IMG/VR virus record: IMGVR_UViG_3300021373_000997
Location: 1 to 39,333 of that record
Source: a virus
Length of the DNA stretch: 39,333 nucleotides
Direction: 5' to 3' (one strand)
In this document: positions 1-39,333 of the stretch, one piece after another
Numbering within the stretch: position 1 is the first letter of the stretch
How the letters are laid out: each line of letters starts with the position of its first letter
Notes under the pieces: generated by a model
Told to the model about the DNA's origin: nothing
Databases searched by the model: none
The model's input: the letters and a program-made list of their open reading frames with translations, nothing else
Translations under genes and position numbers: made by a program

Positions 1-127
1 TAGTTTCACCGTCAGCGATTGGAGTGAATAAGATGACTAAGCAATTTTCAAACTACTCTGATCTGATTACGTTTACCCGAGCCTCTGGAGGCCATGCGTT
101 GCGCCCTGTTAGCTATGGGGATGAGCT
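1..127. repeat. 127-bp exact direct repeat, left copy
   Basis: Bases 1-127 match 37103-37229 without a mismatch; the two copies part at the next base (t at 128, a at 37230). The copy begins with the last codons and stop (2-31) of the 937-residue fibre gene that is complete at 34320-37133, and continues into the conserved N-terminus of the following fibre gene. An exact length of 127 equals the largest k-mer commonly used by de Bruijn assemblers, so this is probably a graph overlap closing a circular genome, not a biological terminal repeat. That reading is inference; the identity is seen directly. Confidence 0.95.
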
Positions 128-1586
128 TGTAACAAATGGGGATTTCTCAGACGGAACTAATGGCTTTTCAGCTTTAAATACTGACATTTCAATCTCTAAC
201 GTATCTGAAGAGTTGCAAGCTGTTAGTACAGCGACATCTGGCGTATTAGTGGTAGGCGGTGTTTCAGTAACTGTTGGAAAGATATATGTTTTCAGTGCGG
301 AGTCTACTTCAAGCACAATCAACCACAGGGTTCGGCTAGGTACTTCAAGCGCAGGTAGTCAGATACACAACTTCCCTGCTTCATCTACACCTACGGTATT
401 TCGGCACGTCTTTGTAGCGACTACAGACATAGTTTATGTTTATTTGAGAAATGATGTTGCTGGTACTGTCAAGTGGGACAACGTAACTCTCAAAGAAGTC
501 TTATTCGATCAATCAGACGGCACCCTAACGCTCTTCGAGCATCCCACTAACATCCCCCGTGTAGAGTACGATGCAGACGGTAACAGGCTGGGTTTGCTGG
601 TGGAGGAAGCTAGGACTAATCTGGTTACTTATAGTGAGGACTTTACGGACGCTAGCTGGGAAACAGTCGGAACTAAAGTGCCTAATTCTGCTACATCACC
701 AACAGGCGAAAATAACGCATCATTGTTAAGCGTCAATTATTTAGAAATTCGTCCATCTGTAGTTAGCGGAACACAATATACATATTCTATTTTTGTAAAG
801 GGATTAACAGATTTTACTCCGCAGATTATTGCTACAGGAACCTCTTTTCCGAACACACAAGCAAATTTTGATTTAAGTGACGGCACGGTTACGTCTACTA
901 CTGCGGAAGACGCAACAATAAAAGATTGCGGAAATGGTTGGTTTAGGATTTCAATAACGGAAACAGCTACAGCCACAGATAGCACTTCGCGTCTTCGTTT
1001 GTTTTGCGAGCAAGCATATATTTTTGGCGCTCAACTCGAAACAGGTAGTTTCCCCACAAGCTACATCAAGACTACAGGAAGCACAGCAACACGCTCTGCC
1101 GATGTAGCGTCTATCCCCGTGGCTGACTTTGGGTATAACCACAAAGAAGGTACTATTTTCGCGGAATTCTCAGGACAGTTTAATGAGAGCGGGACACTAT
1201 TTCCGCGCCCTTATGAGCTGAGCGGCGGGAATTCTAGCAATGACAGGGTTACAGTTTATTTTGCTGAATCTAACGGGAACTTGGCGGCTGAAGTTAGAAA
1301 TGGCGGAGTTCAATCGGCGGGGCTTGTGTTGCAAGCTGGTGTTTCCAGTGACTTTTCAGCAATTAAAACCGCCTTCGCCTTCAAGGCAGACGACTTTGCC
1401 GCAACGGAAGATGGTGATACACCTGTAACTGATACGGCTGGAACTTTCACGCCTTCGACACCACGAGACGAACTTGCTCTGATGGCAACTGTAACTGGCA
1501 GTCAAACTCTTAATGGACATCTTAAGTCCATCAAATACTACCCACGTCGCCTGACTAACGCACAACTACAGGACATCACATCATGA
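33..1586 (+). CDS. Tail fibre / receptor-binding protein, allele A (carbohydrate-binding and LamG-like modules)
   Basis: A 517-residue protein. I start it at ATG 33, 8 nt after GGAG, because the GTG at 24 lies inside the end of the preceding gene. The N-terminal 30 residues are identical to those of the fibre at 37135. A first beta-rich module (about 30-155) begins ELVTNGDF and ends WDNVTLKEV, the pattern of phage carbohydrate-binding modules. A second (about 190-355) begins RTNLVTYSEDF and ends FGAQLETGSFPTSYI followed by TRSADVAS. The C-terminus (to YYPRRLTNAQLQD) looks like a LamG/concanavalin domain. It probably binds a host surface glycan. It overlaps the next gene by 4 nt (ATGA). Compared with allele B the middle is diverged while the ends are conserved, as expected for a receptor-binding protein under diversifying selection. 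Confidence 0.75.
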   Translation: MTKQFSNYSDLITFTRASGGHALRPVSYGDELVTNGDFSDGTNGFSALNTDISISNVSEELQAVSTATSGVLVVGGVSVTVGKIYVFSAESTSSTINHRVRLGTSSAGSQIHNFPASSTPTVFRHVFVATTDIVYVYLRNDVAGTVKWDNVTLKEVLFDQSDGTLTLFEHPTNIPRVEYDADGNRLGLLVEEARTNLVTYSEDFTDASWETVGTKVPNSATSPTGENNASLLSVNYLEIRPSVVSGTQYTYSIFVKGLTDFTPQIIATGTSFPNTQANFDLSDGTVTSTTAEDATIKDCGNGWFRISITETATATDSTSRLRLFCEQAYIFGAQLETGSFPTSYIKTTGSTATRSADVASIPVADFGYNHKEGTIFAEFSGQFNESGTLFPRPYELSGGNSSNDRVTVYFAESNGNLAAEVRNGGVQSAGLVLQAGVSSDFSAIKTAFAFKADDFAATEDGDTPVTDTAGTFTPSTPRDELALMATVTGSQTLNGHLKSIKYYPRRLTNAQLQDITS

Positions 1587-1984
1587 CAGAAGAAGTAATC
1601 GAAGAAGTAATCGACGCGCCAAAGGTAGACTTCTATTTACGTCTCAGCGCTGACTCAGATATGCCGACTGTACTGGCTGACTTCTACCGACAGGACTACG
1701 TAACTAACGTGGACGAGGAAGGCGTAGAAACGCAGGTAGCAGACGGAGATCCCTACCTAGTAGCTAACAGCCATGACTACGCTATCGACGTTGTGGGCGT
1801 ACTACAGGAGCCTACAGGCAACACGCTGACAGACGATGAGGGGAATGAGTATCCTGAGATGCAAGCCATGACAGGCTGGCACATTAATATTCGCCTGGTA
1901 GGTGAAGCAATGCGTGAGACTGTAGAGGCTCTGGATGCGTCACACGGCGTTACGCCTGAATCACCGCAGCGTGTATGGCTATAG
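1583..1984 (+). CDS. Conserved small protein following the tail fibre, allele A
   Basis: An acidic 133-residue protein, translationally coupled to the fibre gene by an ATGA overlap. It is clearly homologous to the 130-residue protein at 38730-39122: both share DSDMPTVL or ESDMPTVL, the block TNVDEEGVETQVADGD, a HxYAIDVVG segment, a GWHxNIRLVG block and a C-terminal HGVTPxSPxRVWL. Always next to the fibre, it could be a fibre assembly chaperone or a small virion partner, but I recognise no characterised family. The 3' end overlaps the next gene by 10 nt. Confidence 0.8.
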   Translation: MTEEVIEEVIDAPKVDFYLRLSADSDMPTVLADFYRQDYVTNVDEEGVETQVADGDPYLVANSHDYAIDVVGVLQEPTGNTLTDDEGNEYPEMQAMTGWHINIRLVGEAMRETVEALDASHGVTPESPQRVWL

Positions 1985-2178
1985 ATGATCGAGAATATTG
2001 GCATCGCAAAATCGAATTTATAAATCGACAGATCGATGAGCTAGTGACCACAAGAGACTCGATATATCGACTGTTAGCGTCAAATATCACGCATCAAATT
2101 CATGATGGCGATTACGAAGTTATCGAAGAGTCGCAAGAGACTTTACCCGTAAAATGGAAGGGCAGGGACTTCACGTAA
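1975..2178 (+). CDS. Small hypothetical protein with helical N-terminus
   Basis: A 67-residue protein starting at an ATG inside the last codons of the previous gene. The N-terminal half (EYWHRKIEFINRQIDELVTTRDSIYRLL) is predicted helical with heptad-like spacing, so a short coiled coil is likely. No signal peptide or membrane segment is visible. It has no counterpart after fibre allele B, so it travels with the secreted cassette that follows. Function unknown. Confidence 0.6.
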   Translation: MAIDDREYWHRKIEFINRQIDELVTTRDSIYRLLASNITHQIHDGDYEVIEESQETLPVKWKGRDFT

Positions 2179-2188
2179 GGGACGGCAG

Positions 2189-2743
2189 ATGAGCATAAAA
2201 TGGCAGGGATTGTTCTTACTGACATTGCTGCCGTTCGCAGTAAATGCACAAGAACCTATTGTTACTGAGTCCACCACTACTAGCACTGTAACCACCAAAG
2301 GCGACATGACTACAAGAGTAGAGTCGCCTCCTCCTACCGCAATAGCCCCTCAAATTATATCTAACAGCAATTCAGATCTCTGTACCGTGGGTGTCGCTGG
2401 TGCTGTTCAAACGCAGATCTTAGGCATATCCGCTGGATCTACTGTCAGAGACATGAACTGTGAGAAGCTGAAGAACGCTAAGGTGCTCTACGACATGGGC
2501 ATGAAGGTCGCTGCTGTAAGTGTGATGTGCCAAGACGAGCGGGTATTCAAAGCCATGATGAACGCAGGAACGCCATGTCCATATGACGGACTCATTGGTG
2601 ATGCTGCAAAGCTCGCCTGGGAAACTGACACTGCCAATCAACAAGAGCTTGAAGTAAAAACAGGCATGGAGAGTTTGGATGAAAGGGAGATCGCTGGGGC
2701 TTCTGGCTTCTTTGGTGTTCTGCTCGCCCTACTGCTTATCTAA
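2189..2743 (+). CDS. Sec-exported cysteine-containing protein with hydrophobic C-terminus
   Basis: A 184-residue protein. The N-terminus is a textbook signal peptide: a lysine, a hydrophobic LFLLTLLPFAV core and a VNA|Q cleavage site. A Thr/Ser/Pro-rich linker (about 22-60) follows, then a compact domain with four cysteines (in DLCT, MNCEK, VMCQD and TPCPY), which in the periplasm could form two disulfides. The last residues (FFGVLLALLLI) are strongly hydrophobic and could anchor the protein in a membrane. From memory, proteins of this pattern recur without known function in marine phages; I could not check this. It heads the exported cassette and overlaps the next gene by 65 bp. Confidence 0.8.
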   Translation: MSIKWQGLFLLTLLPFAVNAQEPIVTESTTTSTVTTKGDMTTRVESPPPTAIAPQIISNSNSDLCTVGVAGAVQTQILGISAGSTVRDMNCEKLKNAKVLYDMGMKVAAVSVMCQDERVFKAMMNAGTPCPYDGLIGDAAKLAWETDTANQQELEVKTGMESLDEREIAGASGFFGVLLALLLI

Positions 2744-3548
2744 CCCCGTTACCTATGGGGCTACAGGCAATGCGGCGCAGGACGGTCTTAACTGGGTTAT
2801 GTCGCAGGTACTTCCTAATGCTGCGGGCCTTTCTGTGAATGGTGTCATCTATCAGTACACGGCTGTCAAAGAGACAGAGGACGACATGATTGTCTATGTT
2901 CAAAACGAGAATGCTGAGGGTGATGGTTACATCTTCCGTGAAGTCGATGATTGGTCTGGTTTGCCTAGTGAGACCATTAACAAACTCGTTTCAGTCAATA
3001 ACATACCGATCAGTGCATGGGGTGACGGCTCTATCGAGGTTGAGGGCAAGGGTTTTGTGGAAGATCCCAATGTCGTTTATACCTATAAGATTGATTCTTG
3101 TTACGACGCTCAGGCTGATCCCTCATGTCCAGGCTACGTCCCTCCCATCGAGTTGCCAGAAACAGAAGTGATTGATATTTACGATGCACTTGAGGATCAA
3201 GCCGTACTAGATGCGACAGAAGAGACAGATCCTGAGCTTTATGACAGAGACAAGAAACGCCAAAGGGAGGTAAAGGAAAGCCCTGACGAGCGATTAGAGG
3301 CGGCTTTGGCGGCGACTGAGAACGCATTGACAATGGCGGCGGCTGCAACGCAGGACGCTATGCTGATGAGCATGAGTCGGTTAGAGACTTTAAATCCTTA
3401 CTATCGTGCTGATATTCGAGGCGGGGTTTATCCAGAAACTCTGCAATTGCCTGTAAGTGATATACCTGACAACAAGGCTGGTTTACGTAATGGGCTGGCA
3501 CAACAGATTCTTCATGAGAAAATGGTGAACAGCCAATATGGAAAGTAA
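2679..3548 (+). CDS. Sec-exported protein with C-terminal helical region
   Basis: A 289-residue protein with a signal peptide (MKGR, then LGLLASLVF, likely cut near CLS|NP). ATG 2679 has GGAG 7 nt upstream. The region to about 150 looks beta-rich and contains a Cys pair (SCYDAQADPSC). Residues 155-235 are acidic then Ala-rich and helical (LEAALAATENALTMAAAATQDA), likely a coiled coil. The C-terminus is short and basic. The signal peptide is encoded in the same bases as the hydrophobic C-terminus of the previous gene in another frame. Function unknown; the setting suggests an envelope or surface role during infection, or a secreted virion-associated factor. Confidence 0.8.
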   Translation: MKGRSLGLLASLVFCSPYCLSNPVTYGATGNAAQDGLNWVMSQVLPNAAGLSVNGVIYQYTAVKETEDDMIVYVQNENAEGDGYIFREVDDWSGLPSETINKLVSVNNIPISAWGDGSIEVEGKGFVEDPNVVYTYKIDSCYDAQADPSCPGYVPPIELPETEVIDIYDALEDQAVLDATEETDPELYDRDKKRQREVKESPDERLEAALAATENALTMAAAATQDAMLMSMSRLETLNPYYRADIRGGVYPETLQLPVSDIPDNKAGLRNGLAQQILHEKMVNSQYGK

Positions 3549-3558
3549 GGGGACAACA

Positions 3559-4056
3559 ATGAAAGCTAAAATCATAGCAAGTGCTACGGTCATCATTTGT
3601 GCGCCAGCTATTGCAGAAGAGACCATCATTATGGGTAACGTAGAATCTAAGTGCGTCATCAACACTGATACCACTGGCGTCTATGGCAACCCGATTGCTG
3701 GAAAGCTCAGTACATCCACAGCGGATGGTGGCGTCGAGCCTGTCATTCGTTATGACGTGGCATTAGGGGGGTCTTATACAGCGCGTATCGTTGCGCCTAA
3801 TAGCTTTTCCTCATCGCCTACACTTACTGATACCGTTTTCTGGGAAGGATCATCCTCAGTCAAAGAAGTGTCAGACAGTCTTATGGCGGATTATGACGCT
3901 AACGCTGTGACTTACGAATACACCACAGAGTATGACTTACACACTGCTGGTACGACATGGTTCAGCGTCAGCAGTCTTGCTGAGTATGGATTTGGTAAGG
4001 CATATCCTGCAGGTGAATATCGTGCTGTCGTGATCGCGGAGTGCATCGCTAACTAA
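3559..4056 (+). CDS. Sec-exported pilin-like / spore-coat-U-like protein
   Basis: A 165-residue protein from ATG 3559 (AAGGGGAC upstream). The signal peptide ends AIA|EE. The mature part looks all-beta, with one Cys near the start (SKCVIN) and one five residues from the end (AECIAN), the layout of fimbrial adhesin and spore-coat-U (SCPU) domains, in which a disulfide ties the first strand to the last. The C-terminal strand pattern YPAGEYRAVVIAEC fits that family. The next gene resembles a PapD-type chaperone, which strengthens the reading. The SCPU assignment is inference from pattern; export is well supported. Confidence 0.65.
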   Translation: MKAKIIASATVIICAPAIAEETIIMGNVESKCVINTDTTGVYGNPIAGKLSTSTADGGVEPVIRYDVALGGSYTARIVAPNSFSSSPTLTDTVFWEGSSSVKEVSDSLMADYDANAVTYEYTTEYDLHTAGTTWFSVSSLAEYGFGKAYPAGEYRAVVIAECIAN

Positions 4057-4442
4057 TGAGGCGAGTGGTTGTAGTAATAGCTTGTCTTTGGAGTAGCGTA
4101 AGCACCGCGCATGAGATGCTGCCATCGCATCCGCAGTTGCGCCCATCTTACGTGTCAGGTGTTTTGCAGACTCAGATGCACTTATTCAATAAGCGGCAGG
4201 ACGTTGAGTACTATGAGATAGCTGTGTTTGATGAGGACTTCAGACCTGTACCCTTTGTTACGGGTTATCGGGTCATTCGATTGCAGTATTTAGAACAGCT
4301 CAAGTTCGATGTTTATGTGTTAGCAGATGACGCTGATCGTGCGGAGTACATATGCTCGAGGTCAAAACTGAGGGGAAATGGTTCTAATGGTGCAATGGTT
4401 GCCTCTAGGATTTGCTCACGGTTTGGAGACATAGCACGGTGA
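4056..4442 (+). CDS. Sec-exported PapD-like (pilus-chaperone-like) single-domain protein
   Basis: A 128-residue protein coupled to the previous gene by TAATG. The signal peptide MRRVVVVIACLWSSVSTA is followed by H. The mature domain resembles the N-terminal immunoglobulin domain of fimbrial chaperones: a strand with an Asn (MHLFNKR), then YYEIAVFDEDFRPVPF, then a basic VIRLQYLEQLKFDVYVL strand. It lacks the second PapD domain, so it would be a minimal chaperone or a PapD-fold structural protein. Two late cysteines (YICSRS, SRICSR) could pair. It lies directly after a pilin-like gene, as in chaperone-usher operons, but no usher gene is present. Confidence 0.6.
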   Translation: MRRVVVVIACLWSSVSTAHEMLPSHPQLRPSYVSGVLQTQMHLFNKRQDVEYYEIAVFDEDFRPVPFVTGYRVIRLQYLEQLKFDVYVLADDADRAEYICSRSKLRGNGSNGAMVASRICSRFGDIAR

Positions 4443-4858
4443 GATGCTTGGCTATCATGCTATTGTTTTTTTGTGCTTCTGCTATCGCACAGAACAGCTC
4501 GTTGAACCTACAGCTCCCTAGCGGCCCTACAAGTTATCAATCTGACAAGATCAGAAAGGGCGACATGGATTGTCAAAATGCTGTGGGTGGCGGTATGAAC
4601 TTAGAGTTTGGCGTCACTGGGATCATTAATAACGCCACGGGGCCATTTGATAATTATGACCCTATGTATCCTGAGCGCAAGGATGTGGGTGTATACGCTC
4701 GGATAGTGATCCCTCTGGATGGGCCAGAAGAGCGGATTAACTGCAACACCTTGTACCAACTGCTGTTAGAGAAAGAGAGATTAGAGGTGCAACGGCTAAG
4801 AGCAGAGCTACGCAATTTGCAGAGCCTACAGCAAGGTGAGGGCGGGTTTGAGAATTAA
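4439..4858 (+). CDS. Sec-exported small protein with C-terminal coiled coil
   Basis: A 139-residue protein starting at GTG 4439, which overlaps the previous stop as GTGA. The signal peptide is MRCLAIMLLFFCASAIA|Q. The mature part has a glycine-rich central stretch (NAVGGGMNLEFGVTGIINN), a DVGVYARIVIPLDGP strand and a Cys in RINCNTLY, and ends in a heptad-rich helix (LLLEKERLEVQRLRAELRNLQSLQQ). It is the fifth exported protein in a row. From memory, similar proteins occur in marine phages; function unknown. Confidence 0.75.
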   Translation: MRCLAIMLLFFCASAIAQNSSLNLQLPSGPTSYQSDKIRKGDMDCQNAVGGGMNLEFGVTGIINNATGPFDNYDPMYPERKDVGVYARIVIPLDGPEERINCNTLYQLLLEKERLEVQRLRAELRNLQSLQQGEGGFEN

Positions 4859-5370
4859 TGGAAGACCTGGAGAACATTGATGATCACGTAAAGGCTGCAG
4901 CAAAGCATGTGAAAGGCATGTCGTGGGGTGCTCGTATAGCGGCGGTCATGGGTCTGAGTAGCATAATCGGCACGTTATACGCTGGCTTTCTCATGTATCA
5001 GAAGGTGGAAGAAATCGCCAGCTTAGATTTAGGCGCTTATCAACAGCAGATGGAAGTCATGGATGCGAAGGTTACGGAGGCCGTTGATTATTCACGCGAC
5101 ATCAAGAATGGCTTGCGCGATGATATACTTAGGATCGAACAGCAGGCGGATCGGACGGAAGATTTAGTCCGCAGTAGCACTCGGGAGATACGTGATGCTA
5201 TGGATGTCATGCAGAAAGATACGCGAGAGATGATAGATGCCGCTGACGAGCGGTTTGAAACGCGCCGTGAGCAACTACGCACGTCACAGGATCAGGATAT
5301 TAAGGAACTGGAAGAGCGCTTGGAGGCGTTAGTCCAGAGAGCGTTAGACAACCCATTAGCGGATAAGTGA
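4858..5370 (+). CDS. Single-pass membrane protein with long coiled coil
   Basis: A 170-residue protein coupled by TAATG. A single membrane helix lies at about 28-48 (AAVMGLSSIIGTLYAGFLMY). The rest is highly charged and heptad-rich (residues 60-160, many Glu/Arg/Asp), a long coiled coil. The N-terminus is acidic without a cleavable signal. The topology, a short N-tail and long helical domain, resembles spanin-like or membrane-organising phage proteins, but no lipobox or second component is visible. Its position just before holin and lysozyme makes a lysis accessory role possible. Confidence 0.7.
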   Translation: MEDLENIDDHVKAAAKHVKGMSWGARIAAVMGLSSIIGTLYAGFLMYQKVEEIASLDLGAYQQQMEVMDAKVTEAVDYSRDIKNGLRDDILRIEQQADRTEDLVRSSTREIRDAMDVMQKDTREMIDAADERFETRREQLRTSQDQDIKELEERLEALVQRALDNPLADK

Positions 5371-5555
5371 TGAACACAGCAGAAGAAGCATTGAAACGAA
5401 TTGAGATCCATGAGGCTGAGTGCAAACTAATGCGCGAGATGATTGAAAAGCGCTTGGATCAAGGTGGCCTACGATTTAATAAGCTAGAGCGCATGATCAT
5501 GGCTATGTATCCATTCATTATCGCCTGCTTAGGCGCAGTGGAGTATTTCGCATGA
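5370..5555 (+). CDS. Small coiled-coil/membrane protein (homologue at 39126)
   Basis: A 61-residue protein starting at ATG 5370, overlapping the previous stop as TGATG. The N-terminal two thirds are helical and charged (EEALKRIEIHEAECKLMREMI); the C-terminal 15 residues (MYPFIIACLGAVEYF) form a short membrane segment. It aligns along its length with 39126-39323 (shared EAL..IE.HE.EC, LDQ...RF..LE, AV..FA). In allele B this gene follows the fibre partner directly, which shows where the secreted cassette is inserted or lost. Probably part of the lysis module. Confidence 0.75.
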   Translation: MNTAEEALKRIEIHEAECKLMREMIEKRLDQGGLRFNKLERMIMAMYPFIIACLGAVEYFA

Positions 5556-6028
5556 AGTTTGAAAACATCAAAGGATTGATCGGAGATCTTGCGCCTACTC
5601 TTGGCGCGGCTCTTGGTGGGCCTGTAGGTGGTGCTGCGGCTACTATGCTGGCTGATGTGTTGGGTTGTGATCCCACGCCTCAGAAGATAGAGAAAGCGTT
5701 GCAACAGGCTACCCCTGAGCAATTAGCCGAGATCAAAAAAGCTGAGCTTGACTTCGAAGTCAGAATGAAAGAGCTTGAAGTTGATGTCTTCGCGTTAGAA
5801 ACGAAGGATATACAACATGCAAGGGATTCTTTCTCAGAAGATTGGACGGCAAGGGCGATTGCCATTATGTCTATCTTGCTCTTTGGTGGCTATGTTTTGC
5901 TCGTTACTCTCCAGCCTGCTGATGACAACGACCTCAATGTCGTTAACCTGGTGCTGGGTTATCTCGGGGGCATCGTGTCTTCTGTGGTGAGTTTTTACTT
6001 TGGTGCTAGTAAGTCGGGGGGCAAATGA
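5552..6028 (+). CDS. Holin, GTA-type 3TM family
   Basis: A 158-residue protein overlapping the previous gene by ATGA. The N-terminus is Gly/Ala-rich (LAPTLGAALGGPVGGAAATML), then a charged helical middle (about 45-95), then two clear membrane helices (about 102-122, AIAIMSILLFGGYVLLVTL; and 130-152, VVNLVLGYLGGIVSSVVSFYFG) and a short SKSGGK tail. This is the architecture of the 3TM holins of gene transfer agents and many marine phages. It would open the inner membrane so that the lysozyme encoded next, which has no signal peptide, can reach the wall. Confidence 0.8.
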   Translation: MKFENIKGLIGDLAPTLGAALGGPVGGAAATMLADVLGCDPTPQKIEKALQQATPEQLAEIKKAELDFEVRMKELEVDVFALETKDIQHARDSFSEDWTARAIAIMSILLFGGYVLLVTLQPADDNDLNVVNLVLGYLGGIVSSVVSFYFGASKSGGK

Positions 6029-6444
6029 GCGAATTAATTGAACAGTTGAGAAGGCACGAGGGCGTAGAAACGCACGTCTATAAATGCACAGCGGGCTTTG
6101 AGACCATCGGTGTCGGTCGTAATATCTCTGCGTCTGGCTTGGGTCTTAGCGCCGACGAAATTGACTACCTGCTACAAAACGATATCAATCGGTGTGTACG
6201 TGAGCTTGCGTATGCGCTGGATTGGTTCTCTAGCCTAGATGGTGTGAGACAAGACGCTATGGTTAATCTCTGCTTTAACCTTGGTCTAAGCCGTCTCATG
6301 CAGTTTAAGCTAGCCTTAGATGCACTGGAGCGTGGTGAGTACCATAGAGCCGCTGCAGAGTTCCTAGACAGCCGATGGGCCAAGCAAGTTGGCAACCGAG
6401 CCATCGAAGTCGCGCACATGATCCGCATGGGCGAATATCCCTAA
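6025..6444 (+). CDS. Endolysin, T4-type lysozyme (GH24 muramidase)
   Basis: A 139-residue muramidase coupled to the holin by an ATGA overlap. It cleaves the glycan backbone of peptidoglycan at lysis. Catalytic signature: Glu12 (RRHEG), eight residues, Cys21 (YKCTAG), five residues, Thr27 (ETIGVGR). This is the known E-8aa-D/C-5aa-T form, with Cys in the place of T4 lysozyme Asp20. No signal-anchor-release N-terminus or signal peptide is seen, so export depends on the holin. Length is slightly under the 164 residues of T4 lysozyme. It is the last gene before the intergenic control region. Confidence 0.92.
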   Translation: MSELIEQLRRHEGVETHVYKCTAGFETIGVGRNISASGLGLSADEIDYLLQNDINRCVRELAYALDWFSSLDGVRQDAMVNLCFNLGLSRLMQFKLALDALERGEYHRAAAEFLDSRWAKQVGNRAIEVAHMIRMGEYP

Positions 6445-6458
6445 GTTCCACGTGGAAC
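6445..6458. promoter_or_regulatory. parS-like perfect 14-bp palindrome
   Basis: GTTCCACGTGGAAC, a perfect inverted repeat starting at the base after the lysozyme stop codon. With its flanks (a at 6444, a at 6459) it matches 15 of 16 positions of the bacterial ParB site form TGTTCCACGTGGAACA. It could recruit host ParB or a phage regulator with the same core. The palindrome is seen directly; the function is inference. Confidence 0.5.
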
Positions 6459-6475
6459 ACATCTAAACAAATCTG

Positions 6476-6504
6476 TTGACAACATAAATGTGTTGTAGTT
6501 TACT
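6476..6504 (+). promoter_or_regulatory. Sigma70-type promoter for the early/replication operon
   Basis: A perfect -35 TTGACA (6476-6481), a 17-bp spacer and a -10 TTTACT (6499-6504), giving a start near 6511. A strong AAGGAGGAG Shine-Dalgarno and ATG 6531 follow. This would drive the uninterrupted run of genes from 6531 to about 14244. The -35 is consensus and the -10 matches 4 of 6. Confidence 0.7.
6479..6496. promoter_or_regulatory. Operator-like inverted repeat overlapping the early promoter
   Basis: ACAACA-N6-TGTTGT, perfect arms of 6 bp, covering the 3' half of the -35 box and most of the spacer. A dimeric helix-turn-helix repressor bound here would block RNA polymerase. The Cro-like protein encoded at 8686-8889 is a candidate ligand; this link is inference. 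Confidence 0.5.
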
Positions 6505-6530
6505 CGTCCTGTCACAAGGAGGAGTTGACT

Positions 6531-6848
6531 ATGAACGACAGAAGAAGAGCCAGGCTTAAAAAGATCATGAAGCAATTTGAAGAGCTTTATGAGTTGTTTG
6601 ATGAGCTATGGGATGAGGAAGATGCTGCCGTGGATGCGTACCCAGAGAATCTACAAAACACGGCTCGGTTCGACGATATGCAAGCTGACCTTGCAATGAT
6701 CAGTGAAGCAGGAAGAAATCTCCAATTGTGCGAAGAGGCGCTACACACGGCAAAAAACAGGCTCGACAATGCTCTCGATGACATGGACTTGTGTATGAAC
6801 AAGGGAATGTTTTACACGCGCAACAAAAATGAAGAGGGCGATTCATGA
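6531..6848 (+). CDS. Hypothetical acidic helical protein, first early gene
   Basis: A 105-residue protein from ATG 6531, 6 nt after AAGGAGGAG. The in-frame TTG at 6525 is too close to the Shine-Dalgarno to be preferred. The N-terminus is basic (DRRRARLKKIMKQ), the rest very acidic (LWDEEDAAVDAYPE) and helical, consistent with a small cytoplasmic coiled-coil protein. As the first product of a strong early promoter it may be a host-takeover factor; I recognise no family. Confidence 0.7.
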   Translation: MNDRRRARLKKIMKQFEELYELFDELWDEEDAAVDAYPENLQNTARFDDMQADLAMISEAGRNLQLCEEALHTAKNRLDNALDDMDLCMNKGMFYTRNKNEEGDS

Positions 6849-7045
6849 GCTTTGAGCATCACGTTGTAATGCAAATGATCGAGTCTATAGACGCGATAGA
6901 GAGCCTGCTGGATAACTGGCAGTTGTTGTACGACGAGGAGACGGAAGATGAGCGCATTCAGTGGAGATTGAGTGTGATGTCTAGTGCCGAGGCTTTTTGC
7001 TGGCACGCGCGTCAAGAGCTTAAGACGCTGCACGATGCCCTTTAA
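6845..7045 (+). CDS. Small acidic hypothetical early protein
   Basis: A 66-residue protein joined to the previous gene by an ATGA overlap. It is all-helical in appearance and acidic (LLYDEETEDERIQW), with a His/Trp-containing C-terminal helix (FCWHARQELKTLHDAL). No motif recognised. Placement in the tightly packed early operon supports it as a real gene. Confidence 0.65.
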   Translation: MSFEHHVVMQMIESIDAIESLLDNWQLLYDEETEDERIQWRLSVMSSAEAFCWHARQELKTLHDAL

Positions 7046-7226
7046 AACAGTCGTATGGGAGCGAGCAAAGCTCCTTATCTTAGCAGGCTACAGACAAGAC
7101 GAAGTTGTTGCTATATTGGCTTTAGAGTTCCAGTTCGACGAGTTCCAACAGGAAGACTTACCCGCACTGGTACGCCATCAAGCCAGATACTTCGGGGGTA
7201 AAGATGATAATCCAAATCGCAGTTGA
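7035..7226 (+). CDS. Small basic/helical hypothetical protein
   Basis: A 63-residue protein, using ATG 7035 inside the end of the previous gene. The sequence WERAKLLILAGYRQDEVVAILALEF resembles the first helices of a helix-turn-helix (helix, GY turn, EVVAIL helix), so weak DNA-binding potential exists. It overlaps the next gene by 23 nt. Function unknown. Confidence 0.55.
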   Translation: MPFKTVVWERAKLLILAGYRQDEVVAILALEFQFDEFQQEDLPALVRHQARYFGGKDDNPNRS

Positions 7227-7494
7227 GGATGCTTACAAGATAGGTGAGCACTCAGAAGAATTCATGGGAGCGCCCATCGACGATTATGACGATGGCGTCT
7301 TATGGGTAGTTGCCGATCCAGGCGATATCGACATCGAGGCTAAGTGGTGGCAAACCAAAGAACCCTACGAGTTTTGGGGTGAGCAAGGCTTCGAGTCAGT
7401 CACGGAGTACGAGATATACAAATGCACTTGGCATGGCTATGTCGTACTGAATGAAGAGGAAGTGTTTGAAAAAGTGGAGTTAGCTAATGAGTAA
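7204..7494 (+). CDS. Hypothetical acidic protein
   Basis: A 96-residue protein starting at ATG 7204 just after GGGGGTAAAG. Very acidic and rich in Trp, Tyr and Glu (DDYDDGVLWVVADPGDIDIEAKWW), alternating short strands and loops. Strong acidity with many aromatics is typical of phage DNA-mimic or host-inhibitor proteins, but that is only a resemblance. It overlaps the following gene by 8 nt. Confidence 0.6.
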   Translation: MIIQIAVEDAYKIGEHSEEFMGAPIDDYDDGVLWVVADPGDIDIEAKWWQTKEPYEFWGEQGFESVTEYEIYKCTWHGYVVLNEEEVFEKVELANE

Positions 7495-8158
7495 AAACAA
7501 CAGCATCCCAGAGAAGGTCAAGCAGGTACTCAGAGACATCGACGAGACACCTGAGACGGCTGGCTGGGATTGTCACGGAACCTATGTGCTGTATCACAAA
7601 ACCCTCGAAAGGGTAGCGGCGCAAGCGGGAGTCAAGTTTGATGCCCCTACTATTTTGATCAACGACATGGAGAAAAGGCGTGTGGCAATTCTCGTGCATG
7701 GACACCTCAACGGTCGAGAAGAATGGTCGATCGGAGAGGCGGCTGAGTACAACAACAAGAACTCCTATCCCTACGCTATGGCAGAAAAGCGGGCCAAGGA
7801 TAGGGTCATTCTCAAGCTCGTAGGTTTACACGGTCATGTCTACAGTGAGGACGAGGCTGACGATTACAACGAGCGTAATGACACCTACAAAGAAGAGGCT
7901 AATGTAGCCGCGAAGAAACAGTGGGTGGAATATATGGCATTGCTGCGGGATAACATCGACTGGTGTTATAACGCGGCGGCTCATATCGCTAACGATGATT
8001 GGTATGCGTTAGCGGGGCAGTGGAAAGACATAGACGACGACACAATGGCTAAGTTGTTCATTGCCACACGAGAGGGTGGGTTCTTTACCACCAAAGAGCG
8101 GGAGAAATGCAAAATTAATCCAGCCTTTAACAAAGCGAGAAAGGAGTTAGCGAAATGA
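7487..8158 (+). CDS. Putative single-strand annealing / recombination protein
   Basis: A 223-residue protein. Residues about 95-125 contain YPYAMAEKRAKDRVILKL and GHVYSEDEAD, a block I associate with Rad52/Sak-like or Erf-like phage annealing proteins. The N-terminal part (GWDCHGTYVLYHKTLERVA, then RRVAILVHG) is consistent with the beta-beta-alpha core of such proteins. The C-terminus is helical and basic. The SSB-like gene two positions downstream and the NinB/NinG genes later in the operon fit a recombination module. The family call is from pattern memory and uncertain. Confidence 0.5.
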   Translation: MSKNNSIPEKVKQVLRDIDETPETAGWDCHGTYVLYHKTLERVAAQAGVKFDAPTILINDMEKRRVAILVHGHLNGREEWSIGEAAEYNNKNSYPYAMAEKRAKDRVILKLVGLHGHVYSEDEADDYNERNDTYKEEANVAAKKQWVEYMALLRDNIDWCYNAAAHIANDDWYALAGQWKDIDDDTMAKLFIATREGGFFTTKEREKCKINPAFNKARKELAK

Positions 8159-8454
8159 TTACAGGCGACGAAGTTATTAGAAACTTCCATAAGCGCGACT
8201 CGTTGGTAAATTCGTTCTTTCTCAAGTGGATGGACAAACAAGAGGGAGAACCTGATTACCAAGGTCGCGTGCTAGACGTAGATGCAGAGTATCTACACGT
8301 ACAATACTTTTCATGGTTGACAGGCGAGGGATCTGACATTGGTAAAGTGGCCAACATGGAACTAGACCATTACGTGTTCTTTGACTCAACGGTCGAAATG
8401 AAATCAAAAGCAAAACATTCAATGAAAGAGGTGATAAATCGTTATGGATTATGA
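8155..8454 (+). CDS. Hypothetical protein with SH3/Tudor-like beta pattern
   Basis: A 99-residue protein coupled by an ATGA overlap. The middle (DYQGRVLDVDAEYLHVQYFSWLTG) has the strand pattern of a small SH3/Tudor-like barrel; the ends are helical and basic. It lies between the putative annealing protein and the SSB-like protein and overlaps the latter by 11 nt. No known family. Confidence 0.6.
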   Translation: MITGDEVIRNFHKRDSLVNSFFLKWMDKQEGEPDYQGRVLDVDAEYLHVQYFSWLTGEGSDIGKVANMELDHYVFFDSTVEMKSKAKHSMKEVINRYGL

Positions 8455-8689
8455 CAACGAGTTGTCGGGCGCACTGTTCCGCAACGACAAGAAGTCGAAA
8501 GAAACCGACAGAGACTTCCAAGGCGAAGTCACAGTCGAGGGTAAGGAATACTGGATCAGTTCTTGGGTCAACGAGAACAGGGAAGGTCGCAAGTATTTTA
8601 AGTTAAAGCTGAAGCCAAAAGACGATGCGCCAGCAAAGCCAGCGCCTCAGCAATCTAATAGTTTCACTAACGAGGATATCCCGTTTTGA
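8444..8689 (+). CDS. Small SSB-like / DUF736-like protein with SSB-type C-terminal tip
   Basis: An 81-residue protein. The N-terminal part (SGALFRNDKKS, DFQGEVTVEGKEYWISSWVN, FKLKLKPK) is the beta-barrel pattern of small DUF736-type phage proteins. A Pro/Ala/Gln linker leads to a C-terminus ending NEDIPF. Bacterial single-stranded-DNA-binding proteins end in DDDIPF, the tip that docks repair and replication partners. This protein probably coats ssDNA, or mimics the SSB tip to recruit host replication proteins. The tip is seen directly; ssDNA binding is inference. Confidence 0.65.
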   Translation: MDYDNELSGALFRNDKKSKETDRDFQGEVTVEGKEYWISSWVNENREGRKYFKLKLKPKDDAPAKPAPQQSNSFTNEDIPF

Positions 8690-8889
8690 ACTACATCAAC
8701 TGTGGGCGATGCTTAAGTGTCGCCCAGTCTCAATTTGGTCTTTCCAATGTAGACGTAGCTGAAAGGTTAGATGTTGCACCTCAGCAGGTATCGCGTTGGA
8801 AGAACGGCGAAAACATGAAGCTGCACACCATCCAGGATCTATGCGAGGTGTTCGGCATTACTTTAGAAGAGTTCTTCTCGTTGACGTAA
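8686..8889 (+). CDS. Cro/CI-like helix-turn-helix regulator
   Basis: A 67-residue protein with a classic HTH_3 fold: SQFGLSNVDVAERLDVAPQQVSRWKNGENM, where VDVAERLDVAPQQVSRW is helix-turn-recognition helix, and a last helix TIQDLCEVFGITLEEFFSL. The start is TTG 8686, overlapping the previous stop as TTGA, with GAGG 10 nt upstream; no upstream ATG exists and the first downstream ATG would cut the recognition helix. It likely represses one of the palindromic operators in this window (6479-6496, 14425-14441, 14659-14675). No partner repressor or integrase is present, so lysogeny is not implied. Confidence 0.8.
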   Translation: MNYINCGRCLSVAQSQFGLSNVDVAERLDVAPQQVSRWKNGENMKLHTIQDLCEVFGITLEEFFSLT

Positions 8890-8910
8890 AAAAGCCCCTA
8901 CGAGAGGGGC
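8888..8910 (-). terminator. Rho-independent terminator reading on the minus strand
   Basis: The hairpin GCCCCT-ACGAG-AGGGGC (8894-8910) has six As immediately upstream (8888-8893). Read on the minus strand this is a GC stem followed by six Us, a textbook terminator. On the + strand it is followed by AAATTG, so it should not stop the early operon. No minus-strand gene is seen, so it probably stops antisense transcripts. Confidence 0.6.
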
Positions 8911-8960
8911 AAATTGTCACGGAGCGGGAAGGAGTCCCAAGCGGAGTATATAACAGAACC

Positions 8961-9368
8961 ATGTCCGTACAAAAAATACTGGAAAGGCTCGAACACACTC
9001 GGAAGACATCAAGCGATCAGTGGGTAGCAGTTTGCCCAGCGCACAACGATAGAAGCCCGAGTTTGCACGTTCGAGAAAAAGAAGACGGGCGTATCTTGAT
9101 TCACTGCAAAGCAGGGTGCGGTGCCATTGATGTGCTAACTGCAATCGGTTTGAGTTACGACGATTTATTCCCCGATACCAAAGAAGATTACAGGAGCTTT
9201 CGTACTGTCCGAGATCATACGGTCGATGATTTCGTAGTGGAGATTTGGAACGCAGATCGTAAAGTCGGTAAGGCCGTAACAAAGGCTGACAAAGAACGCT
9301 ATCGACAAGCACTAATGCGTGGCGGTAAAGAGATAGGCTGGATTGATGAGTTGCTCGATCACACATGA
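8961..9368 (+). CDS. Primase-type CHC2 zinc-finger protein (stand-alone)
   Basis: A 135-residue protein. Zinc ligands of the CHC2 type are visible: Cys25 and His28 (CPAHNDRSPSLHV), Cys49 and Cys53 (HCKAGCGAIDVL). This is the DNA-recognition zinc finger of bacterial and phage primases; the following LTAIGLSYDDLFPD block is also typical. The TOPRIM catalytic domain is absent: the protein ends at about 135 residues with a basic helical region. Either it directs a host primase or works with the helicase encoded two genes on. ATG 8961 has only a weak upstream Shine-Dalgarno, and no better in-frame start exists. Confidence 0.75.
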   Translation: MSVQKILERLEHTRKTSSDQWVAVCPAHNDRSPSLHVREKEDGRILIHCKAGCGAIDVLTAIGLSYDDLFPDTKEDYRSFRTVRDHTVDDFVVEIWNADRKVGKAVTKADKERYRQALMRGGKEIGWIDELLDHT

Positions 9369-9898
9369 GTATCGCGGCAGTCAGTTGGGCACTGAACGAA
9401 GTGCGGGGGCTACGCGCCGCTGAAAAAGCCATACTCATAGCATTAGCGGATAGGGCAGATGCCGATGGCTACTGCTTTCCTAGCTACCAAGACATCACAG
9501 AGCGCAGTGGAGCGCATCGTGAGACAGTGGCGCTAGCGTTAAAGAAGTTTGAAGAGATAGGCTTGATACAGCGGAAGCGGAGGTACAGTAAGTCAAATGA
9601 ATACTACTTGTGTATCACACAGCGAGAGCCAGTCAGAGTTGAGGAAAAAGCAGCGAAGAGTAAGCAAGACGGATTCGATGAGTTCTGGTCAGCGTACCCT
9701 CGGAAGACTGCTAAGAAGCCAGCGACTCAAGCGTGGGGCGCGTTAAGCAAGAAAGATAAGAAAGCTGCAGTCGTAGGTTTGACTACATACGAGTTCAGCA
9801 AAGAAGCACGTTACATACCACATCCAGCAACATGGTTACGTCAGCGTAGGTGGGAAGACGTGTCTGAGTTAGTTACAGCGGGAGGATTGGAGATTTGA
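9365..9898 (+). CDS. Replication initiator (O-like, HTH_36 helix-turn-helix)
   Basis: A 177-residue protein coupled by an ATGA overlap. Residues 5-80 form a winged-helix: VRGLRAAEKAILIALADRADADGYCFPSYQDITERSG, then RETVALALKKFEEIGLI, the pattern of HTH_36 replication proteins. After a linker the C-terminal block FDEFWSAYPRKTAKKPATQAW, with KKDKKAAVVGL and PHPATWLRQRRWED, is the replisome-organiser tail seen in many phage initiators. It probably binds the origin (candidate iterons at 14253-14398) and loads the helicase encoded next. Confidence 0.8.
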   Translation: MSIAAVSWALNEVRGLRAAEKAILIALADRADADGYCFPSYQDITERSGAHRETVALALKKFEEIGLIQRKRRYSKSNEYYLCITQREPVRVEEKAAKSKQDGFDEFWSAYPRKTAKKPATQAWGALSKKDKKAAVVGLTTYEFSKEARYIPHPATWLRQRRWEDVSELVTAGGLEI

Positions 9899-10857
9899 AC
9901 CAGATGCCACGGCGATTCGATTTCACGGATGCCAAGCTACAAGAGATTTATCGGAAGTCGGAAGCTGCCGATGTCATTACTATTCCACAGATACGTGCTG
10001 CGCTCTTAGCCGAATTGCAGGCTGATCCTGAGACGGTGGGCTATCCGCTGCCTTGGGCTGACACTCATCACCTAGTTAGATTACGCGAGGGTGAGTTGTC
10101 GGTGTGGGCTGGTATCAATGGCCATAAGAAAAGCACGATCATTTCACAGGTGGCCGTTCACGCTGCACAGCATTGCAAGGTAGGCATTGCCAGCTTTGAA
10201 ATGCGTCTCACCGACACCGCAAAGATGATGTGTAAGCAAGCAGGTGCGACCGATGATGTCACCCTAGATTTTGCGGAAGATTTTATAGGGTGGAGTGCAG
10301 ATCGCATTTACCTCTACAGAGCGCTAGGTGGTGTCACACCCCTAGAGGCTCTCGGAGCTATCGCTGCAATGGCGGATGCGGGGTGCAAAATAGTCGTAGT
10401 TGATAACCTGCAGTTCTGCGGTGTCACTGATGACATCGAGAGAGAGCGACTGTTCATTAATCAGCTTATCGGCTTGGCTGATGCGCTACAGATACACATT
10501 GCGATTATCCACCACGTCAGGAAGCCACAATCGGGCGGCGATGAATATGTGCCGACAAGATTCGATGTGCGTGGGGGCGGGACAATAGTAGACCAGGCTC
10601 ATGTCCTGTTTATCTGTTGGCACAACAAGAAAAAGGCTGAGTACGAGAAGATGCAGGAGCTAGGTGTGCCACTGGGTGAGCGTGGCGCTGAGGTCATGAA
10701 ACAGCCGAACTTCAAGCTCATTGTAGCAAAGCAGCGACATGCACCATTTGAGGGCACTATCAAGCTGTGGGAGGGCAAAGGGCAAACATTCAAACGTGAA
10801 GAGACGCCGCAGTCACTTAGAGTCAAGATACCTCGTCTGGGAGACTACGGGGAATGA
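9895..10857 (+). CDS. DnaB/RecA-type replicative helicase
   Basis: A 320-residue RecA-fold ATPase without the DnaB N-terminal collar, similar in size to T7-gp4-like helicase domains. Walker A at residues 73-80 reads GINGHKKS, an atypical P-loop (usual GxxxxGKS, with Lys in place of the second Gly). Walker B is KIVVVDNLQF. Downstream HHVRKP and GGGTIVDQAHVL match the DnaB family H4 region and sensor. The start is TTG 9895 (GGAGG 9 nt upstream, TTGA overlap) or ATG 9904. It would unwind DNA at the phage fork with the initiator and zinc-finger primase protein upstream. Confidence 0.82.
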   Translation: MNQMPRRFDFTDAKLQEIYRKSEAADVITIPQIRAALLAELQADPETVGYPLPWADTHHLVRLREGELSVWAGINGHKKSTIISQVAVHAAQHCKVGIASFEMRLTDTAKMMCKQAGATDDVTLDFAEDFIGWSADRIYLYRALGGVTPLEALGAIAAMADAGCKIVVVDNLQFCGVTDDIERERLFINQLIGLADALQIHIAIIHHVRKPQSGGDEYVPTRFDVRGGGTIVDQAHVLFICWHNKKKAEYEKMQELGVPLGERGAEVMKQPNFKLIVAKQRHAPFEGTIKLWEGKGQTFKREETPQSLRVKIPRLGDYGE

Positions 10858-11717
10858 GGGTTCTCGATCTGTTTAGTGGTATTGGTGGCTTCAGTGTAGG
10901 TTTAGAGGCTGCAGGAATGGAGACAGTAGCGTTCTGTGAACCTAACGAATACTGTCAGAAGGTGTTACGGAAAAACTGGCCCGAGGTGCCTATCTATGAC
11001 GACGTTAGAGAACTCACAGCAGATCGACTTGTTCGGGATGGAATCAGAGCCGACATCATTACAGGCGGTTTCCCGTGCCAAGACATCAGCGTTGCAGGAA
11101 AGCAAGCTGGCATCGAAGGAGAGCGTAGCGGGCTATGGTCAGAGTGCGCCCGACTTCTTAGCGAGCTTCGACCGAGATACGCAATCTTTGAGAACGTCAC
11201 AAACTTGCTTACTGGAGACGGGGGAGCTTGGTTTGAGCAAGTTCTCTGGGATATTTCCGAGGTCGGGTATGATGCGGAGTGGCACTGTATACCAGCTAGC
11301 GCCATTGGCGCACCGCACAGACGAGACAGAGTATTCATTGTGGCCTACCCCAACAGCGATGACAGGCGGGGAGGGCATAGCGCCGAGTCACCTAGAGGGG
11401 ACGCATGGATGGAGCCTGGGAGCGGCGGCGAAAGACAGTCTCTCGCAGAAGCCATTTCGATTATGGCCAACGCCTACGGCGAACGAAGACGCTGCAGGGA
11501 CACCAGACGGGAAGATGCAAAAGATGCTGGGCAATCACCCATCATTACGCGGAAACACGCCCGAAGAATGGGCACGTGGGACTTTGAACCCGACGTGGGT
11601 AGAGTGGCTAATGGGGTTCCCAATCGGGCACACAGACTTAAAGGATTAGGCAACGCTATCGTGCCGCAGATTGCAGAGATTATTGGGGATGCTATATGGG
11701 ACAGTTCTGGATCGTAA
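10854..11717 (+). CDS. C5-cytosine DNA methyltransferase
   Basis: A 287-residue methyltransferase coupled by ATGA. It adds a methyl group from S-adenosylmethionine to C5 of cytosine in a short target, probably to evade host restriction. Motifs: I, DLFSGIGGFSVGLEAAG (about 5-21); IV, GGFPCQDIS with catalytic Cys75; VI, ENV; VIII, APHRRDRVFIVA; IX-X, RLKGLGNAIVPQ near the C-terminus. The region between VIII and IX (about 165-250) is the target-recognition domain and is short. A long second frame (10996-11649) lies inside it. Target sequence unknown. Confidence 0.93.
   Translation: MRVLDLFSGIGGFSVGLEAAGMETVAFCEPNEYCQKVLRKNWPEVPIYDDVRELTADRLVRDGIRADIITGGFPCQDISVAGKQAGIEGERSGLWSECARLLSELRPRYAIFENVTNLLTGDGGAWFEQVLWDISEVGYDAEWHCIPASAIGAPHRRDRVFIVAYPNSDDRRGGHSAESPRGDAWMEPGSGGERQSLAEAISIMANAYGERRRCRDTRREDAKDAGQSPIITRKHARRMGTWDFEPDVGRVANGVPNRAHRLKGLGNAIVPQIAEIIGDAIWDSSGS
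10996..11649 (+). CDS. Overlapping-frame protein of the LWPTPTA / LNPTWVEWLMGFP type
   Basis: A 217-residue open frame lying wholly inside the methyltransferase gene in another + frame. It contains blocks I recognise from stand-alone phage proteins found near methyltransferases: SLRTSQTCLLE, FPRSGMMRSGTVYQLAPL, LWPTPTA (twice, the second LWPTPTANE), and a C-terminal LNPTWVEWLMGFPIGHTDL. Chance translation of another frame should not yield these. Starts: ATG 10996, or ATG 11038; a GTG at 10936 also exists. No strong Shine-Dalgarno is seen, so expression is unproven. Function unknown; the setting suggests a partner of, or decoy from, the methyltransferase. Confidence 0.5.
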   Translation: MTTLENSQQIDLFGMESEPTSLQAVSRAKTSALQESKLASKESVAGYGQSAPDFLASFDRDTQSLRTSQTCLLETGELGLSKFSGIFPRSGMMRSGTVYQLAPLAHRTDETEYSLWPTPTAMTGGEGIAPSHLEGTHGWSLGAAAKDSLSQKPFRLWPTPTANEDAAGTPDGKMQKMLGNHPSLRGNTPEEWARGTLNPTWVEWLMGFPIGHTDLKD

Positions 11718-12133
11718 AGGAAAAGAGTCACATCGACGAGCGGGTAGAGCATTTCAGACGCTGGCTGCAGACAGAGTTTATCGGCGAGCATCCGATCATG
11801 TGGGAACCCCAGCGGTACAAGGCAAAACGATCATTGTCACAAAATTCGCTCTTTCACCTGTGGTGTCGTGAGATGTCTCAGCACTTCTCTGATCGTGGTG
11901 CTGACATCAATGAGGAGCGAATGAAAGAGTTGCTCTGCTACAAGTTTCTTGGCACTGAAGATAGGAAGATAGGGCAGACAGTTATCGAAGCGCAGGTTAG
12001 GCACACGTCTGATTTATCTCCAGGCGAAATGACAGACTTCATGGATCAATGTATCGCGTGGGCTTTAGATCACGGGGTGAAGCTAAGTAACCCTCCGCAG
12101 TCGGAGTACATGAGGATGACCAGTGGCACGTAA
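11696..12133 (+). CDS. NinB-like recombination protein
   Basis: A 145-residue protein overlapping the methyltransferase by 22 nt. The segment YKAKRSLSQNSLFHLWCREMSQHF matches the RS.SQN..FH core of phage NinB (lambda Orf) proteins, and the length is close to lambda NinB (146). The following EERMKELLCYKFLG and a MTDFMDQCIAWALDHGV helix fit as well. Orf assists RecBCD- or SSB-independent recombination by binding ssDNA. The NinG-like gene next to it supports the call. Confidence 0.65.
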   Translation: MGQFWIVKEKSHIDERVEHFRRWLQTEFIGEHPIMWEPQRYKAKRSLSQNSLFHLWCREMSQHFSDRGADINEERMKELLCYKFLGTEDRKIGQTVIEAQVRHTSDLSPGEMTDFMDQCIAWALDHGVKLSNPPQSEYMRMTSGT

Positions 12134-12530
12134 GCGCACGACAACATCCTTGATGGAAGAGGCTGCAAAGTTGACACAAAGGCTTGTCAAGATGAAGGCC
12201 GCAGATCACATGGGTATTGCGGAGTGCGTGACCTGTGGCAAGCAAGAACATTGGAAGGAATTAGATGGCGGGCACTTCGTACCGCGAGCACACAAGAAGC
12301 ACAAGTTAAGGGAGGAAAACATCCATCCGCAGTGTCGATACTGCAATCGTTACAGGAACGGAGCACTGGGCGAGTATACGCTGTACATGATTGATATGTA
12401 TGGCAGGGATTTTGTGGAGTGGCTCTGGGACACCAAGCAAGAAGTGGTGAAGCCAAACCGCGATGAATTAATCGAGATCATAGCAATGCTAAAGAATCAG
12501 ATAGCGGAGCAAGAGCAGAGGTTGGGGTAA
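12123..12530 (+). CDS. NinG-like (Rap-type) recombination endonuclease
   Basis: A 135-residue protein from GTG 12123. A zinc-binding pair Cys35/Cys38 (ECVTCGK), then LDGGHFVPRAHKKHKLREENIHPQ with His51, then Cys71/Cys74 (CRYCNRYRNGALGEY), match the phage NinG/Rap family, structure-specific nucleases acting on Holliday junctions and D-loops. The C-terminus (about 100-135) is a helical, heptad-like tail. It is shorter than lambda NinG (204) because N-terminal sequence is missing. It probably resolves recombination intermediates or trims replication concatemers before packaging. Confidence 0.8.
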   Translation: MARKRTTTSLMEEAAKLTQRLVKMKAADHMGIAECVTCGKQEHWKELDGGHFVPRAHKKHKLREENIHPQCRYCNRYRNGALGEYTLYMIDMYGRDFVEWLWDTKQEVVKPNRDELIEIIAMLKNQIAEQEQRLG

Positions 12531-12736
12531 TGCACGTACTAGATAGAATAGAAACGTACGAAAAGGAAGACGTGATGATAGCGATACAAGCTGCGATCAG
12601 GATGTCAAAACGATTCGAGGAAGATATGGTTGTGCTACATAACCTAAAAGTTGTGCCGCTAAAAAGTAATAGCGAACCACCACTTGAGATAGTAAGGTAT
12701 GACGGACAGCCTCATAGAGGATGGACAATAGGATGA
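12530..12736 (+). CDS. Small hypothetical protein
   Basis: A 68-residue protein coupled by TAATG. The N-terminal helix (RIETYEKEDVMIAIQAAIRMSKRFEED) is followed by two short strands and a C-terminal GQPHRGWTIG. No family recognised. It overlaps the next gene by ATGA, consistent with a true operon member. Confidence 0.6.
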   Translation: MHVLDRIETYEKEDVMIAIQAAIRMSKRFEEDMVVLHNLKVVPLKSNSEPPLEIVRYDGQPHRGWTIG

Positions 12737-13122
12737 GTGACTTAGCTTACTTACCAAAAGACCGAATGGTCGCGAGTCTGGTAGAGGAGTTGCCAGCATT
12801 CGTTTTCTATAACGTCAACGTGGGTCAGGTGCTTGACCTTGTAATGGGTGACGTCAGAGCTTACACCCAAGTTTTAGACACTAACTGGCTTACGCTGATC
12901 TATCGGCTACACCACGCAGAGATTTTAGAGTGGTGTGATATGGATTATGCTGATCTGATTGACCCAGACTTCGAGCAACAAGCTGTTAACTTTGTAATGG
13001 CTGCAACGTGTAACTGGTCTCGAAAGTTTTGCGAGGCTTACGCTGACAGCGGTAAGGTCAGCGAGATGATCGACGAATGTAAGGTGACTTACCTTGATAG
13101 ATATAAAGCACAATTTCACTGA
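12733..13122 (+). CDS. Hypothetical helical protein
   Basis: A 129-residue protein. I choose ATG 12733 because it overlaps the previous stop as ATGA; an in-frame ATG at 12721 is possible. Helical throughout, with many aromatics (VFYNVNVGQVLDLVMGD, WLTLIYRLHHAEILEW), acidic. No signal, membrane span or catalytic motif is visible. It overlaps the next gene by 29 nt. Confidence 0.65.
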   Translation: MSDLAYLPKDRMVASLVEELPAFVFYNVNVGQVLDLVMGDVRAYTQVLDTNWLTLIYRLHHAEILEWCDMDYADLIDPDFEQQAVNFVMAATCNWSRKFCEAYADSGKVSEMIDECKVTYLDRYKAQFH

Positions 13123-13765
13123 TTGCATTGATGACCTACGGTCTACAGTAAGGGATCAGATACCGTTTGCCACGTCGCTTGCCATGAACAACGCACTGAA
13201 AAGTGTGCGAGAGAAGGTCAAGGCTGAGATGGATAACCACATCGAAGGTGGCCCAACGTACTTTACTCGTACAGGTATGATGCTGTTCGCTACGTCTAAA
13301 GATAACCCAGAAGGCGCACTGGTGTTCAAATCGTTAGACGGCTCTCAGAAAAAGTCACGCGCTTACATGCAACAGCTAATGTACTCGGGGAAAAAAGATG
13401 CTTTCCACACAAAATTGCCAGAGCCTAGCACCAAAAACTTCAAGAAGTACGCTCCTCAACACTTTACCGATAAAGGGAACATCAACAGGAGGTTCTACGA
13501 AATGGCGGCAAAGAAAGGGCACAAGCTGTACTTCACAGGTGTGCCCAAGCCAGGCAAGAAGAAGTGGCACAAGAACCAAGCGGTAGCTGGTATTTGGATG
13601 AGAACTGAAGATGGCTTGCGGATGTTAGTGTCTTTGAAGAGAACAACCCGACAGCAAAGAAAGACCTTTGATGCGCCATTTATCGCAAGGCAACACTACA
13701 ACTCGATCATCCACAATGAGTATCGTGATGCTTTCGTCTTCGCACTAAAGACGATGAAGCTCTAA
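13094..13765 (+). CDS. Putative minor-tail-Z-like protein in the early operon
   Basis: A 223-residue basic protein starting at TTG 13094 inside the previous gene (no upstream ATG). The opening helix QIPFATSLAMNNALKSVREKVKAEM resembles lambda gpZ-like (tail completion) proteins, which commonly have IPFA.A.ALN. The rest is Lys/Arg-rich with YFTRTGM and KTFDAPFIARQHYNS blocks. If it is a gpZ homologue, it is oddly placed, far from the tail genes at 24-33 kb. A nucleic-acid-binding role is the alternative given the charge. Confidence 0.45.
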   Translation: MIDIKHNFTDCIDDLRSTVRDQIPFATSLAMNNALKSVREKVKAEMDNHIEGGPTYFTRTGMMLFATSKDNPEGALVFKSLDGSQKKSRAYMQQLMYSGKKDAFHTKLPEPSTKNFKKYAPQHFTDKGNINRRFYEMAAKKGHKLYFTGVPKPGKKKWHKNQAVAGIWMRTEDGLRMLVSLKRTTRQQRKTFDAPFIARQHYNSIIHNEYRDAFVFALKTMKL

Positions 13766-13780
13766 TTTACTATTCCACAG
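13766..13780 (+). repeat. Solo copy of the TTTACTATYCCACRG repeat
   Basis: TTTACTATTCCACAG, identical to the second unit of the array at 14253-14398, placed just before ATG 13783. It is 470 bp away from the array, so the bound factor may act on both sites. Confidence 0.6.
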
Positions 13781-13782
13781 CT

Positions 13783-14244
13783 ATGTCTGACGCAGTAGAC
13801 AATCAGCGCTCATATCTCCGCGAGACCCCAGAAGACTTGAAGCGCGAGGCAGAAATATTAGACGCGCTCTGTCATAAGTTTAAGTGTGACTGGAAGAAGC
13901 TAGGCAACGGTGGCAAGTATCGTATTGACGCGGTACTACATCGAGGTGGGGTGGTAGATGCTTTTGCCGAAGTGAAGGATTATAAGACTGCGCTGCACTT
14001 ATACATGAACGTGCCTAAATACCTTGAGGGTATGCGTATAGCGGAAGCAACGCAGAAACCATTCCTGTTTATCATGCGATATCAAGGCAAGATCGGATAC
14101 ATTAAAGCGCATGGGGGCGGTGCATGGTCAGACGTGCAAGCCAACGTCATCATGGGTGGGGGAACGCCGCCAGGCAGGAAACCAAACCCCGACGATATCG
14201 AGCCATTAATGCAGTTCAACCCTATGGATGTTAAGTGGATCTGA
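13783..14244 (+). CDS. PD-(D/E)XK-type nuclease
   Basis: A 153-residue protein. The core GKYRIDAVL (Asp49), a 13-residue hairpin, then AFAEVKDYK (Glu63, Lys65) is the D-(X)n-ExK active site of restriction-like nucleases, metal-dependent enzymes that cut DNA. A conserved-looking helix follows (LYMNVPKYLEGMRIAEA) and strand KPFLFIMRYQG. It could be a recombination exonuclease or resolvase working with the NinB/NinG-like proteins, or a host-genome nuclease. It closes the early operon; iteron-like repeats begin right after its stop. Confidence 0.7.
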   Translation: MSDAVDNQRSYLRETPEDLKREAEILDALCHKFKCDWKKLGNGGKYRIDAVLHRGGVVDAFAEVKDYKTALHLYMNVPKYLEGMRIAEATQKPFLFIMRYQGKIGYIKAHGGGAWSDVQANVIMGGGTPPGRKPNPDDIEPLMQFNPMDVKWI

Positions 14245-14252
14245 CCGCTGCA

Positions 14253-14398
14253 TTTACTATCCCACGGTTTACTATTCCACAGTTTACTATCCCACGGTTG
14301 CTAATCGAGCCTTTACTATCCCACGCATAGGTTTTCACTCTGTAGCTAATCATCGCTTTACTATCCCACGGATACGTTTTGTATTTACTATCCCACGG
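14253..14398 (+). repeat. Iteron-like array of TTTACTATYCCACRG repeats (candidate origin)
   Basis: Six copies: 14253-14267, 14268-14282 and 14283-14297 are head-to-tail with a 15-bp period; further copies start at 14312, 14357 and 14384. Copies four and six are followed by a second conserved stretch (GGTTTYRCYCTGTAGCYAATC), so the longer unit is about 45 bp. No gene fits here. Directly repeated sites next to a replication operon are typical of phage and plasmid origins bound by an initiator; a regulatory or partition site is the alternative. Confidence 0.7.
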
Positions 14399-14424
14399 CT
14401 GGGTTTCGCCCTGTAGCCAATCGC

Positions 14425-14441
14425 TGGTCAAAATTTGACCA
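14425..14441. promoter_or_regulatory. Operator-like palindrome, distal copy
   Basis: TGGTCAAAATTTGACCA, arms of 8 bp with a single central base, a perfect inverted repeat. A near copy lies at 14659-14675. Paired palindromes around a promoter suggest binding by a dimeric repressor, possibly looping. Confidence 0.55.
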
Positions 14442-14442
14442 A

Positions 14443-14590
14443 CCCCGATTCCGCCCGATTTGCCCTCCGATCCGTCGAGCCGTCGAGGGGTTCGCCGTGG
14501 GTCGTCGGGGTGTCGGGCTGAGATCCGTCGAGGGTCTGAAGAATCGCCGTCGATCGGCTGAAAGCGAGGAAGCGCGGGGGAAGTCGCTAC
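14443..14590. other. GC-rich non-coding stretch with CCGTCGAG repeats
   Basis: Between the iteron-like array and the next promoter lies a stretch far richer in G and C than the rest of the window. GATCCGTCGAG occurs at about 14469 and 14522, with further CCGTCGAG/CCGTCGATC and GTCGGGG motifs. I find no gene with good starts. It may be a junction from acquisition of the GC-rich gene block that follows. Confidence 0.55.
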
Positions 14591-14598
14591 GAAAGTGT

Positions 14599-14629
14599 TT
14601 GCATTGGGTTTCGATTCGCGCTATATAAT
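14599..14629 (+). promoter_or_regulatory. Candidate promoter for the GC-rich gene block
   Basis: A perfect -10 TATAAT (14624-14629) with TTGCAT (14599-14604) at a long 19-bp spacing as the -35. Start expected near 14636. It would drive the six genes 14699-16753, which end at a strong terminator. Confidence 0.6.
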
Positions 14630-14658
14630 GAGCCATCAGCCACGGAGCGGGGCCGAGC

Positions 14659-14675
14659 TGGTCAAAAATTAACCA
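14659..14675. promoter_or_regulatory. Operator-like palindrome in the 5' leader
   Basis: TGGTCAAAAATTAACCA, differing from the distal copy at 14425 by two bases, located about 25 bp after the predicted start site and before ATG 14699. Binding here would act as a roadblock. The regulator is unknown. Confidence 0.5.
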
Positions 14676-14698
14676 CCCGCAAACACGGAGTAATAGAC

Positions 14699-14974
14699 AT
14701 GACTACAAACGCAATCAAGGTAATCAATCAGATCGACAGCATCGCAAGAGGTCGCGGATGCGAAGTCGAGCAAGTCGCAATATCAATAGACAAGCGCGAA
14801 GCGTCGGTTATCTTTTTCCACACCGACCGCGAAGTGTACAGCGCCCACAGCTACGGATGGTGGGACACCGAAGAGCTACCGAACAACACATATTGGGGGT
14901 CATACGATCTCAATCTCGACGGCGCTCGCCGTGTGTGGGCTGAGAAGTCTCGCCGATTCATGGAGGGTTACTAA
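14699..14974 (+). CDS. Hypothetical protein, first gene of GC-rich block
   Basis: A 91-residue protein after CACGGAG. An alpha/beta pattern: a helix with two arginines, VEQVAISIDKREASVIFFHT strands, then an aromatic YGWWDTEELPNNTYW loop and a C-terminal basic helix (RRVWAEKSRRFMEGY). Unrecognised. It overlaps the next gene by 1 nt (TAATG). Codon use is G/C-ending more than in neighbouring operons. Confidence 0.65.
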   Translation: MTTNAIKVINQIDSIARGRGCEVEQVAISIDKREASVIFFHTDREVYSAHSYGWWDTEELPNNTYWGSYDLNLDGARRVWAEKSRRFMEGY

Positions 14975-15240
14975 TGTCAGTGCCAACATTGCAAGAGATG
15001 GTGAAGAGACGCGACGACCTAAAGAACATGGGTCGCGCACTGGATGAGTTAAGCGAAGCGGTGACGGTGTTACTTAACGAGTACGAGAACGCGCTCGATG
15101 AGCAAACCGACCCGTGGTGGCCCGACTTCCAATCCGAGGCGCTGAGAAGCGCCCTCTCCAATTGGTCGATATGGGTTCCAGCTTTGCGCGCCCTCGATCA
15201 TCAAACCAATCAAGAAAGCAACGCTAACGAAGAGGCTTAA
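14974..15240 (+). CDS. Hypothetical helical protein
   Basis: An 88-residue acidic, helical protein (MVKRRDDLKNMGRALDELSEAVTVLLNEYENAL), then a Trp-rich turn (DPWWPDFQ) and a helical end. No family recognised. It is linked to the gene before by TAATG and ends 3 nt before the next ATG. Confidence 0.65.
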   Translation: MSVPTLQEMVKRRDDLKNMGRALDELSEAVTVLLNEYENALDEQTDPWWPDFQSEALRSALSNWSIWVPALRALDHQTNQESNANEEA

Positions 15241-15243
15241 GAC

Positions 15244-15612
15244 ATGAATGCACAAGCTAAGACAGACAGCTATACCCGCAACCTTGCCCACGCGGAACAG
15301 ATCGCGCACGACATCGAGCATGGCCTACCAGTCGAAGAGCATCACGACGACTTTGACCCCGACTACCCCGACGCGCTGATGTCCGCCTATGAGTGGCTAT
15401 CAGATGCGCTCGATATCGAGTACATCGTAAACAGCGACGGCACATTCAAAAGCGCCCGCGTCATGGTCGCTTATGGTGGCCCGACTATTTGGGTCGATTT
15501 CAGCCGTGGCCAAGTCGAGTTGTGGTGGTGGGGCGAGTATGCCCGCGCTGGATTCCATGAGGACGCGATGGGCATCGAAGACGCCCTCCAAGAGCTTTGG
15601 GGGTGCCTGTAA
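15244..15612 (+). CDS. Hypothetical acidic protein
   Basis: A 122-residue very acidic protein. A helical N-terminus (LAHAEQIAHDIEHGLPVEEHHDDFDPDYP) is followed by an alpha/beta part with VMVAYGGPTIWVDFSRGQVELWWWGEYA, whose strand-rich, Trp-dense character recalls small host-inhibitor or DNA-mimic proteins (resemblance only). It overlaps the next gene by TAATG. Confidence 0.65.
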   Translation: MNAQAKTDSYTRNLAHAEQIAHDIEHGLPVEEHHDDFDPDYPDALMSAYEWLSDALDIEYIVNSDGTFKSARVMVAYGGPTIWVDFSRGQVELWWWGEYARAGFHEDAMGIEDALQELWGCL

Positions 15613-16088
15613 TGTTGAAGCGAGTATTAGAACAAATGCAGTTTGAGGTAGAGGGCACGGGCGGAGGCTGTGAGGCTATGACCTTGTATCAAGATGGACA
15701 CGCTATCGTTGTGACTATCGACGCCCATACGGACTTTAGCCTTGTTGGCCCAGATCGTGAGATCACGGTGGGCATTTATCAGACGGTTAATCGCTACGGG
15801 TGGCTGTCTGAAAATATGGTGACGGGGACGGATGTCCACACACAAAGCGAGGCAATTAACGTAGTGATCGACGCCATTGACTATGTGAGCGAGCAAGCGA
15901 GGGTGTATCGCGAAAAGTACGTCAACACCCTAGCGTGTTTGTGGCACCACCTAGAGAAGCGCCACGGGCTGGGCATCGTCTCAGCCGATGAAGTCGATAT
16001 GGAGTTAATCGACTGTCAATACCGCCCCGAAATCGAAGCGTTTCGCACTCTGTGGGCGTCAATGCTGGAGGGCCGTGACAATGGTTAG
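15612..16088 (+). CDS. Hypothetical alpha/beta protein
   Basis: A 158-residue protein from ATG 15612. N-terminal half beta-rich (GHAIVVTIDAHTDFSLVGPDREITVGIYQ), C-terminal half helical with a His/Cys cluster (CLWHHLEKRHGLG). Acidic, cytoplasmic. No catalytic signature I can name. It overlaps the next gene by 8 nt. Confidence 0.65.
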   Translation: MLKRVLEQMQFEVEGTGGGCEAMTLYQDGHAIVVTIDAHTDFSLVGPDREITVGIYQTVNRYGWLSENMVTGTDVHTQSEAINVVIDAIDYVSEQARVYREKYVNTLACLWHHLEKRHGLGIVSADEVDMELIDCQYRPEIEAFRTLWASMLEGRDNG

Positions 16089-16467
16089 TTGTGACAGTTG
16101 CGGTATGCTCGATTACCGTAAGCATTTCACCCGTGTTGATGGTTACTTCTATTGCGAAAAATGCGCTCCAGGTTTGGCTGATTTACACGACGAAATCGGT
16201 TCCGTATATACGGCTGCCGAGCATCAAAACGCGACCGAAACAGTGCAAAACCAAGCGGTGTGGGTGGCTCAATATGAGTCGCCCCGCTTCCAGTTTATGG
16301 CTGTCGGTCTTGACGCTAAGTTTGCGCTGGATTCACTCGTTAACGGGCTACAGGATCACGCGACCCAGTATGAACTGTGGGGCGATTGGTTCGACGGTGA
16401 CGACATCACCCTAACCCGTCTGGAGCTAGGCCAAACCCTGAGAGATCGGGAGGTAATCCGTGTCTGA
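16081..16467 (+). CDS. Zinc-ribbon-containing hypothetical protein
   Basis: A 128-residue protein from ATG 16081 (a GTG at 16075 is also in frame). The N-terminus holds a zinc ribbon: CDSC, 16 residues, CEKC (VSCDSCGMLDYRKHF and YFYCEKCAPG). The remainder is an alpha/beta domain (WVAQYESPRFQFMAVGLDAKFALDSLVNGLQDH). Such ribbons bind nucleic acid or RNA polymerase; the specific role is unknown. Confidence 0.7.
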   Translation: MVSCDSCGMLDYRKHFTRVDGYFYCEKCAPGLADLHDEIGSVYTAAEHQNATETVQNQAVWVAQYESPRFQFMAVGLDAKFALDSLVNGLQDHATQYELWGDWFDGDDITLTRLELGQTLRDREVIRV

Positions 16468-16753
16468 ACATCAATTCTTGCGAACTGACACAGGCGCTCG
16501 ACCATTCCCCCCGCGTGAGCTACTAGAAGACGCGGTAAAGGACGTTCAGCAATACATCAACGAAAGCGCCCCCGTCCTTGCCCAGTCATGGCTGGAGGCT
16601 ATCGCCAACGGTGACGACTGGAAGGGCGACACGGGACGCCCCGACCATTACGAAATGCGGTCGGTCTACATTAGCGGGGCGGACACTGACAACGCCATGC
16701 ACTATGCGAAGATGTACTTACACAGCGTGTGCGACATCGACGACCCCGAATAA
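16460..16753 (+). CDS. Hypothetical protein, last gene of GC-rich block
   Basis: A 97-residue acidic protein from GTG 16460 with GGGAGG upstream. A helical middle (ELLEDAVKDVQQYINESAPVLAQSWLEAI), then EMRSVYISGADTDNAMHYAKMYLHSVC. No family recognised. A strong terminator follows 17 bp after the stop. Confidence 0.65.
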   Translation: MSEHQFLRTDTGARPFPPRELLEDAVKDVQQYINESAPVLAQSWLEAIANGDDWKGDTGRPDHYEMRSVYISGADTDNAMHYAKMYLHSVCDIDDPE

Positions 16754-16770
16754 CCCGATAACGTCCGTTT

Positions 16771-16795
16771 GCCCGCCTTGTGCGGGCTTTTTTTT
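16771..16795 (+). terminator. Strong Rho-independent terminator
   Basis: Hairpin GCCCGC-CTTGT-GCGGGC (16771-16787) followed by eight Ts (16788-16795). It closes the GC-rich block and insulates it from the packaging region. Confidence 0.92.
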
Positions 16796-17228
16796 GCCTA
16801 TACGAAATGCCCCAACGCTAGAAGCTCTAGAATCGCCCGCTGAGAGCGTTTAAGCCCCCCTACCCCTTACCACCGTACCCCCGAATCTTTTTTTTTGCGC
16901 CACGGCGATTCTGTGGCCTTCTACGGCTACGTCTGCCCGCTGCCTAGACCCACCGAAGCGCACACGGCGGAATCTCGCCCGCTCTCCGTCACCCGTTGCG
17001 CGTGTCGCTTCAGGTATCCCACGGGTGGCCCCACAGGTGCCCGATGCAAGGTCAAATGTCCCGCCACCCTCGCCGATCGTGCGCCCCCCTCTAGACGGCA
17101 CGGGCACCCCCTCCACTCCCCTCAAAGGTACTCCGCCCGACACTGACCACGGGTGCTGGTGCGGCGCGAACGAGCGGTAGTCACAGACTTTTCGTAAACT
17201 AATTTGCTACCATCATTAGTGTTTAGCA
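16796..17228. other. Non-coding region left of the packaging genes (candidate cosN side)
   Basis: About 430 bp with no credible gene, GC-rich with CCCC and GGG runs up to about 17185, then turning AT-rich. By analogy with lambda, in which the cut site cosN precedes the terminase-binding repeats just upstream of the small-terminase gene, the cut could lie in this region (the GGTGCGGCGCGAACG stretch near 17158 is the sort of GC-rich site expected). I cannot locate the nick positions. Confidence 0.4.
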
Positions 17229-17257
17229 CTGACAATGGTTAATATGATGATTAATAT
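17229..17257 (+). promoter_or_regulatory. Candidate late promoter
   Basis: CTGACA (17229-17234), a 17-bp spacer, TAATAT (17252-17257). Start would be near 17264, just before the repeats at 17271 and the small-terminase gene. It matches 5 of 6 and 4 of 6 consensus bases. The AT-rich surroundings could also be an IHF-type bend site. Confidence 0.5.
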
Positions 17258-17270
17258 GACGATTAGTGTT

Positions 17271-17335
17271 CGGAAAACCGCACTACTAATAGTACGGAAA
17301 ACCGAACTACTGATAGTACGGAAAACCGAACTACT
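17271..17335 (+). repeat. Three cosB-like direct repeats (small-terminase binding sites)
   Basis: Core CGGAAAACCGMACTACT at 17271-17287, 17295-17311 and 17319-17335, exact 24-bp period; copies two and three are identical and copy one has one change (C for A). Each core begins with an inverted CGG-AAAA-CCG. They lie directly upstream of the small-terminase gene, as the R sites of lambda cosB do, and 24 bp places them slightly over two helical turns apart. The third copy abuts the GGAGG of the terminase gene, so binding could also regulate its expression. Confidence 0.75.
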
Positions 17336-17344
17336 GGAGGATTG

Positions 17345-17770
17345 ATGCCAAGCACTGGTGGAGTGAAGATTGGGTCTTCATACGACGAGGCTAGAACAAG
17401 AAAAGTAAATGCGGAAGCGGAGATCGCAGAGCTAGAGCTGAAAAAGATACATGGAGAGCTGGTGAACGCTGATGATGTAGTGACAGCGTGGACAGATGTG
17501 CTCGGTTCTGTTAAATCACGTTTGTTATCTATACCGACAAAAGCTGCACCAGTTGTCGCGGCAGAAAGTAACGCTGGTCTATGTCAGACCATAATTGAAG
17601 ATTTGATAACGGAAGCATTAGACGAGCTATCTCGATATGACCCAACGATCAGCCCAACAGAAGCAACTGCTGGAGAAACTGAAGCCAGCGATGAGGGTGA
17701 TGACCCCCCCGCCAAAACTAAGCGTAAGCGAATGGGCAGACCGCGAAAGGCGGCTGGACTCGCAAAGTAG
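17345..17770 (+). CDS. Terminase small subunit (Nu1-like)
   Basis: A 141-residue DNA-packaging protein that recognises the genome end and delivers it to the large subunit. ATG 17345 follows GGAGG by 4 nt (TTG 17342 is too close). The helical block KVNAEAEIAELELKKIHGELVNADDVVTAWTDVLGSVKSRLLSIP is characteristic of Nu1-like small terminases (oligomerisation region). The C-terminus is basic and contains KRKRMGRPRKAA, an AT-hook core (GRP), likely DNA-binding. The last 134 bp are shared with the large-subunit gene in another frame. Confidence 0.85.
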   Translation: MPSTGGVKIGSSYDEARTRKVNAEAEIAELELKKIHGELVNADDVVTAWTDVLGSVKSRLLSIPTKAAPVVAAESNAGLCQTIIEDLITEALDELSRYDPTISPTEATAGETEASDEGDDPPAKTKRKRMGRPRKAAGLAK

Positions 17771-19487
17771 TGCGGAGCCTGGCAGATGGTTTACGTCGCG
17801 TGCAGAATATCAACGCGGCATCATGGACGCTTGTTCGAATCCCGACATCCAAGAAGTCGTCGTTATGGCGGGAGCGCAGCTTGGTAAGACTGAAGCTCTT
17901 CTTAATATCATTGGCTATCACATACATCAGAATCCGTGTCCTATTCTGGTGCTTCAGCCGACGTTGGAAATGGCTCAGGCGTTTTCAAAGGATCGGATTG
18001 CCTCGGGACTACTACGATCAACACCCGTACTCAAAGACAAGGTAAAAGATCCTCGTGCGCGTGACAGTGGGAACACAACCCTCCACAAAGTCTTCTCGGG
18101 CGGAGCGGTTACTATCGTGGGTGCTAATTCGCCTGCTGGCCTGGCATCAAGACCGATCCGAGTCGTTTTATGTGACGAGGTGGACAGATATCCAACGTCA
18201 GCAGGAAGCGAGGGAGATCCGATACAGCTTGCGCGGAAACGAAGCGCAACTTACTGGAACCGAAAGATCATCATGGTCTCTACTCCGACAAACAAAGGAG
18301 CATCCCGCATTGAGGATGCTTATGAGAAGTCTGACCAACGTGAATATCATGTGCCTTGCAAACATTGCCACACTCCTCAGATCCTCAAGTGGGCCAATGT
18401 AAGATGGGAAGATGACCAGCCTGAGACTGCAAAGTATGCGTGCGAAGAGTGCGGCACATTATGGGATGAGGCCGATAGAGTTTGGTCAATACGAAATGGC
18501 GATTGGGTAGCGCAGAAACCGTTCAAAGGTATTGCTGGTTTTGCTATCAACGGTCTTTGTTCGCCGTGGACACCTCTAGCGGACGGTGTACGGGACTTTT
18601 TGAGCGTTAAACGGAACCCAGAGCAGTTACGAGTGTGGACAAACACTTATCTCGGCGAGACATGGGAGGATGCTGGCGAGCAGATTGATGACTTTGAGCT
18701 AGCGGACAGAAGAGAGGAGATGTTGTCCGTTCCTGAGGAAGTCATGGTACTGACCGCTGGTGTGGACGTGCAGGACAATCGACTAGAGATGACGGTGCAA
18801 GGCTGGGGCAAAGATGATGAATCTTATGTCTTAGACCACATAACTTTGTATGGAGACCCGTCTACGCCACACCTTTGGAACGATTTAGACACTCAGCTTA
18901 ACAAGCAATACGAAACGGAGTCGGGTAGGACGCTGATGATACGTGCCGCAGCGGTTGACAGCGGTGGTCACTTCACTAACAGCGTTTATGCTTACTGCAA
19001 GAAGAATCAAGGGCGTCGAATCTTCGCAATTAAGGGGGTTGGCGGTGATGGCAAGGCAATAGCGGGTCGTCCGAGTAAAAATAACACCGTAAAGTGCCCG
19101 TTATTCCCAATTGGCGTCGATACAGTCAAAGATTTGATATTTGCACGTCTCAGGATCAAAGAAGCTGGCTCTGGGTACGTTCACTTCAACGATATCCTGC
19201 AAGACGAGTATTTTCGTCAACTAACAGCGGAAAAAGCAGTCACAAGGTTCCACAGGGGCTTTAAAAAGCGTGTTTTTGAGAAGGTAAGGCCAAGAAACGA
19301 GGCGCTCGATTGCATGGTGTACTCAATCGCCGCCTATAGTATACTCGGGGTGAATGTAAATGCTCTGGCCGATAAGATTTCAGAGCAAGATCAACCGCAA
19401 AAACAGGAAAGTGCGCCTGAAAGGAAGAAAGAGGCATTTTTGCCTCAGTATCCGAGAAAGGGCAACTTCGCAAACTCTTGGCGATGA
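17637..19487 (+). CDS. Terminase large subunit, GpA family
   Basis: A 616-residue packaging motor and nuclease, close to lambda gpA (641). N-terminus: LSVSEWADRERRLDSQSSAEPGRW, a typical GpA opening. Walker A at about 79-85 (GAQLGKT), Walker B RVVLCDEVDRYP, a motif III STPTNKGASRI, then a zinc-ribbon-like pair (CKHCH, CEECG) and a C-terminal nuclease domain (VLTAGVDVQDNRLEMTVQGWG with the first Asp; later DSGGHFT; and RNEALDCMVYS). ATG 17637 lies inside the small-subunit gene. It docks on the portal to pump DNA and cuts at cos. Confidence 0.95.
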   Translation: MTQRSAQQKQLLEKLKPAMRVMTPPPKLSVSEWADRERRLDSQSSAEPGRWFTSRAEYQRGIMDACSNPDIQEVVVMAGAQLGKTEALLNIIGYHIHQNPCPILVLQPTLEMAQAFSKDRIASGLLRSTPVLKDKVKDPRARDSGNTTLHKVFSGGAVTIVGANSPAGLASRPIRVVLCDEVDRYPTSAGSEGDPIQLARKRSATYWNRKIIMVSTPTNKGASRIEDAYEKSDQREYHVPCKHCHTPQILKWANVRWEDDQPETAKYACEECGTLWDEADRVWSIRNGDWVAQKPFKGIAGFAINGLCSPWTPLADGVRDFLSVKRNPEQLRVWTNTYLGETWEDAGEQIDDFELADRREEMLSVPEEVMVLTAGVDVQDNRLEMTVQGWGKDDESYVLDHITLYGDPSTPHLWNDLDTQLNKQYETESGRTLMIRAAAVDSGGHFTNSVYAYCKKNQGRRIFAIKGVGGDGKAIAGRPSKNNTVKCPLFPIGVDTVKDLIFARLRIKEAGSGYVHFNDILQDEYFRQLTAEKAVTRFHRGFKKRVFEKVRPRNEALDCMVYSIAAYSILGVNVNALADKISEQDQPQKQESAPERKKEAFLPQYPRKGNFANSWR

Positions 19488-19493
19488 TGGGCT

Positions 19494-20078
19494 ATGGCAA
19501 ACTTATTCGACGCTGCAAATGCTCCAGAAGGTGAACCCGAAGAGATAGTTGTAGGCGACTTTGTTCAATGGAAGCGCTCAGATCTTGTAGCTGACTATCC
19601 TCCAGCAACACATTCAGCAGAATATGTGGCCAGAATTACTGGTGGTGGGAGTTCTGAGCATAAAATCGCTGCTACTGAAGATCCAAATTACTATTTGTTC
19701 ACTATTACGTCAGCAGAAAGCGATACATTTCTGCCTGGCAAATATCATTGGCAGCTTGAAATCACTCAAACCAGCTCAGGGAATCGAATTGCCATCGATA
19801 TTGGCGATTTTGAGTTCATTCCTGATATGGACAACAACCAAGCTGATCCGCGTATACACGCAGAGATCATGGTTGGGAAGATAGAGTCGCTTTTGCAAGG
19901 GAAAGCAGACTCTGACGTATCGTCGTATTCGATTGCTGGTCGTTCGCTAACAAAAATGTCGTTTTCGGAGCTTGTTGAGGCTCGTGATTACTATCGCAAA
20001 GAGATTGTAAAGCACGAACATGACGCTCGCATCAAAAGAGGCAAGAAAAACGGCGCAACCATACAGGTAAGGTTCTGA
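19494..20078 (+). CDS. Head-tail joining protein: gpW-like domain fused to an N-terminal beta domain
   Basis: A 194-residue protein between terminase and portal, the position of gpW in lambda. The C-terminal 75 residues (EIMVGKIESLLQGKADSDVSSYSIAGRSLTKMSFSELVEARDYYRKEI, ending in a basic RIKRGKKNG) match the helix-strand-helix of gpW (68 residues). An additional N-terminal domain (about 18-110, VGDFVQWKRSDL...YHWQLEITQT...) has the strand pattern of BppU-like/immunoglobulin domains. gpW stabilises DNA-filled heads and receives the tail; the extra domain is an unusual fusion. Confidence 0.75.
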   Translation: MANLFDAANAPEGEPEEIVVGDFVQWKRSDLVADYPPATHSAEYVARITGGGSSEHKIAATEDPNYYLFTITSAESDTFLPGKYHWQLEITQTSSGNRIAIDIGDFEFIPDMDNNQADPRIHAEIMVGKIESLLQGKADSDVSSYSIAGRSLTKMSFSELVEARDYYRKEIVKHEHDARIKRGKKNGATIQVRF

Positions 20079-20079
20079 T

Positions 20080-21576
20080 ATGGGTTTATTTGACAGGCTC
20101 ACTGGAAAAAAAGCAGAAACGACTGAGAAAACTAAGGTTTTCAAGCGTTCTTATCACGCGGCGAGCACTGGACGCTTGTTTGCGGATTATGTTGACTCTC
20201 AACGATCTCCAGATAGTGAATTACACCCTGTCATCACTCGTATGCGGGCCAGATCGCGTGATTTGGCGAGAAATAACGAGTACGCACGTCGATATTTCAA
20301 TTTGCTGAAGACAAATGTTGTCGGTCAATACGGTTTTAAGCTGCAAGTTAAGGCATTAGACCCTCGTGGAGCGCTCGACACAGATGGCAATACGGCTATC
20401 GAAACAGCATTCAAGGCGTGGGGAAAGCGTGGTAATTGCACCGCAGACGGCAAAATGTCGTGGGTAGATGTGCAAAAAATGGTTATGGAAGGCTTAGCGC
20501 GTGATGGCGAGGTTTTCATCATTAAGCACAGAGGAAATAGCTTCCATGATAGCTTCACTTTGGAGTTTATTGAGCCAGATCAGGTCGATGAAGAGAAGAA
20601 CGAGCGTTTAGACAACGGGCGCGAGATTCGTATGGGTGTGGAGCTAGATAAGTTTCGAAGACCCGTAGCCTATCACTTACTTACCTCGCATCCTGGTGAC
20701 TATGATTTCGCTAGCATGGTGAAGTCGCCTAAGCATAAGGTAGTACCTGCCGACAAGGTGATTCATGTATTTCAGCCACTGCGTGCAGGACAGACTCGTG
20801 GCGAGCCTTGGATGTCTCCAGCGATGGCGAGCATCAAGCAACTGAATGGATGGCGTGAAGCATCTATCGTAGCTGCTCGTATGGGCGCATCTAAGATGGG
20901 TTTCTTTACTTCACCTAGCGGTGATGGGTTTGTAGCAGACGAGATGGATGGGCATGTTCCCATGATAGACGCTCAGCCTGGTACATTCCATCAGCTCCCA
21001 CAGGGTGTTGATCTAAAGACTTTTGACGTTGGCTATCCCACGAGTGAGTTTGATAGTTTCCATAAGTCGGTGTTAAAGGGTGTGGCGTCAGGTTTAGGCA
21101 TATCTTATACATCCTTAGCGAATGATTTAGAGGCGACGTCGTATAGCTCAATCCGTCAGGGTGCGCTAGAAGAGCGAGATTATTATCGCAACTGTCAGCA
21201 AATAATGATCGACCACTTCATTCGTCCCGTTTATGAGGCATGGCTTTCTGCAGCAATGGAAGTTGAGTCAGTGTTCATGCCGTTGTCTACGTTTGAGAAG
21301 TTTGCGCTAGCGTCAGAGTTCCGTGGTCGTGCTTGGAATTGGGTTGATCCCATGAAAGAGATGAATGCTGCTATCTTAGGTATGAAAAATGGTGTATTGA
21401 GTTTGCAGGATGTTGCGGCTCAGTATGGCAAAGACACTGAAGAGTTGTTGGCAGAGATTCAGCGTGACAAGAATTTAATGGAGCAGTTTAGCATTAAGTA
21501 CGCTCTTGAACCGTTTGGCGCGGTGCAGGTAGGTATTGAGCCAGACGTGATGGGAGATTCCGATGGCGAAATATAA
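20080..21576 (+). CDS. Portal protein, lambda gpB family
   Basis: A 498-residue portal (lambda gpB is 533). Signature segments: ELHPVITRMRARSRDLARNNEYARRYFNLLKTNVVGQ near the N-terminus; EFIEPDQVDE; KVIHVFQPLRAGQTRGEPWMSP; and a C-terminal YTSLANDLEATSYSSIRQGALEERDYYR, the crown/stem region of gpB portals. It forms the dodecamer at the packaging vertex. It starts 2 nt after the previous stop and overlaps the next gene by 14 nt. Confidence 0.95.
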   Translation: MGLFDRLTGKKAETTEKTKVFKRSYHAASTGRLFADYVDSQRSPDSELHPVITRMRARSRDLARNNEYARRYFNLLKTNVVGQYGFKLQVKALDPRGALDTDGNTAIETAFKAWGKRGNCTADGKMSWVDVQKMVMEGLARDGEVFIIKHRGNSFHDSFTLEFIEPDQVDEEKNERLDNGREIRMGVELDKFRRPVAYHLLTSHPGDYDFASMVKSPKHKVVPADKVIHVFQPLRAGQTRGEPWMSPAMASIKQLNGWREASIVAARMGASKMGFFTSPSGDGFVADEMDGHVPMIDAQPGTFHQLPQGVDLKTFDVGYPTSEFDSFHKSVLKGVASGLGISYTSLANDLEATSYSSIRQGALEERDYYRNCQQIMIDHFIRPVYEAWLSAAMEVESVFMPLSTFEKFALASEFRGRAWNWVDPMKEMNAAILGMKNGVLSLQDVAAQYGKDTEELLAEIQRDKNLMEQFSIKYALEPFGAVQVGIEPDVMGDSDGEI

Positions 21577-24064
21577 AGGTGAAGAAATTGATCTTAAACC
21601 AACTGAAGGAATGGTCGCAGAAGCTAAACGTGGCCTCGATTGGCGCAAAGAGCATGGTCGGGGCGGTACTGCGGTCGGTGTTGCTCGTGCTCGTGATATT
21701 GTTAATGGGCGGGAGCTTTCTGCTAGCACTGTTCGTCGGATGTATAGTTTCTTTAGCCGACATGAAGTGGATAAGCAAGGTAAAGGTTTTGACAAGGGTG
21801 AAGAAGGCTATCCAAGCGCGGGCAGGATCGCGTGGGCACTCTGGGGCGGAGACGCAGGATTCTCATTCAGCAAACGAGCAGTTAAACGACTCGACGCAAT
21901 AGACGAGAGGAGCGACGAGATGGAACTTGAAACTAGAGCAGAAGCTGACGAGCTAAAGGTCGGCGATATGGTGAGCTGGAATAGCTCGGGCGGTCGTGCG
22001 GAAGGCAAAATCAGCCGTATCGTGCGCGATGGTAGCATCGACGTTCCAGACTCTGATTTTACGATTGAGGGCACTGAGGACAACCCAGCGGCTCTAATTA
22101 CGCTTTACAGAGATGGCGAACCAACAGACCGTAAGGTCGGGCACCGTTTCTCAGCACTGACGAAAATTAGTGAGCGCATTCATCATTACGAAGATGAACA
22201 AGAGCGCCATATTAAGAACGTAACTGAGACTGAAGACTCTTACATTGTAGAGTTCGGTAAGTCAGAAGAGTCAGAAATGGCAAATGAAGAAGAGGAGGAG
22301 CGATCTATGGTAGACCCAGATTTCTCCAAGCGATCCATGTATATGGACGCATCGCCAATTAATGAAGACGAGCGCAGAGTATCTATGGCGCTTAGCTCTG
22401 AAGAGCCTGTAGAGCGCTCATTTGGCGTTGAAGTATTAGAGCATTCAGCAGAGGCAATTGACCTGAGCTTTTTGGCATCAGGTAGAGCGCCGCTTTTGCT
22501 CGACCACGACCCACAAAAACAAGTGGGTGTAATTGAATCTGTCGATCTTGACGGCTCGGCACGGCGTCTCCGTGCGACGGTACGTTTTGGAAAGAACGGA
22601 CTTGCCCGAGAAGCATTCGACGATGTTGTTGATGGCATTCGCGCAAATGTATCTATCGGATACGCTATCAACAAAATGGAACGTCAAGACAAAGACAAGT
22701 ATGTCGCTAAGTCATGGCGTCCAGTAGAAGCTAGTTTGGTCTCTATCCCAGCGGATGTCTCCGTTGGCGTTGGACGGTCGAGCGAGCCTACACCCGAACC
22801 CGTAACCATAACTGTTAAAGAGGAAACTCCTATGACAAATGAAGTAGATGTTGCGGCAATCGAGTTAGAAGCTCGTAAAGCCGCTCAAAAAGACGCAGCT
22901 CAGATCGTTGAGCTTGGTGCTCGTCACAATCAGTCAGAAATGGCCAAGCGTGCAATCGCTGAAGGTCGCTCTGTAGCTGAGTTCCGTGGCGAATTGTTGG
23001 ATGTAATCGGCTCTGAGCGTGCTCTTGAGTCGCAGGACATCGGCATGACCGATAAAGAACTGAAGAAGTTCTCTCTCGTTCGCGCTATTCACGCTCTGGC
23101 TAACCCAACTGACCGTCGTGCTCAAGAAGCTGCCGCATTCGAATTCGAGTGTTCAGAAGCTGCTTCTGCTGAGTTCGGACGTGCCGCTCAAGGGATCATG
23201 CTCCCAACAGACGTTATGCGTACTTGGAAGCGTGACCTTAACTCAGCGGATGAGGCAGATTTGTTCGGCGAAGATTATCGCGGGGCAGATTTCATCGACG
23301 TACTGCGTAACGCTTCTAGCGTAATGCAGGCGGGCGCACGTACTCTGAACGGTCTTTCAGGCGACGTCCGTATCCCTAAGAAGACAGCAGCTGCATCAGC
23401 GGCATGGATTGCTTCTGAGGGTGGAGCGGCAACTGAGTCAGAAATGACTGTGGGTAACATCGCGATGACACCGAAGACATTGGGTGCATTCACCGATGTA
23501 ACTCGTCAGTTGATGATTCAGTCGTCAATGGACGTAGAAGCTCTGATCCGTGATGACCTTGCTACAGCTATCGCTCTTGCGATTGACTTGGCTGGTCTTG
23601 AAGGCTCAGGTGCAAGCGGTCAGCCCACTGGTATCTTGAACACATCAGGTATCAATAGCGTAACTGACTTCGCTGCTGCTAACCCAACTTTCGCTGAAGT
23701 AGTCACTCTCGAGACTGCACTTGCAGAAGACAACGCATTGATGGGCAACCTTGCTTACATCTTGCCAGCGTCTATGTACGGTGCTCTAAAGACTACTGAG
23801 AAGGCGACTGGAACTGCACAGTTCGTAGTTGAGCCAGGCGGCACTGTAAACGGCCATCGTGCAATCGTTTCTAACCAAGGAACTGCTGGAAACCTTTACT
23901 TCGGTAACTTCAGCGACCTACTCGTAGGCTTCTTCGGTGGACTCGATCTGGTAGTTGATCCATACACTGCGTCAACATCGGGCACTGTCCGAGTGGTTGC
24001 ATTGCAGTCAATGGACGTTGCAGTACGTCACGCTGTTAGCTTCGCAGTCGGTAATGACGGCTAA
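21563..24064 (+). CDS. Fused frame: phage-conserved N-domain, Tudor-like domain, prohead protease and HK97-type major capsid protein
   Basis: An 833-codon frame (start ATG 21563, GGGAG upstream). Domains: 1-119, a conserved phage domain with RRMYSFFSRHEVDKQGKG and YPSAGRIAWALWGGDAG; 128-215, a Tudor/HVA1-like barrel (LKVGDMVSWNSSGG); 249-423, HK97-type prohead protease with likely catalytic His in LLLDHDP (about 315) and Ser in ANVSIGY (about 364); 424-833, the major capsid protein, with a helical delta-like N-segment then IMLPTDVMRTWKRDLN, GDVRIPKK, GLEGSGASGQPTGIL. Each domain has an internal ATG with its own Shine-Dalgarno, so separate products are likely. The order protease then capsid matches HK97 gp4-gp5. 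Confidence 0.9.
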   Translation: MAKYKGEEIDLKPTEGMVAEAKRGLDWRKEHGRGGTAVGVARARDIVNGRELSASTVRRMYSFFSRHEVDKQGKGFDKGEEGYPSAGRIAWALWGGDAGFSFSKRAVKRLDAIDERSDEMELETRAEADELKVGDMVSWNSSGGRAEGKISRIVRDGSIDVPDSDFTIEGTEDNPAALITLYRDGEPTDRKVGHRFSALTKISERIHHYEDEQERHIKNVTETEDSYIVEFGKSEESEMANEEEEERSMVDPDFSKRSMYMDASPINEDERRVSMALSSEEPVERSFGVEVLEHSAEAIDLSFLASGRAPLLLDHDPQKQVGVIESVDLDGSARRLRATVRFGKNGLAREAFDDVVDGIRANVSIGYAINKMERQDKDKYVAKSWRPVEASLVSIPADVSVGVGRSSEPTPEPVTITVKEETPMTNEVDVAAIELEARKAAQKDAAQIVELGARHNQSEMAKRAIAEGRSVAEFRGELLDVIGSERALESQDIGMTDKELKKFSLVRAIHALANPTDRRAQEAAAFEFECSEAASAEFGRAAQGIMLPTDVMRTWKRDLNSADEADLFGEDYRGADFIDVLRNASSVMQAGARTLNGLSGDVRIPKKTAAASAAWIASEGGAATESEMTVGNIAMTPKTLGAFTDVTRQLMIQSSMDVEALIRDDLATAIALAIDLAGLEGSGASGQPTGILNTSGINSVTDFAAANPTFAEVVTLETALAEDNALMGNLAYILPASMYGALKTTEKATGTAQFVVEPGGTVNGHRAIVSNQGTAGNLYFGNFSDLLVGFFGGLDLVVDPYTASTSGTVRVVALQSMDVAVRHAVSFAVGNDG
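21905..21922 (+). promoter_or_regulatory. Internal ribosome binding site and ATG (Tudor-like domain onward)
   Basis: GAGAGGAG (21905-21912), 7-nt spacer, in-frame ATG 21920. The product would start MELETRAEADELKVGD, just before the Tudor-like domain, and run 714 residues if not cut. Confidence 0.45.
22294..22309 (+). promoter_or_regulatory. Internal ribosome binding site and ATG (prohead protease start)
   Basis: GGAGG (22294-22298) in the run GAGGAGGAG, 8-nt spacer, in-frame ATG 22307. The product would begin MVDPDFSKRSM, the natural N-terminus of a HK97-type protease; the stretch to the next internal start is 175 residues, a normal protease length. Confidence 0.6.
22819..22834 (+). promoter_or_regulatory. 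Internal ribosome binding site and ATG (major capsid start)
   Basis: AAAGAGGA (22817-22824) with in-frame ATG 22832. The product MTNEVDVAAIELEARK is 410 residues, the usual size of an HK97-type capsid protein with its N-terminal delta domain. This would let capsid protein be made in excess over protease. Confidence 0.65.
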
Positions 24065-24072
24065 GATAGTAT

Positions 24073-24097
24073 CCCGCCCTTCGGGGCGGGTTTCTCT
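24073..24097 (+). terminator. Terminator-like hairpin after the capsid gene
   Basis: CCCGCCC-TTCG-GGGCGGG (24073-24090), a 7-bp stem with a UUCG tetraloop, followed by TTTCTCT. It is likely a partial terminator or an mRNA-stabilising 3' end that separates abundant capsid message from the connector and tail genes. Confidence 0.8.
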
Positions 24098-24108
24098 AAG
24101 GAGGAAGT

Positions 24109-24333
24109 ATGAAATACGAAGTAATTAAAGGTTGTGTAATCGCTGGTAAGACCCATCGCGTAGGCGATACTGTAGATCTGGAAGGACGCTTAGCTGAGTC
24201 TCTCTTGGGTATCGGTCGAATCGCTCCTGCTGATGAGTCTAAGACTGAGAATCGAGCTGTTGGTGTTGAAGGTGCAGAAGAGAAGCCAAAGACACGAAAG
24301 CGCACTACAAAGGCTAAGCCAAAGGCTGAATAA
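24109..24333 (+). CDS. Small protein between capsid and connector genes
   Basis: A 74-residue protein after AAGGAGGAAGT, a strong Shine-Dalgarno. The N-terminal 45 residues (YEVIKGCVIAGKTHRVGDTVDLEGRLAESLLGIGRI) form a small beta barrel of the type found right after capsid genes in many siphophages; the C-terminus is a Lys-rich tail (KTRKRTTKAKPK). It may be the head-completion or gpFI-like factor in this position. Exact role unknown. Confidence 0.7.
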   Translation: MKYEVIKGCVIAGKTHRVGDTVDLEGRLAESLLGIGRIAPADESKTENRAVGVEGAEEKPKTRKRTTKAKPKAE

Positions 24334-24650
24334 TGGCTGTTGAGACGCTGGATGATCGCACGTTATTGCTCGCCGATTTTGGTGTGTCATGCACTGGCAC
24401 AACATCGGGCAATGCGACAGTGACGTTTACTGCGATATATGACGCGCAGCACGCACTAGAAGAGGCGGGTGGCTTTGTGGCCTTCTCTCTCGATCAGCCG
24501 CGTCTCACTTGTGTTACCTCACAAGTATCTGCCTTAGCGGAGGGTGATACAGTGACAGTGCCTGTTAATTCAGTAAATACTGATTACACCATAAGGGTTG
24601 TTATGCCAGATGGTACGGGTATCACTGAGCTGGCGCTGGAGAAGCAATGA
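24333..24650 (+). CDS. Head-tail connector, FII-like
   Basis: A 105-residue all-beta protein coupled by TAATG. Short strands with LADFGVSCTGTTSGNATVTF and a C-terminal DYTIRVVMPDGTGITELALE resemble head-closure (lambda gpFII-like) or related Ig-type connectors. Its position between the capsid and tail-terminator genes supports the call; homology is not certain from sequence alone. Confidence 0.55.
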   Translation: MAVETLDDRTLLLADFGVSCTGTTSGNATVTFTAIYDAQHALEEAGGFVAFSLDQPRLTCVTSQVSALAEGDTVTVPVNSVNTDYTIRVVMPDGTGITELALEKQ

Positions 24651-25084
24651 GCCATATCCGCACAAGAATTCGTCAGAACCTTGTTACTACGCTTACAGGC
24701 TTAGACAACACAGGTAGCAATTGTTTTGACACTCGCGTATTCCCTATGCACTCAAGTGTGCTACCAGGAATATGTGTTTATACGGTGAATGAAACGTCTC
24801 AGTACCCAAGCATGAGACCACCAAGAACTTTGCAGAAGAGATTATCTGCACGGATTGAAGTCTACGTTAAGATGACTTCGACATACGATGAAATGGTAGA
24901 TCAGATAAGCGCAGATATAGAGGAAGCGCTGTATACGGATCTAACACGAGGTGGCTTGGCGATAGATACACGAGTCATTTCATTTGACACTGACTTCTCG
25001 GCTGACGGCGATCAACCCGTCATGGTAGGACGCCTTACTTGTGAGGTGCATTATCTAGCGGTTGAGGGTAGCCCAGAAGGTTAG
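24647..25084 (+). CDS. Tail terminator-like protein
   Basis: A 145-residue protein overlapping the previous gene by ATGA. The start SHIRTRIRQNLVTTLTGLDNTG and strands with RLSARIEVYVKMTSTYDEMVDQISADIEEAL, VISFDTDFSADGDQPVMVGRLTCEVHY match the alpha/beta tail-terminator fold (lambda gpU, minor tail proteins of that position). The hexameric terminator stops tail-tube growth. It lies directly before the tail-tube gene, as expected. Confidence 0.7.
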   Translation: MSHIRTRIRQNLVTTLTGLDNTGSNCFDTRVFPMHSSVLPGICVYTVNETSQYPSMRPPRTLQKRLSARIEVYVKMTSTYDEMVDQISADIEEALYTDLTRGGLAIDTRVISFDTDFSADGDQPVMVGRLTCEVHYLAVEGSPEG

Positions 25085-25123
25085 TAAAATCGGACATATT
25101 TATTTTTTCGTGAGGGCGTAAAA

Positions 25124-25513
25124 ATGGCTACAAACATCGGTAAGGACGGGGCAGTTTACAGCGGTTCAAACGCTGTTGCTGAAATTAGAGATTGGTCTTT
25201 AGAGACTACGTCAGAAGTCGCAGATGACACTGTGATGGGCGATACATGGATGACGCACACTGCTACTCAGCGTTCATGGACAGCATCATTCACAGCGTTC
25301 TGGGATCCTACTGACACTAACGGTCAGCAGACTCTGACAGAAGGCGCTTCAATCACTCTGAAACTGTATCCCACGGGTAACAATTCAGGTGACTACGAGT
25401 GGTCAGGCACAGCGACTATTACTTCGGTGAGCAAGTCGGCATCATTTGACGGTTTTGTAGAGGCTAGCTTCTCTGCACAGGGTAGTGGAGTACTGACTGA
25501 AGGCACCGTCTAA
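25124..25513 (+). CDS. Major tail tube protein
   Basis: A 129-residue protein separated by 39 bp from the previous gene. The pattern GAVYSGSNAVAEIRDWSLETTSEVADDTVMGDTWMTHTATQRSWTASFTAFWD and a beta-rich C-terminal half ending AQGSGVLTEGTV are typical of siphophage tail-tube proteins. Small size and one clean domain suggest the simple tube fold without an Ig appendage. It forms the tail tube around the tape measure. Confidence 0.85.
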   Translation: MATNIGKDGAVYSGSNAVAEIRDWSLETTSEVADDTVMGDTWMTHTATQRSWTASFTAFWDPTDTNGQQTLTEGASITLKLYPTGNNSGDYEWSGTATITSVSKSASFDGFVEASFSAQGSGVLTEGTV

Positions 25514-25842
25514 TGAGCAAGCTAATTGATACTGTAGTTCAGCACTTCAGTAATCTTGGCGTTAGGGAGATCGAAGTCCCCGAGTGGGAAACGACTCTCT
25601 ACGTCAAGAATCTGACTATTGAGGACAAGGCAAAGTTAAACGCCCGTTCTCAAGACGATATCCACGACTACATGGTGTATGCGATCATCTTTGGCGTAGT
25701 CGATAGCGAGGGCAACCCCGTATTCGACATTGGTGACAAGGTGAAGCTGCGTCGTCATGCGTCCTCAGCAGTCGTGGAGCGTGTTGCAAATGAAGTATTA
25801 GCGTTCCAGACCCAGACGGAAGAGGATCGCGAAAAAAACTAA
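25513..25842 (+). CDS. Tail assembly chaperone G
   Basis: A 109-residue protein coupled by TAATG. Its sequence (EIEVPEWETTLYVKNLTIEDKAKLNAR, then VYAIIFGVVDSEGNPVFDIGDKVKLRR) is the typical lambda-G-like chaperone. It binds the tape measure before tube polymerisation. Its end carries the slippery site for production of the longer GT form. Confidence 0.85.
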   Translation: MSKLIDTVVQHFSNLGVREIEVPEWETTLYVKNLTIEDKAKLNARSQDDIHDYMVYAIIFGVVDSEGNPVFDIGDKVKLRRHASSAVVERVANEVLAFQTQTEEDREKN

Positions 25843-26048
25843 CGGACGACCAAGGGAACCCGACTGAGCTTTACAGGGTCTTCGAGCTAGCGGAACATCT
25901 TGGTCAGACAGTTAGCACGATTTTGGCAATGACGCCCACTGAGTTCCAGCATTGGTGGACGTTCTTCAGTATAAGGGCGAAAAGGCAAGAGCGTGAGCAC
26001 AACAGATCCAATCGTAATCCACCTACAGGCAAAAGACGACGGCGTTAA
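25513..26048 (+). CDS. Tail assembly chaperone GT, made by -1 frameshift
   Basis: At 25833-25839 the sequence A AAA AAC sits in phase just before the G stop (TAA 25840-25842), a canonical -1 slippery heptamer. After slipping, translation continues from 25839 for 69 codons to TAA 26046-26048 with a T-type sequence (ELYRVFELAEHLGQTVSTILAMTPTEFQHWWTFFSIRAKRQ), giving a 178-residue GT protein. G:GT ratio sets chaperoning in lambda-like tails. The T frame overlaps the tape-measure start by 56 nt. Confidence 0.9.
25833..25839 (+). promoter_or_regulatory. -1 ribosomal frameshift site
   Basis: AAAAAAC read as A-AAA-AAC in the G frame immediately before its TAA stop. The extension lies in the -1 frame and encodes T-like residues, so the site is functional in all likelihood. 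Confidence 0.88.
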
Positions 26049-28389
26049 TGAGCTGTTCGACAGCACTGAACGCCTGATAAAAAAGCAGAAAAAAGCAGTA
26101 GAAGACACCATGCGTCGGATGAAGGAATATCATCGGACGCTAGGAATGACCAAGCAAGAGCTTGAGATTTACCGCCTAAAACAAAATGGCGCTACAGATG
26201 CTCAGATCCGTGCGGCAACTCGGATAGCGCGTCTTACCGAACTCAAAGAGAAAGACATACAAACTAACAAGCGCCTAAATGGTAGCTTGCGTATGATCCG
26301 TGGTGGCTTCGGTCAGGTAGGCCATCAGCTTCAAGATATTACTATCCAAGCCCAGATGGGCACAGACGCATTCATTATCTTGGGTCAGCAGGGTTCGCAG
26401 ATAGCATCTTTGTTTGGCCCAGGTGGTGCAATGATGGGTGCTCTGCTCGCTGTTGGTGCTGCAGGTGTCACCTATTTCAAAAGCACGTTAGAAGGCGTAG
26501 ATAGTTTAAAGGCACTAGAGGAATCTGCCCAATCTATAGCTAGCTTATTCAATGGCCCTTTGTTAGCAGGTTTGCAGGGCGTAAACGACGAAATTAAAGA
26601 GCTTGCTGAGGCGTCTGAGTCAATGGCGCGTCTGAGGATTGCGCTGGAAATGGCAAAAGCCACGCAAAATCTAGCTGACGCTCAAAAAATGCTGAATGAA
26701 CAGCTGCAAATCAATGAGAGCGTGATCATATCGACTGCGGCAGGCACAGAAGTGCTTATCAACGATATGAATCAGCTTGGTAAAGTGTTTGGAATCAGCG
26801 CACTTAATGCCACTAAGTTCTCAATGTCTGTTGAAGATTTAGCAAATCAAACAGATGGAAGTCGAGATAACTTTGCCGAACTTGCATCCGAAATTATTAG
26901 GTCGGGCGAGGGCAATAAACAGTTCAGGGAATTAGCCCAGAATGTCTTAAATCTGACTGGAACAATTATCACATCCGAAAACGCACTGAAGAGCTTTGCA
27001 CGAGCGCAAGAGCAGTTAGATGCGGGGACGCTAGGTGATGATCCAGAGAAAGACAAGCGTAGCAGACAACAGCTACAAGCGGTAGTTGACAGCAACGCCA
27101 TCAAAACACTGAAAGGTGAGGAGCAGATTCGCGCCGTCATGAAGAAGCGTATCGACGATACGCTCGACGCAATGCAAAAGCTCGGCAACAGTGAAGCAGA
27201 ACAAGAGGCAATGCGAAATGCGCTATTAGGCGAGCAAGATCGTCAGATAGCAGATATGCAGAACAAGCGTCTTCAAGAGTTCAACAAGTTAGACGATGCG
27301 CGTCAGAAAGAAATAGCTGGGATAGAGGCGACTCGGGTCAAGATCGCGGCAGTTCATCAGGAAGAGTTGACGGGCATTGATGCGATCAATCAGAAGTACG
27401 ACCTCAAACTACAGAAAGTACAGAATTTAGCGAATGCAGAGCCTGCGCTTATGGCGGCTGCTTCTGCTGAAATCATCCAGATTAATGCTGATCGAGCTGC
27501 TGCGCTTATACAGTTCCGTGAAGACGAGTACATGGCAGGAGTTAAGGAGCTTGAGAAAGAGCGCCAAGCACATCAAGACCATCGAGACTCAATACAAAAG
27601 ATGATGGACGATGGTAAAGATGCCTTTGTTCGCGACTTACAAGCTCGTGCTTATGCCCTAGAGGTGGCTCTAGCGGAAAGAGCTATCACTGAGGCAGAAC
27701 ATAACGAATATCGTAAGCAGTTGCAGACTGAGTACGCTAACCACCTGTTAGACGAGAATCTCAAAATTGTCGGCGGCTTAAAGAACGTAGAGGACAGCTT
27801 CGTTAATGCGTCTCATGCGTTTATCACTGGTGCTCAAAATGGTACTGAGGCTATCCAGCAGTTTGGTCGTGCAATTGTAGACGAGCTTATTAAGAGCCTT
27901 GTGCAAATGGGCGTTGAGCACGTCAAGCAGATGGTTATTAAGAAGCAGATCGAAGCCAAAGGTTTAGCAAGCTCTGTAGCTATGAATGCTGGTGCTATGA
28001 GTGTGATTGCGGCTCAAGCGGCTCCTGCTGCCACTCTAGTGTCACTTGCTACGGCAGGTGGTAACTCAGCTCCAGCAGTTGCTGGTATGGGAACAGCATT
28101 CTCAGCGGCTCGTGCAATGTCATTAGCAACGTTCGAGGGCGGCGGCTTTACAGGAATGGGCGCTCGTGCGGGCGGAGTAGACGGCAAAGGCGGCTTCCCA
28201 GCCATCCTGCACCCCAACGAAACAGTCATTGACCACACACGAGGCCAAGGGCAAGGTATTACCATCATTAACAACATTGACGCATCAGGTAATCAGGATG
28301 TTGACGAGAAGATCGCGATTGCAGTTACACAATCATCGCGACAGACGGTTGAACAGGTACATAACATGATGCGTAGAGGGCGCATGTAA
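25993..28389 (+). CDS. Tail tape measure protein
   Basis: A 798-residue protein from GTG 25993. Long heptad-rich helices at about 20-95 and 330-640; hydrophobic Gly/Ala-rich segments at about 135-165 (GGAMMGALLAVGAAGVTYF) and 650-710; a C-terminal GGGFTGMGARAGGVDGKGGFPAILHPNETVI block common to tape measures. It sets the tail length by spanning the tube and may help DNA cross the inner membrane. By the usual length scaling it corresponds to a tail of roughly 120 nm (rough estimate). Next gene overlaps as TAATG. Confidence 0.93.
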   Translation: MSTTDPIVIHLQAKDDGVNELFDSTERLIKKQKKAVEDTMRRMKEYHRTLGMTKQELEIYRLKQNGATDAQIRAATRIARLTELKEKDIQTNKRLNGSLRMIRGGFGQVGHQLQDITIQAQMGTDAFIILGQQGSQIASLFGPGGAMMGALLAVGAAGVTYFKSTLEGVDSLKALEESAQSIASLFNGPLLAGLQGVNDEIKELAEASESMARLRIALEMAKATQNLADAQKMLNEQLQINESVIISTAAGTEVLINDMNQLGKVFGISALNATKFSMSVEDLANQTDGSRDNFAELASEIIRSGEGNKQFRELAQNVLNLTGTIITSENALKSFARAQEQLDAGTLGDDPEKDKRSRQQLQAVVDSNAIKTLKGEEQIRAVMKKRIDDTLDAMQKLGNSEAEQEAMRNALLGEQDRQIADMQNKRLQEFNKLDDARQKEIAGIEATRVKIAAVHQEELTGIDAINQKYDLKLQKVQNLANAEPALMAAASAEIIQINADRAAALIQFREDEYMAGVKELEKERQAHQDHRDSIQKMMDDGKDAFVRDLQARAYALEVALAERAITEAEHNEYRKQLQTEYANHLLDENLKIVGGLKNVEDSFVNASHAFITGAQNGTEAIQQFGRAIVDELIKSLVQMGVEHVKQMVIKKQIEAKGLASSVAMNAGAMSVIAAQAAPAATLVSLATAGGNSAPAVAGMGTAFSAARAMSLATFEGGGFTGMGARAGGVDGKGGFPAILHPNETVIDHTRGQGQGITIINNIDASGNQDVDEKIAIAVTQSSRQTVEQVHNMMRRGRM

Positions 28390-28991
28390 TGGCAACGTAC
28401 AACTTCCCTAGCATTACTCCGACGTCGCAGACGTTCGAGCTAGTGACTAACTCTCGTCAGTTTCAGAGTCCGACTAGCGGAGCAGTACAGACGCTCTCGC
28501 GCAAAGGTTCGTATTGGAAAACACGTATGACATTTAGCAATCTGTCTGGTGATGATAGGGCAGAGTTGCAGGCGTTTATCGCTAAGATGGATGGACAAGT
28601 ACATCGCATGAGGCTCGAGGACTATGGCTATGTTCGTAGAGGGTCAGCTACATCCCCGCAAAACGTTTTAGTGGATGGTGCAGGTCAAACAGGCACTACC
28701 CTTACATTGGATGGCGCTACACCTAACGTAACAGACTTCTTCAAAGCTGGTGACTACTTATCCTTTAACAATGAATTGCACATGGTTACTGCTGATGCTG
28801 ATAGTAATGCCAGCGGCGATATTTCAGTATCTATTGCTCCGCCCATTCGCAAAGAAACTAATGATAATGATGAGGTAAGAGTATTTAACCCGTTAGGCAT
28901 TTTTATGATGACCAATACGCCACGATGGAGTACTGAGTCTACTTACATAAGTTCTATTACTATCGAGGCTATTGAGGACGTTCTGGCATGA
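28389..28991 (+). CDS. Distal tail / minor tail protein
   Basis: A 200-residue beta-rich protein after the tape measure. The opening PSITPTSQTFELVTNSRQFQSPTSGAVQTLSRKGSYWKTRMTFSNLSGDDRAELQAFIAKMDGQVHRMRLEDY is typical of distal-tail (lambda gpM-like) hub proteins. An inserted Gly/Thr-rich section follows. It likely caps the tube and anchors the tip proteins encoded next. It overlaps the next gene by ATGA. Confidence 0.75.
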   Translation: MATYNFPSITPTSQTFELVTNSRQFQSPTSGAVQTLSRKGSYWKTRMTFSNLSGDDRAELQAFIAKMDGQVHRMRLEDYGYVRRGSATSPQNVLVDGAGQTGTTLTLDGATPNVTDFFKAGDYLSFNNELHMVTADADSNASGDISVSIAPPIRKETNDNDEVRVFNPLGIFMMTNTPRWSTESTYISSITIEAIEDVLA

Positions 28992-29656
28992 GTCGTGGTC
29001 TCTCAACAGCAGTTGTTAACGCACTCACAGCAGACGTTGTACGCCCTGTTACGTTCGCTAAGCTCGACTTTTCTAGTAGCACACTTTACTTGCACGACAG
29101 CATTGGTACGTTTACGTGGGGTGGTAATGACTGGCTCGGTGTAGGTGATTTTGGCTCAGTGTCTAGCATCGAGGAAGGTGCTGATATCGCGCCATATAAT
29201 ATTACTCTAACGCTATCAGGCATCGACTCTACAATCTCAGACATCGGCACAGCGGGAACAGAAGATTACTTTTTGCGTGACGTAGATATTTATCTTGGCT
29301 TGCTCGATGAAGATGAGGCGCTGATAGAAGATCCTAATAAGATTTGGTCTGGCTTTATGGACGTCATGACTTTAACGGCTGGAAGTCAGGGTGACGACAT
29401 CATACAACTTACGTGTGAGTCTGAGATGGCTAAGATCAATCGTTCGCGTAACCTTAAGTACACTCACGCGGAACAGCAGCGCGTAGACTCTAATGACCTG
29501 TTCTTCGAGTACCTGCACGAGATTACAGGCGTCAAGATCCTTTGGAAGGACAAGAATAGCGGCAACCTAGGCGTTGGTAATGGCGGCGGCGGTGGCGGCG
29601 GAGGCGGCGGAGGTGGCCGTACTAGAGACCCACATATCCCAAGCGACCTCCCCTAA
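28988..29656 (+). CDS. DUF2163-like tail-tip (hub) protein ending in a poly-Gly run
   Basis: A 222-residue protein. The N-terminus (SRGLSTAVVNALTADVVRPVTFAKLDFSSSTLYLHDSIGTFTWGGNDW) and the middle (YNITLTLSGIDSTISDIG, DVDIYLGLLDEDEALI, KIWSGFMDVM) match the DUF2163/BR0599 family, tail-tip components of siphophages and GTAs that resemble lambda gpL. A long run of glycines (about 196-209) leads to a short RTRDPHIPSDLP end. The Gly run is encoded by GGC/GGA/GGT repeats and covers the start of the next gene. Confidence 0.8.
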   Translation: MSRGLSTAVVNALTADVVRPVTFAKLDFSSSTLYLHDSIGTFTWGGNDWLGVGDFGSVSSIEEGADIAPYNITLTLSGIDSTISDIGTAGTEDYFLRDVDIYLGLLDEDEALIEDPNKIWSGFMDVMTLTAGSQGDDIIQLTCESEMAKINRSRNLKYTHAEQQRVDSNDLFFEYLHEITGVKILWKDKNSGNLGVGNGGGGGGGGGGGGRTRDPHIPSDLP

Positions 29657-30029
29657 AATATTTGCCGCGCTTAATCGCTGGCAAAAGGGAGAGTTTCAGT
29701 ACGGTACGCGAGATTGCGTAGCTTTTACTGTCTTCATGATCCAAGAACTGCATGGCATCGATTACAGCCATGAGCTTGTCTACAACTCAGAAGAGCAAGC
29801 TAACGAGATCATAAATTCTCACAATGGGTTTATGAGTTTGATCGACAGGGTTCTTGGTGCTCCTGTTGACTATCCCACGGTTGGCCATCCCGTCATGTGT
29901 GATTTACCTCGTATCGGACTGCTGATGGGGGTAAAATTGGGGGAGTCAGTGGCCGTCGTCACTAAGCGCGGACTCACTAGAATTCCAGATAGTTATATCG
30001 TAAGGAGCTGGGAATGCCATCAGCAATAG
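29613..30029 (+). CDS. NlpC/P60-like (DUF6950-like) tail-tip peptidase
   Basis: A 138-residue protein if it starts at GTG 29613 (GGAGG 8 nt upstream); an in-frame ATG at 29574 would only add an alanine-rich tail of the Gly-repeat region. The block GEFQYGTRDCVAFTVFMIQELHG contains the catalytic Cys of the papain-like NlpC/P60 fold, with a following VGHPVMC strand that could supply the His. These tail-tip enzymes cut peptidoglycan peptide bonds during entry and match lambda gpK in gene order. Start uncertain. Confidence 0.7.
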   Translation: MAVLETHISQATSPKIFAALNRWQKGEFQYGTRDCVAFTVFMIQELHGIDYSHELVYNSEEQANEIINSHNGFMSLIDRVLGAPVDYPTVGHPVMCDLPRIGLLMGVKLGESVAVVTKRGLTRIPDSYIVRSWECHQQ

Positions 30030-33000
30030 CCGCTACAGTCACTTTCTTAAAGACGGTTGGCTTAGCTGTAGGCGGTTTGGGGCTTACTGCTGGTCAAGCT
30101 CTTGCTCTTGGTGCTGCTACTGTTGTGGCAGGTGCAGTAGCCGCTCAGAAGTTAATCTCAGAGTTATACAGCGTTCCTAACATAGACAGTGATCGTAGCC
30201 GTCAAGCGACCGTAAGAGGCACTGTAGAGCCGCAGAAGCTAATCTATGGCGAGGCTCTAGTATCTGGCCCTATTAGCTTTGTCGGTGTTGCTGGCACTGA
30301 TAATCGCGATCTGTATCATGCCATTGTTCTCGCAGGGCACCCTTGTGACTCTATCTCAGATATTTACTTTGACGATGAGCGCATCCAGAGCGCACATATA
30401 AATGCGTCTGGTAACGTCACGACAGGTACGTTTGGCCCTAAAGATGGCACAACAATCTGTGTCATAAGAAAGCTGACAGGTAGTCAGACAACGGCAGATT
30501 CTGTTTTAGATGGGGCTTTTTCTACGATCAACTCAAGCGAGCACATAGGCACTAACCTCACTTACATCGTCACTAAATTTACTTTAACCGAAGATAGCCA
30601 AGAGACGTGGGATAAGTTCATGCCCAACGATATCAAGGCTTTAGTCAAGGGCAAGAAGGTATACGACCCACGTCAGGACAGCACTAGCACCTACTATGAC
30701 GCTAGTGTAGGTGTTTCTACTCAGCGGTCTAACGACTCTACGACGTGGGAGTGGTCAGAGAACCCAGTCTGGTGTCTAGTTGATTATCTTACGGATGATC
30801 GCTTCGGAATGGACATCGACTTGGATCGTATTGATCTCAGTAAGGCGGTAGATGCTGCGGACATTTGTGATGCGACAGTAAGCGTGCCTGGAGGATCAGA
30901 GAAGCGTTATACGTGTAATGGTGTTGTCTTTGGAACAACCACACATAAGGCCAACATTAACAAGATCCTTTCTTCAATGAACGGAATGCTCACTTATACC
31001 AATGGTCAGTATGTCATTAGAGCAGGTGCATTTGAGACAGTTGGCACAGGAATGACGCTTACTGAAGACCACATGACTGGCCCTGTAAAGTTAAAAACAT
31101 CGTTTGAGCGTAATGAGCGTTTTAACACCATCACGGGCACATTCATCGACCCTGATAAGAACTACAAAGAGATAGAGTTCCCAAAGGTACAGATTACTAG
31201 TGCATTGACTCGTGATAATAATGAAGAGCTGACACGCGAGTTGAAGTTGGGCATGACCAATAGCCGTTACATGGCACAGCGCATTGCTCACAAACTTATA
31301 CAACTCAGTGATTTACAAAAGGTACTCACTTTTCCTACTAACCTAGCAGGCGTAAATATCTCGGTCGGTGATCGCGTGAACGTGACACTTTCTGAGTTTG
31401 GATACACGAATAAGACGTTTGTTTGTGTGGGGTGGTCGTTTAGTGAGTCGGGTAGTGGTGGTGTGAATCTTACGCTGCGTGAAGATGATTCTTCATCCTA
31501 TGCAGACTTATCTGTATCTGGCTATTCCACGGTTACTCCTGCGGGCGGTATACAGCAGGGGTTCTTTGGCGTGCCCGATCCTAGTGGTCTTAGCGCCACG
31601 GCTCATGTCGAGAGCATTGAGTTAGATTGGACTAACCCAGCGAACATGACAGGCATCATTGCCATTGAGGTGTTCGCATCACCCAACTCTAGCTGGTCTA
31701 GCGCAGTCAAGATTGGCGAGACAATAGGCACACAGTTTATCCACGACGAGTCTAATGGCGTCGATGCAATCGTTGAAGGTGATCAGCGTTACTACTGGGT
31801 GCGAGCGCGTCGTTTCCCATCGGGTGAAGGGACAGATGCAGTATCCGATAGAAACCCTGATAGTGATACCAGTACCGTACAGGCGACAAAAGGAGCTTTG
31901 GGTGACTTAGCGAGCTTAGACACAGTAGGTGATGCACAGATAGACGATAATGCAGTTGGCTCAGATCAGATTGCAAACGATGCTGTCACCGCAGATCAAA
32001 TAGCAGACGGCGCGGTTGAGCGTAGTGCTTTTGCTAGTGGCATACAGCCCGTGCAAGTCGTAAGCACATTGCCAGCGTCAGCAGCACAAGGCGACATGGC
32101 ATTTCTTACCACAGACAATAAGCTCTATCGTTATAATGGCACGGCTTGGACTGTCGCAGTAGATGGCGGTGACATAGTAGCTAACTCAATAACGGCAGGG
32201 CAAATTCAAGCTGGCGCTATTGGCGCGACGGAAATAAGTGTCACAAACTTAGCGGCAATCAACTCTGACTTAGGCACTTTGACGGCAGGAACCATTGACG
32301 CATCTGCTGTAACTGTAAGCAATTTATCCGCAACAAATATAACTGCTGGAACCCTAGACGCCGACAGAATAAGCATTGATGGCGTTACATTAGACACAAA
32401 CGCAAGCGGCCAGCTCATCATTGCAGATAATGGTGTGAGCGATGACCAAGTTTTATCGCTTGATGGATCTCAAACAACCATTACTAATCTGCAAGTGGCT
32501 AACTTGTCGGGCGACGTTTCAGAGGTATTTAATCTTAGTGTTTTTGTGTACCCATATCATAGCGTTCCAGAGGGTGCTTCTAATGTAGATACATTTGCTG
32601 AGTTTACAATTCCTGCGCCCGATAGCTCTCTGAATAAATATGCGAGCTTAAACGGAAAGGTGAAATATATTCCTTCAACCTCACTAGATGATTGCATATT
32701 GGTGATGCAGTTTGAGAGAAAAAGCAAAGGCACATCATCAGGAACATTGATCGGCGGCGTCGTTGGTATTGTAGGATCAGGCACAACTGGCTCACCTTAT
32801 CAGCATTATGTTGAGATAAGCGGCAACCATACGAAAGAAATTGATGCCTACGGCGGAATCGCACAGTCTCAAACCTCTCCCAGTAATGTTTCAAAACCAC
32901 AAGCCGTGGAATATAAAAGTGCAACTAATCGCACTCGGATTATTTATAGTGGCAGTCAGCAATCGACGCCAACATATACAACAGGAAGTCTGTATTACAA

Positions 33001-33232
33001 CGCTGATAGGTGGATTTCTAGTGGCTCGTGGTTAGATGATGCGGCTGGCGCTCAAAGGTATCCAATACCAGATGTGGGTTCAATCTCTACCTCGTTGACA
33101 TTGCCTTTGAATCAGGCGCTTGCGAAAAGTTCAGCGGCTGAAGATTATAGAGTTCGCGTTTACACTTTAGGACGCTCAACTGGCACATTGAATTTGGCGA
33201 GTATAGACAGTCAAATTTTCTTAATGACGTGA
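30014..33232 (+). CDS. Tail-tip host-specificity protein (lambda J-like)
   Basis: A 1072-residue protein. The Ala/Gly-rich hydrophobic N-terminus (about 1-45) is typical of the J family start. Then SRQATVRGTVEPQKLIYGEALVSGPISF, NPVWCLVDYLTDDRFGMDIDLDRIDLS, and a GDRVNVTLSEFG region follow the phage-tail-tip (TipJ/Phage-tail_3) pattern. A fibronectin-like domain (about 520-620) and repeats of SDQIANDAVTADQIADGAV and TAGTIDASAVTVSNLSATNITAGTLDADRI lead to a variable C-terminal domain (about 860-1072). It forms the tip that contacts the host receptor. Confidence 0.88.
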   Translation: MPSAIAATVTFLKTVGLAVGGLGLTAGQALALGAATVVAGAVAAQKLISELYSVPNIDSDRSRQATVRGTVEPQKLIYGEALVSGPISFVGVAGTDNRDLYHAIVLAGHPCDSISDIYFDDERIQSAHINASGNVTTGTFGPKDGTTICVIRKLTGSQTTADSVLDGAFSTINSSEHIGTNLTYIVTKFTLTEDSQETWDKFMPNDIKALVKGKKVYDPRQDSTSTYYDASVGVSTQRSNDSTTWEWSENPVWCLVDYLTDDRFGMDIDLDRIDLSKAVDAADICDATVSVPGGSEKRYTCNGVVFGTTTHKANINKILSSMNGMLTYTNGQYVIRAGAFETVGTGMTLTEDHMTGPVKLKTSFERNERFNTITGTFIDPDKNYKEIEFPKVQITSALTRDNNEELTRELKLGMTNSRYMAQRIAHKLIQLSDLQKVLTFPTNLAGVNISVGDRVNVTLSEFGYTNKTFVCVGWSFSESGSGGVNLTLREDDSSSYADLSVSGYSTVTPAGGIQQGFFGVPDPSGLSATAHVESIELDWTNPANMTGIIAIEVFASPNSSWSSAVKIGETIGTQFIHDESNGVDAIVEGDQRYYWVRARRFPSGEGTDAVSDRNPDSDTSTVQATKGALGDLASLDTVGDAQIDDNAVGSDQIANDAVTADQIADGAVERSAFASGIQPVQVVSTLPASAAQGDMAFLTTDNKLYRYNGTAWTVAVDGGDIVANSITAGQIQAGAIGATEISVTNLAAINSDLGTLTAGTIDASAVTVSNLSATNITAGTLDADRISIDGVTLDTNASGQLIIADNGVSDDQVLSLDGSQTTITNLQVANLSGDVSEVFNLSVFVYPYHSVPEGASNVDTFAEFTIPAPDSSLNKYASLNGKVKYIPSTSLDDCILVMQFERKSKGTSSGTLIGGVVGIVGSGTTGSPYQHYVEISGNHTKEIDAYGGIAQSQTSPSNVSKPQAVEYKSATNRTRIIYSGSQQSTPTYTTGSLYYNADRWISSGSWLDDAAGAQRYPIPDVGSISTSLTLPLNQALAKSSAAEDYRVRVYTLGRSTGTLNLASIDSQIFLMT

Positions 33233-33239
33233 GGATGAC

Positions 33240-33431
33240 ATGGCTATTGTTGCTGGTTACACAAAACAAAGTGACGGTGAATATGTTGTTATAGGTAGCT
33301 ATGATAACCCATCACTAGCAGAGGGCGCGGTGGAGTCTGATACCTCCTCTGATGTTAAGCATTATTGGATAGCCTCGTTTGTAAAGGCAGAAACTAATGA
33401 GCCAGATGTCTTAGGCTACATCGATGTGTGA
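33240..33431 (+). CDS. Small tail-adjacent hypothetical protein
   Basis: A 63-residue beta-rich protein 7 nt after the J-like gene (GAGGATGAC upstream). The sequence has repeated short strands (EYVVIGSYDNPSLAEGAV, HYWIASFVKAE). No family recognised. It is probably a small tip or fibre accessory protein. Confidence 0.6.
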   Translation: MAIVAGYTKQSDGEYVVIGSYDNPSLAEGAVESDTSSDVKHYWIASFVKAETNEPDVLGYIDV

Positions 33432-33506
33432 GATAGAGACTTGCCACAAACGTATTCTTCAGCCACAAGTAAGTCTGAAATCACATGGCCTACTAAACCA
33501 TAGCGG

Positions 33507-33515
33507 TGATATAAT
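33507..33515 (+). promoter_or_regulatory. Extended -10 promoter before the adhesion genes
   Basis: TGATATAAT: a TGn extended element followed by a perfect TATAAT (33510-33515) in a 108-bp gap between genes, with AGGAGGA and ATG 33540 downstream. No good -35 is needed for this class. It would give the fibre genes their own transcription. Confidence 0.65.
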
Positions 33516-33539
33516 CGAGAGATTCTAGGAGGATTTCGC

Positions 33540-33815
33540 ATGGCTAACCCATTCATTTATGAGAATGCCCCGAATCAGTCTGGCTTAGTGATTGACATGG
33601 TTGAGGTCACTACTAATGACAGCACTGATAATGTAGGTAGCGGTAACATCGCAATCGGCTTGTATATCGAGACGGGCGGTGATGTTGTGTTCTTGAACAA
33701 AGACGGCAACGAGCGCACTGTGACTGTTCCAGACTTCCACACTCTGACTTGCTCAGTGAAGCGTGTTAAGTCCACAGGAACCACAGCAACTGGCATTCAC
33801 GCACTGGTAGTCTAA
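33540..33815 (+). CDS. Small beta protein of the fibre operon
   Basis: A 91-residue protein with a strong AGGAGGA site 6 nt upstream. All-beta in appearance (LVIDMVEVTTNDSTDNVGSGNIAIGLYIETGGDVVFLN), consistent with a small adhesin or spike-base component. It starts the adhesion set 33540-39122. Function unknown. Confidence 0.65.
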   Translation: MANPFIYENAPNQSGLVIDMVEVTTNDSTDNVGSGNIAIGLYIETGGDVVFLNKDGNERTVTVPDFHTLTCSVKRVKSTGTTATGIHALVV

Positions 33816-33818
33816 GAC

Positions 33819-34136
33819 ATGGCAACGATAACTCACAAACAGGGCGACACGCTTGAGTGGGTTATTTCGCTCACGGAGAGCGGATCTGTCGTAGATATTT
33901 CTGATTGGAGTATCAGGGCGCAGATTCGTCAGAACGACACGCTGATTGCGACACTGACGACGACTGTCACCAATGCGAGTGGCGGCGTCTTTAATCTTAC
34001 TGCAACTGCGACGGCGACTGACAGTTGGGCGGCGGGGAATCATTCCTGCGATATCGAATTTACCGATAACACCAACGACGTGTTTTCTACTGAGACTTTT
34101 ACCGTGACTATCATCGAGGACATCTCTCATGATTAG
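33819..34136 (+). CDS. BppU-like immunoglobulin-fold protein
   Basis: A 105-residue protein resembling the N-terminal domain of BppU (baseplate) proteins: QGDTLEWVISLTESGSVVDISDWSIRAQIRQND, then a Thr-rich SATATATDSW and a C-terminal STETFTVTIIED strand. It probably attaches fibres to the tip. A similar strand pattern occurs in the N-terminus of the gpW-like protein at 19494. It overlaps the next gene by 8 nt. Confidence 0.65.
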   Translation: MATITHKQGDTLEWVISLTESGSVVDISDWSIRAQIRQNDTLIATLTTTVTNASGGVFNLTATATATDSWAAGNHSCDIEFTDNTNDVFSTETFTVTIIEDISHD

Positions 34137-34320
34137 TGTCACCTCGCCAACACGCACAGCATATTCCATATCTATCGAGCAAGGGCAGGTGGCCTCTGGC
34201 ACTGTGTCATTCTCGTCTCGTGCGATTAGTATCGTGCCCCAAGGCGGAGAGACTGTTAGCCTGGTTGAGGCCGTAACAGTCGATGGCGCGATTCAGAATC
34301 AGCCCAAGGAGTCCAACTAA
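34129..34320 (+). CDS. Small hypothetical protein of the fibre operon
   Basis: A 63-residue protein, all short beta strands (TAYSISIEQGQVASGTVSFSSRAISIV), no motif. It overlaps the 937-residue fibre gene by TAATG, so it is likely a co-expressed fibre partner. Confidence 0.6.
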   Translation: MISVTSPTRTAYSISIEQGQVASGTVSFSSRAISIVPQGGETVSLVEAVTVDGAIQNQPKESN

Positions 34321-37133
34321 TGGCTGTCAATTTAGGCATTAACATTCAGCGAAGTCCGAACCGTATCAACCAGCAGTTGAGAGAGGCGGGTGTCATTGGT
34401 AAGTTTCCGAAGTTACTGTTGGACTTTGCTGATAACTACTACTTAGCCAATGGCGGCAGTAAGACGCTGGCTAATGCAGTCACCCACGCCCGTGCTGGCA
34501 ATGCCACTATGACTGACGGCTATGGGCCTGAGCTTGTTACCAATGGTGGCTTTACAGGGAATGCAGATAACTGGACGCTAGTGGACTCTACATATCGCGA
34601 TAATGCTGTTGATGTTGCCACAACAAGCGCAGTGTTTCCTTTAACTCAAACAAGTACAACAGCAGAGGCTGGAAAGTCATACGTTGTAACTTTTCAAGCA
34701 CGCAACAAAACAGGCCCTGGCGCAATAAAGCCCAATTTTGGTGGTGTTGACGGAACTTTTAGATCAACTGAGGGATACCACACCGAAATAATTACCGCAT
34801 CGACTACTGGAGCTTTAATTTTTAAAACGGGCGGCTCGGCTTTTACTGGAACCATAGACAACGTAAGCGTCCGAGAGATGCCTGTTATCAAATGGGCACC
34901 GCATAATCTAGTGATTGGTTCAGAAGATCCTTTAGGTAGCGCATGGAGCGAAGTAAATGCAACTGTAGACGAAAACGCTACGGATCGACACGGCATTTCT
35001 AATAGCGCTGTTACTGTCACTAGCGGCACTGGTGGTGGCTCTAGCACTTCATCATACACTCGAAACAGTCCGTTTGTTTTTAGTAGCGGAGATCCTCACA
35101 CGGTTGCTGTGTATTTAAAAGCAGATCAAAGCACTGCGGCGGCAATATCTATAACCGCTTATGATGTACCAGTAACTTGTTTCTTCGATCTAGCAAGCGG
35201 CTCAGTTGGATACACTAATGGTAATGAAGATGCTGTTAGTATTACCGATGTTGGTTCTGGCTGGTATCTTTGTAAAATTACACGGTCTTCGAATGGTTCT
35301 GATTTGTCAGGACAAGTTCGCATAGGGCCAGCGGCAAATGATGGTTCACTTCCGACAGATATCAATGTGCCACAAGATGGTAGCGCGTCTATTATATTTG
35401 ATGACTTGCACATCTACCGCTCTGACTTAGGCGGCATGGTAGACAACCCTGAGAGTGGAGACTCATACGTCCCTACAACGTCAGCGGCTAAGTACCTCCC
35501 ACGCATAGGACACCACGTCTACAACGGCTCTGCATGGGTTAACGAGGGTGTACTGGCTGAGTCTGAGTCTAGGACTAATCTGATTGAGCGCTCTAATACG
35601 TTTGATTCAGTATGGAGTGCGACAGGATTATCTTCTCGCACAGCAAATGAGGTTGGGCCTGATGGCGTAGATAACTCTGCTTACACCCTAACAGCTAGCA
35701 CAGCGGCTGGTATTCATGCTAATGGTAACACTACTTTATTTACGTCGGGATCTGCTCATACAGGCTCTTGTTATTTTAAAAAGGGCACACAGAGATATGT
35801 AAAGCTAAGGGCTGGCAACACGGTAACATGGCCAGCAAATGTCACTTTTGATTTAGATAACGGTACTGTTGATACAGAAACTAACGGCACGGGAACTATT
35901 CAAGAAATAGGAAACGGCTGGTATAGGTGTGCAGTAACGGCGACAGCGGCTTCAACAGCAAACACAAACTTTAATATCTATATTTTAAATGATTCAAAGG
36001 CTGAGTCTTTTACTGGCGCAGGAACAGAGACGACTATTGTATGGGGCGCTCAACTTGAAGTAGGTGCAACACCCTCCAGTTTTATACCTTCGGACGATGG
36101 CACAAGCACAGTAACCAGAGCGGCTGAGACATTCACTATCCCATCAGCTAACCTACCGTGGCCTACGCCGCAGTACATTGGCTCTGAGTTGGTGACTAAT
36201 GGGACGTTTGATAGTGATGTTTCTGGGTGGAGTGCAGGGCCAAACGACTCTAGTATTTCTTGGAGTAGCGGACAGATTGATGTAACTAGATTAAATTCGA
36301 CAACATCTGGTTGTTTTACGGGCTATCAATTAGTTACTGGTTTAACAGTAGGAAAAACGTACTGGTTGCAAGGCGACATCATAACGGCAAGTCACGAGGC
36401 ATCTATAGTGCCTAGCGCCACGCTAGGATCAATTGGCTATGATGAGTCTTATATACGCTACTCCAACAATCAAGTAAATAACGGATTTAGTTCATTCCCT
36501 GTAACAGCAAAAGTAGCATTTGAAGCGACAGCAACGTCTATGTATATAGGATTGGGAGCAAGATCAAACCCCGCCGCAACAGCCACTTTCGACAACATCA
36601 GCGTCCGCGAGATCAACCCCCTGTCTGTCTCTATCGGCATGGAAGGTAGGGTAACGTTTGCTGATACTGATGTGGGGACTGAAGCTACTTTCGTACGTTG
36701 GTTTGGCGGCAATCAAAACCTAATCATTAACTCATTGCAGACAGGCGGTAGCAGAACGGGGCAAATACAGTTTAGACAAGAAGCGAATGACGTTAATGAT
36801 GCCGCAAACACATCAAATACTTATTTTTCTCCTGACATACTAGTGCCGTTTAATATGGCATCTCGTCATGGATCAACATTTGTTAACGGAGCAGAAAGCG
36901 GTGTAGCTCTCACGGCCAATACTACGCCTGTTTCTTTAGCTGATCTCTCTAGCACTGACTTGGAGTTAGCCTATAAGTACATGGGAACCATCTCAGAATT
37001 CCGTGTATGGGATAAGGACATCACCGATGCTGGGCTTGTAGAGGCAACCAATCCATCGCTAGAGCCATCCCTGAGTCTTGAATTTTCAGGACTTGGTACT
37101 AATAGTTTCACCGTCAGCGATTGGAGTGAATAA
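34320..37133 (+). CDS. Large multi-module tail fibre / adhesin
   Basis: A 937-residue protein built of beta modules: a first ELVTNGGF...DNVSVREM module (about 70-190); a NLVIGSEDP...HIYRSDLGG module (about 195-380); a RTNLIERSNTFD...WGAQLEVGATPSSFI...TRAAETF module (about 415-600); a second ELVTNGTF...FDNISVREIN module (about 620-765); and a LamG-like C-terminal domain (about 768-937, ending FTVSDWSE). These are carbohydrate-binding modules typical of marine phage fibres. The first 50 residues are probably an anchor. The same modules recur in the fibres at 33 and 37135, showing module shuffling. Confidence 0.8.
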   Translation: MAVNLGINIQRSPNRINQQLREAGVIGKFPKLLLDFADNYYLANGGSKTLANAVTHARAGNATMTDGYGPELVTNGGFTGNADNWTLVDSTYRDNAVDVATTSAVFPLTQTSTTAEAGKSYVVTFQARNKTGPGAIKPNFGGVDGTFRSTEGYHTEIITASTTGALIFKTGGSAFTGTIDNVSVREMPVIKWAPHNLVIGSEDPLGSAWSEVNATVDENATDRHGISNSAVTVTSGTGGGSSTSSYTRNSPFVFSSGDPHTVAVYLKADQSTAAAISITAYDVPVTCFFDLASGSVGYTNGNEDAVSITDVGSGWYLCKITRSSNGSDLSGQVRIGPAANDGSLPTDINVPQDGSASIIFDDLHIYRSDLGGMVDNPESGDSYVPTTSAAKYLPRIGHHVYNGSAWVNEGVLAESESRTNLIERSNTFDSVWSATGLSSRTANEVGPDGVDNSAYTLTASTAAGIHANGNTTLFTSGSAHTGSCYFKKGTQRYVKLRAGNTVTWPANVTFDLDNGTVDTETNGTGTIQEIGNGWYRCAVTATAASTANTNFNIYILNDSKAESFTGAGTETTIVWGAQLEVGATPSSFIPSDDGTSTVTRAAETFTIPSANLPWPTPQYIGSELVTNGTFDSDVSGWSAGPNDSSISWSSGQIDVTRLNSTTSGCFTGYQLVTGLTVGKTYWLQGDIITASHEASIVPSATLGSIGYDESYIRYSNNQVNNGFSSFPVTAKVAFEATATSMYIGLGARSNPAATATFDNISVREINPLSVSIGMEGRVTFADTDVGTEATFVRWFGGNQNLIINSLQTGGSRTGQIQFRQEANDVNDAANTSNTYFSPDILVPFNMASRHGSTFVNGAESGVALTANTTPVSLADLSSTDLELAYKYMGTISEFRVWDKDITDAGLVEATNPSLEPSLSLEFSGLGTNSFTVSDWSE

Positions 37134-37229
37134 GATGACTAAGCAATTTTCAAACTACTCTGATCTGATTACGTTTACCCGAGCCTCTGGAGGCCATGCG
37201 TTGCGCCCTGTTAGCTATGGGGATGAGCT
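37103..37229. repeat. 127-bp exact direct repeat, right copy
   Basis: Identical to bases 1-127. It spans the end of the 937-residue fibre gene and the first codons of the next fibre. Allele B continues from here while allele A continues from the left copy. Confidence 0.95.
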
Positions 37230-38733
37230 ATCGCCTAATGCCACTTTTACAGGAAACATTGACGGTTGGACAAATGTAAGTTCCGCGGGCACAGTCACAG
37301 CAGAAAACAATGAATTAAAAATTGTTACGACAAGTACAAATGGTGCAGTTCTAAACTCATCTATTACTCTTGAAGTGGGCAAAATTTACACAGTTAGTGC
37401 GACATCGACATCTGCAACAGCGAGCCACATGCTACGAATGGGAAGCACAAGTGCTACTTCGACTAATATTTTAGCGGGGACACAATCCTCTGTTCCAAAG
37501 ACTTTTACGCATACTTTTGTTGCGACAAGCACTGTTCTTTGGATTTATCTTCGTGTTCTTGGTGCTGGTACAGTTACATGGGACAACGTATCCGTCAAAG
37601 AAGTCACCTTCGACGAATCAGACGGCACCCTAATTTTATTCGAGCATCCCGATGACGTCCCTCGCGTAGAGTGGGATAGCGCAGGTAACAGGCTGGGTTT
37701 GCTGGTGGAGGAGTCTAGGACTAATCTGGTTACTTACTCTGAGGACTTTAGTAATGCGGCTTGGAGCAAGACACGCGGTGATATTGCAAGCGTTACAATT
37801 ACTGATCCAGCGGGACAGCAAAATGCGTTTTCATGGACTTCCAATGATTTTTCAGAGTCGTATTTAGCAGACAATACAACCATATCCTCGGGCGCAACAG
37901 TAACCTTTAGCGGCTTTGTAAAAAAGAACACTGCTGATTATTGTCACTTGTTAGTCTGGGACGCGTCTGCAAATGGTTGTCGGGTATGGTTTGATTTAGA
38001 CGGCGGACAAGTAGGAACAAACACTTCGTTTGGTAGCACTTTTACTGTCAGTGACTCGTCTATTACAGAATATCCAAACGGCTGGTATAGATGTTCAATG
38101 ACGGTTACGACTTCTGGAAGCACGACAGCGCAAGCAAGATTTCAGATGTCCAATAGTGACGGCGTTATAAACTCTAGTGTTGGAAAATCTATTTACATTT
38201 TCGGCGCTCAAGTCGAACAAGCCTCATTCCCCACAAGCTACATCAAAAGTAACTCAGGCAGTACGACAACACGCTCTGCCGACGTAGCGTCTATCCCCGT
38301 GGCTGACTTTGGGTTTAATGCTGATGAGGGAACTGTAGTTTGTCAGGTTCAGCACTTTACTACTGAGTCCTCAACAGCTCATGCGCCGTTTGGTTTTGAT
38401 GATGGCACATCTAATAACAGAATGTGGTACTACCAAAATAAAGGGCAATGGATTGGCTCTGTTTCTGGATCGACTACATTTAGTGTCGATGCCACTGATC
38501 CAACCGAAGGCGTAGAAACAAAAGTCGGAGTTACTTACAAAAAAGACGATTTTACACTCTACCTTAATGGCTCCAGTATCGGCACTGATACAAGCAGTAA
38601 TGTGCCAGTAGTAGACACGATGGGAATAGGCAGAGTCGGTGCAAGCGGTACAGAGCTTAACGGCCACATTAAGTCCATCAAATACTACCCACGCCGCCTA
38701 ACTAACGCACAACTACAGGATCTAACATCATGA
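37135..38733 (+). CDS. Tail fibre / receptor-binding protein, allele B
   Basis: A 532-residue homologue of the fibre at 33-1586, same start context (GGAG 8 nt before ATG). Shared: the first 30 residues, the frame around EHP..VPRVE and NRLGLLVEE..TNLVTYSEDF, FGAQVEQASFPTSYI, SADVASIPVADFG, and the end LNGHIKSIKYYPRRLTNAQLQD. Different: the first module (about 33-150), the second module core and the LamG-like domain (about 400-505). Glycan specificity probably differs between A and B. Confidence 0.75.
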   Translation: MTKQFSNYSDLITFTRASGGHALRPVSYGDELSPNATFTGNIDGWTNVSSAGTVTAENNELKIVTTSTNGAVLNSSITLEVGKIYTVSATSTSATASHMLRMGSTSATSTNILAGTQSSVPKTFTHTFVATSTVLWIYLRVLGAGTVTWDNVSVKEVTFDESDGTLILFEHPDDVPRVEWDSAGNRLGLLVEESRTNLVTYSEDFSNAAWSKTRGDIASVTITDPAGQQNAFSWTSNDFSESYLADNTTISSGATVTFSGFVKKNTADYCHLLVWDASANGCRVWFDLDGGQVGTNTSFGSTFTVSDSSITEYPNGWYRCSMTVTTSGSTTAQARFQMSNSDGVINSSVGKSIYIFGAQVEQASFPTSYIKSNSGSTTTRSADVASIPVADFGFNADEGTVVCQVQHFTTESSTAHAPFGFDDGTSNNRMWYYQNKGQWIGSVSGSTTFSVDATDPTEGVETKVGVTYKKDDFTLYLNGSSIGTDTSSNVPVVDTMGIGRVGASGTELNGHIKSIKYYPRRLTNAQLQDLTS

Positions 38734-39122
38734 CAGAAGAAGTAATTGACGAAGCACGTAAGCGTGACTTCTACCTAAAGCTAACCGCTGAGTCAGACAT
38801 GCCTACTGTACTCTCTGCGTTCTACCAGCAGGACTACATTACTAATGTGGACGAGGAAGGCGTAGAAACTCAGGTAGCAGACGGTGACGCATACCTAGTG
38901 ACTCACAGCCATGAGTACGCTATCGATGTCGTAGGGACAATCTACGAGCCTACAGGGGAAACTCTGACAGACAACGAGGGTGTGGCCTATCCAGCTATGG
39001 CACCTATCGACGGCTGGCACGTCAACATCCGTCTCGTCGGGGATTCAATGCGTGAGACTGTAGAGGCTCTGGACACAACCCACGGCGTAACCCCTAATTC
39101 ACCCAGTAGAGTATGGCTTTGA
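38730..39122 (+). CDS. Conserved small protein following the tail fibre, allele B
   Basis: A 130-residue homologue of 1583-1984, coupled to the fibre by ATGA and carrying the same TNVDEEGVETQVADGD, HEYAIDVVG and GWHVNIRLVG blocks. It keeps the adjacent position in both alleles, which supports a fibre-associated role. Function unknown. Confidence 0.8.
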   Translation: MTEEVIDEARKRDFYLKLTAESDMPTVLSAFYQQDYITNVDEEGVETQVADGDAYLVTHSHEYAIDVVGTIYEPTGETLTDNEGVAYPAMAPIDGWHVNIRLVGDSMRETVEALDTTHGVTPNSPSRVWL

Positions 39123-39125
39123 GAG

Positions 39126-39323
39126 ATGGACGTTGCACAGGAAGCACTGCTAAAAATTGAGGCTCACGAGAAAGAGTGCAGCATTCGTTATGAGGCTATT
39201 CAGCGGCAACTAGATCAGGCTGATGCTCGATTTGATCGGCTTGAGAAGTTAATGCTACAAGGCTTTGGCATGATGGGCGGCGTAATCGCTCTGGCTATGG
39301 CGGTGCTAGAGTTTGCTCGATAA
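39126..39323 (+). CDS. Small coiled-coil/membrane protein, allele B
   Basis: A 65-residue homologue of 5370-5555. A charged helix (AQEALLKIEAHEKECSIRYEAIQRQLDQADARFDRLEKL) and a C-terminal membrane segment (GFGMMGGVIALAMAVLEFA). It follows the fibre partner directly, with no exported-protein cassette between. An ATG at 39330 after the stop suggests another gene runs off the end of the window. Confidence 0.7.
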   Translation: MDVAQEALLKIEAHEKECSIRYEAIQRQLDQADARFDRLEKLMLQGFGMMGGVIALAMAVLEFAR

Positions 39324-39333
39324 GAGCAGATGG

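Follow-up and report, generated by a model that had tools for sequence, protein, structure and literature searches.

A cassette of six genes (A to F), of which the first five encode predicted exported proteins and the last a predicted membrane-anchored protein, was identified in IMGVR_UViG_3300021373_000997, a viral record of 39,333 bases that was analyzed over its full length (the window). The first five genes keep a fixed order in related viral contigs, C and D are predicted to encode a pilin-like protein and half a pilus chaperone, no usher accompanies them, and the cassette commonly lies near phage lysis genes. The best reading of the sequences is that the module may join two units that also occur separately, A-B-F and an usherless C-D-E. 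The cassette probably builds something in the host envelope late in infection, where the host is taken as Gram-negative and late expression is deduced from gene position. We tentatively propose, as a possibility still short of an even chance, that A to F form a late exported envelope module in or beside the lysis cassette that helps to dismantle the envelope or to time lysis.

The phage of the window is siphovirus-like and encodes terminase, portal, capsid, tape-measure, distal tail and J-like proteins. Genes A to F are located between a tail protein gene (24-1586) and a lysis cluster containing a holin-like gene and a lysozyme gene (Table 1). The first-pass annotation of this DNA had described five adjacent, overlapping open reading frames, A to E, all of which are present. 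Genes A and B overlap by 65 nt and genes D and E at 4439-4442, and a TAATG is shared by C and D at 4056 and by E and F at 4858. The start of C is most likely the ATG at 3559, and that of E is best set at the GTG at 4439, not at the TTG at 4412. The five-gene set is real, but the unit is larger than described: gene F belongs to it, being next after E in 99 of the 110 E-bearing loci among the matches listed. Elsewhere in the record, the C-terminal parts of three tail proteins (24-1586, 34320-37133 and 37078-38733) all match phrog_5939, which makes this a repeated tail-protein family near both record ends.

Table 1. Genes of the cassette and of the adjoining lysis cluster in the window
Gene	Position	Strand	Length (aa)	Features
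A	2189..2743	+	184	Signal peptide, Thr/Ser-rich linker, domain with four invariant Cys, hydrophobic C-terminal tail
B	2679..3548	+	289	Signal peptide, N-terminal Cys-pair domain, acidic linker, conserved C-terminal segment
C	3559..4056	+	165	Predicted pilin-like beta-sandwich; C32/C162 pair; C-terminal GxYxAxVxxxC strand
D	4056..4442	+	128 (including signal peptide)	Predicted single-domain PapD-like protein (half-chaperone); C100/C120 pair
E	4439..4858	+	139	GTG start; N-terminal SLxLxLP peptide, C45/C102 pair, C-terminal coiled coil
F	4858..5370	+	170	One membrane helix (residues ~30-47), coiled coil, C-terminal NPL; i-spanin-like layout
G	5367..5555	+	62	Small lysis-cluster membrane protein with a hydrophobic segment at its C-terminus (from sequence)
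H	5552..6028	+	158	Holin-like membrane protein; phrog_1544
I	6025..6444	+	139	T4-type (GH24-like) lysozyme, judged by sequence

IMG/VR was scanned with A and with E, and at least 600 matching stretches were obtained for each, nearly all of which encode relatives. The order A-B-C-D-E was found in 110 of 110 E-bearing contigs with more than 3.5 kb of upstream sequence among the matches listed; the loci were drawn from the best 80 hits per scan, and the sample therefore leans to close relatives of the queries. Protein identities across the cassette loci go down to approximately 36%. Chance would not produce so constant an order, which shows that the set is maintained by selection across phages. 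The statement of the first-pass annotation that phages rarely export such a set is not supported as written, since hundreds of marine viral contigs carry a relative of A or of E, and relatives of A alone exceed 600 contigs. Strong purifying selection acts on all six genes, with dN far below dS (dN/dS of approximately 0.03-0.08 against locus L004 and at most 0.13 against locus L009). No close DNA relatives were found in GenBank phages. The proteins A and E match phrog_20531 (E = 2.6e-15) and phrog_37374 (E = 5.4e-6), respectively, and C and D weakly match phrog_25895 (E = 0.005) and phrog_25455 (E = 0.024); all four families are labelled as being of unknown function and are not described as one system. 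Searches of A to E against Pfam, NCBIfam and PDB sequence profiles gave no useful match, with no Pfam family for B and no known family for E beyond phrog_37374, and no earlier description of the cassette was found in the open-access literature.

Signal peptides and lipoproteins were called by simple heuristic rules. The signal peptides previously claimed for the five proteins were recovered in all cases (5/5), and homologues were mostly flagged as well (A 46/50, B 44/53, C 42/44, D 49/50 and E 43/44; for F, 15/34). Among the 59 non-overlapping open reading frames of the window only two others were positive: F, which has a membrane helix in place of a cleavable signal, and one tail protein, for which the call is probably false. 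Outside A to E, this heuristic detected no run of signal-peptide genes in the window. Paired cysteines, also noted at the first reading, are kept in all five families: four are invariant in A, two are nearly invariant in B, and two are invariant in each of C, D and E. This pattern would fit periplasmic, disulfide-bonded proteins, as expected. It also bears on the possibility that the proteins coat virions passing through the opened envelope, as receptor-binding or protective decoration. Tail genes are often found upstream of the cassette, as in the window, which is consistent with such a coat; however, tailed phages are assembled in the cytoplasm, yet A to E are exported and keep their paired cysteines, membrane anchors are predicted for F and A, and no virion proteome containing these proteins was found in the open-access literature. 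We consider a virion coat very improbable.

The fold of D was predicted by AlphaFold2 with a pLDDT of 90.5 (50 sequences). When the model was compared with the PDB, the top seven hits and most of the first 25 were PapD-type chaperones, including SfaE, FimC, DraB, Caf1M, SafB and FaeE (E from 3.5e-4, TM approximately 0.5-0.6). The profile of D, compared by hhalign with five E. coli K-12 chaperones taken from single annotated regions and with pilins as the control, gave a probability of 79.5% over chaperone domain 1 versus 9.9% for the control. Fold and profile thus agree with the likeness to the N-terminal domain of pilus chaperones that the first-pass annotation had suggested. Because D and its alignment stop at the chaperone G1-strand region, where domain 1 ends, D is predicted to be half a PapD chaperone. 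Of the two anchor residues of the chaperones, Lys112 is placed by this weak alignment near the conserved Cys120 of D, and no conserved arginine is found at the position of Arg8. Foldseek comparison of D with viral structures gave no useful named relative. Of 50 phage homologues of D (window 4056-4442), 49 have a predicted mature N-terminus of His and then Glu or Gln; this is kept neither by most chromosomal relatives nor by the Vibrio-phage relatives. A copper site at this position was considered and left as a note, as no other histidine of D is conserved.

The model of C (pLDDT 88.4, 44 sequences) has as its best PDB matches the PapG pilin domain, FimG and CfaB (E from 1.9e-3, TM approximately 0.4-0.5). 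Chaperone-usher pilins therefore lead the fold hits, in line with the proposed resemblance of the third gene to fimbrial pilins, but more weakly than the chaperones do for D, and the N-terminal extension of C is short. The N-terminal VxI/FxGxVxxxC segment aligns with the N-terminal motif of pilins (82.6% over 27 columns; control 1.4%). In the model, the VxIxGxVxxxC segment is of low confidence and unpaired, as an unfilled donor strand would be. The Pam pilin model of NCBIfam scored far below its cut-off (E = 0.0023), which was treated as chance, and this model had no match in two genomes carrying C-D-E. The first-pass annotation had staked its proposal on related folds and on the co-occurrence of the genes; chaperone and pilin folds are predicted, and the genes co-occur. 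It had also recorded the lack of an usher in the set, and none is present in the window, where no usher-sized protein is left unassigned and the large open reading frames examined have phage assignments.

The genes A, B and F also occur apart from C-D-E. A hydrophobic C-terminal tail is present in 46 of 50 homologues of A, and a C-terminal NPL in all 34 homologues of F. Relatives of A were detected by tblastn in pelagiphages and roseophages, in which A is followed by a longer exported protein that is annotated as carbohydrate-binding in several cases; in phage HTVC115P this protein is matched by the profile of B (E = 1.2e-4). The A- and B-like genes of these phages are followed by genes for short F-like membrane proteins with a C-terminal NPL, and A, B-like and F-like genes are found without C-D-E in Pelagibacter phages. 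Several pelagiphages and roseophages carry the A and B-like genes near a lysozyme or M15 peptidase gene. In Roseobacter phage CRP-810, a short lipoprotein-like open reading frame (L117:7615-7875) lies directly upstream of A and itself matches the A profile weakly (E = 7.8e-6).

The genes C, D and E were found in this order without A or B in Vibrio phages, where C and D of phage Brizo each have matches in 179 records. These include T5-like phages and phages of approximately 60 kb and 83 kb. The window profiles match Brizo with E-values of 2.4e-7 (C), 3e-6 (D) and 1.5e-14 (E). In the T5-like Vibrio phages, C-D-E is located immediately ahead of the holin and endolysin genes. A 67-aa lipoprotein-like open reading frame (L120:5293-5496) lies directly after E in Brizo, with relatives at the same place in L122 and L123, and could be an o-spanin or a part of the module. 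The N-terminal SLxLxLP peptide of E, with its alternating hydrophobic residues, is present in 42 of 44 homologues. Relatives of E without a recognized adjacent C or D occur in a few other phages, e.g., Klebsiella phage Miami.

Chromosomal copies of E were detected by a bacterial genome scan in Nitratireductor, Aureimonas, Chelativorans, Photobacterium, Sphingobium and others. When some chromosomal copies were included in the profiles, C-D-E was contiguous in 35 of 39 fetched genome loci, a few of which are phage-like contigs in metagenome bins and some of which overlap each other; in most of the remainder all three genes are present and overlapping long open reading frames shift the order of starts. 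Up to three tandem copies were observed, and some loci carry an extra pilin-like gene after E. C-D-E is thus also an undescribed chromosomal operon in alphaproteobacteria. A class-wide search found E in only 2 of 385 genomes, and a search at the family level was used in its place. In the family of Nitratireductor, 25 of 200 genomes (completeness not stated) carry E and 23 of 200 carry an usher; the two share three genomes, approximately as expected by chance, and an usher gene is missing from 22 of the 25 E-bearing genomes. Within the limits of genomes that may be incomplete, chromosomal C-D-E is therefore not usher-dependent. Several neighbours were observed at these loci. In several Nitratireductor and Chelativorans loci (L213, L218, L222 and L224, near position 8000), C-D-E lies just before a long gene that by sequence resembles MttB-type methyltransferases, with a corrinoid-type protein upstream in L213. 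In Sphingobium (L223), C-D-E adjoins tolQ-tolR-tolA-tolB-pal-like genes. In Photobacterium chitinilyticum, C and D are separated by the gene of a 313-aa protein (L215:6650-7591), a possible adhesin whose N-terminus is signal-like, and an EAL-domain-like gene is located downstream of E.

On bacterial chromosomes C-D-E is kept at a distance from lysis genes, which argues against lysis as its sole role. The same observation, and the extra pilin-like gene of some loci, fit a surface or periplasmic function, and the cassette might form a layer at the surface or in the periplasm of the living infected cell that blocks superinfection or sticks cells to their neighbours. C and D are related in fold to the proteins of adhesive pili, and the Pelagibacter-phage counterparts of B are annotated as carbohydrate-binding. 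A precedent is given by phage curli operons that have no host counterpart and for which superinfection defence or sibling capture was proposed (PMC9599517, PMC7029224). However, no usher or other outer-membrane channel was found, which leaves export to the surface unexplained, no Csg-like protein was found, and little time would remain for protection given the location among late and lysis genes. A layer of this kind is judged rather unlikely.

The proposed role in envelope breakdown or lysis timing is suggested by the recurring gene context. In 37 non-redundant A-to-E loci, in which lysis genes were sought with only a few query families, an endolysin was found within 4.5 kb in 19, a holin-like gene in 21, and either in 27; the other 10 have no recognized lysis gene nearby, and some have a PhoH or terminase gene as neighbour. 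In the L017 clade, the cassette is flanked by an o-spanin-like lipoprotein and GH19-type endolysin pair and by a holin-like gene. In L143, a relative of gene H precedes a GH19-type endolysin, and homologues of the gene I lysozyme are present beside the cassette in other loci. This context suggests a function at the envelope late in infection. Of the roles that the first-pass annotation had offered, superinfection exclusion and decoration of virions are not supported as written, the recurring context being a lysis cassette. Full replacement of the spanins was considered and rejected, as the L017 clade keeps its o-spanin-like lipoprotein upstream of A. Because some loci have no lysis genes nearby and one clade has this lipoprotein, an accessory role is more likely for the module than spanin substitution.

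The same context is consistent with a role restricted to lysis control, in which a periplasmic complex senses the envelope and delays or triggers lysis through F or the holin. The T4 RI antiholin is a parallel for lysis control by envelope sensing. Both F and A have predicted membrane anchors with periplasmic parts, and a phage protein that tunes the timing of lysis through the holin has been described (PMC11657625). Yet six genes exceed the needs of known lysis-control systems, and no one holin family accompanies the cassette throughout. Pure lysis control is, on this evidence, improbable.

According to the reading preferred here, an accessory envelope module acting at lysis, A to E would cross the inner membrane via Sec. 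In the oxidising periplasm, the half-chaperone D would hold the incomplete pilin-like fold of C until D is displaced by either the SLxLxLP strand of E or an N-terminal strand from a second C molecule, which gives rise to C-E complexes. The complex would then stretch from the inner membrane to the outer layers, tethered by coiled coils in E and in F, which is membrane-anchored, by the membrane tail of A and by the B N-terminal domain. At lysis, the structure could aid envelope breakdown or set its timing, in a way comparable to spanins or their accessories. Both the use of the E strand as donor and the contact between E and F are guesses drawn from sequence features.

A bolder and rather unlikely form of this reading is that C-D-E is an undescribed usher-independent chaperone-pilin machine of phages and bacteria, in which the half-chaperone D hands the pilin-like C to the coiled-coil partner E, and that tailed phages joined it to an envelope-spanning A-B-F unit as a new lysis apparatus. 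If the preferred reading is right, an unnamed exported module of three or more genes, located in or near the lysis region, would be common to a large marine phage group and to 179 Vibrio phage records, phages would have a new way of acting on the Gram-negative envelope next to the spanins, and chaperone-pilin folds would be shown to need no usher, whether in phages or on chromosomes. The reading is testable now, as cultured Vibrio phages carry C-D-E.

Three known systems were compared with the cassette. The spanins (Rz/Rz1) resemble it in the i-spanin-like topology of F and in the proximity to holin and endolysin genes; the cassette differs in its five extra exported proteins, in the fixed NPL end of F, and in that no convincing lipoprotein open reading frame was found by simple rules beside the lysis genes of the window. 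Curli (type VIII secretion) operons have been identified in pelagiphages and in the methylophage Melnitz, and lysis control is one of the roles proposed for them (PMC7029224, PMC9004378, PMC9599517). Like the cassette, they are multi-gene exported operons of the cell-surface type in marine tailed phages; the folds differ, and A and B-like genes are also carried by phages of the same hosts. Curli identity was considered since pelagiphages carry curli, and it was rejected since no relatives of CsgG, CsgF or CsgA/B were found among A to E with Pfam, NCBIfam and PDB-sequence profiles. The chaperone-usher pili (FimC/PapD; FimA, FimG, PapG, CfaB and CsuA/B) share with the cassette the predicted PapD domain-1 fold and the profile of D, the more weakly predicted pilin-like fold and the N-terminal motif of C, and the gene order of pilin followed by chaperone. 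The cassette differs from them in having no usher, in a chaperone of one domain instead of a two-domain protein of approximately 200 residues, in the presence of E, whose family is unmatched, with C and D, and in its location in or beside phage lysis genes. As both the usher and the two-domain chaperone are missing, the cassette was not filed as a member of the chaperone-usher systems; it is a reduced variant of the chaperone-pilin kind, possibly put to a new use in phages.

Follow-up and report, generated by a model that had tools for sequence, protein, structure and literature searches.

The window, the whole 39.3-kb virus record analysed here (39,333 nt), carries at 10854-11717 two overlapping reading frames, which we call alpha and beta and which very probably encode one C5-cytosine DNA methyltransferase made of two chains. 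The two proteins are most likely translated separately and would then assemble into a single cytosine methyltransferase. Alpha would form the large domain, with AdoMet binding and catalysis (motifs I-VIII), a linker and motif X. Beta would be read in the +1 frame from an internal ATG that has a separate Shine-Dalgarno sequence; behind an N-terminal extension it would contribute to the small domain the recognition region and motif IX, the parts that read the DNA. We infer that the two proteins are produced and associate, and that they methylate a short DNA site in the phage genome, probably serving in infection to evade host restriction or to mark the phage's own DNA.

The overlapping frames and the parts they encode

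Alpha (10854-11717) is flanked by a DnaB-like helicase gene (9895-10857) and a NinB-like recombination gene (11696-12133); alpha, beta and all of their features given below lie on the plus strand. Beta (10996-11649) comprises 217 codons and a stop inside the alpha ORF, and direct reading of the ORF bore out the first-pass annotation, which had reported a second frame of this length without stops. The frame remains open farther 5', up to a GTG at 10936. The motifs listed in that annotation were all present, namely PRSGMMRSGTVYQL, LWPTPTA (twice) and LNPTWVEWLMGFPIG in beta, and WHCIPASAIGAPHRRDRV and RLKGLGNAIVPQ in alpha in the other frame. Its statement that the same bases give the motifs of both frames stood as far as the overlap itself is concerned, but the core of alpha motif X lies mostly 3' of beta's stop, and the beta stretch LNPTW...HTD (11584-11637) lies over FEPDVGRVANGVPNRAHR of alpha. 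When the alpha protein and its codon use were held fixed, 3.5 stops were expected in the +1 frame over the 238 overlapping codons of the window and none was seen; a stop-free +1 frame was obtained in 0 of 200 permutations. Elsewhere in the window, an ORF near the start of the record (24-1586) and another near its end (37078-38733) both contain MNKMTKQFSNYSDLITFTRASGGHALRPVSYGDEL near their N-termini, have near-identical C-termini and look like paralogous structural genes.

Alpha matched phrog_363 (E 5e-84) and, over residues 1-170, PF00145 (E 5.1e-52), the latter match covering only profile positions 1-166 of 324. The alpha sequence contains what we take to be motif I (FSGIGG, the AdoMet site, 10872-10889), motif IV (GGFPCQDIS, with the catalytic cysteine, 11064-11090), motif VI (ENV, 11190-11207) and motif VIII (IPASAIGAPHRRDRVF, 11289-11336), the motifs expected in the catalytic chain of a PF00145 C5 methyltransferase (I, PCQ of IV, ENV of VI, and VIII). 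A linker follows (11337-11642), whose frame is open and little constrained and which, judged by substitution rates, appears to be a passenger of beta. At motif X (GLGNAIVPQ, 11643-11669) the alpha frame is taken up again, and relatives are constrained in this frame downstream of where beta stops. The recognition region and motifs IX and X that follow motif VIII in such an enzyme were found in the pair and not in one chain, with X in alpha and the rest in beta. Of 213 alphas, 4 contained the canonical motif IX pattern, which the positive control, E. coli Dcm, also has.

Beta matched phrog_1008 (E 1.8e-28) and no Pfam family; ten more beta-type ORFs gave no methylase match. We divided beta into three parts: an N-terminal extension (10996-11337), which overlaps alpha up to motif VIII and is the candidate overprinted part; a recognition region (11338-11583) with the LWPTPTA repeats at 11338-11358 and 11461-11481, which is constrained in the beta frame in relatives; and motif IX (LNPTWVEWLMGFPIGHTD, 11584-11637), assigned by alignment to single-chain enzymes, in which the same modules stand in one frame.

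Selection on the two frames and the start of beta

Substitutions were counted by alpha codon position (1/2/3) in disjoint pairs of relatives, alpha position 1 being beta position 3. The rates were.207/.141/.519 before beta (48 pairs),.219/.127/.371 between motifs IV and VIII,.356/.154/.150 from VIII to X (52 pairs) and.148/.088/.506 3' of beta's stop (37 pairs). Relatives therefore change fastest at the third position of beta between VIII and X, and at the third position of alpha before and after beta, so that selection acts first on alpha, next on beta and, at motif X, once more on alpha. The constraint on motif X in the alpha frame indicates that alpha is read through the beta-dominated region. 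When the window was compared with 14 relatives after motif VIII, the rates in the beta frame were.384/.364/.558 with 48.8% identity, as against 41.5% identity over the same bases in the alpha frame.

The zero count of +1 stops over 157 loci follows by construction from a region defined by both ORFs, and counts in regions defined by alpha served as the family-wide test. In the loci picked by alpha, 44 stops were seen in the +1 frame against 305.8 expected, while the +2 frame had 798 against 730 expected; 57 of the 78 loci had no +1 stop from PCQ to motif X. The split genes among them had 13 +1 stops between IV and VIII, with 132.8 expected (n=48), and 17 between VIII and X, with 116.5 expected (n=46). 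Single-chain genes likewise had few between IV and VIII (3 against 23.0 expected, n=19) and showed no depletion after VIII (86 against 91.5 expected), so that only the depletion between VIII and X is without a parallel in single chains. Similarity in the +1 frame between IV and VIII exceeded that under synonymous permutation equally in split and single-chain genes, and because the two kinds of gene behave alike, this test was not used for the N-terminal extension. As +1 stops are also scarce in single chains, the assignment of the extension as coding relies on start signals and motif conservation, and the coding evidence appears weaker for it than for the C-terminal half of beta. The scarcity of +1 stops between IV and VIII in single chains could mean that some of them are re-fused split genes, the open frame being a relic of a split ancestor.

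The probable Shine-Dalgarno sequence of beta, GAGGTG (10983-10988), ends 7 nt before the ATG at 10996, and such sequences are in excess in relatives. Every ATG at a fixed distance from the PCQ codon in split loci was scored for Shine-Dalgarno matches and compared with draws of synonymous codons. At -77, matches of at least 4 were found in 40 of 65 loci (23.1 expected, maximum 32 in 300 simulations) and matches of at least 6 in 16 of the 65 (4.6 expected, simulation maximum 12). The T-ending codon that creates this ATG (TAT) was used in 65 of 97 loci, against 40.5 expected (p 8e-7). No excess was observed for internal ATGs inside beta at -20 (8 of 70 loci, 8.6 expected) and -35 (5 of 44, 5.3 expected). 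At -74 (n=27) and -47 (n=16), each represented by few loci, the excess was at or slightly above the simulation maxima; the smaller group that starts near -47 has a purine-rich Shine-Dalgarno sequence (n=16).

The C-terminal half of beta and alternative readings of the locus

Three divisions of the enzyme were seen among the split relatives. In type A, the recognition region, motif IX and motif X are all in beta; in type B, that of the window, the recognition region and IX are in beta and X is in alpha; and in type C, only the LPTP recognition part is in the +1 beta, and the alpha frame contains both IX and X, side by side. The type C loci are L239, L240, L116 and L128, in which the sequence serving as beta's motif IX in the window is motif IX of alpha. 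These four were among seven same-ORF rows in the type-B sets, the others being L118 and the indel-like L100 and L150. The latter two show what appear to be one-base insertions or deletions of draft assembly and were not counted as natural fusions.

A scan with the type-A betas of two actinophages (L003 and L005) gave 80 loci, or 82 with the queries. The alpha motifs and the recognition-plus-IX module were in one ORF in 42 of these and the module was in the +1 frame in 38, with one locus having them separate and one lacking alpha; some of the same-ORF rows are long or loosely checked, and 34 of 300-520 residues were aligned. A first hhalign comparison of beta with a small mixed set of canonical enzymes, in which six of nine locus sequences were empty, gave no match. 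Against the single-chain enzymes, the beta profile (90 sequences) gave a match of 97.2% (E 4.5e-11), in which beta columns 92-204 aligned to single-chain columns 227-360, between motifs VIII and X. As the match starts at column 92 of the beta profile, no counterpart of the N-terminal extension was aligned in single-chain enzymes by hhalign. Type-A betas matched the same single-chain region with E 1.6e-57, and they do match beta along most of its length. Beta gave a weak match to the motif IX of a plant methyltransferase of solved structure (E 1.9), and a structure model of beta alone was poor (pLDDT 56.5, pTM 0.30) and uninformative either way.

One of the single-chain genes, L317, encodes in one frame motifs I, IV, VI and VIII, an LPTP region, RLNAAFSEWLMGWPAGWVTD and an X-like LGNGVV. 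PF00145 was matched in one stretch over positions 1-314 of 324 in L317 and L316, and only to about position 165 in L327 and L369. The best VIA-align rows for the L317 structure model (pLDDT 78.8, pTM 0.82) were M.HhaI, with Z 25.8 and rmsd 3.0-3.1 over 256 residues (model range 6-350), and L317 is predicted from this model to have the M.HhaI fold end to end. Since the C-terminal half of beta is homologous to this in-frame recognition-plus-IX module, it is an old part of the enzyme, read in another frame than the catalytic motifs.

The first-pass annotation had proposed that the methyltransferase gene, read in another frame, gave rise to the second protein. This homology told against it, as a protein born in that way would have no homologue outside the overlap and the C-terminal half of beta has in-frame ones. 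That beta is such a new protein, created within an old methyltransferase gene by use of its second frame and having a function of its own, is a reading to which the near-universal overlap in the relatives fetched and the N-terminal extension over alpha IV-VIII, with no aligned counterpart in single chains, would be congenial; we consider it very unlikely, because the conserved C-terminal half is a part of ordinary C5 methyltransferases and because alpha is without that part, as the rarity of the canonical motif IX pattern in alphas attests. Overprinting could apply to the N-terminal half of beta only, over alpha motifs IV-VIII.

It is very unlikely that the two frames are joined by programmed frameshifting, with a +1 shift after motif VIII giving one long chain and not two. 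The same modules do form one chain in many relatives, and in type A one +1 shift would be enough to connect them. Against this, the distinct type-A ends listed have no one codon recurring before the stop of alpha, beta has its own start signals, and in genes of the window type motif X, constrained in the alpha frame, could be reached only by shifting a second time. Hardly credible is the idea that alpha is the sole gene and that the +1 ORF merely results from codon composition and the conservation of alpha: the behaviour of single-chain genes between IV and VIII, in both +1 similarity and scarcity of +1 stops, is what it would predict, but it is contradicted by the disjoint-pair rates, which place the constraint from VIII to X in the beta frame and not in that of alpha, as well as by the start-site signals of beta and the in-frame homologues of the module. 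Two separately translated subunits of one methyltransferase are our preferred reading of the locus.

Distribution, related enzymes and meaning

A tblastn search with beta returned 191 phage records at E <= 1e-5, 22 of them with coverage of at least 80%; with the phrog_1008 match, these give the second protein many database relatives. The first-pass view that the same bases carry a pair of conserved proteins was upheld. When IMG/VR was scanned with a profile, at least 600 stretches were obtained, at least 550 of which encode relatives (80 kept), and from GTDB genomes 242 of 339 did so (80 kept). In a set of 167 loci from the beta searches, which takes in the window and its copy L006 and was mostly chosen by beta, beta lay in the +1 frame overlapping alpha at 163; the four exceptions were L006 (set aside as a copy), L054 and L079 (in which the contig starts inside beta) and L151. 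Because most of these loci had been picked by beta, an extra sample was fetched by alpha alone (80 loci, 78 distinct). A beta match in the +1 frame was found at all 78, many contigs being common to the two sets, which are therefore not independent. Neither a beta match nor an open +1 frame was found in 14 distinct Dcm-like controls.

The stand-alone phage proteins near methyltransferases mentioned in the first-pass annotation are, given this overlap, mostly an annotation effect, and the suggestion made there that the second protein later separated from the gene applies at least once, to L126. In L126 a second complete and largely non-overlapping beta (4682-5654) lies 3' of an overlapping alpha/beta pair; in the frame beneath, GRVADGVPDRVDRPAGLGDALARKIP is still encoded, which resembles a decayed motif X of alpha and suggests a duplication and release of a putative specificity subunit. 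In L324, alpha and a type-A beta do not overlap (683-1409 and 2101-3163), and an LPTP-bearing ORF stands between them.

Beta was also found in five further named phages, Salmonella phage S9-5, Mycobacterium phages SG4 and Ochi17, Acinetobacter phage ABMM1 and Sulfitobacter phage phiGT1. It is intact in the +1 frame in all of these except Ochi17, and in the stretch examined none of the four intact cases has a separate annotation for beta; three phage records annotate one of the pair only, or a fragment. In Ochi17 (L402) both the alpha and the beta frame are interrupted, at about 2365, by what looks like an indel, and the same two-piece match pattern was seen in nine phage records (H133-H141) among the matches listed. 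A search of 369 gammaproteobacterial genomes gave a match in 21, several of them weak and with stops. Five loci from such genomes (L380, L383, L384, L385 and L396) have betas ending in LNPAHSRWLMGxP, LNPELPRWLMGLP or a close variant and low alpha scores (42-63), and form a diverged branch. An E. coli plasmid methyltransferase adjoining an SsoII-type endonuclease (L399) had no beta match.

The small polypeptide of M.EcoHK31I is encoded in another frame inside the gene of the large polypeptide. In PMC3404938, M.EcoHK31I and M.AquI are given as natural two-polypeptide C5 methyltransferases, and fragment complementation as established for enzymes of this kind. M.EcoHK31I (YGGCCR) is described there as having motifs I-VIII and X in the large subunit, in which its recognition domain is also predicted, and motif IX only in the small polypeptide, while the large subunit of M.AquI (CYCGRG) holds part of the variable region (PMC3404938). 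Compared by description, the window pair resembles M.EcoHK31I in having I-VIII and X in the large chain and IX in the small one. It may differ in the place of the recognition domain, its VIII-X region being constrained in the beta frame and the domain of M.EcoHK31I being predicted in the large chain, and it differs in belonging to a widespread phage family, whereas M.EcoHK31I is described as a single enzyme. The window shares with M.AquI the split of catalytic and recognition parts between chains, and phage pairs of type A, Stasia gp76/gp75 among them, are like it also in carrying IX and X in the small subunit; unlike in M.AquI, motif X of the window is in alpha, and IX and X were found together in the small chain only in type-A relatives. 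The single-chain phage enzymes L316, L317 and L327 have the same order of modules, with LPTP repeats and then motif IX, but all in one frame, so that a separate beta is unneeded.

In PHROGs, phrog_1008 is named DNA methyltransferase, and the entry is silent on overlap or subunits. No description of the overlap as a phage family was found in searches of the open-licence full-text literature. Two m5C enzymes of Paracoccus prophages are described as having relaxed specificity (PMC3925955), and these are grouped with proteins of about 700 residues (PMC5537653). The principle of a two-polypeptide C5 methyltransferase is already known; what we describe here is a widespread and variable form of it.

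We think it fairly probable that these loci represent a widespread phage and prophage class in which the catalytic and DNA-reading subunits stand in two frames, the point of frame change slides (types A, B and C, and one chain), and the overlap keeps the subunits co-inherited, while a free copy can still be released from a frame, as in L126. It seems rare for a long same-strand overlap to show constraint on each frame in turn and to have a product with a known enzyme activity that can be assayed; this family offers many natural replicates of such an overlap. Some cloned phage methyltransferases may fail because recoding or retagging alpha destroys beta. The arrangement would explain why many phage C5 methyltransferases look truncated, without motif IX, and it would mean that, for a common class of enzymes with which phages modify DNA, the subunit that sets specificity is hidden by present annotation.

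Follow-up and report, generated by a model that had tools for sequence, protein, structure and literature searches.

The fused gene and its neighborhood

The window analyzed here is a 39,333-nucleotide stretch of marine phage DNA (IMG/VR record IMGVR_UViG_3300021373_000997). An ORF check gave an uninterrupted frame of 833 codons (833 amino acids) at 21563-24064. A large terminase gene, a head-tail joining gene and a lambda-family portal gene lie upstream, and a head-tail connector and tail genes follow; given these neighbors, the fused gene is part of a tailed phage head module. Its full-length start, ATG 21563, overlaps the 3′ end of the portal gene by 14 nt. The nearest named relative is that of Roseobacter phage CRP-811, with 59.8% identity across 99% of the 833-residue protein. 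The features of the locus are as follows.

20080..21576, + strand: portal gene (lambda family), 5′ of the fused gene and overlapping ATG 21563 (Pfam)
21563..24064, + strand: fused gene, N-domain / Tudor-like / prohead protease / delta-scaffold / HK97-type capsid (ORF, Pfam, PHROG, AlphaFold2)
21563..21907, + strand: N-terminal helical domain, residues 1-115, phrog_2859 (PHROG, AlphaFold2)
21905..21922, + strand: Shine-Dalgarno sequence (SD) GAGAGGAG (21905-21912) and candidate internal start ATG 21920, moderately supported (SD test, relatives, folding)
21962..22105, + strand: Hva1_TUDOR-like domain, residues 134-181 (Pfam PF11160, 31.2 bits against a cut-off of 24.1)
22292..22309, + strand: SD GAGGAGG (22292-22298) and ATG 22307, within the disordered stretch between Tudor and protease, present but neither conserved nor beyond chance
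22358..22762, + strand: peptidase S78 prohead protease domain, about residues 266-400 (Pfam, structural model, invariant residues)
22817..22834, + strand: SD AAAGAGGA (22817-22824) and predicted internal start ATG 22832 of a 410-residue capsid precursor, strongly supported (conservation, SD, folding)
22850..23251, + strand: helical, scaffold-like delta region, roughly residues 430-563, presumably removed by cleavage (AlphaFold2 helices; alignment to the R4C chain)
23285..24061, + strand: HK97-type Phage_capsid domain, from residue 575 (Pfam, PHROG, NCBIfam)
24073..24090, + strand: terminator-like (intrinsic) hairpin directly 3′ of the stop codon (consensus match; the number of such matches is not above that in shuffles)

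The fusion is a single open frame in all 80 IMG/VR relatives fetched with the whole protein. Two further searches using a 14-sequence alignment gave a wider set of 160 loci, and 158 of these have a single matching ORF. The exceptions are L231, with a second matching ORF, and L209, a Haematospirillum contig with a second capsid ORF. In the latter, a capsid-only ORF (3322-4411) directly follows the fused gene (1455-3315), with its own SD (GGAGG) and an ATG within the delta region.

Domains and linkers

The capsid assignment is firm: Phage_capsid (PF05065) matches residues 575-831 with 141.2 bits (cut-off 24.2), TIGR01554 (HK97-fold major capsid) matches with 97.9 bits (cut-off 27.5), and a phrog_617 match spans residues 264-831. 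For the protease, Peptidase_S78 (PF04586) matches residues 303-398 with 24.5 bits (cut-off 21), and TIGR01543 stays below its cut-off (29.6 bits against 59). Residues H315, S364 and E389 are invariant in 29 sequences; we take them to be the conserved catalytic His and Ser of S78 with an acidic residue, and predict catalysis on that assumption.

The AlphaFold2 model of the 833-residue protein has a mean pLDDT of only 58.8, with the capsid part badly modelled, but the N-domain (pLDDT 93.7), the Tudor-like domain and the protease have confident folds. Low-confidence linkers occupy residues 116-124, 205-263 and 406-429. Met120, Met249 and Met424, encoded by ATG 21920, 22307 and 22832, each fall inside a different one of them. 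The first-pass annotation had described this 833-codon frame with three internal in-frame ATGs, each preceded by an SD and placed at a domain border, and the ORF check, Pfam and the AlphaFold2 linkers locate every one of these elements as it described.

The probable start at the protease-capsid border

The ATG at 22832 lies 7 nt from its SD, AAAGAGGA. The Met424 column is ATG in all 80 of the closest IMG/VR relatives, a count that, like the other conservation counts given here, is not made of independent cases, since the relatives share ancestry. Among 42 non-redundant rows, ATG is present in 42, and a start codon with an SD energy of -5 or lower in 41; the best other column reaches this in 16 rows. 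As a null for SD strength, we reshuffled the synonymous codons upstream of the ATG while holding the protein constant. The mean energy at Met424 is -7.41, against a shuffle mean of -5.13, and 0 of 200 shuffles reach the observed value. The window's own SD at 22832 is unremarkable given its codons (P=0.56), so the case for this start is based on conservation rather than on the window alone.

More distant relatives have the same arrangement. The border ATG is found in 22 of 22 named phage relatives, whose hosts range from Synechococcus to Escherichia, Vibrio, Xanthomonas and Helicobacter; its alignment column is identical in 19, one column off in Arya and 20 columns off in VP882 and phiHAP-1. 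We then took 183 aligned fusion genes, of which 155 were non-redundant (<90% identity) and 154 evaluable after one without a linker (L139) was dropped. The protease/capsid linker is 34 to 112 residues long and otherwise varies so freely in sequence and length that it is unalignable, yet every one of the 154 genes has one or more in-frame ATGs in it. With 1.54 ATGs per linker on average, about 33 of the 154 would be expected by our arithmetic to lack one, and none does. The best SD in the linker is -5 or lower in 116/154, a strength found at 8.0% of the 2010 remaining ATGs of these genes; across 200 synonymous shuffles this share has a mean of 40.5% and a maximum of 48.7%. The other 38 linkers have no SD of that strength. 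In a third set of 80 loci, which overlaps the first, a Met follows the VGxGR motif by 15-20 residues in 74/74 motif-bearing loci (6 of the 80 lack the motif as written).

The mRNA around this ATG is also weakly structured. We computed local folding at 167 sites: those of the 126 rows (of 155) that share one alignment column for the ATG, and those of 41 close relatives. Between -30 and +15 nt of the junction ATG the folding energy lies at -3.9 to -5.1; outside this stretch, as far as 90 nt to each side, most values are -7.9 to -11.2. Folding is weaker than in 20/20 synonymous shuffles at -30, -15, 0 and +15; the position at +60 is also somewhat weakly folded (-7.11 against a null of -7.95).

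By sequence comparison, then, ATG 22832 is very well supported as an internal capsid start, and it is very probable that ribosomes use this conserved second start to produce the shell protein by itself.

In the cyanophages S-CBS1, S-CBS3 and S-LBS1 the junction ATG is conserved but no SD precedes it; SDs are present at some of their other genes.

Separate protease-capsid fusion families

NCBIfam holds two families of protease-capsid fusions, NF045540 (ClpP-like) and NF045541 (prohead protease/major capsid). We searched 398 genomes of one phylum with each of them. The 60 loci obtained contain 36 unique ORFs with 560 residues or more; 8 without a recognised protease motif were dropped, leaving 28, with types set by short motifs. 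A junction ATG is present in 28/28, and its SD is -5 or lower in 27/28 (ClpP-type 7/7, S78-type 20/21), against a background of 8.7% of 355 ATGs and a shuffle mean of 56% (maximum 75%). Folding is again weakest at the junction ATG. ClpP-like and S78 proteases have unrelated folds, and the junction start therefore appears to go with the capsid module rather than with one particular protease. The core of the earlier claim for 22832 thus reaches further than the family in which it was made.

Several of the NF045541-type fusions (L356-L363, L365 and L366) have a second in-frame ATG with a strong SD some 20-60 codons past the junction start, perhaps the start of a shorter capsid form.

The upstream candidate starts

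At the N-domain/Tudor border, GAGAGGAG lies 7 nt from ATG 21920. Of the three internal starts, this is the only one whose SD, within the window alone, is unusually strong given the amino acids (P=0.0045). The Met120 column is ATG in 21 of the 75 relatives with sequence there, 5 of the 21 being a distant clade, and the SD energy at it has a mean of -5.15 against -1.35 in shuffles (0 of 200 shuffles as strong; n=10). Counting by architecture instead of by column, we found an ATG between the N-domain and the Tudor domain in 32/32 non-redundant Tudor-bearing relatives, with an SD of -5 or lower in 29/32 (shuffle mean 59%, maximum 78%). These 32 came from 167 sequences, 92 of which pass a strict N-domain motif (the other 75 being fragments or motif misses), through 49 that are non-redundant, to those with a Tudor motif. 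Folding at the Tudor-border ATG is weaker than in 20/20 shuffles. A large clade has the ATG immediately before the Tudor domain, as MTDE/MTEE/MSDQ..RAEPD, and other clades have it in differing alignment columns, which makes it a shared architectural site and not a single conserved codon. Use of ATG 21920 as a start is moderately supported, its signals exceeding chance across relatives.

The ATG at 22307 behaves differently. Its SD, GAGGAGG with a spacer of 8 nt, is stronger than any other in the window (-12.0), but such an SD is unremarkable for the peptide (P=0.33): the glutamate-rich linker yields it by chance. Only 14 of the 78 relatives with sequence there have ATG in the Met249 column, and it is absent from L022, L005, L021 and L013 although their capsid parts are 94-99% identical to the window's. 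Among 28 Tudor-bearing relatives, 25 have an ATG in the Tudor/protease linker, and 6 of these 25 have an SD of -5 or lower, compared with 35% in shuffles. We saw no folding dip at the Tudor/protease linker ATGs. On these grounds we rejected ATG 22307 as a conserved start.

The first-pass annotation had proposed that all three internal ATGs are used, giving four products. The strength of the 22307 SD speaks for this, as does the nearest clade, in which 7/7 non-redundant members have a linker ATG with an SD of -8.1 or lower, at residue 239 or 249. Set against the scattered occurrence of ATG 22307 and the chance-level SDs in the Tudor/protease linkers, four products seem unlikely. On the sequence evidence, the annotation was right about 22832, the most important start, probably right about 21920, and most likely wrong about 22307, which most relatives have lost, an outcome that the annotation itself had named as refuting.

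Met239 (22277) is an ATG with the SD GAGGAG in L004, L005, L007, L011 and L013; the window keeps the ATG with a weaker SD.

We also asked whether SD strength predicts an excess of capsid in the window, and rejected this idea. The SD energy at 22832 is -6.0, against -7.3, -8.3 and -12.0 at the other three starts; since the capsid start has the weakest SD, SD strength alone is no predictor of capsid excess here.

A proposed nested set of shell subunits

From the frame, its domains, the conserved internal start, its SD and the unstructured mRNA around it, we infer initiation, stoichiometry, co-assembly and trimming as follows. One message would give a nested, C-coterminal set of proteins from a single frame. 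Ribosomes starting at ATG 22832 would make a 410-residue capsid precursor, consisting of the delta region and the HK97-type shell domain, which builds the shell. Those starting at 21563, and probably also at 21920, would make longer forms with the protease ahead of the same capsid precursor. A few long copies could co-assemble through their capsid domain and so place the protease inside the growing prohead, where it would trim the delta region and itself off all subunits, leaving the mature capsid alone. We consider it highly probable that capsid is made in this way, mostly by internal initiation, with long copies bringing in the protease before trimming. At the level of sequence there is strong support for the annotation's proposal, as far as 22832 is concerned, of a capsid made from an internal start and a long form that takes the protease into the prohead.

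Dinoroseobacter phage R4C fits this scheme of nested starts and trimming. It has a 629-residue fusion with an internal ATG at residue 189, and the solved capsid chain of its virion (268 residues) corresponds to residues 362-629, beginning near window residue 564. The R4C paper gives 415 capsid copies (PMC10276861), and the terms "protease", "cleav" and "mass spectrometry" do not occur in its main text. Studies of virions would miss internal initiation, because maturation erases both N-termini.

For the same reason, the virion protein alone cannot separate an internal start from a gene that makes only the full-length 833-residue protein, in which case proteolysis would release all capsid by removing the N-terminal part and the linker ATG would be vestigial or belong to a cleavage motif: in R4C, the mature chain begins far 3′ of the ATG. 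The residues after the linker ATG are mostly small or polar, as a protein motif might have. We nevertheless judge exclusive full-length synthesis to be quite improbable, given the persistence of the ATG in all 154 genes amid linkers that otherwise do not align, an SD and a weakness of mRNA structure that both exceed protein-constant nulls, and the cyanophages that retain the ATG without SD-encoding residues. Least probable of the alternatives is that the capsid has an internal promoter and a transcript of its own, as herpesvirus UL26.5 does; a capsid-only product is generally needed in excess and a terminator-like hairpin follows the gene, but a scan limited to sigma-70-like promoters found none on the + strand in 20900-24400, and the SD and mRNA-structure signals indicate control of translation.

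On balance we lean toward extending the nested scheme to fusions with either an S78-type or a ClpP-type protease. Having kept the junction start, they would always be leaky, and the ratio of initiation would set the number of protease-bearing subunits per shell. The Tudor-bearing marine clade would add a second nested start (Tudor-protease-capsid), so that one gene gives three coterminal shell subunits differing in cargo.

Relation to known systems

Protease-capsid fusion as such is already known and named by NCBI. Like the window, the NF045541 and NF045540 fusions and phrog_617 have protease, delta region and HK97-type capsid in a single frame; the window adds the N-domain and the Tudor domain. 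Against NF045541 it scores 143 bits over residues 266-513, short of the cut-off of 525, which makes it a more distant family of the same architecture. The descriptions of the two NCBI families name no nested start.

In HK97, the gp4 protease and the gp5 capsid are encoded by separate genes. The window has the same protease and capsid families (matches to TIGR01543, below cut-off, and TIGR01554), here fused. In lambda, an in-frame internal start in the protease gene C yields Nu3, a C-coterminal scaffold, and the capsid gene is separate. The window shares with it a conserved in-frame internal start with a ribosome-binding signal at the protease border, and would share a protease-bearing long form and a C-coterminal short form that co-assembles. 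The nested product of lambda, however, is a scaffold without a shell domain, whereas that of the window contains Phage_capsid and would itself be the capsid, complete with a delta region. Herpesvirus UL26/UL26.5 is likewise a C-coterminal nested set with the protease confined to the long form; UL26.5 is a scaffold with its own promoter, whereas the predicted short product here is the shell protein, and the sigma-70-type scan saw no + strand promoter. The best Foldseek matches of the model are herpesvirus UL26-type proteases; the score is weak (E 2.5e-3), but S78 proteases would be expected to show this relationship in fold.

In the open-licence literature, which misses most subscription journals, we found no report of a nested capsid start, whether in searches on the fusion and on U35 peptidase or in passages of PMC12629253, PMC10276861, PMC9769972, PMC6157547, PMC11893012 and PMC2784084.

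Annotations treat a protease-capsid fusion as one major capsid protein. If a shell consisted entirely of 830-residue subunits, however, hundreds of proteases would sit inside it, a problem that the conserved internal start would resolve. It would also tell which N terminus suits capsid phylogeny, expression and virus-like particles, offer a testable rule for protease dosage, and carry the nesting of protease and scaffold seen in lambda and herpesviruses over to the shell protein itself.

Variation at the N terminus

The N-domain has no significant Foldseek match in the PDB (best E 2.2). Among the predicted phage proteins in BFVD it recurs in portal proteins, prohead proteases and XkdF-like proteins, and in Limnohabitans phage DC31 it stands at the head of a separate XkdF-type protease gene. 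The slot between N-domain and protease (21920-22306) is swapped among relatives (L025-L039, L024 and L070), holding Hva1_TUDOR, DUF5824, a stretch with a sub-threshold BRX match, or nothing recognised; DUF5824 scores 27.9 bits in L025, above its cut-off, and the BRX-like stretch occurs in L024 and L070. In Roseobacter phage CRP-823 the N-terminal part is a gene of its own (3986-4702) that overlaps the protease-capsid gene (4662-6914). The related phage CRP-821 has one fused gene, and the split in CRP-823 may be natural or a sequencing error.
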